This document shows, one piece after another, positions 1-64,000 of a stretch of DNA of 64,000 nucleotides; position 1 is the stretch's first letter, and each line of letters begins with the position of its first letter. Below the pieces are notes generated by a model. The model saw nothing but the letters and a program-made list of their open reading frames with translations, had not been told where the DNA came from and did not search any database. The position numbers and the translations under genes were made by a program. Origin of the DNA: an uncultured Gammaproteobacteria bacterium (lineage in GTDB: Bacteria; Pseudomonadota; Gammaproteobacteria; Arenicellales; JAANXG01). The stretch covers positions 1 through 64,000 of the forward strand of contig CAMYKK010000017.1 in NCBI GenBank assembly GCA_947258975.1. The letters are read 5' to 3'.

Positions 1-705
1 TTTATTGCCTGGCTGGATGGCAGGAACAATACCTGGGGCTCCAGGCGGTCGGGCGGATCGATGGGACTGCGCGGGGCGTTCGTCGACAATCGTGGCACTT
101 TGACCCACGAGGGCCCTATAGACTTGCGGGTGTGCGACTGTTGCCAGCCGTCAGCGGTGAACACCGCACACGGTCCCGCCGTGCTGTATCGGGACCGGTC
201 CGGCGACGAGATCAGAGATATCGCCATTGCGTGGTGGGAGCACGGCGCATGGACGGGCCCGTTCCCGGTGTCCGTGGATAACTGGAGGATTGACGGTTGT
301 CCGGTGGACGGTCCCAATGCCGATACCGACGGAGACACGCTGGCGGTAGTGTGGTTTACCGCCTCACGGGATCTGCCGCGCGTGAACCTGGCATTCTCCG
401 GCGACAATGGCCAATCCTTCGGTAAGCCGATCCGGGTTGATGACGGCAAGGCAGTGGGACGCGCCGATGTCGTCTTGCTCGATCAACACACAGCGCTGGT
501 GAGTTGGTTGGAATCGGTGGGAGATCACGGCGAAATTAGAATAAAACGTGTTTCCAAAGACGGAACCACCGAAGAGTCGCGAGGGATAAGCGGGATGTCG
601 CTATCCCGCTCCAGCGGATTCCCGCAGATGTCAGTGCATGAGGGCAAGGTTTATTTCGCGTGGAGCGAGGGCAAGCGTATCCGCACCGCAGTCGCGCAGC
701 CGTAA
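1..705 (+). CDS. BNR/sialidase-like beta-propeller protein, 5' end outside window
   Basis: The frame is open to the first base, so the start lies outside; 234 codons are visible. The repeating pattern of short beta strands, and an Asp-box-like stretch SGDNGQSFG at visible residues 132-140, indicate a sialidase/BNR propeller. Most bacterial proteins of this kind are exported and of unknown substrate; sialidase activity cannot be claimed. A Cys cluster CDCC (visible residues 45-48) and a further Cys near residue 100 suggest disulfides or metal binding. The TAA stop is the first three bases of a dispersed repeat (703-717). The next gene, a thioredoxin, is convergent and ends 12 bases away. Confidence 0.6.
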   Translation, partial: FIAWLDGRNNTWGSRRSGGSMGLRGAFVDNRGTLTHEGPIDLRVCDCCQPSAVNTAHGPAVLYRDRSGDEIRDIAIAWWEHGAWTGPFPVSVDNWRIDGCPVDGPNADTDGDTLAVVWFTASRDLPRVNLAFSGDNGQSFGKPIRVDDGKAVGRADVVLLDQHTALVSWLESVGDHGEIRIKRVSKDGTTEESRGISGMSLSRSSGFPQMSVHEGKVYFAWSEGKRIRTAVAQP

Positions 706-717
706 CCCGCATATTGC
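703..717 (+). repeat. Stop-codon repeat, copy 1
   Basis: TAACCCGCATATTGC. The TAA is the stop codon of the preceding gene. It matches copies at 58326, 59757 (minus strand), 37092 and 37284 (minus strand). Confidence 0.6.
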
Positions 718-1263
718 TCAGTTGGTGGCTCCCTGCGCGGCGAGTGTTTGCACGAGCAGCGTATCCAATTCTTGGTGCTCATAGGCCCCGAGCTTTTTGG
801 CGGCAATATTCCCCCCCGCGTCGACCAGCACCGAGTAGGGCAGGATCGCCATACCGTCGCCGTAACGGCGCATGACTGTGGTCACGTTGTGCTCCAGGAT
901 CAACAGCGGGTAATTGATCAGCAGCTCATCGCGAAACCGGTTCACGGCCTCGACCTCATCAATGGCAACGCCAACCACGCGGAAACCGCGCTCACGATAG
1001 CGTTCGAGCATGCTCATGAACAATGGGATCTCGTCCCGGCACGGGGCACACCAGGTGGCCCAGAAGTTGACCAGGGTGACGTTCACGTGCCAGTCGCCGA
1101 CGGTCTTGGGCGCGCCGGTCAGATCCGTGAACGGCTCGGCCAGGATACCGCTGTGCGCCGACTTCGCTGGGTCCTCTGTCTGCAGGTAGCGGGACACAAA
1201 TATTCCGGCTACCAAGGCGACTACGAGAACGACCGCGGAAACAACAGCTTTAGGTTTCAACAT
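718..1263 (-). CDS. TlpA/ResA-family membrane-anchored thioredoxin
   Basis: A 181-residue protein with an N-terminal membrane anchor (about residues 6-25) and a thioredoxin-like domain carrying the redox motif WCAPC at 71-75. Family members are periplasmic reductases that supply reductant for cytochrome c maturation or other disulfide reduction. A longer frame begins at a TTG at 1296, but the ATG at 1263 starts directly at the hydrophobic anchor and is preferred. It lies on the same strand as, and downstream of, the multihaem cytochrome module, with about 300 bases between; a role in assembling that module is an inference from position. Confidence 0.85.
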   Translation of the reverse strand: MLKPKAVVSAVVLVVALVAGIFVSRYLQTEDPAKSAHSGILAEPFTDLTGAPKTVGDWHVNVTLVNFWATWCAPCRDEIPLFMSMLERYRERGFRVVGVAIDEVEAVNRFRDELLINYPLLILEHNVTTVMRRYGDGMAILPYSVLVDAGGNIAAKKLGAYEHQELDTLLVQTLAAQGATN

Positions 1264-1562
1264 AAGTGCAACACGGACACCCAAAATGGTAAACAAGCCA
1301 TCTTGTTGTCAGCAGCCAAGCAAGGTGCCTGTATCTTGTGGGTTAGTTAGCGTAGCCGCGTAGCATACAACGTCAGCGATTCGACATTCTACCGCCGCTC
1401 AATAAATGCGCCCAATCGCTACTAATCTTGTGCGCACCAATTAAAGAAATAACGTCTCGCAAGATCAGTTTCGTCCTATTTCCCCCTGGACGGGGAGCGA
1501 GCGTGGCAACCGGTGGCGTGATCTGTGAACTACAGACCGGTGACCCGCGTCGCGGCCAGCCG

Positions 1563-2738
1563 CTATCCCTCTTCGGTCATGTCCTTCCACGGCGGCATGA
1601 TGCGCGTCAGTATAAACAGCAGGATCAATGGCCCCATAAGCACGCTGAACGCCGCCCCGTAGCCCTCGCGTCCGCCAGGATCGTGATAGGTCAGCAGGCC
1701 GCGCATGGTCTTGGCGATTTCCTGGCCGCTGATCACCACGTTCCAGCGCATCAGAAACACGTTCATCAGCACCAGCAGCGCGCAGATCACCGCGCCCACG
1801 ATGAAGGCCTTGCCTCTTACCGCGCGCGCGAACATGAGGCCAAGAACGATGATCGGCAAGATCGCGCCGAGCCCGAACTGGAACACGAAGTAGCGGTAGA
1901 ACAACGGGCCGGTGACGTACTCCATGATGATCTCGATGCCCTCCTTGGCCTTGTACACCACGTTGGCGAACTCCAGCCCTTCGAGTAGCAGCGTGAACAT
2001 CAAAAAGCCCCACAAGGCTCCCGCCATGCCGCGCACGCAGGACTCGTCGATCGGAGTTTTACGGAGCTTGGACACCAGCGTGTACAGGACGATCAACACC
2101 GCGACACCGGAGATGATCGCCGAGAACAAAAAGATGACCGGCATCATGTCCGAGCCCCACCATTCCCTTGATTTCAGCGAGCCGAACACAAACCCCACGT
2201 AACCGTGCAGTCCGTGGGCGGCGGGAATCCCGACAATCGCCAGCGTGAGCATCCACTTGTGGTCATAGGACTGCGCCTTTTCCGAGATGTCGTCGGACCA
2301 CAGTGTTATCGCGCGGTAAAAGGTCCTGGTGAAACCGGTGGAGTTGCGGGCGCGGATGACGTTGTCGGCGCGGAAAGCGAACCACACCTCCAGTATCAGC
2401 AGGATCGCATAGAAGGCGGCGAAGTAACCGAACGCCGCGAACGCCGAAGTCATGTGCGGGGTGATCATCGCATTGAATGCCCGCTGGGGTTGTCCGAGAT
2501 GGAGCAACAAGGTCATCGGCACGAACAACATGAAGCACAAGGCGGTGAGCAGCGCAAACCGGGCGACGGGCTTGAAATTCTCCATCCCGAAGACGTGGTA
2601 CATGCTGGAAACCGAGAACGCCCCCGCGACCAGGCCGGTCATGAACGGGTACACGACGATCATCACCGTCCACGGGATAATGGTCTCGTTGGGGTACACA
2701 TAGCCGGTGAACGGCGAGACGTGGTACAGGGCGTCCAT
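1563..2738 (-). CDS. NrfD/DsrP-like polytopic quinone-interacting subunit
   Basis: A 391-residue membrane protein with about ten hydrophobic segments, of the NrfD/PsrC family that exchanges electrons with the quinone pool. It is the third gene after a heptahaem cytochrome and a four-cluster ferredoxin. The preceding stop and this start overlap (TGATG). A strong Shine-Dalgarno (AAGGAGGT, 2752-2745 on the minus strand) is about 6 bases from ATG 2738 and too close to the GTG at 2741, so ATG is chosen. No molybdopterin catalytic subunit is adjacent, so the complex is more likely a quinone:cytochrome c oxidoreductase, like Cbc- or Dsr-type modules, than a Psr/Nrf reductase. That assignment is inference. 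Confidence 0.85.
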   Translation of the reverse strand: MDALYHVSPFTGYVYPNETIIPWTVMIVVYPFMTGLVAGAFSVSSMYHVFGMENFKPVARFALLTALCFMLFVPMTLLLHLGQPQRAFNAMITPHMTSAFAAFGYFAAFYAILLILEVWFAFRADNVIRARNSTGFTRTFYRAITLWSDDISEKAQSYDHKWMLTLAIVGIPAAHGLHGYVGFVFGSLKSREWWGSDMMPVIFLFSAIISGVAVLIVLYTLVSKLRKTPIDESCVRGMAGALWGFLMFTLLLEGLEFANVVYKAKEGIEIIMEYVTGPLFYRYFVFQFGLGAILPIIVLGLMFARAVRGKAFIVGAVICALLVLMNVFLMRWNVVISGQEIAKTMRGLLTYHDPGGREGYGAAFSVLMGPLILLFILTRIMPPWKDMTEEG

Positions 2739-3589
2739 CACGACACCTCCTTATCCAGTCCGATATAAAAACAGGTCGGAGCGTTGCCGGTCTCCGGTTT
2801 GAGTACTTGAACCCGGTTTTCACGCAAGAATTTGCTGATATCGCTGGCCTCATTGTTCATGTCGCCGAATATCCGCGCACCGACGGGGCATACCTCCACG
2901 CACGCCGGCTTCAGGCCCTTGGTAATGCGGTGATAGCACCAGGTACATTTTTCAGTAACCTGTCTCTCGTAGTCAAAAAATCGCGCCCCGTAAGGACAAG
3001 CCTGCACGCAGTATTGGCATCCGATGCAATAGTCGTGATCAATGAGCACCGCGCCGTCGTGGGTCTTGAATGTCGCGCCGGTGGGGCACACCTGCACGCA
3101 GGACGGATGCCGGCAATGGTTGCAGATCTTGGGAACGAAGAACGCCTTGTCGATCTTTTTGCCCTGGTAGCGATTGTCGAAACGGTATTCTTTCTCCGAT
3201 CCCGAGGCGGCGATATTCCCCGGGTCGCTGTGACTGTCCACCATCGGCCGTTCCTCGCCTTCCAACCACACGTAGCGCTCGACCCAGGTACGAAAATGAT
3301 TAGCCGTGGGTACGACATTGTTCTCGGCCTTGCAGGCCTCGACACAGCGCAGGCATCCGATACAGCGCGTGGCATCGATGCCGTAACCCCAATCATGTTG
3401 GGTCCAATCATAATCGGGTATCGGGGGAATGTCCGGTTTGAGCACCGCAGCGTGACTGGCGCCTTTCTTGCCGATCAGGCCCGCGCCACCGATCATCAAC
3501 GCGCTCACGGACGCAACTGCTTTTCCCAAGCCGCGCAGGAATGCCCGCCGCCCGGACTTGATGTCACCACCGCTGCCTTTCCTTTTCAT
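2738..3589 (-). CDS. Tat-exported ferredoxin subunit with four [4Fe-4S] motifs (NrfC/DsrO-like)
   Basis: A 283-residue protein. The N terminus has a twin-arginine signal (RRAFLRG at 14-20 followed by a hydrophobic stretch), so the folded protein should be exported to the periplasm. Four cysteine groups follow: CIGCLRCVEAC, CNHCRHPSCVQVC, CIGCQYCVQAC and CTWCYHRI-...-CVEVC, the usual pattern of NrfC, PsrB and DsrO electron-transfer subunits. It lies between the cytochrome gene (89 bases upstream) and the NrfD gene, which it overlaps, and probably passes electrons between them. Confidence 0.9.
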   Translation of the reverse strand: MKRKGSGGDIKSGRRAFLRGLGKAVASVSALMIGGAGLIGKKGASHAAVLKPDIPPIPDYDWTQHDWGYGIDATRCIGCLRCVEACKAENNVVPTANHFRTWVERYVWLEGEERPMVDSHSDPGNIAASGSEKEYRFDNRYQGKKIDKAFFVPKICNHCRHPSCVQVCPTGATFKTHDGAVLIDHDYCIGCQYCVQACPYGARFFDYERQVTEKCTWCYHRITKGLKPACVEVCPVGARIFGDMNNEASDISKFLRENRVQVLKPETGNAPTCFYIGLDKEVS

Positions 3590-3678
3590 CGTTGCATTCC
3601 GCCTTTTCGCGCCACTGCTTCGGCAACGGCAAGTCGTTTCATGTTGAGTGTGTTTGTCAAATTGATGCCCCGCAACGG

Positions 3679-4884
3679 TCAGTTCGACGGTTTGAATGAC
3701 GAGTAATACCCCGCGAGTTTGCCGATCTCCTCATCGGTCAATCCCTTGGCGATCGGCATCATCATCGGGTTCTGGCGTGCCCCCGATCTATAATTTCGTA
3801 ACTGATCGCTGAGATAGGCGGCATCCTTGCCGGCCAGTGCCGGGAATGCCCCCATGCCCTGTCCCTGGGCTCCGTGACAGCCCACGCACTTCGCGTTTGC
3901 CTCAGGGGCGGCCACAGTCGGCGCCGGCGCCGATTTGGCGTCCACCGTGGCGTAATATTTCGCTAACATCTCTATGTGCGCATCGGTTAAACCCTTGGCG
4001 ATCGGCGTCATCATCGGGTTCTGGCGCACCCCTGATTTGTAGTTGCGCAACTGGTCGTGGAGGTAGGCGGCATCCTTGCCGGTGAGCGCCGGAAATGCCC
4101 CCACGCCTTGTCCCTGGGCGCCATGACAGCCGACGCATTTGGCAGTTAACTGCCGCACTGCCGAGGAGCCGTCCTCCGGGGCATCGGGCGCCGCTGCCGA
4201 CTTGTCACCGAGGGTCGCGTAGTACTCGGCAAGCACATCGATATCGCGGTCGGACAACGCCTGCATGATGGGTGTCATCATCGGGTTCTGACGCGCTCCC
4301 GCCTTGTACTTCTTCATTTCCCTCGTGAGATAGACGGCGTCTTTGTCGATCAGTCCCGGAAACGCCCCGACGCCCTTGCCGTCGGCGCCGTGGCAACCCG
4401 CACACTGGGCCGCTAACGCCACCGCCGGTTTCAACCCACCAATGGAGGGGGAATGCGGGTTGTGGCAGGTTATGCACTCCAAGCGGTCCTCATGCGGGTA
4501 GGGATGGTCCTTGACCACGATCTGCGGCTGCGTCGCCGGACGACTGGGCATTTTTTCGTGACACAGGGTACACAGCTTCACGGTGTCGGTGGGAATCGGC
4601 AGCTTTCCGGTCGCGGGATGCTCGCCTGCCGGAGTGTGGCAAATCTCACATTTCACTACCTTGTGAACACCCGCGGTCCATTGCACGTGACGTTCCGTGT
4701 GACAGCCCTGGCAGTAGGCGGTCCCCCTGAATTTTGGTATTCCGGCAGCCATCTCCGGCACCGAGTCTGCTCGGTAGTGGCCGTAGCGGTAAAAGGAGTC
4801 GTCGGTAAAATAGATCTTGGCGGTCACCGCGGTGGTGAAGAACACCACCAACAAGACGACGAGTCGAACAATATGCTGAGGCAT
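3679..4884 (-). CDS. Heptahaem c-type cytochrome: four-haem head plus three tandem class I cytochrome domains
   Basis: A 401-residue protein with an uncleaved anchor or signal (residues 1-22) and seven CxxCH haem sites at about 58, 79, 105, 137, 161, 250 and 333. The first four lie close together, as in NapC/cytochrome c3-like heads. The last three sit in near-identical repeats of about 85 residues, each with CxGCHGAxGxG, a conserved QNPMM segment likely to supply the axial Met, and a C-terminal LAxYY. It is the first gene of the cytochrome-ferredoxin-NrfD module. The head matches proteins beside NrfD in other quinone:cytochrome oxidoreductases; the triple repeat is probably the exit wire to a terminal oxidase or reductase (inference). 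Confidence 0.85.
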   Translation of the reverse strand: MPQHIVRLVVLLVVFFTTAVTAKIYFTDDSFYRYGHYRADSVPEMAAGIPKFRGTAYCQGCHTERHVQWTAGVHKVVKCEICHTPAGEHPATGKLPIPTDTVKLCTLCHEKMPSRPATQPQIVVKDHPYPHEDRLECITCHNPHSPSIGGLKPAVALAAQCAGCHGADGKGVGAFPGLIDKDAVYLTREMKKYKAGARQNPMMTPIMQALSDRDIDVLAEYYATLGDKSAAAPDAPEDGSSAVRQLTAKCVGCHGAQGQGVGAFPALTGKDAAYLHDQLRNYKSGVRQNPMMTPIAKGLTDAHIEMLAKYYATVDAKSAPAPTVAAPEANAKCVGCHGAQGQGMGAFPALAGKDAAYLSDQLRNYRSGARQNPMMMPIAKGLTDEEIGKLAGYYSSFKPSN

Positions 4885-5117
4885 TCTCGAGGTTTGCAGT
4901 CATTCCCTAGGGTTCGCAGACGATAAACTACCGGCGCGGCGGAAGTATTTGACATTCGTCAAATTACTCGGGGACGATATGCGGTATCTAGTAATTTATC
5001 ACGGCAAGCACAGCCGCGCCCGGTGGTGGGCTGATATGATGCACCGGCAATCAAGTGATGATCTGCGTTCTGCAGAACTTGTAATCGGGCGAAAGCGCTA
5101 AACGCAGGAGCACTGTT

Positions 5118-5729
5118 ATGAAAAAGTTCCGAGCTAAGTCGGTTATCGGTTGTTGCGCCTTGCTGTCGTCTGCGGCTGCGCTTGCGGGACACGCTGACCC
5201 GGCGGCGCCCCTCAACTTGCTGGTGGCAGCGGGGTTCGCCGTCCTTATTGTTGTCGTCGGAGCGGGCGTGTATTTTGCGAGAACTCGTGATCCCAAGGCG
5301 GCACCATTGACAACTGTGTTAGGGGACGAGCAACCCGATCCGCATGCCGTCGGCCCGGAGATGTCGGTTCAGGACTGTGTGCGCAAGATGAACGACGAGA
5401 AGAGCGGTGCGGTATTGATAATGCAAGACGAGAAACTCATGGGGATTTTTTCTGAACGGGATGCCCTGACCAAAGTGCTCGCCGCCGGGCTCGATCCCGC
5501 CGACACCAAGATCGGCGAGGTGATGACCAGGGACCCCACGGTAATCACCCCTAGCACCAAGGTGGACGATGCAATGCGAATCGTTACCGAAAAACACATC
5601 CGCCACCTGCCGATCGTCCAGGATGGCAAAGTGCTGGGCATGGTAACCAGCAGCGACTTGACCCACTGGGTAGTCAAGGACGAGGCGAAGGAAATCCAAC
5701 ATTTGGTGGATATCGCCGAAGGCGCGTAG
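5118..5729 (+). CDS. Membrane-anchored two-CBS-domain protein
   Basis: A 203-residue protein with a signal sequence (residues 1-24), a transmembrane segment (about 33-53), then a paired CBS module (about 75-195) with two typical strand-helix repeats (ERDALTKVL and SSDLTHWVV). CBS pairs bind adenine nucleotides and act as energy or ionic sensors. A good Shine-Dalgarno (CAGGAG) precedes the ATG. The gene stands alone, divergent from the cytochrome operon, and ends in a strong hairpin. The partner is unknown. By topology the CBS domains should face the periplasm if the signal is cleaved and the cytoplasm if it is not; this cannot be settled from sequence. Confidence 0.8.
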   Translation: MKKFRAKSVIGCCALLSSAAALAGHADPAAPLNLLVAAGFAVLIVVVGAGVYFARTRDPKAAPLTTVLGDEQPDPHAVGPEMSVQDCVRKMNDEKSGAVLIMQDEKLMGIFSERDALTKVLAAGLDPADTKIGEVMTRDPTVITPSTKVDDAMRIVTEKHIRHLPIVQDGKVLGMVTSSDLTHWVVKDEAKEIQHLVDIAEGA

Positions 5730-5757
5730 TCCGCATTTCACAGCAAGGATCCTGGAT

Positions 5758-5794
5758 AAAACGGGGTCGGAGTCTGTGACTCCGACCCCGTTTT
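5758..5794. terminator. Perfect 17-bp hairpin, bidirectional terminator or REP-like element
   Basis: Arms 5758-5774 and 5778-5794 are perfect complements around a three-base loop, with an A-run before and a T-run after. It lies between convergent genes, so it can end transcripts from both. The arm AAAACGGGGTCGG recurs at 35027-35039, so this is also a dispersed repeat. Confidence 0.85.
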
Positions 5795-5806
5795 CTTGGG
5801 TTAGCC

Positions 5807-6925
5807 TTACGGGCCGCGCAGCCAGCGCGTGGCGCGCTGTTCAATGACGATGTCCGGCCGGTGTTGCGCGACGAGTTTCTCGATCACGGATAATGGTGCC
5901 GGACTGATGGGGAAATAGTGCACGTAGGCGAACGATTCCGACACATACGGCATCATCGCTAACGAGAACGAGTCGCGGAACATGAGCAACCGCTGACCCG
6001 CGCCATCACATTCGGTGCTAAACGGTTTCTCGAACCGAATTCGGTCGTCGGCATCGGCGGGGATGCCCTTGGTGACAGCGCACGACACTACGGATTGCTT
6101 CAGTTCGATACTGGGCTCGCGTAGGATCTCGGCCAACGCCAGGTTCTGGGCCAGATCGCCCCCGGGACGATCTCGGATAACGAACGAGTCAGTGGAGAGT
6201 TGTAATAGGCGTGCGCTGGGATGTTGTGGAATGAGACGTTGCATCAACGCTCGGTAACCTAGATACGCCCCGAAGTCGTTCCAATGGGTGTCGGTCTTGT
6301 GGTAGGGGCGTAGTATGGGCTTGGCCTGCAATAAGACCGGCCGCAGGTCCAATACCGGCACATCGGTGTGGGTGGTCAGATGTGTGATCAGCTGATCGGC
6401 CCGTGATTGTGCCCGAATGCGGTTGATGGCGGTGGGCAGGTGCTCGGGATAAATAACCGGTTTATTCGGCGTCACCACGAACAGGTAGTCAATATCTCGC
6501 GCCGCCAGCCAGTCTCTTTTGGCGGACAAAACTCGGGCCCAATGCGCTAACTCCCCCCTACCGTAGGGCCAATCATTGCGGGTGTCACGGATGTGAGGGC
6601 CACCCCCCTGGAACAGCCAACCGCGATTACCGACCAGCACCCATTCGCTGGGTGACACCTGCAGCCAAGCCACGCGCAGCAGGTTGTACCATTTCACCAA
6701 GGCCTGTCTGAGGCCGAAGTGATCGTTATAGAAGGCCTCGAATTGTGCTGGAAACTCATCGAGAGCGCGCCGGTCCCAATACAAGGTGGGCAGCGGGGCC
6801 AAGCGGCGTCGTTCGGCTTCGGACTCCGTTTCAGTGGGCCCCAAGACCATTACCACGAGCGGCAACCAGATCGCTCCCATAAATAAGGCAATCAATACAC
6901 GTTTTGGGGGCTTCGCCAGGATCAT
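5807..6925 (-). CDS. AlgJ/AlgX-like SGNH-fold O-acetyltransferase partner
   Basis: A 372-residue protein with an N-terminal membrane anchor (about residues 10-30). The signature KTDTHWNDFGAYLGY (Asp/His of the catalytic triad) and RDSFS near the C terminus (nucleophile region) place it in the AlgX/AlgJ SGNH-like family, which moves acetyl groups onto exported polysaccharide. A long open frame continues upstream to 7543 but only overlaps the acyltransferase gene; ATG 6925 overlaps that gene's stop as TGATG and begins the anchor. No polysaccharide synthase is adjacent, so the substrate is unknown. Confidence 0.8.
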   Translation of the reverse strand: MILAKPPKRVLIALFMGAIWLPLVVMVLGPTETESEAERRRLAPLPTLYWDRRALDEFPAQFEAFYNDHFGLRQALVKWYNLLRVAWLQVSPSEWVLVGNRGWLFQGGGPHIRDTRNDWPYGRGELAHWARVLSAKRDWLAARDIDYLFVVTPNKPVIYPEHLPTAINRIRAQSRADQLITHLTTHTDVPVLDLRPVLLQAKPILRPYHKTDTHWNDFGAYLGYRALMQRLIPQHPSARLLQLSTDSFVIRDRPGGDLAQNLALAEILREPSIELKQSVVSCAVTKGIPADADDRIRFEKPFSTECDGAGQRLLMFRDSFSLAMMPYVSESFAYVHYFPISPAPLSVIEKLVAQHRPDIVIEQRATRWLRGP

Positions 6926-8385
6926 CAGAAACGAAAGTAGATGAAAGGATTGTGGGTGCCGGCCGCGAGATGCATGCCGGCGCCGACGACAAAAGATAAC
7001 AACAACGAAATTACGATGACCGAATATACAACGTTGAGAACCGGTGATCGCAGTAAGACTTTCCCGAGTCGCGGGGGTGGCCCGAGGAACCATCGGCGCT
7101 TGAGCCACGGTAATACCGGGGTCGCCGCAACGAGACCGACTGCGAAAATAATTGCCGTTTCCCGGTTCCAGTAAAGGCCTGCATGAAAAGCGGTTCCCGC
7201 GCCGCTTGCGGCACCAAACAGCGCTTGTATAAATGCCCAGGCATATTCCAGCGTCTCGGCACGGAACAACACCCACGCCAGCATCACCACGAGCAACACG
7301 TAAAGATGGCGAAACACTGCCCAACTGCGCGCTAACAGCGCCCCGAACCCGAATCGTTCGAGAGCCAAAAATGCACCATGGACCATTCCCCACAGCACGA
7401 AGTTCCAACTTGCGCCGTGCCACAGGCCGACCAGCAAGAACACGGTAAACAGGTTTGCGTAAACCCGCCACGGTGAGCAACGATTTCCCCCGAGCGGGAT
7501 ATATAGATAGTCGCGGAACCAGCGTGACAGGGATATGTGCCACCGGCGCCAGAATTCCTGAATGGATTGTGCGATATAAGGGTAATTGAAGTTAATGAGG
7601 AAGCGGAATCCGAACATGCGCCCCAATCCGATGGCCATGTCCGAGTAGCCGGAGAAATCAAAATAAATCTGCAGCGTGTAACATGCCAAACCCAACCACG
7701 AGAGCCCGAAGGTCAAATGTTCGGCGGGGATGGCAAAGACCTGGTCCGCGACCGCGCCCATTGGATTGGCAATCAGCATCTTCTTGCCGAGGCCGAAAAT
7801 AAACAATGTGACCCCGCTCGAGAATCCGTCGAGATCGACACGGCGATGGACCAGCTGTTTCGCGATATGGTGGTAGCGCACAATAGGGCCGGCGATCAAT
7901 TGCGGAAATAAGGCAATGTACAAGGCGCTATTGATCGGATTGCGCTGTACTTCGGCCTCCCCGCGGTAAACGTCTACCACATAGGACATCGCCTGGAAGG
8001 TGAAGAACGAAATCCCGATGGGCAGATGCACCGGATCCAGATTGACCGGCGTGTGGCCAACGGCGCTGATCAAGATGTTGAGATTGTCGACCAGGAAATT
8101 GGCATACTTGAAGCTGGCGAGCAGTGCGAGATTGGCAATAACCGCCACCCACAATGCATACTTGCCGATGGTTTCACGACGGTAGCGGGCGACCACCAGC
8201 CCGCCCAGATAGTTGAATACGATCGAGGCGAACATGATCGCAACAAACACCCCCTCCCCCCACGCATAAAAGAGCAGGCTGGCCAATAACAAGAAAAGGT
8301 TTTGGAGTTTACGCGGAAGGACGAAATATAAGACCAACACCGCGGGCAGGAACAGAAACAAAAAGACCGACGAGCTGAAAACCAT
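6925..8385 (-). CDS. MBOAT-family membrane O-acyltransferase (AlgI-like)
   Basis: A 486-residue polytopic protein with the MBOAT/AlgI core: HLPIGISFFTFQAMSYVVD, FPQLIAGPIV, DFSGYSDMAIG, FWRRWHISLSRW and the invariant active-site His in LVGLWHGASW. These proteins pass acetyl groups across the inner membrane to an SGNH partner, which here is the translationally coupled next gene. The gene starts 9 bases after the stop of the DedA-flavoprotein fusion. Function in envelope polysaccharide acetylation follows from family and pairing; the polymer is not identified. Confidence 0.9.
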   Translation of the reverse strand: MVFSSSVFLFLFLPAVLVLYFVLPRKLQNLFLLLASLLFYAWGEGVFVAIMFASIVFNYLGGLVVARYRRETIGKYALWVAVIANLALLASFKYANFLVDNLNILISAVGHTPVNLDPVHLPIGISFFTFQAMSYVVDVYRGEAEVQRNPINSALYIALFPQLIAGPIVRYHHIAKQLVHRRVDLDGFSSGVTLFIFGLGKKMLIANPMGAVADQVFAIPAEHLTFGLSWLGLACYTLQIYFDFSGYSDMAIGLGRMFGFRFLINFNYPYIAQSIQEFWRRWHISLSRWFRDYLYIPLGGNRCSPWRVYANLFTVFLLVGLWHGASWNFVLWGMVHGAFLALERFGFGALLARSWAVFRHLYVLLVVMLAWVLFRAETLEYAWAFIQALFGAASGAGTAFHAGLYWNRETAIIFAVGLVAATPVLPWLKRRWFLGPPPRLGKVLLRSPVLNVVYSVIVISLLLSFVVGAGMHLAAGTHNPFIYFRF

Positions 8386-8394
8386 GCACGCGGA

Positions 8395-10533
8395 CTAACC
8401 CAATCTCCAGCGGTGGAACCGCTCTACCCAGCGGAGCAGGTGTTGTGGCGCATGGCTGCGCTTCCATTCTCCGGCGGCCAATTTGTTCGCTTCGGTCAGC
8501 GTCGGATACACGTGTATCGTGCCCAGTATCTTGTTGAGGCCCAACTTATGGCGCATGGCGGCCACATATTCGGCGATCAGGTCGCCGGCGTGCTCACCCA
8601 CGATGGTTGCGCCCAGTATCTTGTCTTTCCCCGGCACGGTGAGCACCTTCACCACCCCGTGCGCCTCCTCGTCGGTAATTGCACGATCAAGCCCCTTTAG
8701 GTCATAACGCGTCACCTCATAGGCCACGCCCTTGTCCTTGGCCTCGGTTTCATTCAATCCAACGTGGGCGACCTCGGGATCGGTAAACGTGGCCCAAGGG
8801 ATCACCGAGTAATCGGCCTTGAATTTCTTGAACCCGCCGAATAACGCGTTCACTGACGCATACCACGCCTGATGCGCGGCGGTATGGGTAAATTGATAGG
8901 GGCCCGCGACGTCACCACAGGCAAATATGGTCGGTACGCTGGAGCGCATGTAGTCGTCCACCGCTATCGTCCCGCTGCGGGTCAGGGTGACGCCAAGTTC
9001 CTCGAGGCCGTAGCCGGCAACGTGGGCGCGACGCCCAAGCGCCACCAGTAACTCATCACCCATGAGGGTGACCGGTTCTCCTTGATGTTCGCACACGAGA
9101 TAGATCACGCCGTCCTCACGGTGGACGGATTTGGCGGTGGTGCCGCTGCGCACCTCGATGCCTTCCTGCGAGAAACGCTGGTGGATGATGGCCGAGATCT
9201 CCGGATCCTCTTTACTGAGCAGACGCGGCAACATCTCTACTTGGGTCACATCGCTGCCGAGGCGCGCGAACGCCTGCGTGAGTTCACAGCCGATGGGCCC
9301 TCCTCCCAACACCAACAACCGCCCGGGGCGTTTGCGCATCTGCCATAGGTTGTCAGAGGTCCAGAAGTCGACGTCCTCGATCCCGTCGATGGGCGGGACC
9401 AGAGGTTGCGCGCCCGCGGCGACAATAATGCTGCGCGCGGTCAGCGTCTTGCCGTTGATCGCCACGCTGTAGGGAGAGGTGATGCGCGCCTGGCCATGAA
9501 TGCATTCGACGCCGAGCTGGTTGTAACGCTCTACCGAATCATGAGGTTCTATGGTCTTGATGATGCGGTGCACCCGATCCATGATTTCCGCGAAATCATA
9601 ATCCACCGTCGCGCCCCTCATGCCGTAGTCGCGGGCGCGTTGGATTTGGTGCACGTATTTGGCGGCCCTGATCAACGCCTTGGATGGGACACAGCCGGTA
9701 TGCAGGCAGTCGCCCCCCATGCGGTGTTTCTCGATCAACGTGACGCGGGCCTTGACCGCGGCGGCGATGTAAGCGGCGACCAGACCGGCGGATCCCGCGC
9801 CGATGACTACCAGGTTGCGGTCGAACCGTTCCGGTTTTGGATGATGGCGAAGCACTTTGTGTGTGTCCAAATATTCAACGCCCTTTTTCGCTAACAGCGG
9901 GAACACTCCCAGCAGCGCGAAGGATACGAGCAATCCCGGGGACAATATACCACCCAGGGACTCGATCTTTGCCAGCTGGGTGCCGGCGTTCACATACACC
10001 ACGGTTGCCGGGAACATCCCGATCTGGCTGACCACGTAGTAAACCAGGGTGCGGATCGGCGTCAATCCCATTAACAGGTTGATGACGAAGAATGGAAAGA
10101 CAGGCACCAGTCGCAGCGTGAAAAGATAAAAAGGACCGTCTTTGCGGACACCTTCGTTAACCGCCGCGAAACTGTCGCCAAAGCGTTCCTGTACCCAGTC
10201 CCGCAACAGGAACCGTGATACCAGAAATGCCACCGTAGCACCCAAGGTGGAGGCAAACGACACCACTAAGGTCCCTACCATAACGCCGAAGATTGCGCCG
10301 CCGGCCAACGTCATCAGAGCGGCGCCCGGTAATGACAACGAGGTTACCGCTACGTAGATGCCAAAATACATGCAGATCGTTACCCATGGATTCGCACGAT
10401 AAAAGACATCGATGTCGTTTTGTCGCGCTTTGAACGCATCCAACGTCAGGTACTGCGGTAGGTCGAAGGCAAAAAAAACCGCCACCAACAGGGCAACGAG
10501 GCACAACACGGCAAATCGAGATCTTCGTATCAA
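8395..10533 (-). CDS. Fusion of a TVP38/DedA (VTT) membrane domain with a mercuric-reductase-like flavoprotein
   Basis: A 712-residue protein. Residues 1 to about 225 form a VTT/TVP38 membrane domain (including GAALMTLAGGAIFG). About 235-700 is a class I pyridine nucleotide-disulfide oxidoreductase with a dinucleotide-binding motif VIGAGSAGLVAAYIAA, redox pair GGDCLHTGCVPSKAL, and a C-terminal dimerisation domain with a HVYPTLTE active-site base motif. Such fusions are widespread in proteobacteria and usually annotated only as FAD-dependent oxidoreductases; substrate unknown. The merA heavy-metal domain and terminal Cys pair are missing, so mercury reduction is unlikely. The start codon at 10533 is TTG; a later start inside the first helix is possible. 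Confidence 0.85.
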   Translation of the reverse strand: MIRRSRFAVLCLVALLVAVFFAFDLPQYLTLDAFKARQNDIDVFYRANPWVTICMYFGIYVAVTSLSLPGAALMTLAGGAIFGVMVGTLVVSFASTLGATVAFLVSRFLLRDWVQERFGDSFAAVNEGVRKDGPFYLFTLRLVPVFPFFVINLLMGLTPIRTLVYYVVSQIGMFPATVVYVNAGTQLAKIESLGGILSPGLLVSFALLGVFPLLAKKGVEYLDTHKVLRHHPKPERFDRNLVVIGAGSAGLVAAYIAAAVKARVTLIEKHRMGGDCLHTGCVPSKALIRAAKYVHQIQRARDYGMRGATVDYDFAEIMDRVHRIIKTIEPHDSVERYNQLGVECIHGQARITSPYSVAINGKTLTARSIIVAAGAQPLVPPIDGIEDVDFWTSDNLWQMRKRPGRLLVLGGGPIGCELTQAFARLGSDVTQVEMLPRLLSKEDPEISAIIHQRFSQEGIEVRSGTTAKSVHREDGVIYLVCEHQGEPVTLMGDELLVALGRRAHVAGYGLEELGVTLTRSGTIAVDDYMRSSVPTIFACGDVAGPYQFTHTAAHQAWYASVNALFGGFKKFKADYSVIPWATFTDPEVAHVGLNETEAKDKGVAYEVTRYDLKGLDRAITDEEAHGVVKVLTVPGKDKILGATIVGEHAGDLIAEYVAAMRHKLGLNKILGTIHVYPTLTEANKLAAGEWKRSHAPQHLLRWVERFHRWRLG

Positions 10534-10595
10534 GGATTCAGCCTATGATTCATTACATGCCCGCGTGCAAAACAGTCCGGCACAGTTCACATTTA

Positions 10596-13274
10596 TCACC
10601 GTGGTGCATGCTTACGGACGCCACCCAGGCTCTTGGTGCCGATCTCGCGTACATCCCCAGATAGATCGGAAGTCCCCAATATGCGTTGAATTTGCGCTGT
10701 CATCAACGCGGACCGGGTCTTTTCGTAGCGCCGCCAATGGTTGAAGCCGGTCATCAAATAAGCTGCCAACTGCGGATTGAGGGCGTCGAGCTTGCGCACC
10801 CAGTCGGCGATGAACCTGTACCCCGCCCCGGTGGGATCGTGAAATCTAACCGGATTCGCGTGTGCGAAGGTACCGAGGACGGCGCGCACCCGATTTGGGT
10901 TTCTAATATTGAACGCAGGATGTCGTGTGAGTTCCACCACCCGTGCCAGGGTATCGGTCCGCGACGAAGCGCCCTGGATGCTGAACCACTTGTCGATCAC
11001 CAACGGTTCGTGCTCCCATCGTGAGTAGAACGTCTCCAGCGCCGTTACCCGTTCCGCGCCGCGCATGTCGTTCAATAGGGTCAGTGCGGCGGTACTGTCG
11101 GTCATGTTAGTCGCGGTGTCGAATTGATGGACGATTATCTGGCGTACGTGCGGATCGTCCAACTTCGCCAGGTAGCTAAGACATGCGTTTTTTAGCGCGC
11201 GCCGTCCGACGGCATCGGCATCCAACCGTGGCACGCCGGTGTCGTGATTGCGCTCATAAACCGCCGCAAACTCACTTGCCAAGGCCCTGGCCAGCGCGCT
11301 CCTCAGCAGCTCGCGAGCACTGTGTACCGTGTCCGGATCAATCAGTGACAGCAAATCGGCAATATAGGCCTCGCTCGGTGTACGCAATAGCTCAGCGATA
11401 TAGGCGCGGTCCGGTTCATCGCTGAGCAGGTTGGCGCGAAAAGCGTCCACATACTCGCTTGGCGGTGTCGCCGCAAGCGGTTCTGGCGGCCGCTCGATCC
11501 ACTGAATAATCAACCCGGCCGCTGATTCTATAGACGCGTTCCAACGCGAGTACGGATCGGTGTCCTTAGACATCAACAAATAACGTTCGCCCGGTGCCCG
11601 CTCCATATGGAGCTTTACCGGTGCGGAGAAGCCGCGCAATGCGGACAACACCGGCGCTTCCGGCACCCCTTCGAACACGAAACGTTCCGCCGTGTCACGC
11701 ACTGATAACACCTGTTCGCGGGCCGGCGGGGTCCCATTGGCGCGCAGGTGCAACTCCAGTGGTTGCCCCTCTTTCCCCAGAAGTGCCACAGTCAGTGGTA
11801 TGTGAAACGGCTGTTTCTCCCTCTGTCCCGGGGTGGGAGGGCACCATTGGACGACATCAAGCGTGTACGTCTGCCGGTCAGGATCGTACGCGGTTGCGAT
11901 CTTCACCTCCGGGGTACCGGCCTGATCATACCACCGCCGGAATTGCGTCAAATCCACGCCGTTTGCCTGTTCCATAGCTGCCAAAAAATCATCCGTAGTC
12001 GCTGCCTGACCGTCGAAGCGATTGAAGTAATAGTCGCATCCACGGCGGAATCCGTTTGCCCCCAATAACCGGTGCAGCATGCGCACCACCTCTGCGCCCT
12101 TGTTGTAGATGGTGACGGTATAAAAATTATTGATTTCCTGGTAAGAATCCGGCCGCACTGGATGCGCCATCGGACCGGCGTCCTCGCGAAACTGCTGGGT
12201 GCGTAACAGGTTTACGTCCTGAATGCGTTTTACCGCCGCCGAGCCCATATCGGCGCTGAATTGCTGATCACGAAAAACCGTAAAGCCTTCCTTGAGGCTC
12301 AATTGAAACCAGTCGCGACAGGTGACACGGTTTCCAGACCAATTGTGGAAATACTCATGAGCAACGACCGCTTCAATATGTTGATAGTCGCCGTCTGTCG
12401 CAGTGTCCGGTTTGGCGAGCACGTAACGCGAATTGAATAGATTGAGCCCTTTGTTTTCCATGGCCCCCATATTGAAGTCGTCTATGACGACTACCATGTA
12501 GATACTCAAGTCGTACTCTCGCCCATAGCGCTCCTCGTCCCATCGCATCGCCTTTTTTAGCGACTGCATCGCATGGCCGCACTTATCGATATTGTGGCGC
12601 TGGGCATAGATCATCAGCCCGGCTTTGCGACCGGACATGGTCGTAAACTCATCCTCGAGACAGGCAAGATCGCCCGCAACCAGTGCGAACAAATAGCTTG
12701 GTTTTGGATGCGGGTCCTCCCATGTCACCCAATGCCGTTCATCGCCGGTCTCTCCGCGCGCGACAAGGTTGCCGTTGCACAACAACACAGGATAGCGGTG
12801 CTTATCGGCGCGAAGTGTGACCGTGTAACGTGACAGCACGTCCGGGCGGTCAAGGAAATAAGTGATACGCCGGAACCCCTCTGCTTCACATTGGGTGCAA
12901 AAATTACCGGCGGAACGATATAGCCCCGTCAATGCGGTATTCCGATCGGGATGCACCGCGTTTTCGATCTCGAGCTGGAAACGGTTCAGAGCTGTGTCGA
13001 TGATGAGTTGCTCTTGGTTCACGTGATAATGTGCCTTATTCAGCGCAACGTTGTCGATATGCACTGTCAACAGAGTAAGGGTGCGGCCATCTAATACCAA
13101 CGGGCGGAAATGATCGCCATTACGTCGTAATGCTAATTTAGAGCGTACCCGGGTTGTGTGCTCACCGAGTTCAACATGCAGGGTTACATGGTCGACAAAG
13201 AAATCGGGGACCCGATAGTGCTGGCGATAGATGTTGTGATCAACAGTGCGATCGGCGGTGTCGATCTCAGACAT
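10596..13274 (-). CDS. pepN: Aminopeptidase N, M1 family
   Basis: An 892-residue zinc metallopeptidase that removes N-terminal residues from peptides in the cytoplasm. The exopeptidase motif GAMENKGLN and the zinc site HEYFHNWSGNRVTCR with a downstream ligand Glu (LKEGFTVFRDQQF) are intact. Length and C-terminal helical domain match the gammaproteobacterial enzyme (E. coli, 870 residues). The ATG at 13274 gives the expected N terminus. It appears monocistronic, ending about 60 bases before the start of the fusion gene. Confidence 0.95.
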   Translation of the reverse strand: MSEIDTADRTVDHNIYRQHYRVPDFFVDHVTLHVELGEHTTRVRSKLALRRNGDHFRPLVLDGRTLTLLTVHIDNVALNKAHYHVNQEQLIIDTALNRFQLEIENAVHPDRNTALTGLYRSAGNFCTQCEAEGFRRITYFLDRPDVLSRYTVTLRADKHRYPVLLCNGNLVARGETGDERHWVTWEDPHPKPSYLFALVAGDLACLEDEFTTMSGRKAGLMIYAQRHNIDKCGHAMQSLKKAMRWDEERYGREYDLSIYMVVVIDDFNMGAMENKGLNLFNSRYVLAKPDTATDGDYQHIEAVVAHEYFHNWSGNRVTCRDWFQLSLKEGFTVFRDQQFSADMGSAAVKRIQDVNLLRTQQFREDAGPMAHPVRPDSYQEINNFYTVTIYNKGAEVVRMLHRLLGANGFRRGCDYYFNRFDGQAATTDDFLAAMEQANGVDLTQFRRWYDQAGTPEVKIATAYDPDRQTYTLDVVQWCPPTPGQREKQPFHIPLTVALLGKEGQPLELHLRANGTPPAREQVLSVRDTAERFVFEGVPEAPVLSALRGFSAPVKLHMERAPGERYLLMSKDTDPYSRWNASIESAAGLIIQWIERPPEPLAATPPSEYVDAFRANLLSDEPDRAYIAELLRTPSEAYIADLLSLIDPDTVHSARELLRSALARALASEFAAVYERNHDTGVPRLDADAVGRRALKNACLSYLAKLDDPHVRQIIVHQFDTATNMTDSTAALTLLNDMRGAERVTALETFYSRWEHEPLVIDKWFSIQGASSRTDTLARVVELTRHPAFNIRNPNRVRAVLGTFAHANPVRFHDPTGAGYRFIADWVRKLDALNPQLAAYLMTGFNHWRRYEKTRSALMTAQIQRILGTSDLSGDVREIGTKSLGGVRKHAPR

Positions 13275-13415
13275 TACTTCAATATTTGCGGTGTCAAAAC
13301 GATCACTTTAGGGTTCCCACGAACGCCATTTCAAATCGCCATCGCTCTCGTGATCTGGATTGTGACGCATGAAAAGATGGGTTGCTAACTGCGCGTTTGT
13401 GTGTGTTGAGAACTG

Positions 13416-14246
13416 TTAGAACACGTCGACGTCGATTTCGTGACCGTCCGGCTCCAAGTTCAATGACCTTTGTGTAAACGAGATCCTCTTGTGGCGGTCC
13501 ATCCGCTGGGGTACTCGGCCAACCGAATCGAAAACGATGTTCAACGTCGGCGAAACCAAGGGACGGTGAGCGCAGCGACTGCGCGCCGAGAAACCAACCG
13601 CTATCCGCCGCGCGGGTGCCAAAACCTGGCCCCCAGGACGTGTCGTCTTTGAAGGCGGGGCGACAGCCCGATCTGCCGGAGATCCCGGACAGGCGCAGTC
13701 TTGCCGCCGCCGTGGAAAATGCCACGCCGTCGCGGATTGCACGGTGGATATTTCGAGCTGCCCAAGCAGCGGTCTCCCGAGGCTGAGATTGATGATCCGC
13801 ACCTCACCGCGGGATGCCGCGTAATCGATGGCCTGCAACACCTCAATACTGCCTCCGAAGAAGCCGTCGAATGCCTTGATGGGCAGGACCTTGGCATCGT
13901 AGGCGATGCCAACGCTGCCCGCTGCGTTGAAGTTGCCGGTAATTAAGCCGCTGACCAGGGTGCCGTGGCTGGTAAAATCGTCGGATCGTACCCCGCCCCC
14001 GTCGGCGAAGCTTCCCGCAAGGTCCGCGTGTGTCAGGTCGACGCCGGAGTCCACCACCGCCACGGTGACCGGTGCACCGCTCAGGCCCTCGTTCCACGCC
14101 GGCAGCACGTTGACAGCTGTGAGGTGGGTCTCGTTGTTGAAATTCAGGAACTTGTGGGAGGTTGCCGCAGGGGCGGCGTGACCAGCCAGGACGAACGCAC
14201 CCAGGCATCCCGCCGTCGGGCACCGCAGCACACAATGAGACCTCAT
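13416..14246 (-). pseudogene. Broken subtilisin-family (S8) serine peptidase
   Basis: The first 165 or so residues are good subtilase: a signal sequence ending near ...AAPA, the catalytic Asp in VAVVDSGVDLTHADL, the catalytic His in SHGTLVSGLI, and the strand IINLSLG. After about 13720 the frame turns into Arg/Pro-rich sequence and no GTSMAxP serine motif appears in any frame before pepN. The gene is therefore truncated and probably frameshifted, with about half of the catalytic domain lost. A protein without the Ser could not be an active peptidase. Confidence 0.7.
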
Positions 14247-14340
14247 CAGACGGTCCTCCCGAAGCCCTACTAGGCTAATCTGGCGGCTGGATTCCCCACC
14301 CCCTTGCTGAGGATTAGTAGTATAGCGGGCCGATTGGGGT

Positions 14341-14529
14341 CTACGCCAGGATTAGTAGTAAAATGACGAACGCCGTCACTAGCGCCAGCGGGAGCAACAG
14401 CCCGGCCCAATCTTTTGGTGCACGTTTGCTCTGTTCGAATGCGGCCTTGAGCCCTGGTCTGAACACGAAGATCAGCAGGATGGCCAGCGCGCCGACGAGG
14501 AGCATTTCCCAGGTTTGCGGTGACTGCAT
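14341..14529 (-). CDS. Small two-helix membrane protein
   Basis: A 62-residue protein with two hydrophobic helices (about 9-24 and 43-61) joined by a basic loop with KAAFEQSKRAPKDW. The composition is that of a real membrane protein rather than a chance frame. The ribosome-binding site is weak. It is divergent from the YdcH-like gene. Family not recognised. Confidence 0.5.
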   Translation of the reverse strand: MQSPQTWEMLLVGALAILLIFVFRPGLKAAFEQSKRAPKDWAGLLLPLALVTAFVILLLILA

Positions 14530-14600
14530 ATTTGAATATCACTACTATATAGGTGACCGGGCGGGCGATCTTTGTGGATCGACTGCAAATAGTATCGCAC

Positions 14601-14807
14601 ATGTATGACCAGGATAACGAGATGACCCTGCAGCGAATCTCAGAGCTTGAACTTGAGCACCGTGACTTGGACGATGTAATAAAGCGGGTCCAAGAGGGTA
14701 TCTACGTGGATCAACTTCAATTGCGGCGCCTGAAAAAGCGCAAACTGCAACTCAAGGATGAGATTACGAAATTGAAAAGCTCGTTGATTCCCGACATCAC
14801 CGCTTAA
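14601..14807 (+). CDS. YdcH/DUF465-family small coiled protein
   Basis: A 68-residue helical protein with the DUF465 pattern LEHRDLDDVIKR followed by a basic heptad region LRRLKKRKLQLKDEI. Members are short cytoplasmic coiled-coil proteins of unknown function. The ATG at 14601 has no clear ribosome-binding site, while an internal ATG at 14622 (MTLQRIS) has AGGA seven bases upstream and may be the real start, giving 61 residues. Confidence 0.75.
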   Translation: MYDQDNEMTLQRISELELEHRDLDDVIKRVQEGIYVDQLQLRRLKKRKLQLKDEITKLKSSLIPDITA

Positions 14808-14817
14808 TCGCCCAGTT

Positions 14818-17800
14818 TCAATAACCGAGCACCGGCGCCAGCCAGCGTTCGGCTTCAGATGTGGCCATTGATTTACGCCGCGCATAGTCGGCAACCTGAT
14901 CGCGCTGAATCTTGGTGACCGAAAAGTAACGTGCCTGTGGATGGGCGAAATACCAGCCGCTCACCGAGGCCGTGGGCCACATCGCAAAGCTCTCTGTGAG
15001 CGAGATCCCAATGCGTTGATCCGGCTGCAGCAGTGACCACAAGGTCTGTTTCTCGGTGTGATCCGGGCACGCCGGATAACCCGGTGCAGGTCGGATGCCA
15101 CGATATTTTTCGGCAATCAATGCTTCGTTGGACAGCGACTCATGCGGCGCGTAACCCCAGTACACCCGCCGCACGCGTGCGTGCATATGTTCTGCGAATG
15201 CCTCGGCAAGCCGATCTGCCAGCGCTTTGAGCAAAATACTCTGGTAGTCATCGTGGTGCTTTTCGAACTCCGCGATCTTTGTGTCGATATTGATGCCGGT
15301 GGTGAGCGCGAACGCACCGATATAATCCTTGATACCTGAATTCTTCGGCGCAATAAAATCCGCGAGACAGTAATTGGGCTGCGCCGTGGATTTCGCCGTT
15401 TGCTGCCGTAGCTGGTGCAAACGCGCGAGGACCGTAGTCCTGGACTCGTCGGTGTACACCTCGATGTCGTCGCCGATGCTGTTGGCGGCGAAAAATCCAA
15501 TTACCGCGCGTGCGGTCAGCCACTGCTCGTCGATGATGCGATCCAGCATGTCCTCGGCGTCACGAAGCAGGTGCTGCGCAGTCTCTCCAACCACTGGATC
15601 GTCAAGGAGTTTCGGGTACCGTCCCTTGAGTTCCCAAACGTGGAAAAAAGGCGTCCAGTCTATGTGGGCGCGAAGCTTCGCCAAATCGTAGTCGTCGAAA
15701 TGTTGAACGCCCAGTGTTTCCGGGTGCGGCGCCGTGTAGCGCGACCAGTCCGCCTCGAATCGGTTTGCGCGGGCGGTTTGTAAGGTTGCGGTGTTCCCTG
15801 ATTTGGCGCGTGCCAGCCGCTCGTCGCGGATCTGTACATACTCTTCCCGCACCCCGGCGATGTACGCTTGTCGGTGCTCGGCGGACAACAGCTTCTGCGC
15901 CACGCCCACTGCGCGTGACGCATCGGCGACATGCACCACCGGGTGGGAATAGCTGGGCTCAATTTTGACGGCGGTATGCACTTTGGAAGTCGTTGCCCCA
16001 CCGATCAGCAGTGGGAGTGACATCCCCTGCCGCTCCATCTGTTTCGCGACATGGACCATCTCGTCCAGTGAGGGAGTGATCAAACCCGACAGCCCCACGA
16101 TTTGGCAGTTTTCGCTCACGGCCGCTGCGAGGATTTTGTCTGCCGGCACCATAACGCCCAGATCAATCACCGCATAATCGTTACACTGCAGTACCACGCC
16201 GACGATGTTTTTGCCGATATCGTGGACGTCGCCTTTCACCGTCGCCAACAAAATCTTGTTCTGCACTCGGGCGCGATCATCTTTTTCCGCCTCCAGGTAC
16301 GGCAATAGATACGCCACCGCCTTTTTCATCACGCGTGCGGATTTGACCACTTGTGGCAAGAACATTTTTCCCGCCCCGAACAGATCGCCCACGACGTTCA
16401 TACCGTCCATCAATGGGCCCTCGATGACCTTCAGGGGCCGCGCGAACTCTTGGCGCGCTTGCTCCGTATCCGCTTCGATGTAATCGGTCAGTCCTTGAAC
16501 GAGCGCGTGTTCCAGACGTTTCGCCACCGGCCAATCGCGCCACGCCAGGTCCGGTTGCGACCGCTCACCACCGGCTTGACCGCGATAACTTTCCGCTTGC
16601 GACAACAATCGCTCGGTGGCATCCGGCCGTCGGTTGAGAATGACGTCCTCCACCGCCGTGCGCAGTGTGTCCGGGAGATCCGCATAGATGGCCAGCTGCC
16701 CCGCGTTGACGATGCCCATGTCCATGCCCGCTTGAATGGCGTGGTACAAGAACACGGAATGAATCGCCTCACGAACAAGGTTGTTACCGCGAAACGAAAA
16801 CGAAACATTGGACACCCCGCCGGACACCAACACGTGCGGCAATGCTTGCTTGATCGCACGGGTGGCGTCGATAAATGCCACCGCGTAATCGTTGTGATCC
16901 TCGATGCCGGTGGCCACCGCAAAAACGTTCGGATCGAAGATGATTTCTTCCGGGGGGAAGCCTATCTGCTCGGTGAGTATCCGATACGCGCGGGTGCAGA
17001 TGGCGAGCTTGCGTTCCTGGGTATCGGCCTGCCCCGTCTCATCGAAGGCCATGACAATCACTGCGGCGCCGTAGCGGCGCACCAACCTTGCCTGGTCGAC
17101 AAACGCGGTCTCTCCTTCCTTGAGGCTGATCGAGTTGACGACCGGTTTGCCCTGTACGCACTTGAGCCCGGATTCTATTACCTCCCACTTGGAGGAATCG
17201 ATCATCACCGGCACCCGGGAGATGTCCGGCTCTGCAGCGATCAGGTTGAGAAAACGGGTCATCGCCGCATTGGAGTCCAACAGCCCCTCGTCCATGTTGA
17301 CATCGACGATCTGTGCGCCGTTCTCGACCTGGTGCCGGGCGACCTCCAGCGCTCCTTCGTAGTCATCCTGTTGAATTAGTTTTCGGAAGCGCGCGGAGCC
17401 GGTGACATTGGTGCGCTCGCCGACGTTGACAAACAACGAGTCGGATTCAATGTTACAGGGCTCCAGGCCGGACAGCCGGCAGGCCTTTGCTAACTGCGGA
17501 ACCGCCCGCGGGGGATGCGCCGCCACGGCGTCCCGTATCGCCGCGATGTGTGCCGGTGTGGTACCGCAGCATCCGCCGACAATGTTCAGGAATCCGCTTT
17601 GTGCCCACTCACCGATCTCCAGCGCCATGGCCTCCGGTGATTCGTCATACCCGCCCATCTCGTTGGGCAGGCCGGCATTGGGGTGTGCGGAGACGGGGAT
17701 ATCAGCGATCCGCGACAGTTCCTCCACGTAAGGACGCAATTGATGCGGGCCCAGAGCACAGTTCAAGCCAATAGTGATGGGGGCGGCGTGGCGCAGGGAG

Positions 17801-18486
17801 TTCCAGAATGCCTCGGTCACTTGCCCGGTCAGGGTGCGCCCGGAGGCATCGGTAATGGTGCCGGAGATCATGACCGGAGCCGTCGTCCCGCGATCATCGA
17901 ACAGTTTGCCGACCGCGAACACCGCAGCTTTGGCATTGAGGGTGTCGAAAACGGTTTCGATCAGCAGCGCATCGGCGCCCCCCTCTAACAATGCCTCAGC
18001 GGATTCATAATAGGCCGCAACCAGTTGGTCGAAAGTGACGTTTCTGAACGCCGGATCATTGACGTCCGGGGAGATCGATGCGGTGCGGTTGGTGGGGCCA
18101 AGCACGCCGGCGACAAAACGCGGCCGCTGCGGGTCGTTGCCGGAAAAATCGTCGGCCGCCCTGCGAGCCAACTGCGCCGCTGCGACGTTGATCTCCCGTG
18201 CCAGTTCCTGCATGCCGTAGTCGGCCATCGCCACGCGGGTGGCGTTGAAGGTATTGGTTTCGATGATGTCGGCGCCGACATCCAGATAGAGGGCGTGGAT
18301 TTCCTGAATAATTTCCGGCTGGGTGAGGACCAGTAAGTCATTGTTCCCTTTTAATTCACGATCCCAGTCGGCGAATCGCTGGCCACGATAATCGGATTCG
18401 GACAGCCGGTGCGCCTGGATCATAGTGCCCATAGCACCGTCCAGTATCAGGATGCGCTCCGCCAGGGCCTGAGTGAGCGTGATCAC
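14818..18486 (-). CDS. metH: Cobalamin-dependent methionine synthase
   Basis: A 1222-residue enzyme (E. coli MetH, 1227) that methylates homocysteine from methyl-tetrahydrofolate through cobalamin. All modules are present in order: homocysteine domain with zinc ligands in [10 protein letters not shown], folate domain with [13 protein letters not shown]12 domain with [11 protein letters not shown] (His lower ligand, near residue 750), and the SAM reactivation domain with [15 protein letters not shown]. The start is the GTG at 18486, which overlaps the metF stop (GTGA); a longer frame to 18582 runs inside metF and is rejected. Translational coupling puts methyl donor and acceptor enzymes together. 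Confidence 0.95.
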
Positions 18487-19328
18487 AATCCGAGCCGCTT
18501 CCAGATCTCGCCGGTTGGCTGGTGTTTGTTCAAGGTATAGAAATGCAAGCCCGGGGCGCCGCCATCGAGCAGTGCCGCGCACAAGTCAGTGACCACGTCC
18601 AGGCCGAACGCTCGCAATGACGTAAGATCGTCTTGATATTCCTCCAGTTTCTTACGGATCCAACGTGGGATCTCCGCGCCGCAACTGTCGGAAAATCGTG
18701 CCAGCTGGCGGTAATTCGTGATTGGCATGATGCCCGGCACGATGGGCACATGAATATTTGCCCCTTCGCACTCGTGAACGAACCGCAGGTAGGCCGCGGC
18801 GGAATAGAAATACTGGGTGATGGCCGAGTCCGCGCCCGCCGCGATTTTGCGCTTGAAGTTTTTTAGATCCACCTTCGGGGTCGGTGCTTCCGGGTGGTAT
18901 TCAGGGTAAGCCGCGACTTCGATATGAAACGCGTTACTGCTGACATCGCGGATGAAAGTCACCAATTCGTTGGCATAGGCGAATTCTCCGCGTTCAACCA
19001 TGCCCGAGGGGAGATCGCCGCGCAGTGCCACCAACCTTTTCACACCGATGTCCTGGTAGGCCTGCAGCAGCCCCTGTACGTCGGCACGCGTGGTGCCGAT
19101 GCAGGAAATATGCGGGGCGCCATGCAAACCGTTTGCTTGTATCTCCTTGATCACTTCAAACGTTCCTTCCCTGGTACTGCCACCCGCACCAAAGGTGACG
19201 GAAAAGAAGGCGGGTTCGAGCGCCGCCAGCGCGGTGAGCGTGGTACGCAGATTCGCCGTCCCCTCCGGCGTCTTAGGCGGGAAAAATTCGCAGCTGTACA
19301 AACGCGTATCGTGTATATCTGATTGCAT
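18483..19328 (-). CDS. metF: Methylenetetrahydrofolate reductase
   Basis: A 281-residue flavoprotein that makes 5-methyl-tetrahydrofolate, the substrate of MetH encoded directly downstream. Motifs: SCEFFPPKT at the N terminus, [28 protein letters not shown], and ALRGDLPSG. The ATG at 19328 ([12 protein letters not shown]) starts the conserved fold; the open frame extends to 19556 but that extension is Arg-rich and not family-like. It overlaps metH by 4 bases. Confidence 0.95.
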
Positions 19329-19736
19329 GAGAGACGGTAATCGAGTCGAATGGCCAAGTGTCCCAACGACTTTGGCGGTGGGCGTAAACCGGGCATTTTG
19401 CCATCGCTGCTTCGCGGGCCGCAAACTGCTTTGCTCGCGAACAACTGGCCGCAGGGATTCCGGCACGGTGGTGTAGCGCCGGACGCATGCTCGGACACTG
19501 CATGTCACGAGCGGTATGGAGCGAATTTGTTGTTTGCGACACCAATATTCGTTCAACTCCTTGCCGCCGTCGCGCGTGATGCCGGCGGGGTGACGCGCAG
19601 AACCTGCCGCCGTGACGGTGCCGGAGCTTCACTGCGATCCGCAACGGCCAATGCCGTGACAGCCGCTGTGTGAGGTGCCTAGGTCTCACGCAACTGCCGG
19701 AGGGTCGTCCGTTGCCGAAATCGCCGGCGGGCTGCA
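19329..19736. other. 408-base spacer between ahcY and metF, no gene
   Basis: Open frames here are Arg/Pro-rich and not conserved-looking. A long leader before metF-metH would be a natural place for an S-adenosylhomocysteine or cobalamin riboswitch. I looked for the conserved GCGCTGC core of the SAH riboswitch and for a B12-box pattern on the minus strand and saw neither. It may hold an independent metF promoter. Confidence 0.4.
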
Positions 19737-21155
19737 CTAGTAACGGTAAAAATCAGGCTTGTACGGACCGTCGATCGGCACCCCGATGTAGTCGGCTTGC
19801 TCGTTGCTGAGGGTGGTGAGATCAGCGCCGAGTTTTGTCAGGTGCAGGCGCGCTACTTGCTCGTCAAGCTTCTTGGGCAACACATAGACCTTGTTTTCAT
19901 ATTGGTCCGGGTTTCTGAACAATTCGATCTGTGCCAGTACCTGATTGGTGAACGAATTGGACATCACGAAGCTCGGGTGGCCGGTGGCGCAGCCGAGATT
20001 GACCAAGCGGCCTTCGGCGAGCAGTATGATCCGCTTCCCGTCGGGAAATATGATGTGGTCCACCTGTGGTTTGATGTTTTCCCACTGATGCTGACGCAAA
20101 CTCGCCACCGCAATCTCGTCGTCAAAGTGTCCGATATTGCACACGATGGCCTGGTGACGCATCGCCTGCATGTGTTCGTGTGTAATGACATGCAAGTTGC
20201 CGGTGGCGGTGACGAATATATCCGCCTTGTCCGCCGCGTCGTCCATGGTCACCACGCGATAACCCTCCATCGCGGCCTGCAGCGCGCAGATTGGATCGAT
20301 CTCGCTCACCCACACGGTCGCGCCCAGGCTGCTGAGCGATTGGGCGCAACCCTTACCGACGTCACCGTACCCGCACACCATCGCGATTTTGCCCGCCACC
20401 ATGACGTCGGTGGCGCGCTTGATACCATCGATCAAGGATTCGCGACAACCGTACAGGTTGTCGAATTTGGACTTGGTCACAGAGTCGTTGACATTGAACG
20501 CCGGGAAAGGCAGCTCCGCCGCCTTTTCCATGGCGTACAAGCGATGGACACCGGTGGTGGTCTCCTCGGTTACGCCACGAATATTTTCTTGGATCTTCGT
20601 GTACCAACCGGGTTGCGTCTCCAGGCGCCGGCGAATTGCGGCAAATAGCACCTGCTGTTCCTCGCTGGACGGATTATCGAGCAAGGACGGATCTTTTTCC
20701 GCCTTGCTGCCCAAGGTGGCCAACAGGGTGGCATCGCCGCCGTCGTCGAGAATCATATTGGCGCCGCCGCCGTCGTGCCACTCGAAAATACGATGGGAGA
20801 AATCCCAATATTCCTCGAGGGTCTCGCCTTTGTACGCGAACACCGGAATACCCTGCGCGGCGATCGCAGCGGCGGCATGATCCTGGGTCGAGAATATATT
20901 GCAGGACGCCCAGCGCACCTCCGCGCCCAACGCGGCCAGTGACTCGATCAATACCGCGGTCTGGATCGTCATGTGCAACGAACCGGCAATACGTGCGCCT
21001 TTCAAGGGCTGCTGCTCCGTATACTCTTTACGGATCGCCATCAACCCAGGCATCTCGGTCTCAGCAATAGTGATTTCTTTTCGCCCCCACTCCGCAAGTG
21101 AGAGATCGGCAACCTTATAGTCCGGCGCGAGATTTTCAGCGGCTTGCGTGGTCAT
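19737..21155 (-). CDS. ahcY: S-adenosylhomocysteine hydrolase
   Basis: A 472-residue NAD-dependent enzyme that splits SAH into adenosine and homocysteine, returning homocysteine to MetH. Motifs: the NAD-binding [13 protein letters not shown], the N-terminal [24 protein letters not shown], and the C-terminal KPDFYRY that contacts NAD of the neighbouring subunit. It has the 40-residue insertion typical of proteobacterial forms. Start ATG 21155 is preceded by GAGGGA. It lies 68 bases after metK, probably in one operon. Confidence 0.97.
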
Positions 21156-21223
21156 GATTTCCCTCAGATTTTACTCAATGATTGATTATTGCCGTGCGCG
21201 TGTGATTGTAATGTGAACGATGT

Positions 21224-22411
21224 TCACGCAGTCTGGACTTCTTGTCTCAGTCCGGCGGCATCGCGCAATTCTTGCGCCTTATCGGTGCGTTCCCAGGTGA
21301 ATTCTTTTTCCGGGCGGCCGAAATGGCCATAGGCGGCGGTGTTAAGAAATATGGGCCGCAGCAGATCCAGATCAACGATGATTGCCTTGGGGCGCAGGTC
21401 AAAGTGTTGTTGAATCAAGCCCTCGATGTCTGGTTCCGGGATCACGTTGGTGCCGTAGGTGTTCACCATGAGCGACACCGGGTTGGCGACACCGATGGCA
21501 TAAGCCACCTGCACCTCGCAGCGCGTGGCGAGACCGGCTGCGACCACGTTCTTGGCGACGTAACGCATCGCGTATGCGGCGGAACGATCCACCTTGGATG
21601 GGTCTTTTCCGGAGAAGGCGCCACCGCCGTGGTACGCAGCGCCGCCGTAGGTGTCGACAATGATCTTGCGGCCAGTCAGTCCACAATCACCCACCGGTCC
21701 GCCAATCACGAACCGTCCCGTGGGATTGACCAGGTAACGGGTCTGGCTGGTGATCATGTCTGCGGGCACCACCGGCTTGATAATCTCCTCGACCACGGCC
21801 TGTTCAAGCTCCTGGTGCTCGACGTCCGGTGCATGCTGGGTAGACAACACCACCGTGTCCACCGCTACCGGCCGTCCATCTTCGTAGCGGACGCTCACCT
21901 GCGACTTGGCGTCGGGCCGCAACCAGGGGAGCCTGCCGCTGCGGCGAACCTGCGCTTGTTTCCTGACCAACTGATGGGCGTAGTCGATGGGAAACGGCAT
22001 ATAATGTTCGGTCTCGGTGCACGCGTAACCGAACATCAGTCCTTGATCGCCGGCGCCCTGCTCTAAATCGAGCCCTTGGCCCTCGTTGACACCCTGGGCG
22101 ATGTCGGATGATTGTTTGTCCAACGATACAAAGACGGCGCAATTGCGGCCGTCGAAGCCCAGCTCGGACGAATCATATCCAATCCGGCAGATGGTATCGC
22201 GCACGACATCCCGGTAATCCACATTGGCATTAGACGTAATTTCACCGGCAAGCAGCACCATGCCGGTGTTGACCAGGGTCTCGCATGCAACACGAGAGCT
22301 TGGGTCTTGTGTCAACAACGCATCTAATACGGCATCGGAGATCTGGTCTGCGACTTTGTCTGGGTGGCCCTCGGAGACGGACTCGGAGGTGAATAAATAG
22401 CTTCGTGACAT
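21224..22411 (-). CDS. metK: S-adenosylmethionine synthetase
   Basis: A 395-residue enzyme that makes SAM from methionine and ATP. Signatures: [20 protein letters not shown] at the N terminus, [12 protein letters not shown], and the glycine-rich [19 protein letters not shown]. First gene of the minus-strand metK-ahcY-metF-metH series that closes the activated-methyl cycle. No SAM riboswitch was recognised in the 126 bases upstream. Start ATG at 22411 has a GGGGAG site. Confidence 0.97.
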
Positions 22412-22537
22412 GAAACGGCGCTCCCCACGTCGATTTCGGTAAAAGGGACGCTAGTTTACCAGTTCTTTCCGACGTAGACAGCATCCGCCGCTCTAAGACC
22501 ATTTCGTCTGCCAGCGGCAGCGGTCATAATCGCGCCT

Positions 22538-23315
22538 ATGGCTGAGTGCAAAAGGCCCCCAAAGACTCTCACCCGAGCCGTCGGGCGGGCGATGGCGAAT
22601 TACCGCATGATCCGCAGCGGCGACCGGCTATTGTTGGGTCTGTCCGGCGGGAAGGACAGCCTCAGTCTGTTGCATACCCTGATGCACATCAGGACCTACG
22701 CACCGGTTCCGTTCGACTTGGGCGCCGCCACTGTGGACCCGCAAATCGACGGATTCGACCCGTCACCGTTGCAGCGCTATACCGCGGAGTTGGATCTGCC
22801 GTATATCTATTGTTCGGAGCCGATTATGGAGCGTGCGCAGACACAGATGCGGGGGGACTCGTTCTGTTCGTTCTGCTCACGCATGCGGCGCGGGATCTTG
22901 TACACCACTGCGCGGGACAACGGCTATAATGTCTTGGTGCTCGCGCAACACCTCAGATGATCTGGCCGAATCTTTTTTGATGAGCGCGTTTCATCGTGGC
23001 CGTCTGGAGACAATGAAGGCGCACTACGTGATAGACGCCAACGACCTGCGTGTCATTCGACCGTTCATCTATGTGCGAGAACGGCAAACCGTGCAGTTCG
23101 CGGATGCTGCCGGTCTGCCGGTGATTCCTGACAACTGTCCAGCGTGTTTTCGGATGCCCACTCAGCGTCAGCACATGAAGGCGGTGTTGGCGCAGCAAGA
23201 ACGTCAACATAAGCACTTGTTTGCGAATTTGTTGCACGCCATGCGCCCGTTGATGGGGGAGCCTACGACGCCGGGGACCGCCCAGCAGCGCATCCCACTG
23301 CGTGTCGCCGGGTGA
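22538..23315 (+). pseudogene. ttcA: TtcA-like tRNA thiolation PP-loop ATPase, interrupted by one +1 frameshift
   Basis: The N-terminal part has the PP-loop LLLGLSGGKDSLSLL and a CSFCSRMRRG cysteine pair; the second frame continues with QHxDDLAESFLMSAFH and NCPACFRMPT, the third cysteine region of the TtcA [4Fe-4S] family. The frames join if one extra base (the A at 22955 or its neighbour) is removed, which restores LAQHLDDLAESF. As read, translation stops at 22960 after 140 residues. TtcA makes 2-thiocytidine at position 32 of some tRNAs; this is a TtcA-like branch, and tRNA substrate is inferred. A single lesion in otherwise intact sequence suggests either a recent mutation or a sequence error. 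Confidence 0.75.
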
Positions 23316-24559
23316 TCCGCAGTTATCCACCTTCGATGACCGCCTACTTAAAAAGACTGGTAGCTGTCCTCATCGTGGTTATGCTCGGTGCCTTGGTGAC
23401 CGTGACGTACGTCAGGGGTGTGCGTTTTCCTCCCCCGCAGTTTGAACCCGATGCGGCCGCAGATACCGCAGACCACCCCCGCCTGGACTACCGCATCGCG
23501 GCAAATGGGGCACATTTCCAGCAAACCGATGAACGCGGCTTGCGGTTTCGCGCGTTCACACCGCAACCGGAAATCACGGTGAGCGCCGCGCAGCGCGTGG
23601 AGTTTTTCGTGCGTTTGGAAAACGTTCATCCCCGGGCGCTGCTGAGCGCGAGTGCTGCCGGGGTGACCGAGCATACGCAGGGATTGGTGCGGCGGGTGCG
23701 CGGGCTGACTACGCCGGGTGCCAGCCTGCGACTCAAATGGCGGCTCCCGGACCCGGGCACGTACCGATTTACCGCCATCGGCGATACCGGCGGCGGTGCG
23801 GAATTGCGCTGGGTGCTGCGCCGCTCGGCGCAGTTGGGCGCCGATTTTGTGTTGCACCTGGGAGACATCAATTACTCTCCCGAGGACTTCTCGCAAGCTG
23901 TAGCAGGGTTGAATACCTCGCCGTTGCCGGTCTATGTTGCCATCGGTAATCACGATTTCTACGATGCGGGGCGCCCGGTACACGAGTTTTTCACGCGTCA
24001 TATTGGACCGCGTAACAGCAGTTTTGTGCTGGGTGGCGTGAGCTTTGTGAACTTGGATACCGCGGCCTTTGCGTTTCCATCGTCCATGGGCGCACGCGGA
24101 CGTCTCGTGCATGGTCTGCAGCCGTTGGCTGATGCGTCGCCCGGAATCAGGGAATACGTCGTGTTCACACACAAGCCACTGAGCGATCCCCGGGCCACGG
24201 AGACTGACAGTTACTCGCATTCACTTGGATCGCTGGAGGCGCGCTGGTTGCGGCGGCAATTACTGCGGATCGGGGTGCGTTCGTTGTTGGCGGGACACAT
24301 ACATGTCGCAACCGAATTTGAGCATCAGGGATTGGTAACCTATATATCGGGCCAGGGTCTGGCGCATGCCGACCTGATCGTAGACCGGCCGGTGGCGCGC
24401 ATTCTGGTGGGAGAGGTTACTCCCGGGCAACCGGTGGCATACCGCTGGGAGCCGCTCGATATGCCATTCACTGCGCACTGCAGCCCCCGGGGTTGGGAGG
24501 TGTTGGAAGCGCTGGCCAAGCCCGACGTTCTGGCCCAGCTGCGAGAACATTGCGGCTAG
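23312..24559 (+). CDS. Membrane-anchored metallophosphoesterase
   Basis: A 415-residue protein with an N-terminal anchor (about 12-32), a beta-rich N-terminal region, then a calcineurin-type phosphoesterase domain: AIGDTGGGAE, HLGDINY, AIGNHDFYD, FTHKPL and AGHIHVATEF hold the dinuclear metal ligands. The catalytic domain should face the periplasm. The GTG at 23312 overlaps the stop of the ttcA-like gene; the ATG at 23336 (MTAYLKRL), directly before the anchor, is an equally good start. Substrate unknown. Confidence 0.85.
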   Translation: MIRSYPPSMTAYLKRLVAVLIVVMLGALVTVTYVRGVRFPPPQFEPDAAADTADHPRLDYRIAANGAHFQQTDERGLRFRAFTPQPEITVSAAQRVEFFVRLENVHPRALLSASAAGVTEHTQGLVRRVRGLTTPGASLRLKWRLPDPGTYRFTAIGDTGGGAELRWVLRRSAQLGADFVLHLGDINYSPEDFSQAVAGLNTSPLPVYVAIGNHDFYDAGRPVHEFFTRHIGPRNSSFVLGGVSFVNLDTAAFAFPSSMGARGRLVHGLQPLADASPGIREYVVFTHKPLSDPRATETDSYSHSLGSLEARWLRRQLLRIGVRSLLAGHIHVATEFEHQGLVTYISGQGLAHADLIVDRPVARILVGEVTPGQPVAYRWEPLDMPFTAHCSPRGWEVLEALAKPDVLAQLREHCG

Positions 24560-24583
24560 GGTGGAGCATTTGCGATATCAAGG

Positions 24584-25978
24584 CTAACTCTGATCCACGC
24601 CCAGCTCTTTCAGCTTGCGCGCCAGGGTATTGCGCCCCCACCCCAGTCGTCGCGCGGCCTCCTGTTTATGTCCCCCGGTGTGCTTGAGCGCGGTTTCGAG
24701 TAATACGCGCTCGAAGGCATCACCCAGGTCGTTGAGAATCCCGTTTTCGCCGTGACGCAGTTTGCTCTCTGCCAGCGTCCGTAATTGGTTCTCCCAATCC
24801 TCACCGCCTTGGCGGTGCGCAATGTGATCGCGAAGCTCACCCGGCAGATCTGGTGGCGATACCGTTTGCCCAGGCGCCATCACCGTAATCCATCGACAGA
24901 TATTTTCCAGTTGGCGTACATTGCCCGGCCAATCGAATTGGCACAGATACTCCAACGCCTCGGCGGTGAGGCGCTTGGAGCTCACGTTCAGTTCACGCGC
25001 GTTTTCGTTGAGGAAGTAACGCGCCAAAAGCGGTATATCCTCGCGCCGCTCCCGCAGTGCCGGTAACGCGATGCGTATTACGTTCAAACGATGAAACAGG
25101 TCTTCTCTAAATCGTCCCTCCGCGACTAGTTTTTCGAGGTTCTGGTTAGTGGCTGCCAGGATGCGAACATTCACATCGACCTGGTCGTGACCGCCAACCC
25201 GGTAGAAGCGGCCATCCGCCAGCACACGCAGCAGCCTGGTTTGCAGCGCCGGAGGCATATCTCCGATTTCATCCAGGAACAGCGTGCCGCCGTTGGCCTG
25301 TTCGAACCTGCCGACGCGCTGGCTATGGGCCCCGGTGAAAGCGCCCTTTTCGTGTCCAAACAATTCGGACTCCAACAATTCTGCAGGTATCGCCGCAGTA
25401 TTGATGGCAATAAACGGATTTTGATCACGTGGGCTGTGTTGGTGCAGCGCGCGTGCGACCAGCTCCTTACCGGTGCCGGACCCGCCCCAGATCAACACAT
25501 TTATATTGGAGTTGGCCAGTCGCCCAATGGCACGAAACACGTCTTGCATCGCCGGGGCCTCACCGATCATTTCCGACATGACGACGGCGGGTTCCGGGTG
25601 TGGATTTTGCGGATCCTGGTGTTGTTCGATGGCGCGTCTCGCCAAGGCCACGGCTTCATCCATGTCGAACGGCTTCGGCAAGTATTCGAATGCGCCGCCT
25701 TGATAGGAGGCGACCGCGCTCTCGAGGTCCGTGTGTGCGGTCATGACGATAACCGGTACGTTAGGGGCGATGTTGTGGATGGCGCGCATGAGTTCGAGGC
25801 CTGATAAGCCGGGCATTCTGATGTCGGTGATGATCGCGTCTGGTTGTTCATGCACAAGCCGCTCCGGCACATCGCTGCCATCAGCGAACGTGCGCGCGCG
25901 AAGACCGGCGTTTTGAAAGGCCTTTTCCAGGACCCATCTAATCGATGCGTCGTCGTCAACGATCCATACTTGGTTCAT
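24584..25978 (-). CDS. ntrC: Nitrogen regulator NtrC, sigma-54 activator
   Basis: A 464-residue response regulator: receiver domain (phospho-acceptor Asp in ITDIRMPG near residue 54), AAA+ sigma-54 activator domain with Walker A GGSGTGKE, the sigma-54 contact loop GAFTGA, Walker [12 protein letters not shown], and a C-terminal Fis-type helix-turn-helix ([18 protein letters not shown]). It activates nitrogen-scavenging genes when phosphorylated by NtrB. Its start overlaps the ntrB stop as ATGA. A matching NtrC box and sigma-54 promoter lie upstream of glnA, so the operon is probably self-activating. Confidence 0.97.
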
Positions 25979-27084
25979 GCGTTGGTCACCTTGTTCGTGA
26001 ACGGTAGATATATACTGAACCGTGTACGACCGGGTTCGCTGGCGACCTCGATCAAACCGCCGTGTCTACTGATAATGTCTTGTGCAATGGATAAGCCGAG
26101 CCCCGTGCCCTGCGCGCGCCCGGTGACCATCGGGAAGAAGATCTGCTCCCGCAGTCCATTGGGAATCCCGGGCCCATCGTCTTCGATGTCCGTGCGGATT
26201 ACCCGTCGATGCGATGTGTCGCCAATCTTCATGAAGCGCTTGACCCGCGTGCGTAAGCATATTTGACCGTCGCCATCCATAGCCTCGACCGCATTGCGCA
26301 CGATATTCAAAATGGCCTGCACGAGTTGCTCGCGGTCGCCCTCCAGCTCCGGCAGGCTCGGGTCATAATCCTGACGCACGATGAGGCCTACCGGGTTTTC
26401 CGCCTGCACCAGTTTGCACACGTGTTCCAGCACTTGGTGGATATTCACTGGCGCGGTCCGCATTGGCCGGAACGGGCCCATCATTCGATCCACTAGTTTG
26501 CGCAACCGGTCCGCCTCATGAATGATGATTCGGGTGTACTCGCGGTAACTGCGATCCGGCAGTTCGCGGTCCAGCAGTTGTGCCGCCCCGCGCAAACCTC
26601 CCAGGGGGTTCTTGATCTCGTGGGCAAGGCCCCGCAGCACCGCGCGTTTCGCGGCGTGGGTGTCACTCAGTGTTTCCTCCCTGGCCAGCCGTAGAAACTG
26701 ATCGACGCGGACGAGTTCCAGTAGCAACCGCTCCTCTCCGCCCCAACTAATCAAGGGCGTTGCCGTGTAGTCGACATCGATCGTGGTTCCGGGCGACAAA
26801 GTCAGCCGCATGCCATGGGCGGTGACCGGGTGCCCGCTGTCGATGGCCTTGCGCAGAGGCGCCAAGGATTCCTCGTCATTTCCGCAAACCTCCAGCAGCG
26901 AGCGATCCACCAAATGGTTGGCGCTGAGGCGGAACAGCATCTCGCCGGCCGGATTTGCGGACGTCACCAACAGATCGCGATTGCACGTCAGCACCGCGGT
27001 ATGCAGGCAGTCCAATATTCGCTGCGCGCGCTCGTTACGCGACACGTCGCAACCGGGAACGGAAGAAAAGGACGGGGCGAACAT
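25975..27084 (-). CDS. ntrB: Nitrogen sensor kinase NtrB
   Basis: A soluble histidine kinase of about 369 residues with an N-terminal PAS domain, the H-box GLAHEIKNPLGGLRGAAQ, and a complete ATPase domain (NIVRNAVEAM, DDGPGIP, GTGLGLSIA). It phosphorylates NtrC, under PII control in known systems. The frame is open to 27168, inside glnA; ATG 27084 (MFAPSF) or ATG 27114 are realistic starts, neither with a strong ribosome-binding site. Third gene order is glnA, ntrB, ntrC. Confidence 0.93.
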   Translation of the reverse strand: MFAPSFSSVPGCDVSRNERAQRILDCLHTAVLTCNRDLLVTSANPAGEMLFRLSANHLVDRSLLEVCGNDEESLAPLRKAIDSGHPVTAHGMRLTLSPGTTIDVDYTATPLISWGGEERLLLELVRVDQFLRLAREETLSDTHAAKRAVLRGLAHEIKNPLGGLRGAAQLLDRELPDRSYREYTRIIIHEADRLRKLVDRMMGPFRPMRTAPVNIHQVLEHVCKLVQAENPVGLIVRQDYDPSLPELEGDREQLVQAILNIVRNAVEAMDGDGQICLRTRVKRFMKIGDTSHRRVIRTDIEDDGPGIPNGLREQIFFPMVTGRAQGTGLGLSIAQDIISRHGGLIEVASEPGRTRFSIYLPFTNKVTNA

Positions 27085-27145
27085 GTTGCACCATGAGCGT
27101 GCGGCCGGGAACATAACGCCCCCGCTCGGGAGGCGTTTCTCCGTT

Positions 27146-28555
27146 TCAGACGCTGTAGTACATGTCAAACTCGATCGGATGCGTGGTCATATCCAATGCC
27201 GTGACTTCCTCCATCTTCAATTCTATATACGCGTCGAGAGTGTCGTTGCTGAACACCCCGCCGGCAGTGAGGAATTCGCGGTCTTTGTCGAGTGCTGTTA
27301 ACGCGTTTCTCAGTGAATCGGCCACCGTCGGCACTTTGGCCTCTTCTTCGGGAGGGAGATCGTACAAATCCTTGTCGAACGATTCGCCTGGGTGAATCTT
27401 GTTTTGAATACCTTCGAGTCCGGCCATGAGCATCGCGGCGAATGTGAAATAGGGATTTCCGGCGGAATCGGGAAACCGCACCTCAATCCGGCGTCCCTTC
27501 GGATTCGGGTCGTGGGGAATGCGGCACGAGGCCGAGCGGTTACGCGCCGAATAGGCGAGCAGCACCGGGGCCTCGAAACCCGGCACCAGCCGTTTATAAC
27601 TGTTGGTGGTGGCGTTGGCGAAGGCGTTGATGGCGCGTGCGTGCTTGAAGATGCCGCCGATGTAATACAGCGCCGCTTCGCTCAAGCCGCCATACTGGTC
27701 GCCGGAAAAGATATTGTCGCCGTTTTTCGACAATGACTGATGCACATGCATACCGCTGCCGTTGTCACCGACCACTGGTTTGGGCATAAAGGTCGCGGTC
27801 TTGCCATTTTGCACGGCGACGTTGTGAACGCAGTACTTGTAGATCTGCAGCTCGTCCGCCTTGCGCACCAAGCTGTTGAACCGCATCCCGATTTCTCCCT
27901 GCCCCGCGGTTGCGACCTCGTGGTGATGGACCTCGATCTCCAGCCCCATCTCCTCCATTGCGCGGCACATGGCGGAACGAATGTCCTGCATGGAATCCAC
28001 GGGTGGCACCGGGAAGTAGCCGCCCTTCACGCCCGGCCGGTGCCCGAGGTTTTGCTCATCATACAATCTGCCGGTATTCCACGACGCCTCCGAGGAGTCT
28101 ATCTCATAGAACGCCCCGTTCATCTCTACGTCCCAGCGTACATCGTCGAAAACGAAGAATTCAGCCTCCGGTCCGAAGTAAGCGATGTCGGCGATTCCGG
28201 TTGATTTCAGATAGGCCTCTGCGCGCTTCGCGATCGAGCGCGGATCACGATCGTATCCCTGCATCGTTACCGGTTCGACCACATCGCAGCGCAACAGCAG
28301 TGTTCGGTCTTGCATGAACGGATCCAAAACCGCCGAGTCGGGATCCGGCATCAAGATCATGTCGGACTCATTGATACCCTTCCAACCGGCGATACTCGAC
28401 CCGTCGAACATCTTGCCGTCTTCCAGAAATGACTCGTCAACTACCCGGGACGGTACGGTGACGTGTTGTTCTTTGCCTTTGGTGTCGGTGAAACGGAGGT
28501 CAACAAAAGTAATGTTGTCCTCCTTAATCATGCTAATAACGTCTACAGCAGACAT
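27146..28555 (-). CDS. glnA: Glutamine synthetase type I
   Basis: A 469-residue GSI-beta enzyme that makes glutamine from glutamate and ammonia. Signatures: [11 protein letters not shown], the ATP-binding [16 protein letters not shown] region, and the adenylylation site Tyr in DLYDLPPEE near residue 397, so control by GlnE is expected. ATG 28555 follows AAGGAGA at ideal spacing. The upstream region holds a sigma-54 core promoter and an NtrC box, which explains nitrogen regulation of glnA-ntrBC. Confidence 0.98.
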
Positions 28556-28647
28556 TGAAGAATCTCCTTAGTATCTGTCGTTGTGATGGGTTGACCATTG
28601 AGCGCGGCTGACGACCGCGCCACCGAAGCCTGGAAACCGAACTGTTA

Positions 28648-28663
28648 GGCACAAATCGTGCCA
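28648..28663 (-). promoter_or_regulatory. Sigma-54 promoter of glnA
   Basis: Read on the minus strand it is TGGCACGATTTGTGCC, matching TGGCAC-N5-TTGC with the -24 GG and -12 GC at exact spacing and one mismatch in the -12 block. It lies about 93 bases upstream of the glnA ATG. Confidence 0.85.
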
Positions 28664-28757
28664 GGCTGAAATCGTTTACGTAGCGGTCTTTTTTGAACCG
28701 AGGCCGCGCGCGTGAGTGTCCCTCACTGGGCTATAATAGTGCAAGCCGCCCCAGAAA

Positions 28758-28774
28758 TGCACAAACGTAGTGCA
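28758..28774. promoter_or_regulatory. NtrC-binding site
   Basis: TGCAC-N7-GTGCA, a perfect NtrC-type palindrome about 100 bases upstream of the sigma-54 core, the usual enhancer position. A second half-site-like TGCACTA lies at about 28735-28742. Confidence 0.8.
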
Positions 28775-28784
28775 AAGATGCCGC

Positions 28785-29018
28785 TCAATCGAGCTTGTGC
28801 ACCCGCAGACGCACCACGATGTCGCCACGACGCTCGGCCGTCTCGACCACCTGGTGACCGTGAATCCGGCACCAGGCCGGGATGTCGTGCATGGCGCCCG
28901 GATCGGTACACCAGACCTCCAGCTCATCGCCGCTATCGAGCAGCTCGACCTTCTCCCGCGTACGCACTACCGGCATCGGAGAGATCAGATTGCGTGCGTC
29001 GAGAGTGAAATTGGTCAC
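28785..29018 (-). CDS. TusA-family protein with the catalytic Cys replaced by Ser
   Basis: A 77-residue TusA/SirA-fold protein. TusA carries sulfur on a Cys in the motif LDxxGLxCPxPV; here the corresponding stretch is LDARNLISPMPVV, with Ser13 in place of Cys. Two other Cys lie at EVWCTDP and PAWCRIH, a pattern also seen in ordinary members. A GTG at 29018 sits 8 bases after AAGGAG, so it is preferred to the GTG at 29027, which abuts it. It is upstream of glnA on the same strand, beyond the NtrC site. Persulfide transfer by the normal mechanism is not expected. Confidence 0.75.
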   Translation of the reverse strand: MTNFTLDARNLISPMPVVRTREKVELLDSGDELEVWCTDPGAMHDIPAWCRIHGHQVVETAERRGDIVVRLRVHKLD

Positions 29019-29569
29019 AAGTACCACTCCTTTTTATCGTTTTCTACCGCGCCGCAGATGCGGCGCTTGTTGTCCAATTAATCCACGATCAACAGACCGT
29101 AATCGGGCCTGACTTGGTGTCGAACGTGGGTGCTAAAGTGCGTGGGGAGGTCCCGCGATGTAAAATCCAATGTAGCTATTTACCCCCTGCACATGGATGC
29201 CCTGATCGACACAGTTTTCTTTCGGGAACAACAACGATTCCAGGCCCCGGGATATGGCGCGGCCGCCTTTTGTTGCGTGGTCATATAGATGGCGTCTAAG
29301 AATAGATCTGGAGACTTCCCCCCCCAAACGAAAGGGCCCCACTGGGGCCCTTTCGGTTTCCTCTACAGGCGCAAAACCACCTGCTCCTCCTCGGTGACTT
29401 GGGCGCAATCGGGCCCTTCAGAACACACAACCTTATACCAAATTCAAGGTGTTGTCTAACCATTTTGCGCGGCGCTTCGAGGCGCCGCGAACGCAACGGT
29501 CTAGGGTATAATCCGCGCCTTCTGTGGCATCTCGAACCTATTGATATATCAACGACCAAGACGGACGCC
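29019..29569. other. 550-base spacer upstream of glyQ, with a hairpin
   Basis: No convincing gene on either strand. It holds the terminator-like hairpin at 29329-29355, a smaller GC hairpin at 29468-29489, and a TATAAT at 29507-29512 that may be the -10 of the glyQS promoter (no clear -35). The stretch ACTTGGGCGCAATCGGGCCC near 29398 resembles a decayed copy of the repeat at 41597. Confidence 0.4.
29329..29355. terminator. Strong GC hairpin
   Basis: Arms 29329-29340 and 29344-29355 are perfect 12-base complements with a three-base loop. The flanks are AAA on the left and TTT-containing GTTTCC on the right, so it could end transcripts from either side. No gene ends close by. Confidence 0.6.
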
Positions 29570-30454
29570 GTGACTTTCCAAGAAGTCATTCTCAGCCTTC
29601 AGCAGTTCTGGTCTGATCGTGGATGTTTGCTCATGCAACCTTACGACATGGAAGTCGGCGCCGGCACGTTTCATCCCGCAACGTTTTTGGGCGCGATCGG
29701 TCCGGAACCGATCAACGCCGCCTATGTGCAGCCGTCACGGCGACCTACCGATGGGCGTTACGGTGAGAACCCGAATCGTCTCCAACATTATTTTCAGTAC
29801 CAAGTGATCTTGAAGCCCTCGCCGTTGGAAATTCAGGATTTGTACCTGGATTCCCTGCGTCAGCTGGGAGTCGATCCGCTGCGCGACGATATTCGTTTCG
29901 TGGAAGACGATTGGGAGTCGCCTACCTTGGGCGCGTGGGGGCTGGGTTGGGAGGTGTGGCTGAACGGCATGGAGGTCACCCAGTTCACGTACTTTCAGCA
30001 GGTGGGGGGGCTGGATTGCCGACCGGTCACCGGCGAAATTACATATGGTTTAGAGCGCATTGCGATGTATCTGCAGGGAGTCGACAACGTGTTCGAACTC
30101 ATGTGGGCGCCCGGGTACCGTTACCGGGAACTGTACCACCAAAACGAAGTGGAGATGTCCGCGTTCAACTTTGAGCACGCCAGCGTCGCAGATCTGTTCA
30201 ATCAGTTTGACTCTTTCGAGCGGCAGAGCAAAGACCTCATGGCACATACCTTGCCCTTGCCCGCTTACGACATGGTGTTGAAGGCGTCCCACGTATTCAA
30301 TCTGCTCGACGCCCGCCACGCCATTGGGGTGACCGAGCGGGCGCGCTACATCGGCCGTGTGCGCGTACTGGCGCGTGCGGTTGCCGAGGCCTACTTCGCT
30401 AGCCGCGAAAAATTGGGGTTTCCTCGCGGCCGAGCGCCGGCCGAGGCAACATGA
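29570..30454 (+). CDS. glyQ: Glycyl-tRNA synthetase alpha subunit
   Basis: A 294-residue catalytic subunit of the heterotetrameric enzyme that charges tRNA-Gly. Signatures: [20 protein letters not shown], the class II motif region [19 protein letters not shown], and [20 protein letters not shown]. The open frame begins at 29399, but the family N terminus ([10 protein letters not shown]) begins right after GTG 29570, giving the usual length. It overlaps glyS as ATGA, for equal synthesis of the two subunits. Confidence 0.95.
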
Positions 30455-32562
30455 CAACCGGTAACCGCGCCAATTTGCTGGTGGAAATCGGCACCGAGGA
30501 ATTGCCGCCCAAGGCGTTATCGCGACTGGCCCGAACCTTCGCCGACGGTTGTCGCCAGGGTCTGGCAGACGCCAAGCTGATCGACGACGCCGACACCCCG
30601 CACCGTTGGTTCGCCTCGCCGCGGCGCGTAGCCGTGTGGATTCGAGCGGTGCGCAGTAAACAGCCGGACCAGCGTATTGAGCGTCGTGGTCCATCAATCG
30701 CGGCCGCCTTTGATGCCGGCGGCCACCCTACAAAGGCGGCGATGGGTTTTGCGCGCGCGTGTGGTGTCGAGATAGACCAATTGCGTCGCGTCGGAGATGA
30801 AAAGGGTGAATGGCTGATGCACCGCAGTGTCGAGCGCGGGCGCACCGCGGGCAAATTGATCCCGCAAATCCTGGAGCAGGCGGTCAAGCAGCTGCCGATT
30901 CCTAAACGGATGCGCTGGGGGGAGGGGAGCGCCGAGTTCGTACGCCCAGTCCACTGGTTGGTCATCATGCATGGCAAATCCGTGATCAAGGCGAAGCTCT
31001 TGGCGGTGAACAGCGGCGCGTACACTCGCGGCCATCGATTTCATTGTCCACAGCGATTGCGGCTGACCAGCGCCGATCAGTATGAAAAGGTGTTGGTCGA
31101 CAGCGGATTTGTCATCCCCGATTTTGATAGCCGGCGGCGGATAATCCAGCAGAAAGTGCAAGCGCTGGCGAAGCGGGTCGATGGGACGCCGCAGATGGAC
31201 GACGCATTGCTGGATGAGGTGACTGGTTTGGTGGAGTGGCCAATACCGATCCTTGGAGAGTTCGACAAGATATTTCTCAAGGTGCCGCAAGAGGTGTTGG
31301 TGTCATCCATGCGGGATCATCAGAAATACTTCCCCATAAAGAACCATCGCGGCCGTTTGTTGCCGCATTTTATAACCGTCAGCAACATCAAGAGTAAAAC
31401 CCCCAAACGGGTGCGCGATGGGAACGAACGGGTATTGCGTGCGCGCTTGTCAGACGCACAATTCTTTTGGGAATCAGACCGCAACGCGCCATTGGAATCC
31501 CGAGTAGGCGCCCTGAAGGACGTGTTGTTCCACAATAAGCTCGGATCCGTGTTCGATAAAACCAGCCGTGTACGTACTCTGTCGGCGTCAATCGCGAACC
31601 TGCTTGGCGTGAACGTAGAACACTGCGAACGTGCGGCGCTATTAGCGAAAACCGACCTGGTCACCGATATGGTTGGGGAGTTTCCGGAACTGCAGGGCAC
31701 AATGGGCAAATATTACGCGATCCATGATGGTGAGCATAAATCGGTGGCCACGGCGATCGAGGAACACTACCGGCCGCGTTTTGCTGGTGACCTGCTCCCC
31801 GGCGGGGGCGTGGGTCAGGTGGTGGCGATCGCCGACAAATTGGATTCGCTGCTGGGCATCTTTGCTGCTGGTGAAGAGCCGACCGGAGACAAAGATCCCT
31901 TCGGTTTGCGGCGCGCGGCGCTGGGAGTATTGAGAATACTCATAGAGAAGAAGTTGAATATCGACCTTCTGATGTTGCTCGAGGAATCCGCACGCATCTA
32001 TCGCCACCAATCACTATCGATCGCGGTTTCAGAACATGTGGTTGAGCGCGTATTCGAATTCGTATTGGAGCGTACTCGCGCCCATTATGGCGCAGCTGGC
32101 TTTCAGCCGGACGAACTGAACGCGGTAATTACTGCACGACCGGTCAGCCCGCTTGATTTCGATAGGCGGCTGCGTGCGGTGGCCAAATTTCGCAAGTTGC
32201 CGCAGGCGGAGAATCTCGCGGCGGCGAACAAGCGTATTCGTAATATCCTGCGCAAGAGCAAGGATCCGATTCCGGGCCAGGTTGACCGGAGTTGTCTCAC
32301 GGAAAACGCGGAACAACAGCTATTCCAGGCGTTAGAACGATTGACCACGGAGGTAAGCGGCAATTTCCGTGACGGCGAATACAATCAGGGACTGAAAAAA
32401 CTGGTGTCATTGAAAGAGCCGGTGGACGCATTCTTTGACGAAGTTCTGGTGATGACAAAGGACACGTCGCTACGGCAGAACCGTTTGGCCCTGCTGCGCC
32501 AGATTCAAGCGCTGTTTTTACTGACCGCGGATATATCAAAACTACAGGTGGATGCCGGTTGA
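30451..32562 (+). CDS. glyS: Glycyl-tRNA synthetase beta subunit
   Basis: A 703-residue tRNA-binding subunit. Signatures: [15 protein letters not shown] at the N terminus, [22 protein letters not shown], and the HD-like central region [13 protein letters not shown]. It starts at ATG 30451 inside the end of glyQ. Length is normal (E. coli, 689). Confidence 0.97.
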
Positions 32563-32620
32563 CGAATACAATCCCGCGCCGTGTTAATCCAAAAGTCGTT
32601 GTGAGAGTCAATAAACCTAC

Positions 32621-32947
32621 ATGAATACGGACTCCTACCGGGCCATGCTCACGGCGGTACAGGCCTTTCACGATAAGCATCGTTGCAAAGAGAACGGCGG
32701 TGAAGACTTGGTGTACCGGGTCGCCTTGATGACCGAAGAGTTGGGCGAAATTTCAGAGTGCGTCACCAAGGGAAAGGGCAAGGCGCACCTGGCCGAGGAA
32801 TATGCGGATCTTATGATTCTGGTCATGGGGACCGCCATTGCGGCCGACTTCGATCTCGAGCACGCGTTCTGGGACAAGCTGAAACAGCTCGACCGCCGCG
32901 GCGGCCGCTTGGTCAAGGCGCGCATCCGTGTGTCCGAGTTCGATTAG
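32621..32947 (+). CDS. MazG-like nucleotide pyrophosphohydrolase
   Basis: A 108-residue protein with the MazG/all-alpha NTP pyrophosphatase metal site: MTEELGEISE followed by HLAEEYADL (ExxE...ExxD). Members hydrolyse (d)NTPs to monophosphates, in housekeeping of damaged nucleotides. It lies 58 bases after glyS and 12 before gmhB, probably in the same transcript. Substrate unknown. Confidence 0.8.
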   Translation: MNTDSYRAMLTAVQAFHDKHRCKENGGEDLVYRVALMTEELGEISECVTKGKGKAHLAEEYADLMILVMGTAIAADFDLEHAFWDKLKQLDRRGGRLVKARIRVSEFD

Positions 32948-32959
32948 GTTGCGCTGCCG

Positions 32960-33556
32960 ATGCGTCTGGTGATTCTAGACCGTGATGGTGTCATTAACCG
33001 GGACTCGGATGAGTACATTAAATCTCCGAATGAATGGGTCCCGATACCAGGCAGCCTAGAGGCCATCGCCCGCTTGTGCCGGGCGGATTATAAGGTGGTG
33101 GTGGCGACCAATCAGTCGGGCATTGCGAGGGGATTGTTCAGCGTTGACACGCTGAACACGATCCATGTGCACATGCTGGAAAGGGTCCATCAAAAGGGAG
33201 GGCAACTGGACGCCATCTTTTTCTGCCCCCACGGTCCGGAAGATGAATGTCTGTGCCGCAAACCCAAGCCGGGCATGTTTTTGGATTTGGCGGAGCGCCT
33301 GAAGGTGAATCTCACTGCGGTACCGTCGGTGGGGGATGCACTGCGGGATTTGCAGGCGGCGCGGGCCGTCAATGCATTACCGGTTTTGGTCTGCACCGGG
33401 AAGGGCAATCTCACTCTCGAGTGTTTGCGCGACCGCGATCTGGCCAACACCGCGGTATACGAAGACCTTTCGACGTTTGTGGACTCGTTGCTCAATGGTG
33501 AACTGGACGAGCGCGTCAACATGTTGTTACAACGCACGGAATCCAGGACCCCCTGA
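32960..33556 (+). CDS. gmhB: D-glycero-D-manno-heptose 1,7-bisphosphate 7-phosphatase
   Basis: A 198-residue HAD phosphatase. The nucleophile motif LDRDGVIN, the second motif ATNQSGIARG, the zinc-binding loop CPHGPEDECLCRKPKPGM, and the GDALRDLQAA motif identify GmhB, which acts in ADP-heptose synthesis for the LPS inner core. It is followed 7 bases later by plsC, a common arrangement (often after glyQS in gammaproteobacteria). Confidence 0.92.
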   Translation: MRLVILDRDGVINRDSDEYIKSPNEWVPIPGSLEAIARLCRADYKVVVATNQSGIARGLFSVDTLNTIHVHMLERVHQKGGQLDAIFFCPHGPEDECLCRKPKPGMFLDLAERLKVNLTAVPSVGDALRDLQAARAVNALPVLVCTGKGNLTLECLRDRDLANTAVYEDLSTFVDSLLNGELDERVNMLLQRTESRTP

Positions 33557-33563
33557 AGTTCTG

Positions 33564-34271
33564 ATGCAGTTTCTACGCTCCTTGTTGTTTCTGCTGGGAC
33601 AGATCATCACTGCGTTGCCTTACAGTCTCGTGGCAATCGCCGTGGTGCCGCTACCACCGGTCACCCGATCGCGGCTGATCAGTGGCTGGGCTCACTTTAT
33701 CATGTGGTGGCTAAAAATCACCTGCGGCATCACGCACAGCGTTCGGGGTTTGGAGCACCTGCCGAAGGACCCGTGTGTGATCTTGTCTAAGCATCAGTCG
33801 GCTTGGGAGACCATCGCCTATCAGGTCATTTTTCCACCACAGACCTGGGTGCTCAAGCGGGAGTTGCTGTGGATCCCCCTGTTTGGTTGGGCATTGGCGG
33901 CCAGCCGGCCGATAGCCATCGACCGGGGCGTTGGGGTCAAGGCGTTGGATAAGGTGGCCAAACAGGGCGTCGATCGTATTCGCGATGGCCGCTACGTGAT
34001 CGTGTTCCCGGAAGGGACCCGGGTGCGCGCCGGAGACAAGGGGCGATATAACCCGGGCGGCGCGATGTTGGCGGTCAAGGCTGGGGTACCGGTGGTGCCT
34101 GTGGCCCACAACGCGGGCGAGTATTGGCCGCGACGCGGATTTCTGAAACGTCCAGGCGTGATTCAGGTGGTCGTTGGTCCACAAATTGCCGTGGGCGGGC
34201 GGCGTGCGCGGCAGATTACCGCACAAGCCGAGACCTGGATCGAAGCGACGATGAGCGAAATCACCGCCTAG
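33564..34271 (+). CDS. plsC: 1-acyl-sn-glycerol-3-phosphate acyltransferase
   Basis: A 235-residue membrane-associated enzyme that makes phosphatidic acid. N-terminal hydrophobic anchor (about 5-30). The acyltransferase motif is KHQSAWE, an HX4E version found in many proteobacterial PlsC proteins instead of HX4D; the second motif FPEGTR and the basic-proline region VPVVPVAHN are present. ATG 33564 begins the anchor. The 3' end overlaps the convergent gene by 11 bases. Confidence 0.92.
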   Translation: MQFLRSLLFLLGQIITALPYSLVAIAVVPLPPVTRSRLISGWAHFIMWWLKITCGITHSVRGLEHLPKDPCVILSKHQSAWETIAYQVIFPPQTWVLKRELLWIPLFGWALAASRPIAIDRGVGVKALDKVAKQGVDRIRDGRYVIVFPEGTRVRAGDKGRYNPGGAMLAVKAGVPVVPVAHNAGEYWPRRGFLKRPGVIQVVVGPQIAVGGRRARQITAQAETWIEATMSEITA

Positions 34272-34899
34272 GAGAAGCTTGCGTCGCGCCTGCGCCGCCA
34301 CGCTGTGGGCGATGGCACAAAGATTCGATGGGAAAGTGCACCGACGCGTCATTGACGGCCTGTATCATAGGTTCACCGGTCTGTTCATCTATGCGGTATA
34401 TGATGTCCAATTGCTGCCGTGCCTGGTCGTCGACTGCAGGTCCGCCGTCATCGAGGGCCATGGCACGCCCGACGTCTAGATCCACGCCGGCGCCGGGTTT
34501 GAGACGCAGCGGCACGAAGAACTCCGGTGCGTCACCGTCCGCCACCCGACTGTACACTACACCATAATCGATCAGCAGATGCGGTGGTTGCTCGGGTAGC
34601 GGATCCGTCCACTTGAACAGGAATTTGCCGTGCAGATTGCCATTGGTGTGAAATACCGCAATCCCCCGGTCTGCGCGGTCAGCGTGCAACTGAAAAATCC
34701 CTTTTTGCAGTTTTTCGTGGTCGCTGCGGCTCATCTGCTGCGGCACGGTGGCGATATAGCGATCCGGTTCTACCAGAAACTGATTCGCCATCAAAGATTC
34801 GTACTCATCGTAAATAACGCTGCAGTTGAAGTAACCCGCAGCAGCGGTCCGGCACGCCAAACCCAGGATCAAGATCACAGCTCTCCAGAACCAACGCAT
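34261..34899 (-). CDS. Secreted protein of unknown function
   Basis: A 212-residue protein with a clear signal sequence (residues 1-21, cleavage after TAAA), then a compact globular region rich in aromatic residues (NCSVIYDEYESLMANQF, FHTNGNLHGKFLFKWTDPL). Composition is that of a real protein. I do not recognise the family. The last 30 or so residues are Arg/Gly/Pro-rich and overlap plsC on the opposite strand, so the true 3' end may have been extended by loss of an earlier stop. Confidence 0.6.
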   Translation of the reverse strand: MRWFWRAVILILGLACRTAAAGYFNCSVIYDEYESLMANQFLVEPDRYIATVPQQMSRSDHEKLQKGIFQLHADRADRGIAVFHTNGNLHGKFLFKWTDPLPEQPPHLLIDYGVVYSRVADGDAPEFFVPLRLKPGAGVDLDVGRAMALDDGGPAVDDQARQQLDIIYRIDEQTGEPMIQAVNDASVHFPIESLCHRPQRGGAGATQASPRR

Positions 34900-35282
34900 T
34901 GTTATCGCCTTATATGTTCACGCCAATGAATCTCCGGGCGCGCATTATACTTGCGTTGCGAATGGCCCGTACATGGAGCGGTGGCTAGCCCGTATTTCTA
35001 TCCGGGCGCCCCGCGACTATTCTGAAAAAACGGGGTCGGCGTCACAGAATCCTTTCCAGCAGGGGGCTCAGCTGCGCGAGTCCCACGCCGGCATCCGGGG
35101 TCCTGGTGAGAAATGGGGGCTAGTCCACGACAACGAAAGTGTAACCGGTGCAGCATCTGCAGGTGCCACGCCAACTGGACCGAGGGAAGATTTGCGCGAT
35201 CCGCTGAGGATACTCCGTGTACGTGCAACACCGTCCCTGCTGACCACCGGAGCGCCCGGATCCACGTAGGCGGTCCGCAGTG
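34900..35282. other. 383-base spacer with two repeat fragments
   Basis: No credible gene. A variant of the stop-codon repeat starts at 34986 (TAGCCCGTATTTC then ATCCGGGC), and a half copy of the 5758 hairpin arm is at 35027-35044. The rest shows no homology I can name; apaG/apaH, the usual neighbours of rsmA, are absent here. Confidence 0.45.
35027..35047 (+). repeat. Half copy of the 5758 hairpin arm
   Basis: AAAACGGGGTCGGCGTCACAG matches the left arm at 5758 (one base differs within the first 17) but has no complementary right arm, so it cannot fold as that one does. Confidence 0.6.
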
Positions 35283-36065
35283 TCAATCAGCCGCGGTGGT
35301 AAGCCGCGCATAGTCTGCCACGCTCAGTTGCTCGGGACGCAGACCCGGGTCGATGCCCGCGGCACGGACCTGTGCCTCGCTCATCAACTCCCGCAGGGCG
35401 TTCTTGAGTGTTTTTCGCCGCTGTTGAAACGCGGTGCGTACGATTTTTGAAAACATATGGTGATTGGACACCGGATACGGGGTGCTACGATAGGGCCGCA
35501 ACATCAGCACCTCAGAATCCACTTTTGGGGGCGGGAAAAATGCGCCCGGCGCCACCGTCATGATGCGGTGGGCCGCGCATTGCTGTTGGACCATGACGCT
35601 CAGACGACCATATTCCTTCGTCCCGGGAGACGCCCTCACTCGCTGTGCCACCTCCTTCTGCAACATCACACACAGGTCTTCCATGCAGTGACTGTGGGCC
35701 AGCAACCAAAAGATCAGCGGTGTCGAGACGTTATAGGGCAAGTTGCCGATTATGCGGATTCGTTCATCAGGGCCCGTCGTCAAGGCGCAGAAATCAAACT
35801 GCAGCGCGTCGGCGTGATGGACCATCAGTTGCGGGTGCCGCGCAGCTTGTTCCTGCAACAACGATACCAGCCGCTGGTCCAGTTCAACGACGTGCAGCAG
35901 CGACACTCGCGGTGCCAGCCGAAACGTCAGTGCGCCTGTGCCGGGTCCGATCTCGACAACGGTCTCATGCAGCTTTGGATTGAAAGCGTTGATGATACGA
36001 TCGATGACCGTTCGTTGATGTAGAAAGTGTTGGCCCAGGGATTTCCGCGGCGCGGGATTCCTCAT
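35283..36065 (-). CDS. rsmA: 16S rRNA dimethyladenosine transferase
   Basis: A 260-residue SAM-dependent enzyme that dimethylates A1518 and A1519 of 16S rRNA late in 30S assembly. Motifs: KSLGQHFL, SAM-binding VVEIGPGTGALT, and the catalytic IIGNLPYNVSTPLI. Its start overlaps the stop of pdxA, a standard pairing in gammaproteobacteria. Confidence 0.96.
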   Translation of the reverse strand: MRNPAPRKSLGQHFLHQRTVIDRIINAFNPKLHETVVEIGPGTGALTFRLAPRVSLLHVVELDQRLVSLLQEQAARHPQLMVHHADALQFDFCALTTGPDERIRIIGNLPYNVSTPLIFWLLAHSHCMEDLCVMLQKEVAQRVRASPGTKEYGRLSVMVQQQCAAHRIMTVAPGAFFPPPKVDSEVLMLRPYRSTPYPVSNHHMFSKIVRTAFQQRRKTLKNALRELMSEAQVRAAGIDPGLRPEQLSVADYARLTTAAD

Positions 36066-37081
36066 AGATCGCCGGGCGTCAAGGTATGTGACGAGTGCTT
36101 CCTAGCGAGCCGATTGGCAATGTCAATCGCCGTATTCACCGCGGCCTCTAAACTGCCCGCATCAACGTTGCCGGTACCGGCAAGGTCCAACGCGGTGCCG
36201 TGATCTACAGAGGTGCGAATGATCGGCAGGCCCAGAGTAATGTTGACCGCCTCGCCGAAACCGGCATATTTCAACACTGGCAGGCCTTGGTCGTGGTACA
36301 TCGTCAGCACCACATCAAATTTTTCGAGTTGACCGCGGGTAAATACGGTGTCCGCTGGCAGTGGTCCGGTGATGCGTAGCCCCGATCGCTTCAGTTTCGC
36401 CACCGCGGGTTGGATCACGTCGATCTCTTCACGCCCCAGGTGTCCGCCCTCCCCGGCATGGGGGTTCAAACCACACACGGCAATGCGCGGCTGCCCTATA
36501 CCCAGCTTGGTCTCCAGTTCGGTCGCCAATACTGTGGCGAGCTGTTCCAGATGTTGTCGCGTCAAGCGATGACTCACCGCGGACAGGGGAAGATGGGTGG
36601 TGACCAGCGCGACGCGCAACTCGCCGGCGGTGAGCAGCATGACCGGGCAACGCGCGCCGGTACGCAGCGCCAGGTATTCGGTGTGCCCTGAGAATGGACA
36701 GCCGGCGTCATTGATAGCGCCTTTGTGTACCGGACCGGTGACCAACGCATCGAAATGCCGGTCTACGCACCCGTCCACGGCGCGGTCGAGACTGGTGAGC
36801 ACGTAACCGGCATTGGCGACGTCGATTGCGCCGGCTTGCACGGGGGCCGATGCGGGCTGTGACAGCACTGCCAACGCGCCAGCGCGGTGTGGTTGATCAT
36901 CCCATGCCGTCAGTTCCAGGCTCCGATTCAGCATCGCGGCGCGCGCCTGCAACAGCGCGGGGTCGGCGATCGCCACCAAACGGCACGGCAGCTCGCGCTG
37001 CGCGAGCAATACCGCTAGATCTGGGCCGACACCGGCGGGCTCCCCCGGGGTTAACACGATACGCGGCAACGTCTGGGTCAT
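36062..37081 (-). CDS. pdxA: 4-hydroxythreonine-4-phosphate dehydrogenase
   Basis: A 339-residue metal-dependent dehydrogenase of pyridoxal phosphate synthesis. Signatures: LTPGEPAGVGPDL, TGPVHKGAINDAGCPFSGHTEYLA with a metal-ligand His, CGLNPHAGEGGHLGREE, and MYHDQGLPVLKY. ATG 37081 gives the family length. Translationally coupled to rsmA. Confidence 0.96.
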   Translation of the reverse strand: MTQTLPRIVLTPGEPAGVGPDLAVLLAQRELPCRLVAIADPALLQARAAMLNRSLELTAWDDQPHRAGALAVLSQPASAPVQAGAIDVANAGYVLTSLDRAVDGCVDRHFDALVTGPVHKGAINDAGCPFSGHTEYLALRTGARCPVMLLTAGELRVALVTTHLPLSAVSHRLTRQHLEQLATVLATELETKLGIGQPRIAVCGLNPHAGEGGHLGREEIDVIQPAVAKLKRSGLRITGPLPADTVFTRGQLEKFDVVLTMYHDQGLPVLKYAGFGEAVNITLGLPIIRTSVDHGTALDLAGTGNVDAGSLEAAVNTAIDIANRLARKHSSHTLTPGDL

Positions 37082-37626
37082 GGAACGCCTCTAGCCCGCA
37101 TATAGCACCAGTAATCCGGGAAGCTGGCGCCGGACAGGCGTGCCTGGACCAGCCAGAGCCCGGATAGGACACCGGCTGTATACAAAATGTACCCGGGCCA
37201 CGTGAGGTGAATTCGATATGTACAAACAGTTTTTCAATCAGTTACCTTAAGGCCGGCGGCCGACTGGTGCAATATGCGGGCTGATCCAACGCGTTGGATG
37301 CGCCGTCACAGTACGGTCTATTCGCGGTGTGTTCGCAACCTCGCCGGGCGTCCTCGGTTGGCCCCGTGATGTTGGGCGTTTGCGGCGCGACTGCCGTGCC
37401 CTTGTTTGTGACCGGTGCAAACCAGGCCGGGTGACGGTAGGTGGGTGTCGGCGCCAGCAAGAGGTCCCGCGAACCGGTATCAATCTGTCGGGGGATCTTT
37501 GCGCGATCAAACATTTCGCCACCTTAATATCGTTTCTTGCCCCTGGGGCCGCATATGATACCGGCCCCATTCTGTCAGTGACAGCCGATTGCGGGATTCG
37601 TAGCGCGTACCGTTATCATAGGATCC
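37082..37626. other. 545-base spacer between divergent pdxA and the ABC gene
   Basis: No credible gene. It contains the inverted repeat pair at 37092-37284 and further GC palindromes (for example around 37115-37165). Both flanking promoters should be here, but no clear -35/-10 pair stands out. Confidence 0.4.
37092..37284. repeat. Inverted pair of stop-codon-type repeats, MITE-like
   Basis: Left end TAGCCCGCATATAGCACCA (37092-37110) on the plus strand; right end TCAGCCCGCATATTGCACCA on the minus strand (37284-37265). They enclose about 154 bases without coding capacity, like a small non-autonomous element. Confidence 0.55.
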
Positions 37627-38280
37627 GTGAATTCGATACTTGAAATCGAGCGTTTTGCGTCCCGGCAGCATGGCCTCGGGAACGTACCGCTGTCTGCCGT
37701 CACCTTGGCGATTGGTGCCGGTGAACTCGTGACCCTGAGCGGTCCATCGGGCTGCGGTAAGACCCTCTTGTTACGGGCCATCGCCGACCTGGATCCATCC
37801 ATCGGCACGGCGATGCTGGATGGCAAACACCGCGATCAGTACTCCGGGCCTGAATGGCGCCGGCGTGTAGGGTTCGTGGCGACCGAGAGCGCCTGGTGGA
37901 CGGCCCGTGTCGGCGATCACTTCCCAACACCGCCGGCTGGCGATGACCTCTCGGCGTTGGGTTTGAGTGCAGTCGTGTTGACGCAGGACGTCTCGGGTCT
38001 TTCCACCGGCGAGCGGCAGCGCTTGGCTTTGCTGCGAAGCCTCGGTAACCGCCCGCGGATCATCTTGTTGGACGAACCCACCGCGTCTCTCGATCATGAG
38101 TCAACGTTGTGCTTGGAGGCACTCGTGCGTGCCTACATCACGTCAACCAGGTGCGGTGTGTTGTGGGTTTGCCACGATCTCACTCAGCGTCAGCGGATCG
38201 CGGATCGCGCTTTTCAGGTGGACGACGGAGCGCTGCGCCAGGTGGACAAAACGGAGCCCAAATGGGTGTTGTCCCATTAA
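37627..38280 (+). CDS. fetA: ABC transporter ATPase, FetA/YbbL-like
   Basis: A 217-residue ABC ATPase: Walker A GPSGCGKT, signature LSTGERQR, Walker B IILLDEPTASLD, and H-loop VCHDL. It pairs with a FetB-type permease, whose gene overlaps its end by 19 bases. In E. coli FetAB is linked to iron homeostasis under peroxide stress, possibly export; the substrate here is not shown by sequence. Start GTG at 37627. Confidence 0.8.
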   Translation: MNSILEIERFASRQHGLGNVPLSAVTLAIGAGELVTLSGPSGCGKTLLLRAIADLDPSIGTAMLDGKHRDQYSGPEWRRRVGFVATESAWWTARVGDHFPTPPAGDDLSALGLSAVVLTQDVSGLSTGERQRLALLRSLGNRPRIILLDEPTASLDHESTLCLEALVRAYITSTRCGVLWVCHDLTQRQRIADRAFQVDDGALRQVDKTEPKWVLSH

Positions 38281-39062
38281 GTTATGTGGACCTGGTGTTG
38301 GCGGCGACCCTGGTGTTGCTGCTGGCCGGGATATCGTTTGCGCTCTCGCTGGGGATCACTCGAGATCTGCTCATCGGCGCGCTACGCGCCACGGTGCAAC
38401 TGCTATTGGTGGGCCTGGTGCTGAAGGTGTTGTTTGCCCACGCCAGCGTGTTGTGGATATCGGTGATGGCGTTGGGGATGGTGGCGGTGGCCACCCGAGA
38501 GGTTTACGCACGTCAGCAACGTCCGTTGGCCGGCAGTTGGGGCATCGGTGTGAGCGCCGGACCGTTGTTTGTGTCCTCGTTCAGTCTTACCGTGCTCGCT
38601 TTGTTGATCATAATCGGTCCCGACCCGTGGTACCTGCCTCAGTATGCGATCCCGCTGTTGGGCATGTTGCTCGGTAACGCGATGACCGCAGTGGCGTTGG
38701 GGATGGACCGGCTCACGACCTCCGCGGTTCAACAGCGCGATCAGATCGATGCGCGTCTGGCCCTGGGGCATCCATGGCAGCAGGCGATGAGTGGTCTTCA
38801 GCAGGATAGCGTACGGGTCGCCTTGGTGCCGATAATCAACGCCATGGCGGCGGCCGGGGTGGTGAGCCTGCCGGGTATGATGACGGGGCAGATCCTCTCT
38901 GGCACGCCGCCGATGGAAGCTGTTAAGTATCAGATATTAATCATGTTTTTAATTGCCGCGGCGACGGGTATCGCGGCCCTGCTGGCGATCTCGGGTGCCG
39001 CCCGGCGGCTATTCGACGAACGCCAAAGACTGCGCTTGGACCGGCTCCAACCGGCGCCGTGA
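38262..39062 (+). CDS. fetB: ABC transporter permease, FetB/YbbM-like
   Basis: A 266-residue membrane protein with six or seven hydrophobic segments and the family stretch PLLGMLLGNAMTAVALGMDR plus GMMTGQILSGTPPMEAVKYQ. The ATG at 38262 lies inside the end of the ATPase gene. Together they form a minimal two-gene exporter-like ABC system. Confidence 0.88.
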   Translation: MGVVPLSYVDLVLAATLVLLLAGISFALSLGITRDLLIGALRATVQLLLVGLVLKVLFAHASVLWISVMALGMVAVATREVYARQQRPLAGSWGIGVSAGPLFVSSFSLTVLALLIIIGPDPWYLPQYAIPLLGMLLGNAMTAVALGMDRLTTSAVQQRDQIDARLALGHPWQQAMSGLQQDSVRVALVPIINAMAAAGVVSLPGMMTGQILSGTPPMEAVKYQILIMFLIAAATGIAALLAISGAARRLFDERQRLRLDRLQPAP

Positions 39063-39219
39063 GTGATGCGCGCACCGGCGCTGATTCGCAGACAAACGGC
39101 ATATATACCCCGATAATTGGCCTATACTCAATAGATAGCGACCATGGGGTGTCTGGACGCTGTTCCGGACGCAATATCGTTACGACACCAGCTCATCGGG
39201 ATCGGGGGCCCGACATGGC

Positions 39220-41508
39220 ATGGACATCAACAACAACGAGTTGCGAATCACGACGCACGCGGTCCGGGATCTGATTCTGGTACTGTTGTTCGGCGGCATT
39301 GTGTATCTGGGTGCCGAGGGCCTGGATCTTTTCAACTTTATTCAGTACCACAGCCTGGATAAGTTATTCATTGTTGTTCCCACCTTCTTGCTGGGACTGA
39401 TTTGGTTCGCATACCGCCGGGCGATCGAGTCGCGTGAGCTCGATGCGCACTATCGCATGCTCGTGGATCGGAGTTGGGCGTTAATCGGGATGCATGATCT
39501 CGACGGGGTCATGAAATCGATAAACCCGGCGATTGCACAATCGCTTCGCTACTCCGAGGAAAAGGTCATCGGAAAATTCTTCGGCGATTTTTTTACCGCC
39601 TCCAAACGCAAGGACCTCGTTGAGTACCTGGAGCAAATAAAGAAAGAGGGTACCGCCGAGGGCCAGTTCCACCTGCTGACCAAGTGCGGCAACCCACGCG
39701 TGTGGGAGTACCGCAATATGGTCATCCGCGGACGCGGCCCGTCACCCCTCGTATTGATCCACGCCCTCGACGTTACCAAACGGCAAGTTGCCAGGAACGC
39801 ATTGAAACAAAGCGAAGAGCGATTCAAGCACTTTGCCGAAGCCGCAGCTGATTGGTTGTGGGAGACTGATGAGAATATGCGGATTGCTTATTTATCTCCG
39901 CGGCTCGAAGAAACCACCGGCGTGGCGCCGGATCGAGTGCTTGGCCAGACTCTGTTGGAGTTGACGACATACTGGAACAAAGAGCTCGCAGGATGGCGGG
40001 AATTCGAACAACAGCTCAATTTTCGGCACGCGTTTCGCGACTTCGAATTCCCGATGATAAAGATTGACGGCGGTTTCTGTGTCATGCACATCAGCGGGAC
40101 GCCGTTCCATAACATGGATGGACAGTTCGGCGGATTCCGCGGTACTGGCAAGGATGTGACGAATGAGCATCAATTGACGCAAAAGCTCGCTTATCAGGCA
40201 AACCGGGATCCACTGACAAAATTATTGAACCGTTCCGCGTTCGAGCACAGAGTGAAGCAGGCAGTTGCAGGCGCCAAGGCCAAAGGCTCCCGGCACGCAA
40301 TGTGTTATCTCGATCTGGATCAGTTCAAGATCGTCAACGATACCGTCGGTCATTCTGCCGGTGACGAACTTCTGCGCCAAGTCGCCAATCTTTTCCGGCG
40401 CCACACCAAGGGTCATGATGCGCTGGCGCGTTTGGGTGGCGATGAGTTCGCGATCCTGCTGTTGAATCGATCCCTCGACACAGCGACTGAACTTGCCAAT
40501 CAAATCGTAGATGATGTGCGAAAATTCAGGTTCGAATGGCGTGACAGCGCGTTCAGCGTATCTGCGAGTATTGGTTTGGTGGAGATCATTGCCGCGTCCG
40601 AAGATGTGGGCGAAGTGATTCGCCAGAGCGATGTGGCCTGCTACATGGCCAAAGAGCAGGGGCGCAACCGCGTATATGTTTACCACCCGGAAGACCAGGC
40701 GTTGCGCAGGCACGACGCTGCCATGAATCAGGCGACCGAGTTCATCGCTGCATTGGACGAAGGCCGCTTCCGGTTGTACTGCCAGCCGGTGATGGATATC
40801 TCTCAGACACCCCCGAAACCGATCATGTACGAAGTGCTGCTCCGATTGATGGATAAAAAGAATAATATCGTGTACCCCAAGGACTTTATTGGATCCGCGG
40901 AGCGCTATGGTTTGATGCCCACCATAGATCGATGGGTCATAGACCGTACGCTGCAAGTGGTCGCCCCACGAATCGATTTATTGTCGGGGGCCGCACTGTC
41001 CTTGAATATTTCCGGGACGTCACTGAACGATGCGCGGTTCATTGATTTTCTGCATCGGCAGTTGGACGAATCGAGCGTCCCGGCCAATCGTGTCTACTTC
41101 GAAATCTCGGAAAATTCGGCAATTTGTTACTCGAACGAAGCCAGCGAGTTCATGGCGAGCCTGAAAAAGCGTGGCTGCCGATTTGTCCTGGACGATTTCG
41201 GAAGCGCACTGTCTGCATACCGCAATCTCAAACTGCTGCCCATCGATTACTTGAAAATTGACGGCGACTTCGTGCGCAAAATGCATGAGGACCCGATTGA
41301 CGAGGCGATGGTGGCCGCCATTCAGCGTGTAGCCCAACTCATGGGCATTGAAACCATCGCCGAATGTGCGGAAACCGACTCCACGCTGCGCCGCTTAGTG
41401 GGAATGGGCATCAGTTATGCGCAAGGTAACGCGCTGGAGCGGCCTAAGCCATTTACCGCTATCACCAGCGCGCCGCGCGAGCACCAGACCCACGTTGCAG
41501 TGGGATAA
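39220..41508 (+). CDS. Membrane-anchored PAS-PAS-GGDEF-EAL cyclic-di-GMP protein
   Basis: A 762-residue protein: two transmembrane segments (about 16-33 and 45-65), two PAS domains (about 75-190 and 200-310), GGDEF (about 325-480) with an intact RLGGDEF site, and EAL (about 505-745). The EAL motif reads YEVLLRL, a common variant; downstream metal and catalytic residues look present (EISEN, LDDFGSA, LKIDGDFV, ETIAECAE). Both synthesis and breakdown of c-di-GMP are possible. It opens a signalling block with a REC-LuxR regulator and a hybrid kinase. Confidence 0.9.
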   Translation: MDINNNELRITTHAVRDLILVLLFGGIVYLGAEGLDLFNFIQYHSLDKLFIVVPTFLLGLIWFAYRRAIESRELDAHYRMLVDRSWALIGMHDLDGVMKSINPAIAQSLRYSEEKVIGKFFGDFFTASKRKDLVEYLEQIKKEGTAEGQFHLLTKCGNPRVWEYRNMVIRGRGPSPLVLIHALDVTKRQVARNALKQSEERFKHFAEAAADWLWETDENMRIAYLSPRLEETTGVAPDRVLGQTLLELTTYWNKELAGWREFEQQLNFRHAFRDFEFPMIKIDGGFCVMHISGTPFHNMDGQFGGFRGTGKDVTNEHQLTQKLAYQANRDPLTKLLNRSAFEHRVKQAVAGAKAKGSRHAMCYLDLDQFKIVNDTVGHSAGDELLRQVANLFRRHTKGHDALARLGGDEFAILLLNRSLDTATELANQIVDDVRKFRFEWRDSAFSVSASIGLVEIIAASEDVGEVIRQSDVACYMAKEQGRNRVYVYHPEDQALRRHDAAMNQATEFIAALDEGRFRLYCQPVMDISQTPPKPIMYEVLLRLMDKKNNIVYPKDFIGSAERYGLMPTIDRWVIDRTLQVVAPRIDLLSGAALSLNISGTSLNDARFIDFLHRQLDESSVPANRVYFEISENSAICYSNEASEFMASLKKRGCRFVLDDFGSALSAYRNLKLLPIDYLKIDGDFVRKMHEDPIDEAMVAAIQRVAQLMGIETIAECAETDSTLRRLVGMGISYAQGNALERPKPFTAITSAPREHQTHVAVG

Positions 41509-41596
41509 GCGGCGTGCAGCCGCTTGGTCCCCGTGTCATCCACGGGTGTCATTTCACCCATTCGGGTGAAGAAATGCCCCTCGCGGTTCGCTAATC

Positions 41597-41669
41597 TAGC
41601 CCGGGTACTTGGTGCAATACTCGGGCCGTTTCATCAGCTGATCTGGTCACGGTGACCGTACCCGGGCTA
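41597..41669. repeat. 12-bp inverted repeat whose right arm holds the regulator's stop codon
   Basis: TAGCCCGGGTAC (41597-41608) and its exact complement GTACCCGGGCTA (41658-41669) flank 49 bases that include GGTGCAATACTCGGG, the repeat core seen elsewhere, and a GGTCAC/GTGACC palindrome. The CTA at 41667-41669 is the stop codon of the minus-strand response regulator. Confidence 0.65.
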
Positions 41670-42698
41670 TTGCGTGTCGACGGTCGGGATCACGTTAGCA
41701 AACAGTCGCGACAACAAGCGGACCAGATCGACCTGCCGGTTGGTATTGGTTTTTCGATATATCGACTTCAAATGCGTACGTACGGTATTTGCGGAGACAT
41801 GGTGCGCCTCACCATAATCATCGATGGTTTGACCGTTCAACAACGCCGAAACCAGTTGGCACTCCTTGGTAGTCAAGCCATACAGGGTTTTGAGCAGTGG
41901 TTCCGGGGCCGGCGTCGGTTGGTTAAGATCAATGATTATGACAATAGCTGACGCCGACTCACCGGACGCCCCGTCACTCAGCGGCGCGACCCACACTTGG
42001 ACACCCCGGCCGGCTGCGTCATCCAGCGTTACGGCGCCGACGACGGGCCTGCCGTCCAGGCCCAATGCACAGTCGATGGCGTGGTGAAACGCATTGTTGC
42101 GGTGGTTACGTGTGGCATGCAAACGGCCGCCACGGTTGACGAGTAATGTTTTTTCACCGATGAGAGATTTGGCGACGTGGTTTTGATGAATGACCGTGCG
42201 TTGACTGTCAACGATCACCAGACCCACAGAGAAGCGATCGAGCACTGCCTTGATGTGGGTGTTGCCGATGCCGGGTTCTCCAAAATGCTCGGCGACTTGA
42301 TGGTTTATGTCGCCGAATCGTACCAAGGCGGTTTCGATGCTGGGTATCAACTGCTTGACGGAAATAGGCTTCACCAAGTAGCCGAAAACACCGGACCCTA
42401 TGGCCTGATTGACGATCTCCAAATCGCTGTGGCCGGAGAGCATAATGATCGGTCGGTAGCAGGTATCCATCATCCGCGCAGCGAGTTCTGTGCCTGGAAT
42501 GTCGGGCAGCATGACATCCACAACCGCAAGATCCGGTGTCATATTTTGAAATTGGGCGAGCGCCGATTCGCCATCTTGAAACTGATCGACGTGATATCCA
42601 GCACTTGTTAAACCGGAATGCAGAATATTGTTGACAATGGGATCATCATCCACGAGCAAGAGGCGGGCGCCGGTTCGAACAGGGTTCATATTATTCAT
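41667..42698 (-). CDS. Response regulator: REC, PAS-like, LuxR helix-turn-helix
   Basis: A 343-residue regulator with a receiver domain (acidic pocket LLVDDDPI, phospho-acceptor in VVDVMLPDIPG near residue 61, switch Lys in YLVKPIS), a PAS-like middle region, and a C-terminal LuxR-type DNA-binding domain (LTTKECQLVSALLNG ... VSANTVRTHLKSIYRK). It is divergent from the hybrid kinase 95 bases away, so the two may form a pathway (inference). Confidence 0.88.
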   Translation of the reverse strand: MNNMNPVRTGARLLLVDDDPIVNNILHSGLTSAGYHVDQFQDGESALAQFQNMTPDLAVVDVMLPDIPGTELAARMMDTCYRPIIMLSGHSDLEIVNQAIGSGVFGYLVKPISVKQLIPSIETALVRFGDINHQVAEHFGEPGIGNTHIKAVLDRFSVGLVIVDSQRTVIHQNHVAKSLIGEKTLLVNRGGRLHATRNHRNNAFHHAIDCALGLDGRPVVGAVTLDDAAGRGVQVWVAPLSDGASGESASAIVIIIDLNQPTPAPEPLLKTLYGLTTKECQLVSALLNGQTIDDYGEAHHVSANTVRTHLKSIYRKTNTNRQVDLVRLLSRLFANVIPTVDTQ

Positions 42699-42793
42699 GG
42701 AAAAAATCTAATGATATTTATCAACTTGAGGGCAAGGCGTAGCATGAAGTGTAAACCATAATACCTCAATCACGCAGAACGGATCAGCAAATA

Positions 42794-44815
42794 ATGCCGT
42801 GTTCGTCGTATCACGAGCCGGAGGGAAATGAATTGCAAAAATCAAACAAGAAACCCGTGACCAGCAGGCTCAGTCGAAACGCGAATCGTTGGCAGGCCGA
42901 TGATGAGATCTATCGTGATCTGTTTGAAAACGCCACTGATATTGTTTTCACCACGGATCTGTCGGGCCACTTTCTGGATGGAAATCGAGCTGTTGAACGC
43001 TTGTTGGGATACACCGTAGAGCAAGCAAAAGAATTGACGTGGGACAAACTGGTGGCACCGTACGACATGCCGAAGGCAACCACCGTTCTGAAGCGGCATG
43101 CCAAAGGGGAGCGACACGTAAATTATGAACTGGACGTGATAACAAGAGACGGCGACATTCGCGCATTCGAAATCGGCTCGCGGCCGATTTTTGACGCCGA
43201 GAAAATTATCGGTTTCCATGGCATCGCGCGCGATATCACCGAGCGAAAACGCATACAAAGCGAACTAATCCAAGCCCGCAAAGAGGCCGAACAAGCAAAT
43301 CGAGCAAAATCATCTTTCCTCGCCAACATGAGCCATGAAATACGCACCCCCATAAACGGCATTATTGGATTTATGTCATTGATGGCGAAAACAGATCTCA
43401 CCAAAGATCAGCAGGAGTATCTGCGGCCGATGGAGGAGTCGGCGCGGGCACTCATGAAAATCATCAACGATATTCTGGATCTATCGAAAATCGAAGCGGG
43501 CCAATTAGTTCTCGAAGACGAGATACTCAGTCTCGGCTCGGTAATAGAATCTACCGTTGCCCTGCTCCGGCCGCTGGCCCAGGAGAAAGGATTGACGTTG
43601 TCTGTGTGCGTCGACTCCGGCATATCGGATCGCCTCAGGGGCGATCCCACTCGGATCGGCCAGATAATCGCCAATCTGGTCAACAATGCGCTCAAGTTCA
43701 CCGATCACGGCGGTGTCATGATCAGCGCCAAGCTGCAATCGTGTGACGGCTCACGGGCGATGGTTTCGATTTGTGTGATGGATACCGGTATCGGAGTCCC
43801 CGCGGGAGAGACGCAAACCTTGTTTGCGCCATTCCAGCAATCGGACACCAGCATGAACCGGCGCTTTGGCGGCACCGGCCTTGGGCTAACGATCACGCAA
43901 ACATTGGTGCAGGCGATGGGTGGTGATATCGACATTGACAGCGTGCGCGATCAGTACACCAAGGTCAACGTACGTTTACCGCTGACGGTGGCGGCGCAAC
44001 ACGGGAGCGACACTGCCGATCGTCGCGGGCCCGCGGACTTCAGCGGCGCAGGAATCCGGGTGTTGGTGGTCGACGACAATGATATAAATCGCCGGTTTCT
44101 GAGCGCGCTGCTACGGCATTATCAGTGCCAGGTGCACGAGGTCGAATCCGGGCGCCGGGCGCTGACTGCGTGCCAGCGGCAGACCTTCGACATTGTAATG
44201 ATGGATGTCCATATGGCGGATATGGATGGCATCGAAACCACAAGGCGCCTGAAACAAGCCCCCAGCGTGAATACCGCGACACCGGTGATCGCGGTATCGG
44301 CGGATGTGCTGGAAACCAGCCGTGCGCACTTCATGGAGGCGGGTATCGACGGATTTCTGCCTAAACCGCTCACCGAAGAGCTGTTGATCGTCGAGCTGCG
44401 GCGCTGGTTTCCCCAGCGTTGTCGGGTTACCGAATATAATGCACCGCCGGCTAAGCCCACCGCGGCCAACGATGAAGATCCAGTGCTCGACGTCAACGCC
44501 GGTGTCCGCATGGCGGCGGGCGATCGAACGCTATGGCGCAGCAGCCTCGAGGATCTCGTTGCCGGCCTGCCAACCCAGCTGGAGGTCGTTCGCGATTCGC
44601 TGGATACGGAGTCGTTCGCGGTCGCCCAGCAGGTGGCGCATCGTATCGCCGGCGCTGCAGGATACGTCGCCGCGGCGGCGCTGCATGGGGCGGCACGGGC
44701 GCTGGAAAAGGCGTGCCGCGCCCGCCACGGCGACGATGCGCACAAATGGCTGCAAGTGCTCAGTTTCGAGCTCGAGCGGGTGCGCGGCCATGCTGCCCGC
44801 AAGCCGAAACCGTGA
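42794..44815 (+). CDS. Hybrid sensor histidine kinase with REC and Hpt domains (BarA-like layout)
   Basis: A 673-residue soluble protein: PAS (about 40-150), coiled linker, kinase core with H-box FLANMSHEIRTPINGIIGF and ATPase motifs NLVNNALKF, DTGIGVP, GTGLGLTIT, then a receiver (VVDDNDINRR, phospho-Asp in MMDVHMADMDG) and a C-terminal Hpt with AHRIAGAAGY. All parts for a His-Asp-His relay are in one chain; the final Asp may be on the divergent REC-LuxR regulator. No transmembrane segment, so the signal is cytoplasmic. Confidence 0.9.
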   Translation: MPCSSYHEPEGNELQKSNKKPVTSRLSRNANRWQADDEIYRDLFENATDIVFTTDLSGHFLDGNRAVERLLGYTVEQAKELTWDKLVAPYDMPKATTVLKRHAKGERHVNYELDVITRDGDIRAFEIGSRPIFDAEKIIGFHGIARDITERKRIQSELIQARKEAEQANRAKSSFLANMSHEIRTPINGIIGFMSLMAKTDLTKDQQEYLRPMEESARALMKIINDILDLSKIEAGQLVLEDEILSLGSVIESTVALLRPLAQEKGLTLSVCVDSGISDRLRGDPTRIGQIIANLVNNALKFTDHGGVMISAKLQSCDGSRAMVSICVMDTGIGVPAGETQTLFAPFQQSDTSMNRRFGGTGLGLTITQTLVQAMGGDIDIDSVRDQYTKVNVRLPLTVAAQHGSDTADRRGPADFSGAGIRVLVVDDNDINRRFLSALLRHYQCQVHEVESGRRALTACQRQTFDIVMMDVHMADMDGIETTRRLKQAPSVNTATPVIAVSADVLETSRAHFMEAGIDGFLPKPLTEELLIVELRRWFPQRCRVTEYNAPPAKPTAANDEDPVLDVNAGVRMAAGDRTLWRSSLEDLVAGLPTQLEVVRDSLDTESFAVAQQVAHRIAGAAGYVAAAALHGAARALEKACRARHGDDAHKWLQVLSFELERVRGHAARKPKP

Positions 44816-44845
44816 CCCATCGAAACGGGTTGCGACATCGTCAAC

Positions 44846-44880
44846 AATAAAAAGCCCGTGCCCCTTGCGGGACACGGGCT
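44846..44880 (-). terminator. Rho-independent terminator of the phaR end (minus strand)
   Basis: Arms 44853-44860 and 44873-44880, with further pairing inside, are followed on the minus strand by TTTTTATTG. There is no T-run on the plus side, so it serves leftward transcripts coming from phaR and from the promoter at 45031-45059. Confidence 0.85.
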
Positions 44881-45024
44881 CCAGGTTGCGCCGAAGCGCA
44901 CCAGAGGGCACTCGGTCATCAGCTCGTTGACGTGCTGATCGGTGGCGATCCTTTGTTAAATCAGACAGTTACGCCTGATTTCTTGTCTCGCACACGGGTG
45001 AATTTGTGCAATGCAGCAATGTTG
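44853..45024 (-). ncRNA. Candidate structured small RNA in the PHB locus
   Basis: A minus-strand stretch of about 170-180 bases between a good sigma-70 promoter (45031-45059) and the terminator at 44846-44880. Hairpins on the way: perfect 7-bp stem 44958-44964/44975-44981; 6-bp stem 44918-44923/44934-44939; stem 44884-44902 with a TTCG loop and one bulge. No start codon follows the AAAGGA at about 44953, and a frame from 44919 would run through the terminator. It could instead be a 3' UTR piece of phaR or the wreck of a phasin gene. Confidence 0.5.
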
Positions 45025-45059
45025 CGTTGCAGCATAAAAGATCCGCCGCCGCGTGTCAA
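45020..45059 (-). promoter_or_regulatory. Sigma-70 promoter with overlapping PhaR-like TGC-rich operator
   Basis: On the minus strand TTGACA (45059-45054), 17 bases, TATGCT (45036-45031). The start region is a TGC/GCA-rich block; on the plus strand TGTTGCGTTGCA (45020-45031) matches TGTTGCGCTGCA at 47708-47719 in the phaA/phaE intergenic region. PhaR repressors bind such TGC-rich sites in front of phasin and pha genes. Confidence 0.6.
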
Positions 45060-45103
45060 CCCCGGATCAGCCGCCCGCGGCTATGGCGACCAGCGCTTGG
45101 CCG

Positions 45104-45598
45104 CTACTCGTCTTTCTTGCCCCCTTTTTTCGTGCCGTTATCGACGCGCAACCCGGCGGCGCGAAAAAATTGGTTCTGCATGTCGTGCCAAATGTTGAGA
45201 TTACGTTGGGTCATCTCGCTGATGGCGGAAATGGGTTTGCCCTGCAACTCCATGGCGGTACGCATCTGGTCCTGGAATGCCTTTTGTTGCTGATCAAACA
45301 AGCTCAGGCTGCGCTCCAAGTAGCCGCTGAACGTATCCTGCATGGATTCACCGTAGAAGCGGATGAACCGCATCAGGACATCCGTGGTGAACAGCGGTTT
45401 ACCCCCGCTTTCCTGGTCGGCGATGATCTGCAGCAAGATGTTGCGGGTAATTTCTTTGCCCGAATTGGCGTCACGTACCTCGAAGTTCACGTTGTCCAGC
45501 ACCAACTGCTGCAAATCCGCGAGGGTGATATAGCGACTTACTTCGGTGTCGTACAATCTCCGGTTCGGATATTTTTTGATGATGCGCGGTTTTGCCAC
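45104..45598 (-). CDS. phaR: PHB synthesis repressor PhaR
   Basis: A 164-residue regulator with the conserved N-terminal DNA-binding domain (RIIKKYPNRRLYDTEVSRYITL) and the central PHB-granule/accumulation domain (MRFIRFYGESMQDTFSGYLERS). In known systems it represses phasin genes until it is titrated by PHB granules. GTG start at 45598 after GAGAGG. Third gene of the leftward phaA-phaB-phaR group. Confidence 0.93.
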   Translation of the reverse strand: MAKPRIIKKYPNRRLYDTEVSRYITLADLQQLVLDNVNFEVRDANSGKEITRNILLQIIADQESGGKPLFTTDVLMRFIRFYGESMQDTFSGYLERSLSLFDQQQKAFQDQMRTAMELQGKPISAISEMTQRNLNIWHDMQNQFFRAAGLRVDNGTKKGGKKDE

Positions 45599-45616
45599 GA
45601 CTGCCTCTCTCTCTGT

Positions 45617-46339
45617 TTAATACATATGTTGGCCACCATTAATGGACAACGTCGAGCCGGTAATGAATCCGGCGTCGTCGGCGACCAAGAACAGTACGCT
45701 GCGGGCGATCTCACTAGCTTCTCCGAGCCGTCCTACGGGAATGGTTGCGATGATTTTCGCCAATACCTTCTCCGGTACTGCGCGCACCATTTCAGTGCCG
45801 ATGTATCCCGGCGCTACCGCGTTGACGGTGATACCCTTGGCGGCCCCTTCCAAAGCAAGGGCCTTGGTGAATCCGTGTATGCCGGACTTGGCGGACGCGT
45901 AGTTGACCTGGCCGTATTGGCCCGCTTGACCGTTCACCGAACCGATATTGACGATGCGGCCGAATCCCGCTGCGCGCATGCCCTCAATGACGCATCTGGA
46001 CATGTTGAAGCACGAGCTCAAGTTGGTTTGGATTACGGCGTTCCACTGCTCAAAACTCATTTTGTGCATGGTGCCGTCCCGGGTGATACCGGCGTTATTG
46101 ATTAGTACCTCCACCGGCCCAAGTTCCGCTTCCACCTGTTTCACTCCCTGTTGACACGACGCCATATCACCGACGTTCCATTTGTAGGCCGGGATGCCGG
46201 TGGCCTCGGTGAATTTCGCCGCCGCTTCATCATTCCCGCCATAATTCGCTGCTACTTTGTACCCAGCGTCTCTCAGCGTTTCGCAGATTGCCTCGCCTAT
46301 GCCTCGGGTGCCACCAGTTACCAGCGCAACTCTAGCCAT
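45617..46339 (-). CDS. phaB: NADPH-dependent acetoacetyl-CoA reductase
   Basis: A 240-residue SDR enzyme that makes (R)-3-hydroxybutyryl-CoA. Cofactor motif TGGTRGIG, NNAG strand, Ser-Tyr-Lys catalytic set (INIGSVNGQAGQYGQVNYASAKSG spanning about residues 133-156), and a C-terminal FITGSTLSINGGQHMY. GAGGAG ribosome-binding site. It lies between phaA and phaR. Confidence 0.96.
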   Translation of the reverse strand: MARVALVTGGTRGIGEAICETLRDAGYKVAANYGGNDEAAAKFTEATGIPAYKWNVGDMASCQQGVKQVEAELGPVEVLINNAGITRDGTMHKMSFEQWNAVIQTNLSSCFNMSRCVIEGMRAAGFGRIVNIGSVNGQAGQYGQVNYASAKSGIHGFTKALALEGAAKGITVNAVAPGYIGTEMVRAVPEKVLAKIIATIPVGRLGEASEIARSVLFLVADDAGFITGSTLSINGGQHMY

Positions 46340-46380
46340 GGTTATCTCCTCGTGTGATGGTTTTCATTCTAGGGTCTAGT

Positions 46381-47562
46381 TTACCGTTCAACTGCAATCG
46401 CGACGCCTTGACCGCCACCGATACATAAGGTTGCCAGTCCCTTGCTCGCATCCCGGCGTTTCATCTCATGCAGCAGGGTGACGAGTATCCGCGCACCCGA
46501 CGCGCCGATGGGATGCCCCAGGGCGATGGCGCCGCCGTTCACGTTTACTTTACCAGTGTCCCAGCCGAGGTCACAGTCCACCGACAACGATTGTGCCGCA
46601 AACGCCTCGTTGGCCTCGATCAAATCCAACTCGTCGACGGCCCACCCGGCCTTTTGCAGACAAATCCTCGACGCCGGGATCGGTCCGGTGCCCATGATCG
46701 CTGGATCCACGCCGGCGCTGCTGTATGCCACCACCTTTGCCAGTGGCGCAAGGCCCAGTTCCTTGGCCATGGACTCGCTCATCACCAGTGCCGCCGCCGC
46801 GCCGTCATTGATCCCGGATGCGTTGCCGGCGGTGACGGTGCCGTCTTTCTTGAATGCGGGGCGTAGTTTCGCCAGTCCGTCGGCGGTGGTCCCGTGGCGC
46901 GGGAATTCGTCGTGGTCGAACACGAGCGGCTCCCCCTTGCGTTGCGGGATCTCAACGGCAACGATTTCATCCTTGAAGCGCCCGGCATTTTGCGCCGCCT
47001 CGGCTTTCTGTTGTGACGCGGCGGCGAATTCGTCCTGTTGCTGTCGGTTGAATTCGTACTTTTGCACGATATTTTCTGCGGTCACGCCCATGTGGTAATC
47101 ATTGAAGGCATCCCACAGACCGTCGACAATCATACTGTCGATCAACTTCCAGTCACCCATCTTGACGCCGTTACGGGATTTGGGCAACACGTGGGGCGCC
47201 AGACTCATACTCTCCTGGCCACCGGCGATTATCACCTGTGCGTCGCCGCAGCGAATCGCCTGGGTCGCAAGATGCACTGCTTTCAGTCCGCTGCCGCATA
47301 CCTTGTTGATGGTCAGTGCCGGCACCGTGTGCGGCAGGCCTGCCTCGATCATCGTCTGACGCGCAGGATTCTGGCCGACACCTGCAGTCAATACCTGTCC
47401 CAAAATGATCTCGTCGATCTGCTCCGGTTTCACGCCGGTGCGATCGAGCAGGGAGGTGATGACTTTGGCGCCCAGGGTGGTCGCCGGCAGGTTGGACAGG
47501 GCGCCACTGAAATTGCCAATCGCCGTGCGTACGGCATCGACAATGACTACGTTATCGGTCAT
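46381..47562 (-). CDS. phaA: Acetyl-CoA acetyltransferase (beta-ketothiolase)
   Basis: A 393-residue thiolase for the first step of PHB synthesis. Catalytic Cys in [11 protein letters not shown], active-site His in [17 protein letters not shown], and C-terminal Cys in [10 protein letters not shown]. First gene of the leftward set, with a strong GAGGAGA site, divergent from phaE. Confidence 0.96.
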
Positions 47563-47707
47563 TCTTCGCGTCTCCTCATGATTTGTCGTGGTAGAGATGT
47601 CTGGGTTGCCGAAGGAGATAAAGCGGGAGCAGGCTCGTGGACCCAGCTGGCGCTTTGCCGGCCCGGCGGATGTGGAATGTTGATGATCGGCTTAGGGTAT
47701 AACAGAT

Positions 47708-47719
47708 TGTTGCGCTGCA
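47708..47719. promoter_or_regulatory. Candidate PhaR operator between phaA and phaE
   Basis: TGTTGCGCTGCA, just downstream of a possible -10 (TATAAC, 47698-47703). Ten of twelve or more bases are shared with the site at 45020-45031 (one mismatch). Placed to act on both divergent pha transcripts. Confidence 0.5.
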
Positions 47720-47804
47720 CAATCACAATCGTCTTGTTGATGCGGTTGCCTGGGCAACGACCGGCCATGCCTGGGATACGAGCCAGTTCTTTGGGTCGAT
47801 CGTA

Positions 47805-48851
47805 ATGACAAACAGCGCGCACAGTCAATGGTGGGACCAGTGGCTGCGGAACTGGCAGTCCCTTGCCGCGCCGCAGCGTCCCGCGAATCCGTGGGCGGCC
47901 GCGTTGGATGAGTGGTCGCGCGTGCTGTCGCCTCCTACTCCCAGCCATGCCGATGTGTTCGCCCGTATGTTGGCTCAAGGCAAATCATTCTTCGCGTTCG
48001 GCGACGCGTTGGGACAGTCCTTTGAGACGCACGATGAAGGTTTAGATGTCCAGGCCCTGTTCCTCCGCTCCCTGGAGAGCATGAAGCCGGGACTGGACGC
48101 GCACCTGTGGTCAGGAGCCTCGGCGCCGAGCGGGCTGTGGCAGCTGCCACTGGAGTCCTGGCAACAAACTGCGTCGATCTTGACCGGAATGCCCGTGGAC
48201 GCGCTGCACGGGGCAGCCGGTGGCGCGCCGACTTTACCGTGGTTGCAACAGCAACTCGAAAGGATGCTGGCGACACCTGGACTGGGCTATACCCGGGAAC
48301 ACCAAGAACAACTGCAGAAACTGGGCGGCCTCATGATCGCCTATCAAAAGGTGTTCAACGAGTACACAGCGGCTTACGCGGACATGGGAAAACGGTCCAT
48401 CGAGCGCGTAAAGGTACGCCTGAAGGAACGGGAGGCGGCAGGCGAGCCGCCCATCGACTCGACGAAAGAGTTGTTCGATCTGTGGGTCGATTGCAGCGAG
48501 GAGGTATATGCGGAATTTGTGATGAGTGATGCCTACGTGCGACTACACGGAGAGATGACCAATGCGCTGATGGCGCTCAAAATGCAGGAGCGAACCATAT
48601 TGGACGACAGCCTCGACGCGATGAATCTTCCAACCCGCCGGGAGATGGACACCCTGCTGCAGCGATTTCAACAGACGCGGCGCAACGACAAGGCATTGCA
48701 ATCCGAGATGTGGGCGCTGCAGACCAAACAAGCGGAACTTCAGGTGCGCATCGCGGCGCTGCAAGATTGCTTGAGCTCCGGTAAAAAGAAAAAGGCCAAA
48801 GCCAAAGCCAAAGCTAAAGCCAAAGCTAAAGCCAAGAAAAAGCGAACCTGA
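47805..48851 (+). CDS. phaE: Class III PHA synthase subunit PhaE, with lysine-alanine tail
   Basis: A 348-residue non-catalytic partner of PhaC, needed for synthase activity. The family region is present: NPWAAALDEW near the N terminus, YTREHQEQLQKLGGLMIAYQKVFNEY, ELFDLWVDCSEEVYAEF and a coiled C-terminal part (MDTLLQRFQQTRRNDK). The last 22 or so residues are KKKK(AK)7KKRT, encoded by a run of GCC/GCT-AAA units at 48795-48836. That histone-like tail is not part of the core family. phaC follows 12 bases later. Confidence 0.93.
   Translation: MTNSAHSQWWDQWLRNWQSLAAPQRPANPWAAALDEWSRVLSPPTPSHADVFARMLAQGKSFFAFGDALGQSFETHDEGLDVQALFLRSLESMKPGLDAHLWSGASAPSGLWQLPLESWQQTASILTGMPVDALHGAAGGAPTLPWLQQQLERMLATPGLGYTREHQEQLQKLGGLMIAYQKVFNEYTAAYADMGKRSIERVKVRLKEREAAGEPPIDSTKELFDLWVDCSEEVYAEFVMSDAYVRLHGEMTNALMALKMQERTILDDSLDAMNLPTRREMDTLLQRFQQTRRNDKALQSEMWALQTKQAELQVRIAALQDCLSSGKKKKAKAKAKAKAKAKAKKKRT
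48795..48836 (+). repeat. Seven tandem 6-bp units encoding Ala-Lys
   Basis: Units are GCCAAA or GCTAAA, the last GCCAAG. Being a short tandem array it can change length by slippage, always in frame. Confidence 0.85.
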
Positions 48852-48863
48852 TCGAGCCGACCG

Positions 48864-49934
48864 ATGTCATCTATTCAATTCAGACCAGATCAGGTTACCA
48901 AGGAGATGTTGGATTACGCCAAGAAGCTGGGCGAGGGTATGGAAACGCTGTCCAATCTCGGGCCCATCGAAACCGGCGTTACGCCGAGGGACGCGGTCTA
49001 CGCGGAAGACAAGCTGGTGTTATACCGCTATCGGCATCCAAACGGTGACCCGCCGCGCAACCCGGTACCGGTGCTGATTGTCTACGCGCTCGTGAATCGG
49101 CCCTACATGACCGATCTGCAGGAGAATCGCTCCATGGTGCGCGGTTTGTTGGAAGCCGGACTGGACGTCTACCTCATCGATTGGGGCTATCCCGATCGTG
49201 CCGATCGTTTTCTGGGTCTGGACGACTATATCAATGGATACCTCAACCGCTGTGTCAATGTTATCTGCCGTCAACACCAGCGCGAACAAATCAATCTCTT
49301 GGGGATCTGTCAGGGCGGGACGTTCAGCCTGTGCTACACCGCCATCCATCCGCACAAGGTTAAAAACCTGATTACCATGGTGACTCCCGTCGACTTTCAG
49401 ACCCCGGACAATATGTTGAGCCGCTGGGCACAGCAAATCGACGTAGATCTTGCGGTGAAGGCGATGGGCAACGTGCCGGGCGAATTGTTAAATTGGACTT
49501 TTCTGACCCTCAAACCGTTCCGGCTTATGACGCAAAAGTACATAGACACGGTCGATATCTTGCGCGACAAAAAGGCGGCGAAGAATTTTATGCGCATGGA
49601 AAAATGGATTTTCGATAGCCCTGATCAGGCCGGAGAGGCATTTCGTGAATTCGTGAAACAGTTCTTCCAGGAAAATCTGTTGATAAAAGGACAGGCGCGT
49701 ATCGGTGAACATTCGGTCACGCTCGACAAGCTCGTCATGCCGGTGCTGAATATCTATGCCAGCGAGGATCACCTGGTGCCGCCGGCCGCATCGACGGCCC
49801 TCAAGGGCCACATCGGCACCAAGGACTATACCGAGTTGTTGTTCCCCGGTGGCCACATCGGTATCTATGTGAGCGGCAAGGCGCAAAAGCAGGTACCGCC
49901 GGCGATTGGGGCGTGGCTCGACGACAGGACCTGA
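48864..49934 (+). CDS. phaC: Class III PHA synthase catalytic subunit PhaC
   Basis: A 356-residue alpha/beta hydrolase-fold synthase, the length of class III enzymes such as that of Allochromatium. The lipase-like box GICQGG places the nucleophile at Cys149; the Asp in ASEDHLVPP and the His in GGHIGIYVSG complete the triad near 302 and 331. With PhaE it polymerises 3-hydroxybutyryl-CoA at the granule surface. Confidence 0.97.
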   Translation: MSSIQFRPDQVTKEMLDYAKKLGEGMETLSNLGPIETGVTPRDAVYAEDKLVLYRYRHPNGDPPRNPVPVLIVYALVNRPYMTDLQENRSMVRGLLEAGLDVYLIDWGYPDRADRFLGLDDYINGYLNRCVNVICRQHQREQINLLGICQGGTFSLCYTAIHPHKVKNLITMVTPVDFQTPDNMLSRWAQQIDVDLAVKAMGNVPGELLNWTFLTLKPFRLMTQKYIDTVDILRDKKAAKNFMRMEKWIFDSPDQAGEAFREFVKQFFQENLLIKGQARIGEHSVTLDKLVMPVLNIYASEDHLVPPAASTALKGHIGTKDYTELLFPGGHIGIYVSGKAQKQVPPAIGAWLDDRT

Positions 49935-50421
49935 ATAACAAAAGCTATTAAGTGGGGGCGGTTTGCCCCCTGCTGCGCGGGGACCAGCACTGCTAACGAC
50001 GCGCAGGACAAGCAACCGCGATTCACAAAACCCCTCCTGTTGGAACTGAACCGGGGAAGAATTTGCGGGACACGCCGTAAATACATCCATGTAGGCTCGA
50101 CGCCAGCATCCCTGCTGGCGACGGTCCCGGCAATTTTCCCTCGATTCAGCTTTAAACTTTGTGGGAGCGGCTTTTTCCCCTGCTGCGCGGGGACAAGAGC
50201 CGCGAATAAAATTATCGCGCATGAAATGCGCTCCCACTATTTTTTTTGCTTCGGCAGCCATTGATGTCATTTTGCGCAGCGCGAAGAAGCCTCCCACATC
50301 TAAATGACACCGCGCGCGAGACGCAAATATCCTTCCCGCTGCTGTGTGGGGGCAGGCGACCCTGTGGCCTCTGGATGACAACAGGAGAGGGTCTTAGGCT
50401 GAAAAGAGCCGGGCCACAGGA
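49935..50421. repeat. 487-base REP-like cluster between phaC and speE
   Basis: No gene. Elements: hairpin 49954-49959/49965-49970 just after phaC; CCCCTGCTGCGCGGGGAC-M-AG at 49967-49987 and again at 50177-50197; perfect hairpin 50101-50108/50113-50120; inverted pair GTGGGAGCG (50161-50169) and CGCTCCCAC (50229-50237). The GTGGGAGCG unit resembles REP sequences spread by RAYT transposases in pseudomonads and xanthomonads. No RAYT gene is in the window. Confidence 0.6.
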
Positions 50422-51270
50422 CTACCGTTCCTGCATGAAGGTAGGTTGCGCCAAGGCCGCGCGATGCATGTCGGCATTGTAATAACGGGTGGTGAAGATC
50501 TTCGCTTGCGCGTCAGCTGCGCGAAATTCGGCGTGTGGTCGCTCCCCGCCGGCTAGGGTCGCTGACCACCAGCCCGAGGGGTAGGTGCACTGTGGAAAGT
50601 GCAGGGTCGACACGCGTTGGAATCCGGCCTTGCCCATTTCCGCGCGCATCGAATGGATCAGCGCGCAATGAATCAGCGGCGATTCACTCTGGACGACGAG
50701 CACACCCGCGTCCCCCAGGGCGCGGCGGCAGCTCGCATAGAACGGCTCCTGAAACAGGCGCGCGGCCTGACCGATGGGATCGGTGGAGTCCACGATGATG
50801 ATGTCGTAGGTGCCCGCATCGGCCTGCGCCACCCATGCCACGCCATCGGTAAAGTGCAGGCTCGCCCGGGGGTCGTTGTTAGACGCGCATAGCTCGGGAA
50901 AGAACTGCTCGCTGACCCGCGTGACCCGCTCATCGAGTTCCACCAACTCTGCGGCGATCACGTCGCCGTGTCTGAGCACTTCAGCGAGACATCCGCAGTC
51001 GCCACCCCCGATCACCAGCACTCGTTTGGGCTGTGGATGCGTGTATAACGCCGGGTGCGACATCATCTCATGGTAGATGAAATTGTCTCGTGCGGTGAGC
51101 ATCACGAATCCATCCAACACGAGGAGATTCCCAAAATGTGACGTCTCGTAAACTTCGATGGTCTGGTAACGGGAGCGTTCGGTGTGCAGTTGTCTAGTGA
51201 CGCGCAACGAAAACGCAGTGCCTGCCTCGTCGCACACTTCGGTAAACCAATTGCCGTCATTCAATGACAC
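50422..51270 (-). CDS. speE: Spermidine synthase (aminopropyltransferase)
   Basis: A 282-residue enzyme that transfers aminopropyl from decarboxylated SAM to a diamine. Motifs: QTIEVYETSHFGNLLVLDG, HEMMSHPAL, VLVIGGGDCGCLAEV (usually GGDGG; here GGDCG), VDSTDPIG. GTG start at 51270. Last gene of speD - arginine decarboxylase - speE. Whether the acceptor is putrescine or agmatine cannot be read directly; context suggests that agmatine should be tested. Confidence 0.93.
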   Translation of the reverse strand: MSLNDGNWFTEVCDEAGTAFSLRVTRQLHTERSRYQTIEVYETSHFGNLLVLDGFVMLTARDNFIYHEMMSHPALYTHPQPKRVLVIGGGDCGCLAEVLRHGDVIAAELVELDERVTRVSEQFFPELCASNNDPRASLHFTDGVAWVAQADAGTYDIIIVDSTDPIGQAARLFQEPFYASCRRALGDAGVLVVQSESPLIHCALIHSMRAEMGKAGFQRVSTLHFPQCTYPSGWWSATLAGGERPHAEFRAADAQAKIFTTRYYNADMHRAALAQPTFMQER

Positions 51271-51284
51271 GCATATGTCCCCGC

Positions 51285-51812
51285 CTATTCTTCAGAACCG
51301 GTGCTATCGATGAAGTCCGCTTCGTCATCCGCCGGTGGTTCGCTTGCCAGCACCACACCCGCGAACACCGCGCCGATCTTGGTCACGCGGTGATCGATGG
51401 ATACAGATTGCACGCGATGCACGGTCCAGCCGCGCGCCTTGAGGCCTTCCTCCGCCATGCGCCGCACCACCGCCTCGGCATCCTCGCGATGGCCGTGGGC
51501 GTTGTACTCCATGATGAGCCCCGGTTGCGCGTGGTCTTCCGGCCACGCGGCGGCAACGGCCGCGCAGATGATCGACCCGGGAATGTCAGACTCCATCGAT
51601 GCGTAGGCGACCGGCACCAGTGAGCCCGGTGGTAAAGCCAATTGCGACACGGGAATTTCCCGCGTGCGCGGCGGTACGATGGATGACACCTTGATCAAGT
51701 TGGTGTTTCCGATGCCGGCGTCCAACAGCGCCGCGTCAAAGGCGTTGAGTGGAGTGAAGCCCTCGCTGGCACCGGTAACGAAGGTATGCGTGGTGGGCGT
51801 GGTTCTGATCAC
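51285..51812 (-). CDS. Pyruvoyl-dependent arginine decarboxylase (archaeal type)
   Basis: A 175-residue proenzyme of the PvlArgDC family that makes agmatine. The self-cleavage site is KVSSIVPP (Ser43-Ser44), where the second Ser becomes the pyruvoyl group; GIGNTNLI before it and the catalytic Glu region GLIMEYNAHG follow the family. GTG start 3 bases after the speD stop. This family is typical of archaea and scattered bacteria, whereas gammaproteobacteria usually use the PLP enzyme SpeA. Confidence 0.88.
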   Translation of the reverse strand: MIRTTPTTHTFVTGASEGFTPLNAFDAALLDAGIGNTNLIKVSSIVPPRTREIPVSQLALPPGSLVPVAYASMESDIPGSIICAAVAAAWPEDHAQPGLIMEYNAHGHREDAEAVVRRMAEEGLKARGWTVHRVQSVSIDHRVTKIGAVFAGVVLASEPPADDEADFIDSTGSEE

Positions 51813-51815
51813 CGG

Positions 51816-52220
51816 CTACTTGACCAATGACAGTTGCGCATGCCGTTGATCGTCGCTCACGTTGCGCATCATGTCCACTTGTCCGCGACGGATCTCCATC
51901 GTGGAGATCTGTCCCGCTACGAACATCGCACGTAGATGGTCGAAGGCGGCGGCGGCCAATATGCCATCGCCACAGGTAAATAGATCCACCGCCGCATAGC
52001 CGTACTCGGGCCATGTGTGCACGGCTAGATGGCTTTCGGCGATGATGACCGCACCCGACACACCGTGGGGAGAAAAGTGGTGAAAGGCCCGTGAAACGAT
52101 GGTGGCGCCGGCGATCTGCGCCGCGTCGATCATGGCTTGCTCGATGAACTCGACGTTGTCTAGTCGATCGCGATCGCAGTCATAGAATTCAGCGACAATC
52201 TGATTGCCTAGTGAGCGCAT
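51816..52220 (-). CDS. speD: S-adenosylmethionine decarboxylase proenzyme
   Basis: A 134-residue short (prokaryotic class 1B) enzyme. Self-cleavage site ESH with Glu62-Ser63, catalytic His68 in HTWPE and Cys83 in DLFTCGD are all present. The frame is open to 52310, but ATG 52220 (MRSLGNQIVAEFYDC) matches the family start and has GGGGGA 7 bases upstream. First gene of the polyamine operon; makes the aminopropyl donor for SpeE. Confidence 0.95.
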   Translation of the reverse strand: MRSLGNQIVAEFYDCDRDRLDNVEFIEQAMIDAAQIAGATIVSRAFHHFSPHGVSGAVIIAESHLAVHTWPEYGYAAVDLFTCGDGILAAAAFDHLRAMFVAGQISTMEIRRGQVDMMRNVSDDQRHAQLSLVK

Positions 52221-52413
52221 CGGCAAGTCCCCCAGTTGTTGATGCGGAGCAGCGTACACCCCGACCAAGTTGAACCAGTAGTAACTCCCGTGCACCCCCG
52301 GACAGCCCATGCCGCCTTCGGTGCCGTGGAATAGGGCGCCGAACTATAGCGACGTTTTCGTGCCAATGCAACGCGTTTAGAGCGCCCCGGTTGGGTGTCT
52401 GCGGACGCGCGCC

Positions 52414-53007
52414 TTACTCACGGGATAGACGCAGTGGCAGGCTGCTGATGCCGATTTTGGCCAAGCGTTGTTTTTCGTTTTTCATCTTCCGCTTGCTGGT
52501 GTAGGGTCCCAGGCGCACCCGAAAGAACACGCCCTTGCCTTCGATTGCCACCTTTTGCACAGTGGGCTCAAAACCCGATAACGCGAGTTTGGCTTTGAGC
52601 CGGTCCGCGTCCCTATAGTTGGCATAGGACGCCGCCTGCAGGATATACGCCACCGGTTTGGCGCCGCGCTTGGGTGCATCGACATCCTTGAAGTCATCCG
52701 GCATGACGCGCTCGATCTCGGGAAGCACCGTGTAAAAATCGAATTTCGCCGTGGGCGGGGGCACGCGCGACGGGATGCTCGGCGGTTTGGGTTCGCCGGT
52801 GACAACGCGGTTGCGGTGCTGTTCGTACAGCGCCTTCAGGCCGATACCCAATTGCGTGCCGTCACCGCTTTGCGCCCCCATATACAACGCCGTCAGGATG
52901 GCTCCGGATATCAGGCCGATGATCAACATGCCCCACCCCGGGGATGATTGCGGACTGGATCGCCGGCGACGGGGTTTTTTACGGACTTTTTTTCGCGCCT
53001 GGGCCAT
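52414..53007 (-). CDS. SPOR-domain, FtsN-like membrane protein
   Basis: A 197-residue bitopic protein: short basic cytoplasmic N terminus (residues 1-25, many Lys/Arg), one transmembrane helix (about 26-47), a Pro-rich linker, and a C-terminal SPOR domain (about 118-195: YILQAASYANYRDADRLKAKL ... FFRVRLGPY) which binds denuded peptidoglycan at the septum. Commonly found directly after argS in gammaproteobacteria, as here (4 bases). Confidence 0.9.
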   Translation of the reverse strand: MAQARKKVRKKPRRRRSSPQSSPGWGMLIIGLISGAILTALYMGAQSGDGTQLGIGLKALYEQHRNRVVTGEPKPPSIPSRVPPPTAKFDFYTVLPEIERVMPDDFKDVDAPKRGAKPVAYILQAASYANYRDADRLKAKLALSGFEPTVQKVAIEGKGVFFRVRLGPYTSKRKMKNEKQRLAKIGISSLPLRLSRE

Positions 53008-53011
53008 GGGA

Positions 53012-54754
53012 TCACATTTTGTCCGGGGCAGACACACCGATGAGCTCGAGACCGATGGTCAGCACCTGGCGCGTGGCGTCGATCAACGCCAGACGCGTGC
53101 GCCGCAGGCCCGGCGCGACACCGAGGAAGTTGTGCGCGTTGTAGTAGGTGTGAAAGTCATTGGCCAGATTGCGCAGAAAGTACGCCAACCGGTGCGGTTC
53201 GTAGTTTGCCGCCGCGTTCTCCACGACCTCGGGAAATCGCGATAATGTGTTCACCAGCGCAATCTCGTGGGATTCGCCCAGCAGCGACAGGTCGGCGCCA
53301 CCCAGATCACTGGTGTCGATGTTTTTTTCGGCTGCTTGGCGAAACACGCTGCAGATGCGCGCGTGGGCATACTGTACGTAATACACCGGATTCTCGTTGG
53401 ACTGGGATTTGGCGAGATCGAGATCAAAGTCCATGTGTTGTTCCGACTTGCGTTGCACGTAAAAAAATCGTGCGGCGTCAGCGCCCACCTCCCGGCGAAG
53501 CTCGCGCAAGGTCACGAACTCACCCGCCCGGGTCGACATCGATACCTTTTCGCCGCCTCGATACAAAGCCGCGAACTGCACCAACAGCACGACCAGGCGA
53601 TCGGGGTCGTATTCCATGGCTTGCAGGGCCGCCTTCATGCGCGGCAGGTATCCGTGATGATCCGCTCCCCACACGTCGATCAAGCGATCGAAACCCCGCT
53701 CCAGCTTGTTGAGATGATAGGCGATATCGGAAGCGAAATAGGTCGGTGCGCCGCTCTCCCGCACCACGACTCGATCTTTTTCATCGCCGAACGCGGTGGA
53801 GCGAAACCACAGGGCGCGGTCGCGCTCAAACACATATCCGCTCCTGGCCAGCGCCTGAATGGCGTTGTCGACGCGCTGATCGTCGAGTAATGAACGTTCT
53901 GAAAACCAGCGCTCGAACTTGACGTTGAACTGCTCGAGATCACCGCGAATGTCAGCGGTCAACGCATCCAACCCTACGCCGAGCACATATCGATATCCCT
54001 CATGCCCCAACAGGATCTTGGCGCGCTGGATCAATGCATCCAGTTGTGACTCGAGGTCCGGGTCGTCAATTTCCGTGCGCAACTTGTCGCTTGGGCGCCG
54101 GTAACGGTCGCCATGCTCGCGGTGGACGGTGGCCGCAATGTCGAAAATGTAGTCGCCCTGATAGGCGTTCTCGGGAAATGTGACCTGTTCTCCACACAGC
54201 TCCAGATAGCGCAGCCACACGCTGATTGCCAGGATATCCATCTGCCGGCCCGCGTCGTTGACGTAATATTCCTTCGTCACCTCGAAACCCGTGGCCGTCA
54301 ACAGGCGTGCCATGGAGTCGCCGAATGCGGCGCCGCGGCCGTGTCCCACGTGCAGTGGACCGGTGGGATTGGCGGAGACGAACTCGATGATCACCTTCTG
54401 CCCGGCTCCCAAGTTGCTGCGGCCATATTCATTACCGGCGTCGCGGATGGTGCCGACAATATTGAACTGGGAAGCGGCGGCGAGGAACACGTTGATGAAT
54501 CCCGGCCCCGCGATCTCCACCTTGGCGATCTCGGGCGCCGCGGGCAGGGCGTCAATGATCAGCTGCGCGAGCTCCCGGGGTGTCTGCCGACAGGCCTTAC
54601 CCAATGACAGCGCCACGTTGGTGGCGAAGTCGCCATGCTGCTTTTGGCGCGCGTGTTCGAAGCGGACCGCCACCTGTTGATCCGGCGCCAGCACGCCGTC
54701 ACGCTTCAGCATCTCGATGGCCGCGGCGAATCGTTCTTGTAGTCGTTGTTTCAC
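53012..54754 (-). CDS. argS: Arginyl-tRNA synthetase
   Basis: A 580-residue class I synthetase. The HIGH-type motif is PTGPLHVGHGRGAAFGD; the N-terminal Add-1 domain and the C-terminal DALR domain (NTLSRFPEVV ... LRRTRLALIDATRQVLTIGLE) are present. KMSK is replaced by VSMSTRAGEF, normal for ArgS. GTG start at 54754. Confidence 0.97.
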   Translation of the reverse strand: MKQRLQERFAAAIEMLKRDGVLAPDQQVAVRFEHARQKQHGDFATNVALSLGKACRQTPRELAQLIIDALPAAPEIAKVEIAGPGFINVFLAAASQFNIVGTIRDAGNEYGRSNLGAGQKVIIEFVSANPTGPLHVGHGRGAAFGDSMARLLTATGFEVTKEYYVNDAGRQMDILAISVWLRYLELCGEQVTFPENAYQGDYIFDIAATVHREHGDRYRRPSDKLRTEIDDPDLESQLDALIQRAKILLGHEGYRYVLGVGLDALTADIRGDLEQFNVKFERWFSERSLLDDQRVDNAIQALARSGYVFERDRALWFRSTAFGDEKDRVVVRESGAPTYFASDIAYHLNKLERGFDRLIDVWGADHHGYLPRMKAALQAMEYDPDRLVVLLVQFAALYRGGEKVSMSTRAGEFVTLRELRREVGADAARFFYVQRKSEQHMDFDLDLAKSQSNENPVYYVQYAHARICSVFRQAAEKNIDTSDLGGADLSLLGESHEIALVNTLSRFPEVVENAAANYEPHRLAYFLRNLANDFHTYYNAHNFLGVAPGLRRTRLALIDATRQVLTIGLELIGVSAPDKM

Positions 54755-54847
54755 GGTTGGTGTGGTCTGGTACGGGACGGGAGGTGATTCTACCCACGGC
54801 TTGTTCTGAGTAGAAGTGGAGAATTGCGCCTTGGTGCCATAAACCGG

Positions 54848-57061
54848 TCAATACAAATCCACCGGATCGACATCAATCGACCAGCGTACCTTACTCGATC
54901 GCGGCGATTTTTCGAGCCGCAGCAACCACGATGTGAGCACCCGGTGCAGCGGCGGCCGATGGGCCGCGCTGACCAGCAATTGGGCGCGGTAGCGACCGGC
55001 ACGTTTCTCCATCGGCGCCGGTACCGGATCCATGAACACGACGCCCTTGGTGCGCATCTGCTGCGTCACTTGCAGCGCCTGGTCGCGAGCAAAGTGGAGA
55101 AACCCGATCGCCGCCTGTTCGTGGTTCGATTCCGCGCGTAATAGCGCGAAATGAGAATAGGGTGGATAGTGCGCCTCTTGGCGCTCGGCCAGCGTGGCCT
55201 CGGCAAAGCCTTCGTAATCGTGCGCGAGCAGCGATGCGAAATACGGATGCGCGGGGTACCAGGTTTGGATCAGCACGTCGCCGGCTTTGTCGGCGCGCCC
55301 CGCGCGCCCCGCCACCTGGATGATCTGCTGGAACAGGTGCTCGGCGGCGCGAAAGTCAACGCTGTACAGACCTTGATCGGAATTGATCACCCCCACCAGG
55401 GTGACGTTGGGAAAGTCATGCCCCTTGGCCAGCAGTTGAGTACCCACGAGGATGTCCGCCTCGCCCTCATGAATACGCTGCAGTGATTCTTCGAGATGGC
55501 CTTTGCGTCGGGTGGCGTCCCGATCGATACGTAGTATCGTCGCGCACGGGAACGAAGCGCCCAAGGATTCCTCGATGCGCTGCGTGCCCTCGCCGAGGTT
55601 GAGCAGCGACGCATGGCCGCACTGAGGACAATCAACCGGCACCGGAGTCTCGTGTCCACAGTGGTGGCAGCGCAGGTGATTCCGGCGCTTGTGATAAGTG
55701 AGCTTGGCGTCGCAACGCGGACACTGCGCGTGCCAATGGCATTGGCGGCAGAACAACACCGGGGCATAGCCGCGGCGATTCAAAAACACCAGGCTTTGTT
55801 CGCCGCGCTCGAGGCGTTGCCGGATCGCGGCAATCAGCGGTGTGCTCAATCCGGTGTCGGTGGGCGTGCGCCGTAAGTCCAGCAGATGGATTCGCGGCAG
55901 CTTGGCGGAGCCGGCGCGTACGGGCAGTTCGAGACGGCGATGGCGGCCATTGGCGGCATTGGCGAGGGTCTCCAGGGATGGTGTGGCCGAGCCCAGGACC
56001 ACAGGGAAGCCCTCCAATTTTGCCCGGTACAAGACGAGATCCCGCGCATGATAGCGAAATCCGTCCTGCTGCTTGTAGGAAGTGTCGTGCTCCTCATCGA
56101 CGATACACACCCCCGGGCGCGGTAACGGCGTGAACACCGCCGATCGCGTGCCGAGCACCACCCCCGCGGCGCCGGTGCTCGCCGCCCACCAGGCTTGGTG
56201 CCGCTCTGCCAATGACAGTCCCGAGTGCAACACCACCACCACGGCATCGATGCGCTGCCGGAAGCGCGCGATGAGTTGTGGGGTGAGGGCGATCTCCGGC
56301 ACCAGTACGAGCGCTTGTCCACCGCGCGCGATGACCGTTTCCACGACGCGCAGATACACCTCGGTCTTGCCGCTGCCGGTGACACCGTGCAGGAGAAATG
56401 CCTGATATCCGTCCAGGGAGTCAATGATGGCGCTGGTGGCGGCGCGCTGCGACGCGTTAAGGGTGATCGGCGGCGCGGGAGACGTGTCGACGGCCGGTGG
56501 AACCGGCGCCTCCTGGACCGTTATCAGATGTTTACCCGCCAGCGCCATCATCGCGCGCCGCCACGACGGCGAGACCTGCCGACACTGCTCCGCTGACAGC
56601 CGTTGCGCCGGTGCCGCGCGTAACAGTTCGAGCAAGCGTTGTTGCACCGCCGCGCGGTCCAGGGCGGCGCTGTCGAACGCGAGTCCCGCATCGGTCAGGC
56701 AATAAGTCTGTGGTTGGCGCGGTTTGACCGGCGAGCCCTGCCGCAACGGTATCGGCAGCGCGGTGGCAATGACCTCTCCGAGTGGATGGTGATAATAATC
56801 CGCGGCCCAGACCAGTGTGTCCAAGAGCTTAGATGGAATGACAGGCTGCAGGTCCAAGACCTCGGCCACCGGTTTCAAACGTGTTATGGTCAGCGCACTG
56901 TCGGCGCCGATGGCGATCACCACGCCCACCAGGCACCGGGCGCCAAACGGCACGCGCACGCGGGCGCCGGGCTGCAATGCGAGATGCGCCGGAATCAGAA
57001 AATCGAACGTTTGACGTCGCGGAACCGGTACCGCGACGCGGGCGATGGGAGTGACAGTCAT
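54848..57061 (-). CDS. priA: Primosomal replication-restart helicase PriA
   Basis: A 737-residue DNA helicase that reloads DnaB at stalled forks. Walker A GVTGSGKTEVYLR, Walker B VDEEHDTSYKQQDG, and the zinc-binding cysteines (FCRQCHWHAQCPRCDAKL ... CHHCGHETPVPVDCPQCG) are intact. ATG 57061 fits the family N terminus. Divergent from the kinase gene across a spacer containing DnaA boxes. Confidence 0.97.
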   Translation of the reverse strand: MTVTPIARVAVPVPRRQTFDFLIPAHLALQPGARVRVPFGARCLVGVVIAIGADSALTITRLKPVAEVLDLQPVIPSKLLDTLVWAADYYHHPLGEVIATALPIPLRQGSPVKPRQPQTYCLTDAGLAFDSAALDRAAVQQRLLELLRAAPAQRLSAEQCRQVSPSWRRAMMALAGKHLITVQEAPVPPAVDTSPAPPITLNASQRAATSAIIDSLDGYQAFLLHGVTGSGKTEVYLRVVETVIARGGQALVLVPEIALTPQLIARFRQRIDAVVVVLHSGLSLAERHQAWWAASTGAAGVVLGTRSAVFTPLPRPGVCIVDEEHDTSYKQQDGFRYHARDLVLYRAKLEGFPVVLGSATPSLETLANAANGRHRRLELPVRAGSAKLPRIHLLDLRRTPTDTGLSTPLIAAIRQRLERGEQSLVFLNRRGYAPVLFCRQCHWHAQCPRCDAKLTYHKRRNHLRCHHCGHETPVPVDCPQCGHASLLNLGEGTQRIEESLGASFPCATILRIDRDATRRKGHLEESLQRIHEGEADILVGTQLLAKGHDFPNVTLVGVINSDQGLYSVDFRAAEHLFQQIIQVAGRAGRADKAGDVLIQTWYPAHPYFASLLAHDYEGFAEATLAERQEAHYPPYSHFALLRAESNHEQAAIGFLHFARDQALQVTQQMRTKGVVFMDPVPAPMEKRAGRYRAQLLVSAAHRPPLHRVLTSWLLRLEKSPRSSKVRWSIDVDPVDLY

Positions 57062-57446
57062 GGCGACAATCTATCATAGGATTTCCCGCCGGCCGCTCGT
57101 CAGCCCGCCACGGCGGGGTTCATAACTGCTTGATTGGAAACCTGTTCGTCGGTTACCCACAAAAGCTGTGGATAAGTCTGTGGACAGGTGACAACGAGAT
57201 GGTGATTGCCATTACGCGGCGCGCGGTTCGGGTTGTTTGCGTAAAATTTGGGCACGACTAAATTGGCAGCAAAAACAAACGGTTAAAAATCTCCGATCGA
57301 TGGTTCGGTGACTAAATCACCAAATCGCTATGGCCGCGATCGAGCTGCCCCGGGTTGTGCATAAGTCAGCCACCGGGAGGAGCGTAAATTCAAAGACTTA
57401 GCTTGGATTCTTCGCTAATTGTGAAAGTAAGCCCTTACTCTGCGCT
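57062..57446. other. 385-base divergent spacer with DnaA boxes
   Basis: No gene. Two perfect DnaA boxes on the minus strand (57167-57175, TTATCCACA; 57356-57364, TTATGCACA) and two one- or two-mismatch boxes (57153-57161; 57179-57187). The middle part (57240-57330) is AT-richer than its surroundings and has two GATC sites. Confidence 0.55.
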
Positions 57447-58328
57447 ATGTTAATTCCCATTATTTGCCGACACATCGAAACCGCCACCGGCATCCCGTTT
57501 CACGCGCCCCGCCAGCGTTCCGCCGGCGGTGGCTGCATCAACAGTGCCATGGTATTGGCGGACGACGCGCGGCGCTATTTCGTAAAGACCAATCACGCGT
57601 CCCTGGTGGCCATGTTCGAGGCGGAAGCTGCGGGGCTGGACGAAATCCGCAATACCGGCACCGTGCGGGCGCCGGCACCGGTGTGCTGGGGCGCCAACGA
57701 CGAAAGCGCCTATTTGGTTCTGGAATATATCGAGCTGAGCGCGGGAGGCGGCGCGGTGTCGCGACGCCTCGGTGAGCAGTTGGCGGCGATGCATCGCGCA
57801 ACCCGCGCGAGTTTTGGATGGGATCGCGACAACACCATCGGCTCCACGCCGCAGATCAACACCCCCAGCGATGACTGGATTCTCTTCTGGCGCGAGAAAC
57901 GCCTGGGAGCGCAGCTCGAACTGGCGGCGCGCAACGGGTACCACGGACGCCTGCAGCAGCAGGGCGAGCGTCTGATGGTTAAGTTTGCGGGGTTGTTCGC
58001 GAGCCACCAGCCGTTGCCGTCGCTGTTACACGGAGATCTTTGGAGCGGCAATTATGCGGCGGACTCCGAGGCTCGACCGGTGATTTACGATCCGGCGCCG
58101 TACTACGGGGACCGCGAGGCGGACTTGGCGATGACCGAGTTGTTCGGCGGCTTCGGGCGTGATTTTTACGGCGCCTATCGCCAGGCGTGGCCGTTGGAGG
58201 ATGGCTATCGGACCCGCAAGGCGCTGTACAACGTGTACCACATCTTGAACCATCTGAACCTGTTCGGGGGCGGATACCTCGGTCAAGCGGAGTCGATGAT
58301 CGACCGCCTGTTGGCCGAGCTGGGTTGA
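57447..58328 (+). CDS. Fructosamine kinase-family protein
   Basis: A 293-residue protein of the fructosamine/ketosamine-3-kinase family (APH kinase fold). Motifs: GGGCINSA near the N terminus, LVLEYIEL, the catalytic LLHGDLWSGNY and the metal-binding YDPAPYYGDREADLAM. Members phosphorylate sugar amines to reverse glycation of proteins. The TGA stop is the beginning of a dispersed repeat copy (58326-58347). Confidence 0.92.
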   Translation: MLIPIICRHIETATGIPFHAPRQRSAGGGCINSAMVLADDARRYFVKTNHASLVAMFEAEAAGLDEIRNTGTVRAPAPVCWGANDESAYLVLEYIELSAGGGAVSRRLGEQLAAMHRATRASFGWDRDNTIGSTPQINTPSDDWILFWREKRLGAQLELAARNGYHGRLQQQGERLMVKFAGLFASHQPLPSLLHGDLWSGNYAADSEARPVIYDPAPYYGDREADLAMTELFGGFGRDFYGAYRQAWPLEDGYRTRKALYNVYHILNHLNLFGGGYLGQAESMIDRLLAELG

Positions 58329-58347
58329 CCCGTATATTTCACCACGG
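58326..58347 (+). repeat. Stop-codon repeat, copy after the kinase gene
   Basis: TGACCCGTATATTTCACCACGG. Its TGA ends the kinase gene. Its other end (58339-58347) forms the last three codons of the convergent MoaD-like gene. Confidence 0.6.
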
Positions 58348-58599
58348 CGTGGATGACGCCCCGCGAACGGGAAACAAGCCTATCTCATCGTTGTCGCCCA
58401 CCTTGGTGGCGGGCTGCGCAAACTGCTTGTTTACGGTAACTTGAATCCGCTCGGCGACCATGTGCGACGTCCACGGCTCGCCGCGGGCGGCCAACCAGTC
58501 GAGCAATTCATCCACAGTGCGGACCGCGGCCGGCAATGCCACCTCTTCGTGGGACTTCTGCACGATGTCTGCCAGTTGGGCGAAGTACAACAGCTTCAT
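58339..58599 (-). CDS. MoaD/ThiS-like ubiquitin-fold protein without the C-terminal Gly-Gly
   Basis: An 86-residue beta-grasp protein beginning MKLLYFAQLADIV and keeping the MoaD pattern through TVNKQFAQPATKVGDNDEIGLFP. MoaD and ThiS end in Gly-Gly, which carries sulfur; here the end reads VRGASSTPW, with neither the GG nor its position at the terminus. The last residues come from the dispersed repeat copy at 58326-58347. ATG 58599 starts the fold; the longer frame to 58716 is unlikely. No moaE, moeB or thiF is adjacent. Confidence 0.7.
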   Translation of the reverse strand: MKLLYFAQLADIVQKSHEEVALPAAVRTVDELLDWLAARGEPWTSHMVAERIQVTVNKQFAQPATKVGDNDEIGLFPVRGASSTPW

Positions 58600-58805
58600 G
58601 TCTGCGATGTCATGGTGACGATCATGTTGCCGGTTTTCGCTGGTTCGCAAACGCGTACAAACGACCGCCGCGCAAACCGGCGAGTATGGTTCTGGGTCCT
58701 TCTTGGGCGGCAGCAAGCGCCTGCTCGCGGACGCTTGTGACCGCGAATTGGAGACGCTATGCTCCGCGCCCTGCGATAAATTTCATGTCCCCGCGAGGAA
58801 GTATA

Positions 58806-59660
58806 ATGGCGTCCAAGTCGAAACCCAAAAAGGGAAAAGATAAAAAACAAAAAAAGCGCAAACAAAAAACGCTGGCCAGCAAGGCGGACAAATACGAACT
58901 TTATCAACTTTCGGTGCAGTCGCCGGAAGAAGACGTCGAATTTCTGGCAAACCTGTATCGCGACGTCCGCGGGACGAAGGCGCTGCATTTCCGCGAGGAT
59001 TTCTGCGGTACCTCGCTGCTCACTGCGTACTGGATCAGGCGCGGGTCGGAATACACCGCCGAGGGCTTCGACATTGACCCCGAACCCCTGAACTGGGGCA
59101 TCGAACACAACCTGATCCCGTTGGGGGCGGCCGCTGACCAGGCGACCCTGCATACCAAGGACGCACGGTTGCCGAGCGATGAGGCGCCCGATGTGCGCTG
59201 TGCGCAGAATTTTTCCTACTGGTTGTTCAAGACCCGAACCGAGATGCTGGATTATTTTCGCCGCGCCCGCGACGATCTCAACGATCGCGGCATCTTCGTC
59301 ATCGACCTACACGGCGGCCCGGAGTGCTTCGAGGCGATGGAAGAAGAGACGGAGATGGAAGAGGGCTTCACCTACGTCTGGGACCAGGACGAATACTGGC
59401 CGATCCCCAACGAGGCGAGGTGTCACATCCATTTCCGGTTTCCCGATGGCAGTGAGCTGCACCGCGCGTTTTCTTACGAGTGGCGGCATTGGGGGCTCGC
59501 CGAACTGCGGGATATCCTGGCAGACGCCGGGTTCGCACGCGTGGACTGTTATTGGGAGGGCACCGATGAAGACGGGGAGAGCGGCGATGGGATATTTACT
59601 AAGGAAGAAAAAGGCGAGATCTGCCTGTCCTATGTCGCTTACCTGGTGGCGCAGAAGTAA
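58806..59660 (+). CDS. SAM-dependent class I methyltransferase
   Basis: A 284-residue protein. Residues 1-25 are very lysine-rich. The Rossmann-fold methyltransferase region includes LHFREDFCGTSLL (in place of the usual GxGxG), GFDIDPEPLNWG, and IDLHGGPECF. The ATG at 58806 has GAGGA upstream. Substrate unknown; the basic tail suggests binding to RNA, DNA or ribosomes (inference). Confidence 0.8.
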   Translation: MASKSKPKKGKDKKQKKRKQKTLASKADKYELYQLSVQSPEEDVEFLANLYRDVRGTKALHFREDFCGTSLLTAYWIRRGSEYTAEGFDIDPEPLNWGIEHNLIPLGAAADQATLHTKDARLPSDEAPDVRCAQNFSYWLFKTRTEMLDYFRRARDDLNDRGIFVIDLHGGPECFEAMEEETEMEEGFTYVWDQDEYWPIPNEARCHIHFRFPDGSELHRAFSYEWRHWGLAELRDILADAGFARVDCYWEGTDEDGESGDGIFTKEEKGEICLSYVAYLVAQK

Positions 59661-59735
59661 TCCCCGCAACCTGGGCCGGTGACGAGTTGCCGCTCAGGGA
59701 TTGCCCGGTGCATCGCGTTGCATAAGGGCGGGGGG

Positions 59736-59757
59736 CCTTGGCGCAATATGCGGGTCA
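59736..59757 (-). repeat. Stop-codon repeat, copy after the lipocalin gene
   Basis: On the minus strand TGACCCGCATATTGCGCCAAGG; the TGA ends the lipocalin-like lipoprotein gene. Confidence 0.65.
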
Positions 59758-60921
59758 GTGATACCCGGTCAACTCGACATAGCCTGCGCCGGAAATCGGG
59801 CGCTCGCGGTGGCGGCCGGTCGCGCTGACCGCCCCCTCCCAGTAACGAAACGCGCTGTTCAATTCCTGGCGCCGGATGAGTGGCGTCACGTCGAGCACCA
59901 GGCGGCGGCGCGGAATGCGAATCCGCCATTGTCCGGGGTACGCGACGCCGGTGGCCGGGCTGGTCCACGAATTGAGCACCTCAATGGCAAAGTCACCAGG
60001 GCGCAATCGGCTGACGCGCCCGTCGGGAGCCACATAGCTGCCGCTGACGAAGTCGGCATCCGCCGGGTCCCGCGCGCGCAGCCGGAACAGCATCAGTTCC
60101 GCCTGCCCCGACAACTGCAACGAGAACCAATCCCATCCCGCCTGAGCGTCTTCCAGCGCGGAGGTCGACCATTCGTGATCGAACCAGCTTTGACCGGTGA
60201 CAGCATGTGTTTGTCCGTCGACCTCGATCGTACCTTCGGTCGCGAGCCGCGTCAGCGAGTAGTAGTAAGAGGCGTTGCCCGGGGTCGCACTTTTTTGGCT
60301 GAGGCCATTGTCGCCGTGACGCGCAGCGGGTTTGGTGCTGGTCAAGAACAGGGCGACGGCGGCCGCGTCATTTCCGGCTGAGATGCGAAGATTCAGGCAA
60401 CCGTCACAGCCGCGTACCGCGGCGCCGGTAGCTGCGGACACGCGCCAATCCTCCAGCCACGCACGAAAGGGTGCCGCTCTGACGCCGGCAAGCCCCAATG
60501 CGCCGCGCGCGAAACGCTCGTCGTAATAAAACTCGTCGCCGGCGACATCGGTGACCGCGAAGTGTGCCATGTAGGTTTGGTTGGTCGCCCACGCCGAAGC
60601 GCTGGCGGGGGGTGCGGGGGTGACGGCGACGCGGAACAGCGTCAGCTGGTAACCGAAGCGGCGTCCGTCGGCGGTACCCAGGTTGCCGGTGAAATACCAC
60701 CACTCGGTCTTGAATTCGGGATGAGTGCCGTGGTCGCGGGGAAATGTGAACGCCGCCGGCGCCAGGGCCTTGCGAAACCCGTCGGTGTTCACGGGGCTCA
60801 AGGTCCCAACCACGGACTGCGCCGGTTGCGCGCCACCGGCGTCGCGGTCGGCACACGCGATAATGAACAGCGCCGCCGTCAACGCCGTCCAGCGGTACAG
60901 GCTGCGCAGCGGTCTATTCAT
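59755..60921 (-). CDS. AttH/CrtC-type lipocalin-like lipoprotein
   Basis: A 388-residue protein with a lipobox (LFIIAC, acylated Cys near residue 21) and an AttH-like double lipocalin fold: FPRDHGTHPEFKTEWWYFTGNL at the N terminus and SWFDHEWST in the middle are family signatures. Third gene of an ABC operon (ATPase, FtsX-type permease, this). AttE-F-G-H operons have this order. The family is linked to export of lipid-like or carotenoid-like compounds in some bacteria; the cargo here is unknown. Confidence 0.85.
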   Translation of the reverse strand: MNRPLRSLYRWTALTAALFIIACADRDAGGAQPAQSVVGTLSPVNTDGFRKALAPAAFTFPRDHGTHPEFKTEWWYFTGNLGTADGRRFGYQLTLFRVAVTPAPPASASAWATNQTYMAHFAVTDVAGDEFYYDERFARGALGLAGVRAAPFRAWLEDWRVSAATGAAVRGCDGCLNLRISAGNDAAAVALFLTSTKPAARHGDNGLSQKSATPGNASYYYSLTRLATEGTIEVDGQTHAVTGQSWFDHEWSTSALEDAQAGWDWFSLQLSGQAELMLFRLRARDPADADFVSGSYVAPDGRVSRLRPGDFAIEVLNSWTSPATGVAYPGQWRIRIPRRRLVLDVTPLIRRQELNSAFRYWEGAVSATGRHRERPISGAGYVELTGYH

Positions 60922-63427
60922 GGCGCAGGGCGAAGCTCGGCGGCGTACGTGCCAGGCGCAACGCGGGGTAGATGCCCGCCAGCAGGCCGGCGGCCACCGC
61001 CAGGACCAAACCCAGCACAAAGTGCTCGGGGGTCAGCCACACCTGCATGGTCCAGCCAAACGAGCGTCGATTGATGACAAAGATCAACGCCAGGGCGAGG
61101 AACAAACCCAGCGGCAGCGCCAGCACCCCGGCGGCGAGTCCCAACAAACCGGTTTCCGTGGTCACCAGCGCCCACAATTGCCGCGGTGTGAAGCCGTTGG
61201 CGCGCAGCACCGCGAACTCCCGGCCCCGTTCCAGTTGAATCGACATCAGGGCGCTGAATATGCCGATCACGGCGATCACCACGGTGAGCACCCTGAGCAC
61301 GTTGGTGATCGCGAAGGTGCGATCGAAGATGTCCATCGACAGCGCGCGCAGCTGACGGTTGGAACGCAGGGTCAACTCGGTGCCATCGAGCACGCCGTCT
61401 TGCAGCGTTGCGGCGAAGTCGTCGGCGTCGATACCGGCATCGAGGTACACTGCGAATGACGAGATCGCAGGATCGGACCAGTGACGGTCGTAGGTGTCGC
61501 GATGCAGTGCGACCACCCCGCGATCCGAACCGTAGTCATAGAACACCCCCGCAACCTCGAATTCACGCGCGCCGCGGTCGGTGCGCAGCACTACCGTGTC
61601 GCCCACGCCGCGACGGTGATGATAGGCGTAGGGCTCGGAGACGATGACCGCGTCGCGATCCTTGAAGCGCGGCCAGGCGGATGCCGCATCCCCATCTTTG
61701 AACTGGAAGTTCTCGAACGCCTCGGACTGCGCATCCAGCACGAACAACTGGGTGCGCCCGGCGGCGCCGTCGAGATTGGTCCAGCGGGCGGTGGTGATCG
61801 ATTTCACTCCCGGCAGTTGGGACACGCGGCGAATCAACCCGGGGTCGACGCCGTTCGCGCTGCCCGACGCGGACACATACAGATCGGCGCGCAGATAGTT
61901 CACCAGCCAGTGTTCGACGGTGGTGCGAAAACTGGAAATCATAATGCCCACGCCCACGGTGGCCGAGACCGCAACGGCCAAGGCGGCGATGGTGACCCGG
62001 GTGCGGCTCAAGCTCTCAGTTACGCCACGGGCCGCCATGCGCCCGATGAGCCCCAGGGTGCGCGCCAGCCACGGGTGGGCGAGGCGCACGATGAGCAGCA
62101 GCAGCGCCGGCGTCAGCAGTGCGAAACCGAAGATCGCGAAAAACAGACCGGTGAAACCCGCATACAGGCTGCCGCCGGGCAGCAGCAACAGCACCGCCGC
62201 GGCGACGCAGGGCACGATGGCGAACCACGCGAGCCGGCCCACCGAGCCGCGCGCCGCGGACTCCTGACCGGAGCGCGTATAGGTGATCTGCGGCGGCACC
62301 CGGCTAGCCTCCAGGGCCGGGGCGAGCGCGGCGACGACGGTGGCGCCGATGCCGAGCGCGATGCCCTTGGCGAGACTCCAGGCGCTGACCGACACCTGCT
62401 TGACGTCGAGTCGAAAATACAAGTCATTGATGGTCTGGGCGACCAGCCCCAACAGCTGGTGGCTCAGCACGATCCCCACGCCGATGCCGGCGACCACGCC
62501 CAGTGCTCCGAGCGTCAACGCCTCGAGGGCGACCGACGCGAACAACTCGCGGTCGCCGACACCCAGGGTGCGCAGGGTCGCGATCTGCCGATGGCGTTGC
62601 AGCACCGACACCGTCATCGTGTTATAAATCAGGAACATGCCGACCACCAGCGCCAGCAGACTGAGGGCGGTCAGATTGACCTCGAATGCCCGCGTCATTT
62701 GCTGCAGGGCGTTACCGCGGGCCGCGCTGCCCGCCAGTTCGGCGCCCGGTGGCAGCAGGCCGCGTACCCGCGTCACCGTGGCCGGGTCATTGAGTTCGAG
62801 GTCGATGCGGGTGAGGCGCCCAACGTTGCCGGTGACGACCTGGGCGGTGGAGATGTCGGTGATCACCACCGCGCGCAGCGCCTGGTTCTCGAGGGCGTTA
62901 TCTGAACTTACGGTCGCGGTCACCCGCAGGCGATGATCGCCCTTTGCGCCGTGCACGCGAAGTTCGCCGGGGATCGTCAATCCCAGCCGCCGCGCCGAGT
63001 CATCCGCCAGCAAAGCGGCGTTATGCACGCTCAGCAATTCGGTGGGACTCAGGCCTCGGGTAGAGCGGTGTATTGCGCTGTGGCTGGTCTGCGCAAACGG
63101 ATCGACCCCGATCACGGTGAAGCGCTGGCCGTCATGATCGGGCAGCCGCAGCCGGCCTTCCACCACCGGCCATGCGCCACGTATGCCGTGTTCGACGCGC
63201 AGGTCGCGGTACAAGGTCTCGTCGAGACCCGAGGGTCCGCCGATAATGTGGTGGGTGGCTTGGCCGGCGACCATCTGGTTCGAAAGTTTGAACGCCCGGC
63301 GGGCGCTCTCGTTGGTCAGGTCAATGGCGATCACCACCGCTACTCCCAGCGCGATGCCGACGATGGACAGGATCGACTGCCACGGGTGGCGCAACAGGTT
63401 ACGCATCGAGACGCGGGCGAGAATCAT
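60914..63427 (-). CDS. ABC transporter permease with two FtsX domains (AttFG-like)
   Basis: An 837-residue permease with an N-terminal membrane segment, a periplasmic domain (about 40-240), three helices, a long linker with more helices (about 390-490), a second periplasmic domain and three C-terminal helices. Both membrane units carry FtsX/MacB-type sequence (MFLIYNTMTVSVLQRHRQIA; FSALMSIQLERGREFAVLRA). In two-gene systems the halves are separate; here they are joined. Overlaps the ATPase gene by 4 bases. Confidence 0.9.
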   Translation of the reverse strand: MILARVSMRNLLRHPWQSILSIVGIALGVAVVIAIDLTNESARRAFKLSNQMVAGQATHHIIGGPSGLDETLYRDLRVEHGIRGAWPVVEGRLRLPDHDGQRFTVIGVDPFAQTSHSAIHRSTRGLSPTELLSVHNAALLADDSARRLGLTIPGELRVHGAKGDHRLRVTATVSSDNALENQALRAVVITDISTAQVVTGNVGRLTRIDLELNDPATVTRVRGLLPPGAELAGSAARGNALQQMTRAFEVNLTALSLLALVVGMFLIYNTMTVSVLQRHRQIATLRTLGVGDRELFASVALEALTLGALGVVAGIGVGIVLSHQLLGLVAQTINDLYFRLDVKQVSVSAWSLAKGIALGIGATVVAALAPALEASRVPPQITYTRSGQESAARGSVGRLAWFAIVPCVAAAVLLLLPGGSLYAGFTGLFFAIFGFALLTPALLLLIVRLAHPWLARTLGLIGRMAARGVTESLSRTRVTIAALAVAVSATVGVGIMISSFRTTVEHWLVNYLRADLYVSASGSANGVDPGLIRRVSQLPGVKSITTARWTNLDGAAGRTQLFVLDAQSEAFENFQFKDGDAASAWPRFKDRDAVIVSEPYAYHHRRGVGDTVVLRTDRGAREFEVAGVFYDYGSDRGVVALHRDTYDRHWSDPAISSFAVYLDAGIDADDFAATLQDGVLDGTELTLRSNRQLRALSMDIFDRTFAITNVLRVLTVVIAVIGIFSALMSIQLERGREFAVLRANGFTPRQLWALVTTETGLLGLAAGVLALPLGLFLALALIFVINRRSFGWTMQVWLTPEHFVLGLVLAVAAGLLAGIYPALRLARTPPSFALRHE

Positions 63428-64000
63428 GACTGCGCGCCGTCGAGAGTGCCGTCCTGAAGGCGCATGACGCGGTCCGCGCAGCCTGCGACCTCCGGGCTGT
63501 GGGTGGCGGCGATCACCGTCGTGTCGTCGCGCTTTGGCATCTCGCGCAACAGTGCCAGGACCTCCCGTTCGGTATCGCGGTCCAGGTTGCCGGTGGGCTC
63601 GTCGGCCAGCACCAGAGAAGGCCGGTGGGCCACGGCCCTGGCCACCGCGATGCGCTGCTGCTCGCCCCCGCTCAACCGATCGGGGAACGAATCACCGCGA
63701 TCGGACAAGCCGAGGCGAGAGAGCAGCTCCTCCACCCGGCGTTGCGCCCGCGCCCGGTCGACGCCGTTGAGGTCGAGGGTGAACAGCAGGTTCTCGAACA
63801 CCGTGAGGGTCGGAATCAGGTTGAAGAACTGAAACACGAAGCCGACGTGTTCGCGCCGGAACAGGGTGCGGCGGCGCTCGTTGAGGTTGGCGATGCTCAG
63901 CCCGTTGAAGCGGATGTCTCCGCCCGAGGGCAGGTCGATGCCGCCGAGCAGGTTCAACAGGGTGGACTTACCCGAACCGCTGCGACCGAGGATGGCGACG
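63424..64000 (-). CDS. ABC transporter ATPase (LolD/MacB type), 5' end outside window
   Basis: The frame is open to the last base. Walker A GRSGSGKST is at the edge (63958-63999), followed by signature LSGGEQQR, Walker B LVLADEPTGNLD and the H-loop in ATHSPEVA. The missing part is about 45 residues. It energises the FtsX-type permease encoded next. Confidence 0.93.
   Translation of the reverse strand, partial: VAILGRSGSGKSTLLNLLGGIDLPSGGDIRFNGLSIANLNERRRTLFRREHVGFVFQFFNLIPTLTVFENLLFTLDLNGVDRARAQRRVEELLSRLGLSDRGDSFPDRLSGGEQQRIAVARAVAHRPSLVLADEPTGNLDRDTEREVLALLREMPKRDDTTVIAATHSPEVAGCADRVMRLQDGTLDGAQS

Follow-up and report, generated by a model that had tools for sequence, protein, structure and literature searches.

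We conclude that the short minus-strand region downstream of phaR is quite probably a small RNA gene that arose from a phasin gene, one of the type called clade A below, whose promoter, operator and 3'UTR RNA were kept while its ORF was lost. The window, that is, the whole stretch of 64,000 nucleotides that was analysed, carries on its minus strand phaA (acetyl-CoA acetyltransferase, 46381–47562; NF004206, 688.4 bits for a cut-off of 688, and Pfam thiolase), phaB (acetoacetyl-CoA reductase, 45617–46339; TIGR01829, 348.2 bits, cut-off 302.1) and phaR (45104–45598; TIGR01848 PHA_reg_PhaR, 145.8 bits, cut-off 109.45, an equivalog-level match), which lies directly upstream of the RNA region. This region is the minus-strand gap from the phaR stop (45104) to the end (44815) of a convergent histidine kinase gene (42794–44815). 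Read along the minus strand, it contains a promoter, two TGC motifs, about 110 nt with two predicted hairpins, AGTGCCCTCTGGTGCGCTTCGGCGCA and a terminator. Both the window and the related locus L050 have this neighbouring kinase at full length; L056 has a 108-amino-acid fragment, in L048 the stretch ends within the gene, and no kinase was detected in L051. As stated in a preliminary description of this DNA, the region has no credible reading frame: none of the nine ORFs of at least 20 amino acids that overlap 44830–45103 is credible, since one minus-strand frame of 32 amino acids begins at the -35 box, the two others on that strand traverse the kinase gene in antisense, and the remaining six are read from the other strand. 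With no credible ORF here, and with the three phasins of this genome all falling outside clade A, the region itself does not qualify as phaP.

The phasin origin can be read in the other genomes of the family, which are drafts. In six of them (G006, G008, G009, G010, G011 and G012) a phasin ORF lies between the promoter and a conserved 26-nt block, so that the block belongs to the 3'UTR of that phasin; it stands just after the phasin stop codon in all six, and in all six the RNA has the 3'UTR origin and the mRNA's own terminator that characterize 3'UTR-derived sRNAs. The window and six relatives (G001–G005 and G007), which make up the window's genus and one sister genus, have phaR, the promoter and the block without the phasin. 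The distance from the inferred start to the block is 451–460 nt in the presence of the ORF and 86–127 nt in its absence, and all seven ORF-less genomes have kept the -10 box, its 17-nt spacing from the -35 box and one operator site or both. The preliminary description had proposed a small RNA and, as a fallback, the remains of phaP. The position of the region in the relatives' phasin slot, where the ORF is gone and promoter, operator and 3'UTR remain, bears out the fallback, and the small RNA, for which expression and PhaR control are predicted from the sequence, is supported as well, the two being the same thing. That description had also counted an intact phasin frame in close relatives against an RNA; such frames do exist in other genera of the family, but they do not refute it, because the 3'UTR block is what was kept. 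We disfavour its second fallback, an RNA derived from the 3'UTR of phaR, because phaR and the block have a separate promoter between them in 13 of 13 loci and because in L045 and L047 phaR is followed by a second phaB-like reductase gene, located between phaR and the phasin.

Two FastTree phylogenies bear on the direction of the change. A tree of PhaA, PhaB and PhaR groups the seven ORF-less genomes into one clade (0.998); G008 and G012 were left out of it for lack of residues (145 each). In a tree of 31 phasins, the six block-linked phasins and a phasin of G015 form clade A (0.977); G015 is a genome of another family, used as an outgroup, and its clade-A phasin lies about 2 kb from phaR. No phasin of the seven ORF-less genomes falls in clade A, and a clade-A profile built from five of the six block-linked phasins scores 206–216 bits in the six phasin-bearing genomes versus 24–68 bits in the seven ORF-less ones, where it detects phasins of other clades. 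As the ORF-less genomes are one clade and the outgroup has a clade-A phasin, loss of the ORF is the likely direction, and these sequences point to a single loss as the most likely course, in an ancestor that the window's genus shares with the sister genus. The clade-A ORF was not found elsewhere in the seven ORF-less draft genomes (74–97% complete), and no phasin remnant is recognizable in their spacers: the best match, in G002, has an E value of 0.006 over 25 residues and is on the opposite strand, and the others have E values of 0.14 or worse in what is a tiny database. One block-linked phasin, L041, scores above the Pfam cut-off (48.9 versus 24.9 bits) and below the NCBIfam phasin cut-off (23.9 versus 30.2 bits).

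The promoter described earlier, TTGACA (45054–45059, minus strand), 17 nt and TATGCT (45031–45036), is present and has the same layout in the 13 family loci, with TATGCT and the 17-nt spacing in all of them, TTGACA in 12 and TTGACG in one. It matches 10 of the 12 consensus bases and is the best of three promoter-like sites in 44700–48000, where 1.3 are expected by chance. Two copies of the PhaR-type motif YGCRNYGCR accompany it. Site 1 (45023–45031) overlaps the -10 box and is found at the same place in 10 of the 13 family loci, being unmatched in G002, G004 and G005, all three ORF-less; site 2 (45007–45015), 16 nt from site 1 (16–19 nt in relatives), is found in 12, the exception being the ORF-less genome G007, and every one of the 13 loci has at least one site. 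A third site lies in the phaA/phaE spacer (47711–47719), and the 11-of-12 match that the preliminary description reported between the two places, TGTTGCGTTGCA at 45020–45031 and TGTTGCGCTGCA at 47708–47719 on the plus strand, is real. The YGCRNYGCR core alone is weak evidence, because it has 77 matches in the window for about 73 expected; what argues for an operator is that two of them, separated by 16 nt, cover the -10 box and the start region and are maintained in relatives. The sequence TATGCTGCRNYGCR has 65 matches in the 13 genomes, versus 24 for the reversed control; four of the ten in the window's genome are this RNA and its three phasin genes, and the other six have no obvious relation to PHB. 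In the accessible text of the sources, the PhaR site of Sinorhizobium meliloti (PMC12542648) and the TGC-rich PhaR sites of Paracoccus and Rhodobacter (PMC10888616) agree with the motif of the window. These properties lead us to predict that PhaR binds to this promoter and probably controls it. At another place (L211, G000:C7:77436-77454) two divergent -10/PhaR-type sites are joined by ATATGCTGCAGTGCAGCATAT, palindromic in all but its central base; only frames of 67–74 amino acids start within 400 nt on either side, and this is possibly another PhaR-controlled non-coding transcript. A TATGCTGCGCTGCG site (L213, G000:C29:30954) stands 51 nt before a frame which, from its motifs, we take to be an ABC-transporter ATP-binding protein, and it is either a PhaR target or a chance occurrence.

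The conserved block, AGUGCCCUCUGGUGCGCUUCGGCGCA (44887–44912, minus strand), was recognized by comparison within the family and comprises a candidate seed and a UUCG hairpin. All 26 positions are identical in the seven ORF-less genomes and in four of the six phasin-bearing ones; two positions deviate in G009 and one in G010, so that the family never shows more than two changes, and positions 1–10 are unchanged in 12 of 13 genomes. The block also stands a few nucleotides before the terminator stem in 13 of 13. This last property could be explained if the block were a cis element of phasin mRNAs, acting in their stability, termination or localization, and the ORF-less copies functionless, decaying remnants, a proposal that would also suit the negative outcome of the target searches described below. 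However, a remnant should drift like the four-fold sites of phaA, phaB and phaR, where agreement with the window is 0.37 (119/322) in G007, 0.42 (146/345) in G003 and 0.56, 0.62, 0.68 and 0.73 in the other four ORF-less relatives, whereas the block is identical in all seven ORF-less genomes and the promoter elements named above are kept with it; this reading is quite unlikely. Letter-by-letter invariance, together with the palindromic arms TGCGC-N4-GCGCA, would also suit a DNA site bound by a regulator, with no RNA element. Against such a site, there is one match per genome in similarity searches, a few nucleotides before the terminator stem in every genome, conservation reaches 12 nt past the palindrome, and the loop is C(UUCG)G, a stable tetraloop, which makes a pure DNA site very improbable. 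Finally, the block might encode a small peptide from its GTG (VPSGALRRN...): in the window this frame is open through the terminator (126-amino-acid ORF), and the two changes in G009 are GTG to TTG and Ser to Ser. Nevertheless, seven degenerate wobble positions of this frame are unchanged in 12 of 13 genomes, when such sites are far diverged in phaA, phaB and phaR, no consistent Shine-Dalgarno sequence precedes the GTG as judged by eye, the change in G010 is Leu to Phe, and there are indels after the block. We have rejected coding constraint on the grounds of the invariant wobble positions, the lack of a consistent Shine-Dalgarno sequence and the indels, and consider a peptide extremely improbable. 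The conservation of the block is best accounted for by an RNA, first part of a phasin mRNA and then made from the promoter that the phasin left behind.

The predicted RNA is about 179 nt long (45024–44846, minus strand), with a start placed 7 nt after the -10 box. It folds at -72 kcal/mol, compared with a mean of -53.4 for shuffled sequences (z -4.3; 0 of 200 shuffles as stable), and much of this stability must come from the terminator. The terminator with a T-run that had been described (44846–44882) is indeed strong, a stem of 14 pairs (44882–44851), nine of them G-C, being followed by the T-run; terminator-like sites in the same scan number 6 versus 3.3 expected. Of three hairpins described earlier, the two upstream ones are predicted. 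Hairpin 1, AAAUCAGGC-GUAACU-GUCUGAUUU (44958–44981), has a double change in 3 of its 10 pairs among five sequences of the genus, and 5 of the 10 are broken in at least one sequence; hairpin 2, GAUCAG...CUGAUG (44918–44939), is weakly predicted and is absent from the five-sequence consensus fold. These 5' hairpins are poorly kept among relatives, G003 and G007 folding otherwise. In G003 (L049) the shortened middle of the ORF-less RNA contains a Shine-Dalgarno-complementary run, CCTCCTCCCC, not seen in the middles of its relatives. The third, TTCG, hairpin is predicted in the isolated 70-nt 3' part and not in the full-length fold of the window RNA, in which a competing hairpin over the same bases is preferred. 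Folded alone, this 70-nt element gives the UUCG hairpin at a probability of at least 0.95 in 11 of the 13 genomes, and positions 1–7 of the block are then unpaired at 0.74 or more. The competing hairpin pairs AGUGCCC with GGUGCGCU and hides the seed in the full-length window RNA and in two isolated elements (L005 and L010, from G001 and G007), and in the isolated folds of L011 and L013 positions 8–10 of the block are largely paired.

Covariation, proposed in the preliminary description as a check, was found in part: the terminator stem has double changes in 5 of 13 pairs, and the UUCG stem provides none because it hardly varies. Taken together, the UUCG helix and the terminator stem pair in 98.6% of cells, with 17 cells showing double changes, and 0 of 500 shuffles reach as high for either; two of five measures, the number of pairs with double changes (5; 34/500) and the number of pair types (307/500), fall within the shuffles, and the relatedness of the sequences inflates such counts.

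The element appears to be specific to one family. A search with the 231-nt region matched all 13 family genomes, counting its own, and none of the 47 others searched in the order; four of five relatives within the genus matched over most of its length, and G003 and the other genera over about 64–75 nt. When a collection of 84,980 species was scanned for TGCCCTCNGGTGCGNTTCGNCGCA, 12 loci were recovered, all in MAGs titled gammaproteobacterial or, once, Arenicellales, and we infer that these are the 12 family relatives. A covariance model, R1, had matches with an E value of 0.001 or better in 89 of 369 genomes of the class, the window scoring 95.1 bits and the next best 38.9. None of the 29 best of these loci (L058–L086) has GTGCCCTCTGGTGCG with up to three changes, and we have taken the R1 matches outside the window for G+C-rich hairpins rather than homologues, on the strength of the 29 best that were inspected. 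Neither the 47 order genomes, the species scan nor the best covariance-model loci yielded the block outside the family. In Rfam searches, nothing scored at the family cut-off in the window (Rfam 15) or in nine phasin loci; the ten permissive matches obtained for the region (CRISPR-DR64, ffh, RybB and others), none of which is named MmgR or alpha-r8, stay at or below about two thirds of the required score and were rejected.

The genome encodes Hfq (PF17209, 103.4 bits), which together with the U-tailed terminator is what is looked for in an Hfq-dependent sRNA gene, and the CCCUCU stretch of the block is complementary to AGAGGG. All searches for targets were negative. The perfect 11-nt anti-seed has 16 matches in the 13 genomes, 12 of which are the block itself and four scattered, for 21 with the reversed control; the 9-nt anti-seed is found before ATG 37 times versus 30 for the control. 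Eight genes of the PHB neighbourhood (phaR, 13 sequences; phaB, 9; phaA, phaE and phaC, 8 each; the response regulator, 7; speE, 2; the kinase, 1) gave no convincing pairing, the lowest p value, 0.04 for speE, being based on two sequences, uncorrected and not counted, and phasins B and C showed no convincing pairing either. The PHB depolymerase family PF06850 was matched in one of the 13 family genomes. That no mRNA target emerged, and that the hairpin is nearly invariant in sequence and not only in shape, would fit an RNA that mainly partners a protein, as a sponge or scaffold, for instance at the PHB granule. Yet no positive pointer to a protein was found, and an unpaired stretch, a hairpin and a U-tailed terminator are the usual anatomy of base-pairing sRNAs; we regard a protein partner as unlikely and favour an RNA that pairs with mRNAs.

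Sequence comparison thus leads us to a model for transcription, PhaR control, Hfq binding and pairing in trans. The ancestor would have been a phasin mRNA, probably PhaR-controlled, whose 3'UTR held a functional RNA composed of a mostly unpaired AGUGCCC(UCU) stretch, the UUCG hairpin and the terminator. The ORF would then have been lost in the common ancestor, promoter, operator and 3'UTR RNA being kept. At present, PhaR, bound to the TGC sites that span the -10 box and the start region, would block transcription; upon PHB accumulation PhaR would move to the granule and the RNA would be made. The terminator would shield its 3' part, to which Hfq would probably bind, and the CCCUCU stretch would pair with Shine-Dalgarno-like sequences of target mRNAs.

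Sixty-seven phasin 3'UTRs of the order, drawn from 80 phasin matches in 109 genomes, were examined: six hold the block, and 14 others have a TCCTCCT or CTCCTCC run within 120 nt of the stop codon. Shuffled sequences give a mean of 1.6 such runs and a maximum of 6 in 200, a comparison that overstates independence because many of the 14 are orthologues. The 14 are spread over five families of the order: the run-bearing phasins are L027, L034, L022, L025, L023, L019 and L017 in clade B of the window's family, and L024, L031, L145, L137, L142, L136 and L146 in other families. Pyrimidine runs of the UCCUCCU type are complementary to Shine-Dalgarno sequences, and they constitute a second candidate kind of phasin 3'UTR sRNA; in this order, 3'UTR sRNAs may commonly stem from phasin mRNAs.

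We lean, by a little, towards the broader interpretation that a storage-granule gene turned here into a regulatory RNA, loss of the ORF revealing a trans function of the 3'UTR in its own right, and that phasin mRNAs in this order may routinely carry Shine-Dalgarno-complementary sRNAs that report PHB status. The 'before' and 'after' states share a single syntenic slot in a single family, and promoter, RNA and missing ORF can all be read there. Should the RNA be functional in the ORF-less genus, one would expect the phasin 3'UTR of the sister genera to regulate the same pairing partners. Our literature search found neither a phasin 3'UTR sRNA nor an sRNA originating by ORF loss, but subscription papers were mostly outside that search, and absence from print is not established.

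Among known systems, MicL, encoded in cutC, is an independently transcribed 3'UTR sRNA; like the window RNA, it is driven by a promoter of its own, but that promoter lies inside the parent gene, whereas the one used here would be that of the parent gene itself, which moved close to the 3'UTR when the ORF was lost. OppZ, NarS and SdhX, sRNAs of Gram-negative bacteria, resemble the window RNA in their location at the 3' end of an mRNA, after the stop codon; in the cases described in the accessible part of PMC8406224 the parent ORF is present and the sRNA is released by cleavage, whereas seven genomes here lack the ORF, and the promoter that once served the mRNA would yield the RNA as a primary transcript. 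The same source, as far as its accessible text goes, proposes that cis-acting 3'UTRs and independent 3'UTR RNAs form a continuum. With PhaR-regulated phasin genes (accessible parts of PMC12542648 and PMC10888616), the region shares a TGC-type operator at the promoter and an expected expression when PHB sequesters PhaR, but it encodes no phasin. A further parallel concerns MmgR of S. meliloti, an alpha-r8 sRNA which, according to the accessible text of PMC8401924 and PMC12542648, is repressed by PhaR/AniA, has a PhaR-type promoter motif, acts in PHB storage and lowers phasin levels. The putative sRNA gene of the window likewise has a PhaR-type promoter motif, PhaR control being a prediction in our case. 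MmgR differs in being 77 nt long and conserved in alphaproteobacteria, and the accessible text of these two articles reports no descent from a phasin 3'UTR; as described, the two RNAs are apparently unrelated. If our model is true, the window RNA would be a second PhaR-controlled RNA in PHB physiology, alongside MmgR.
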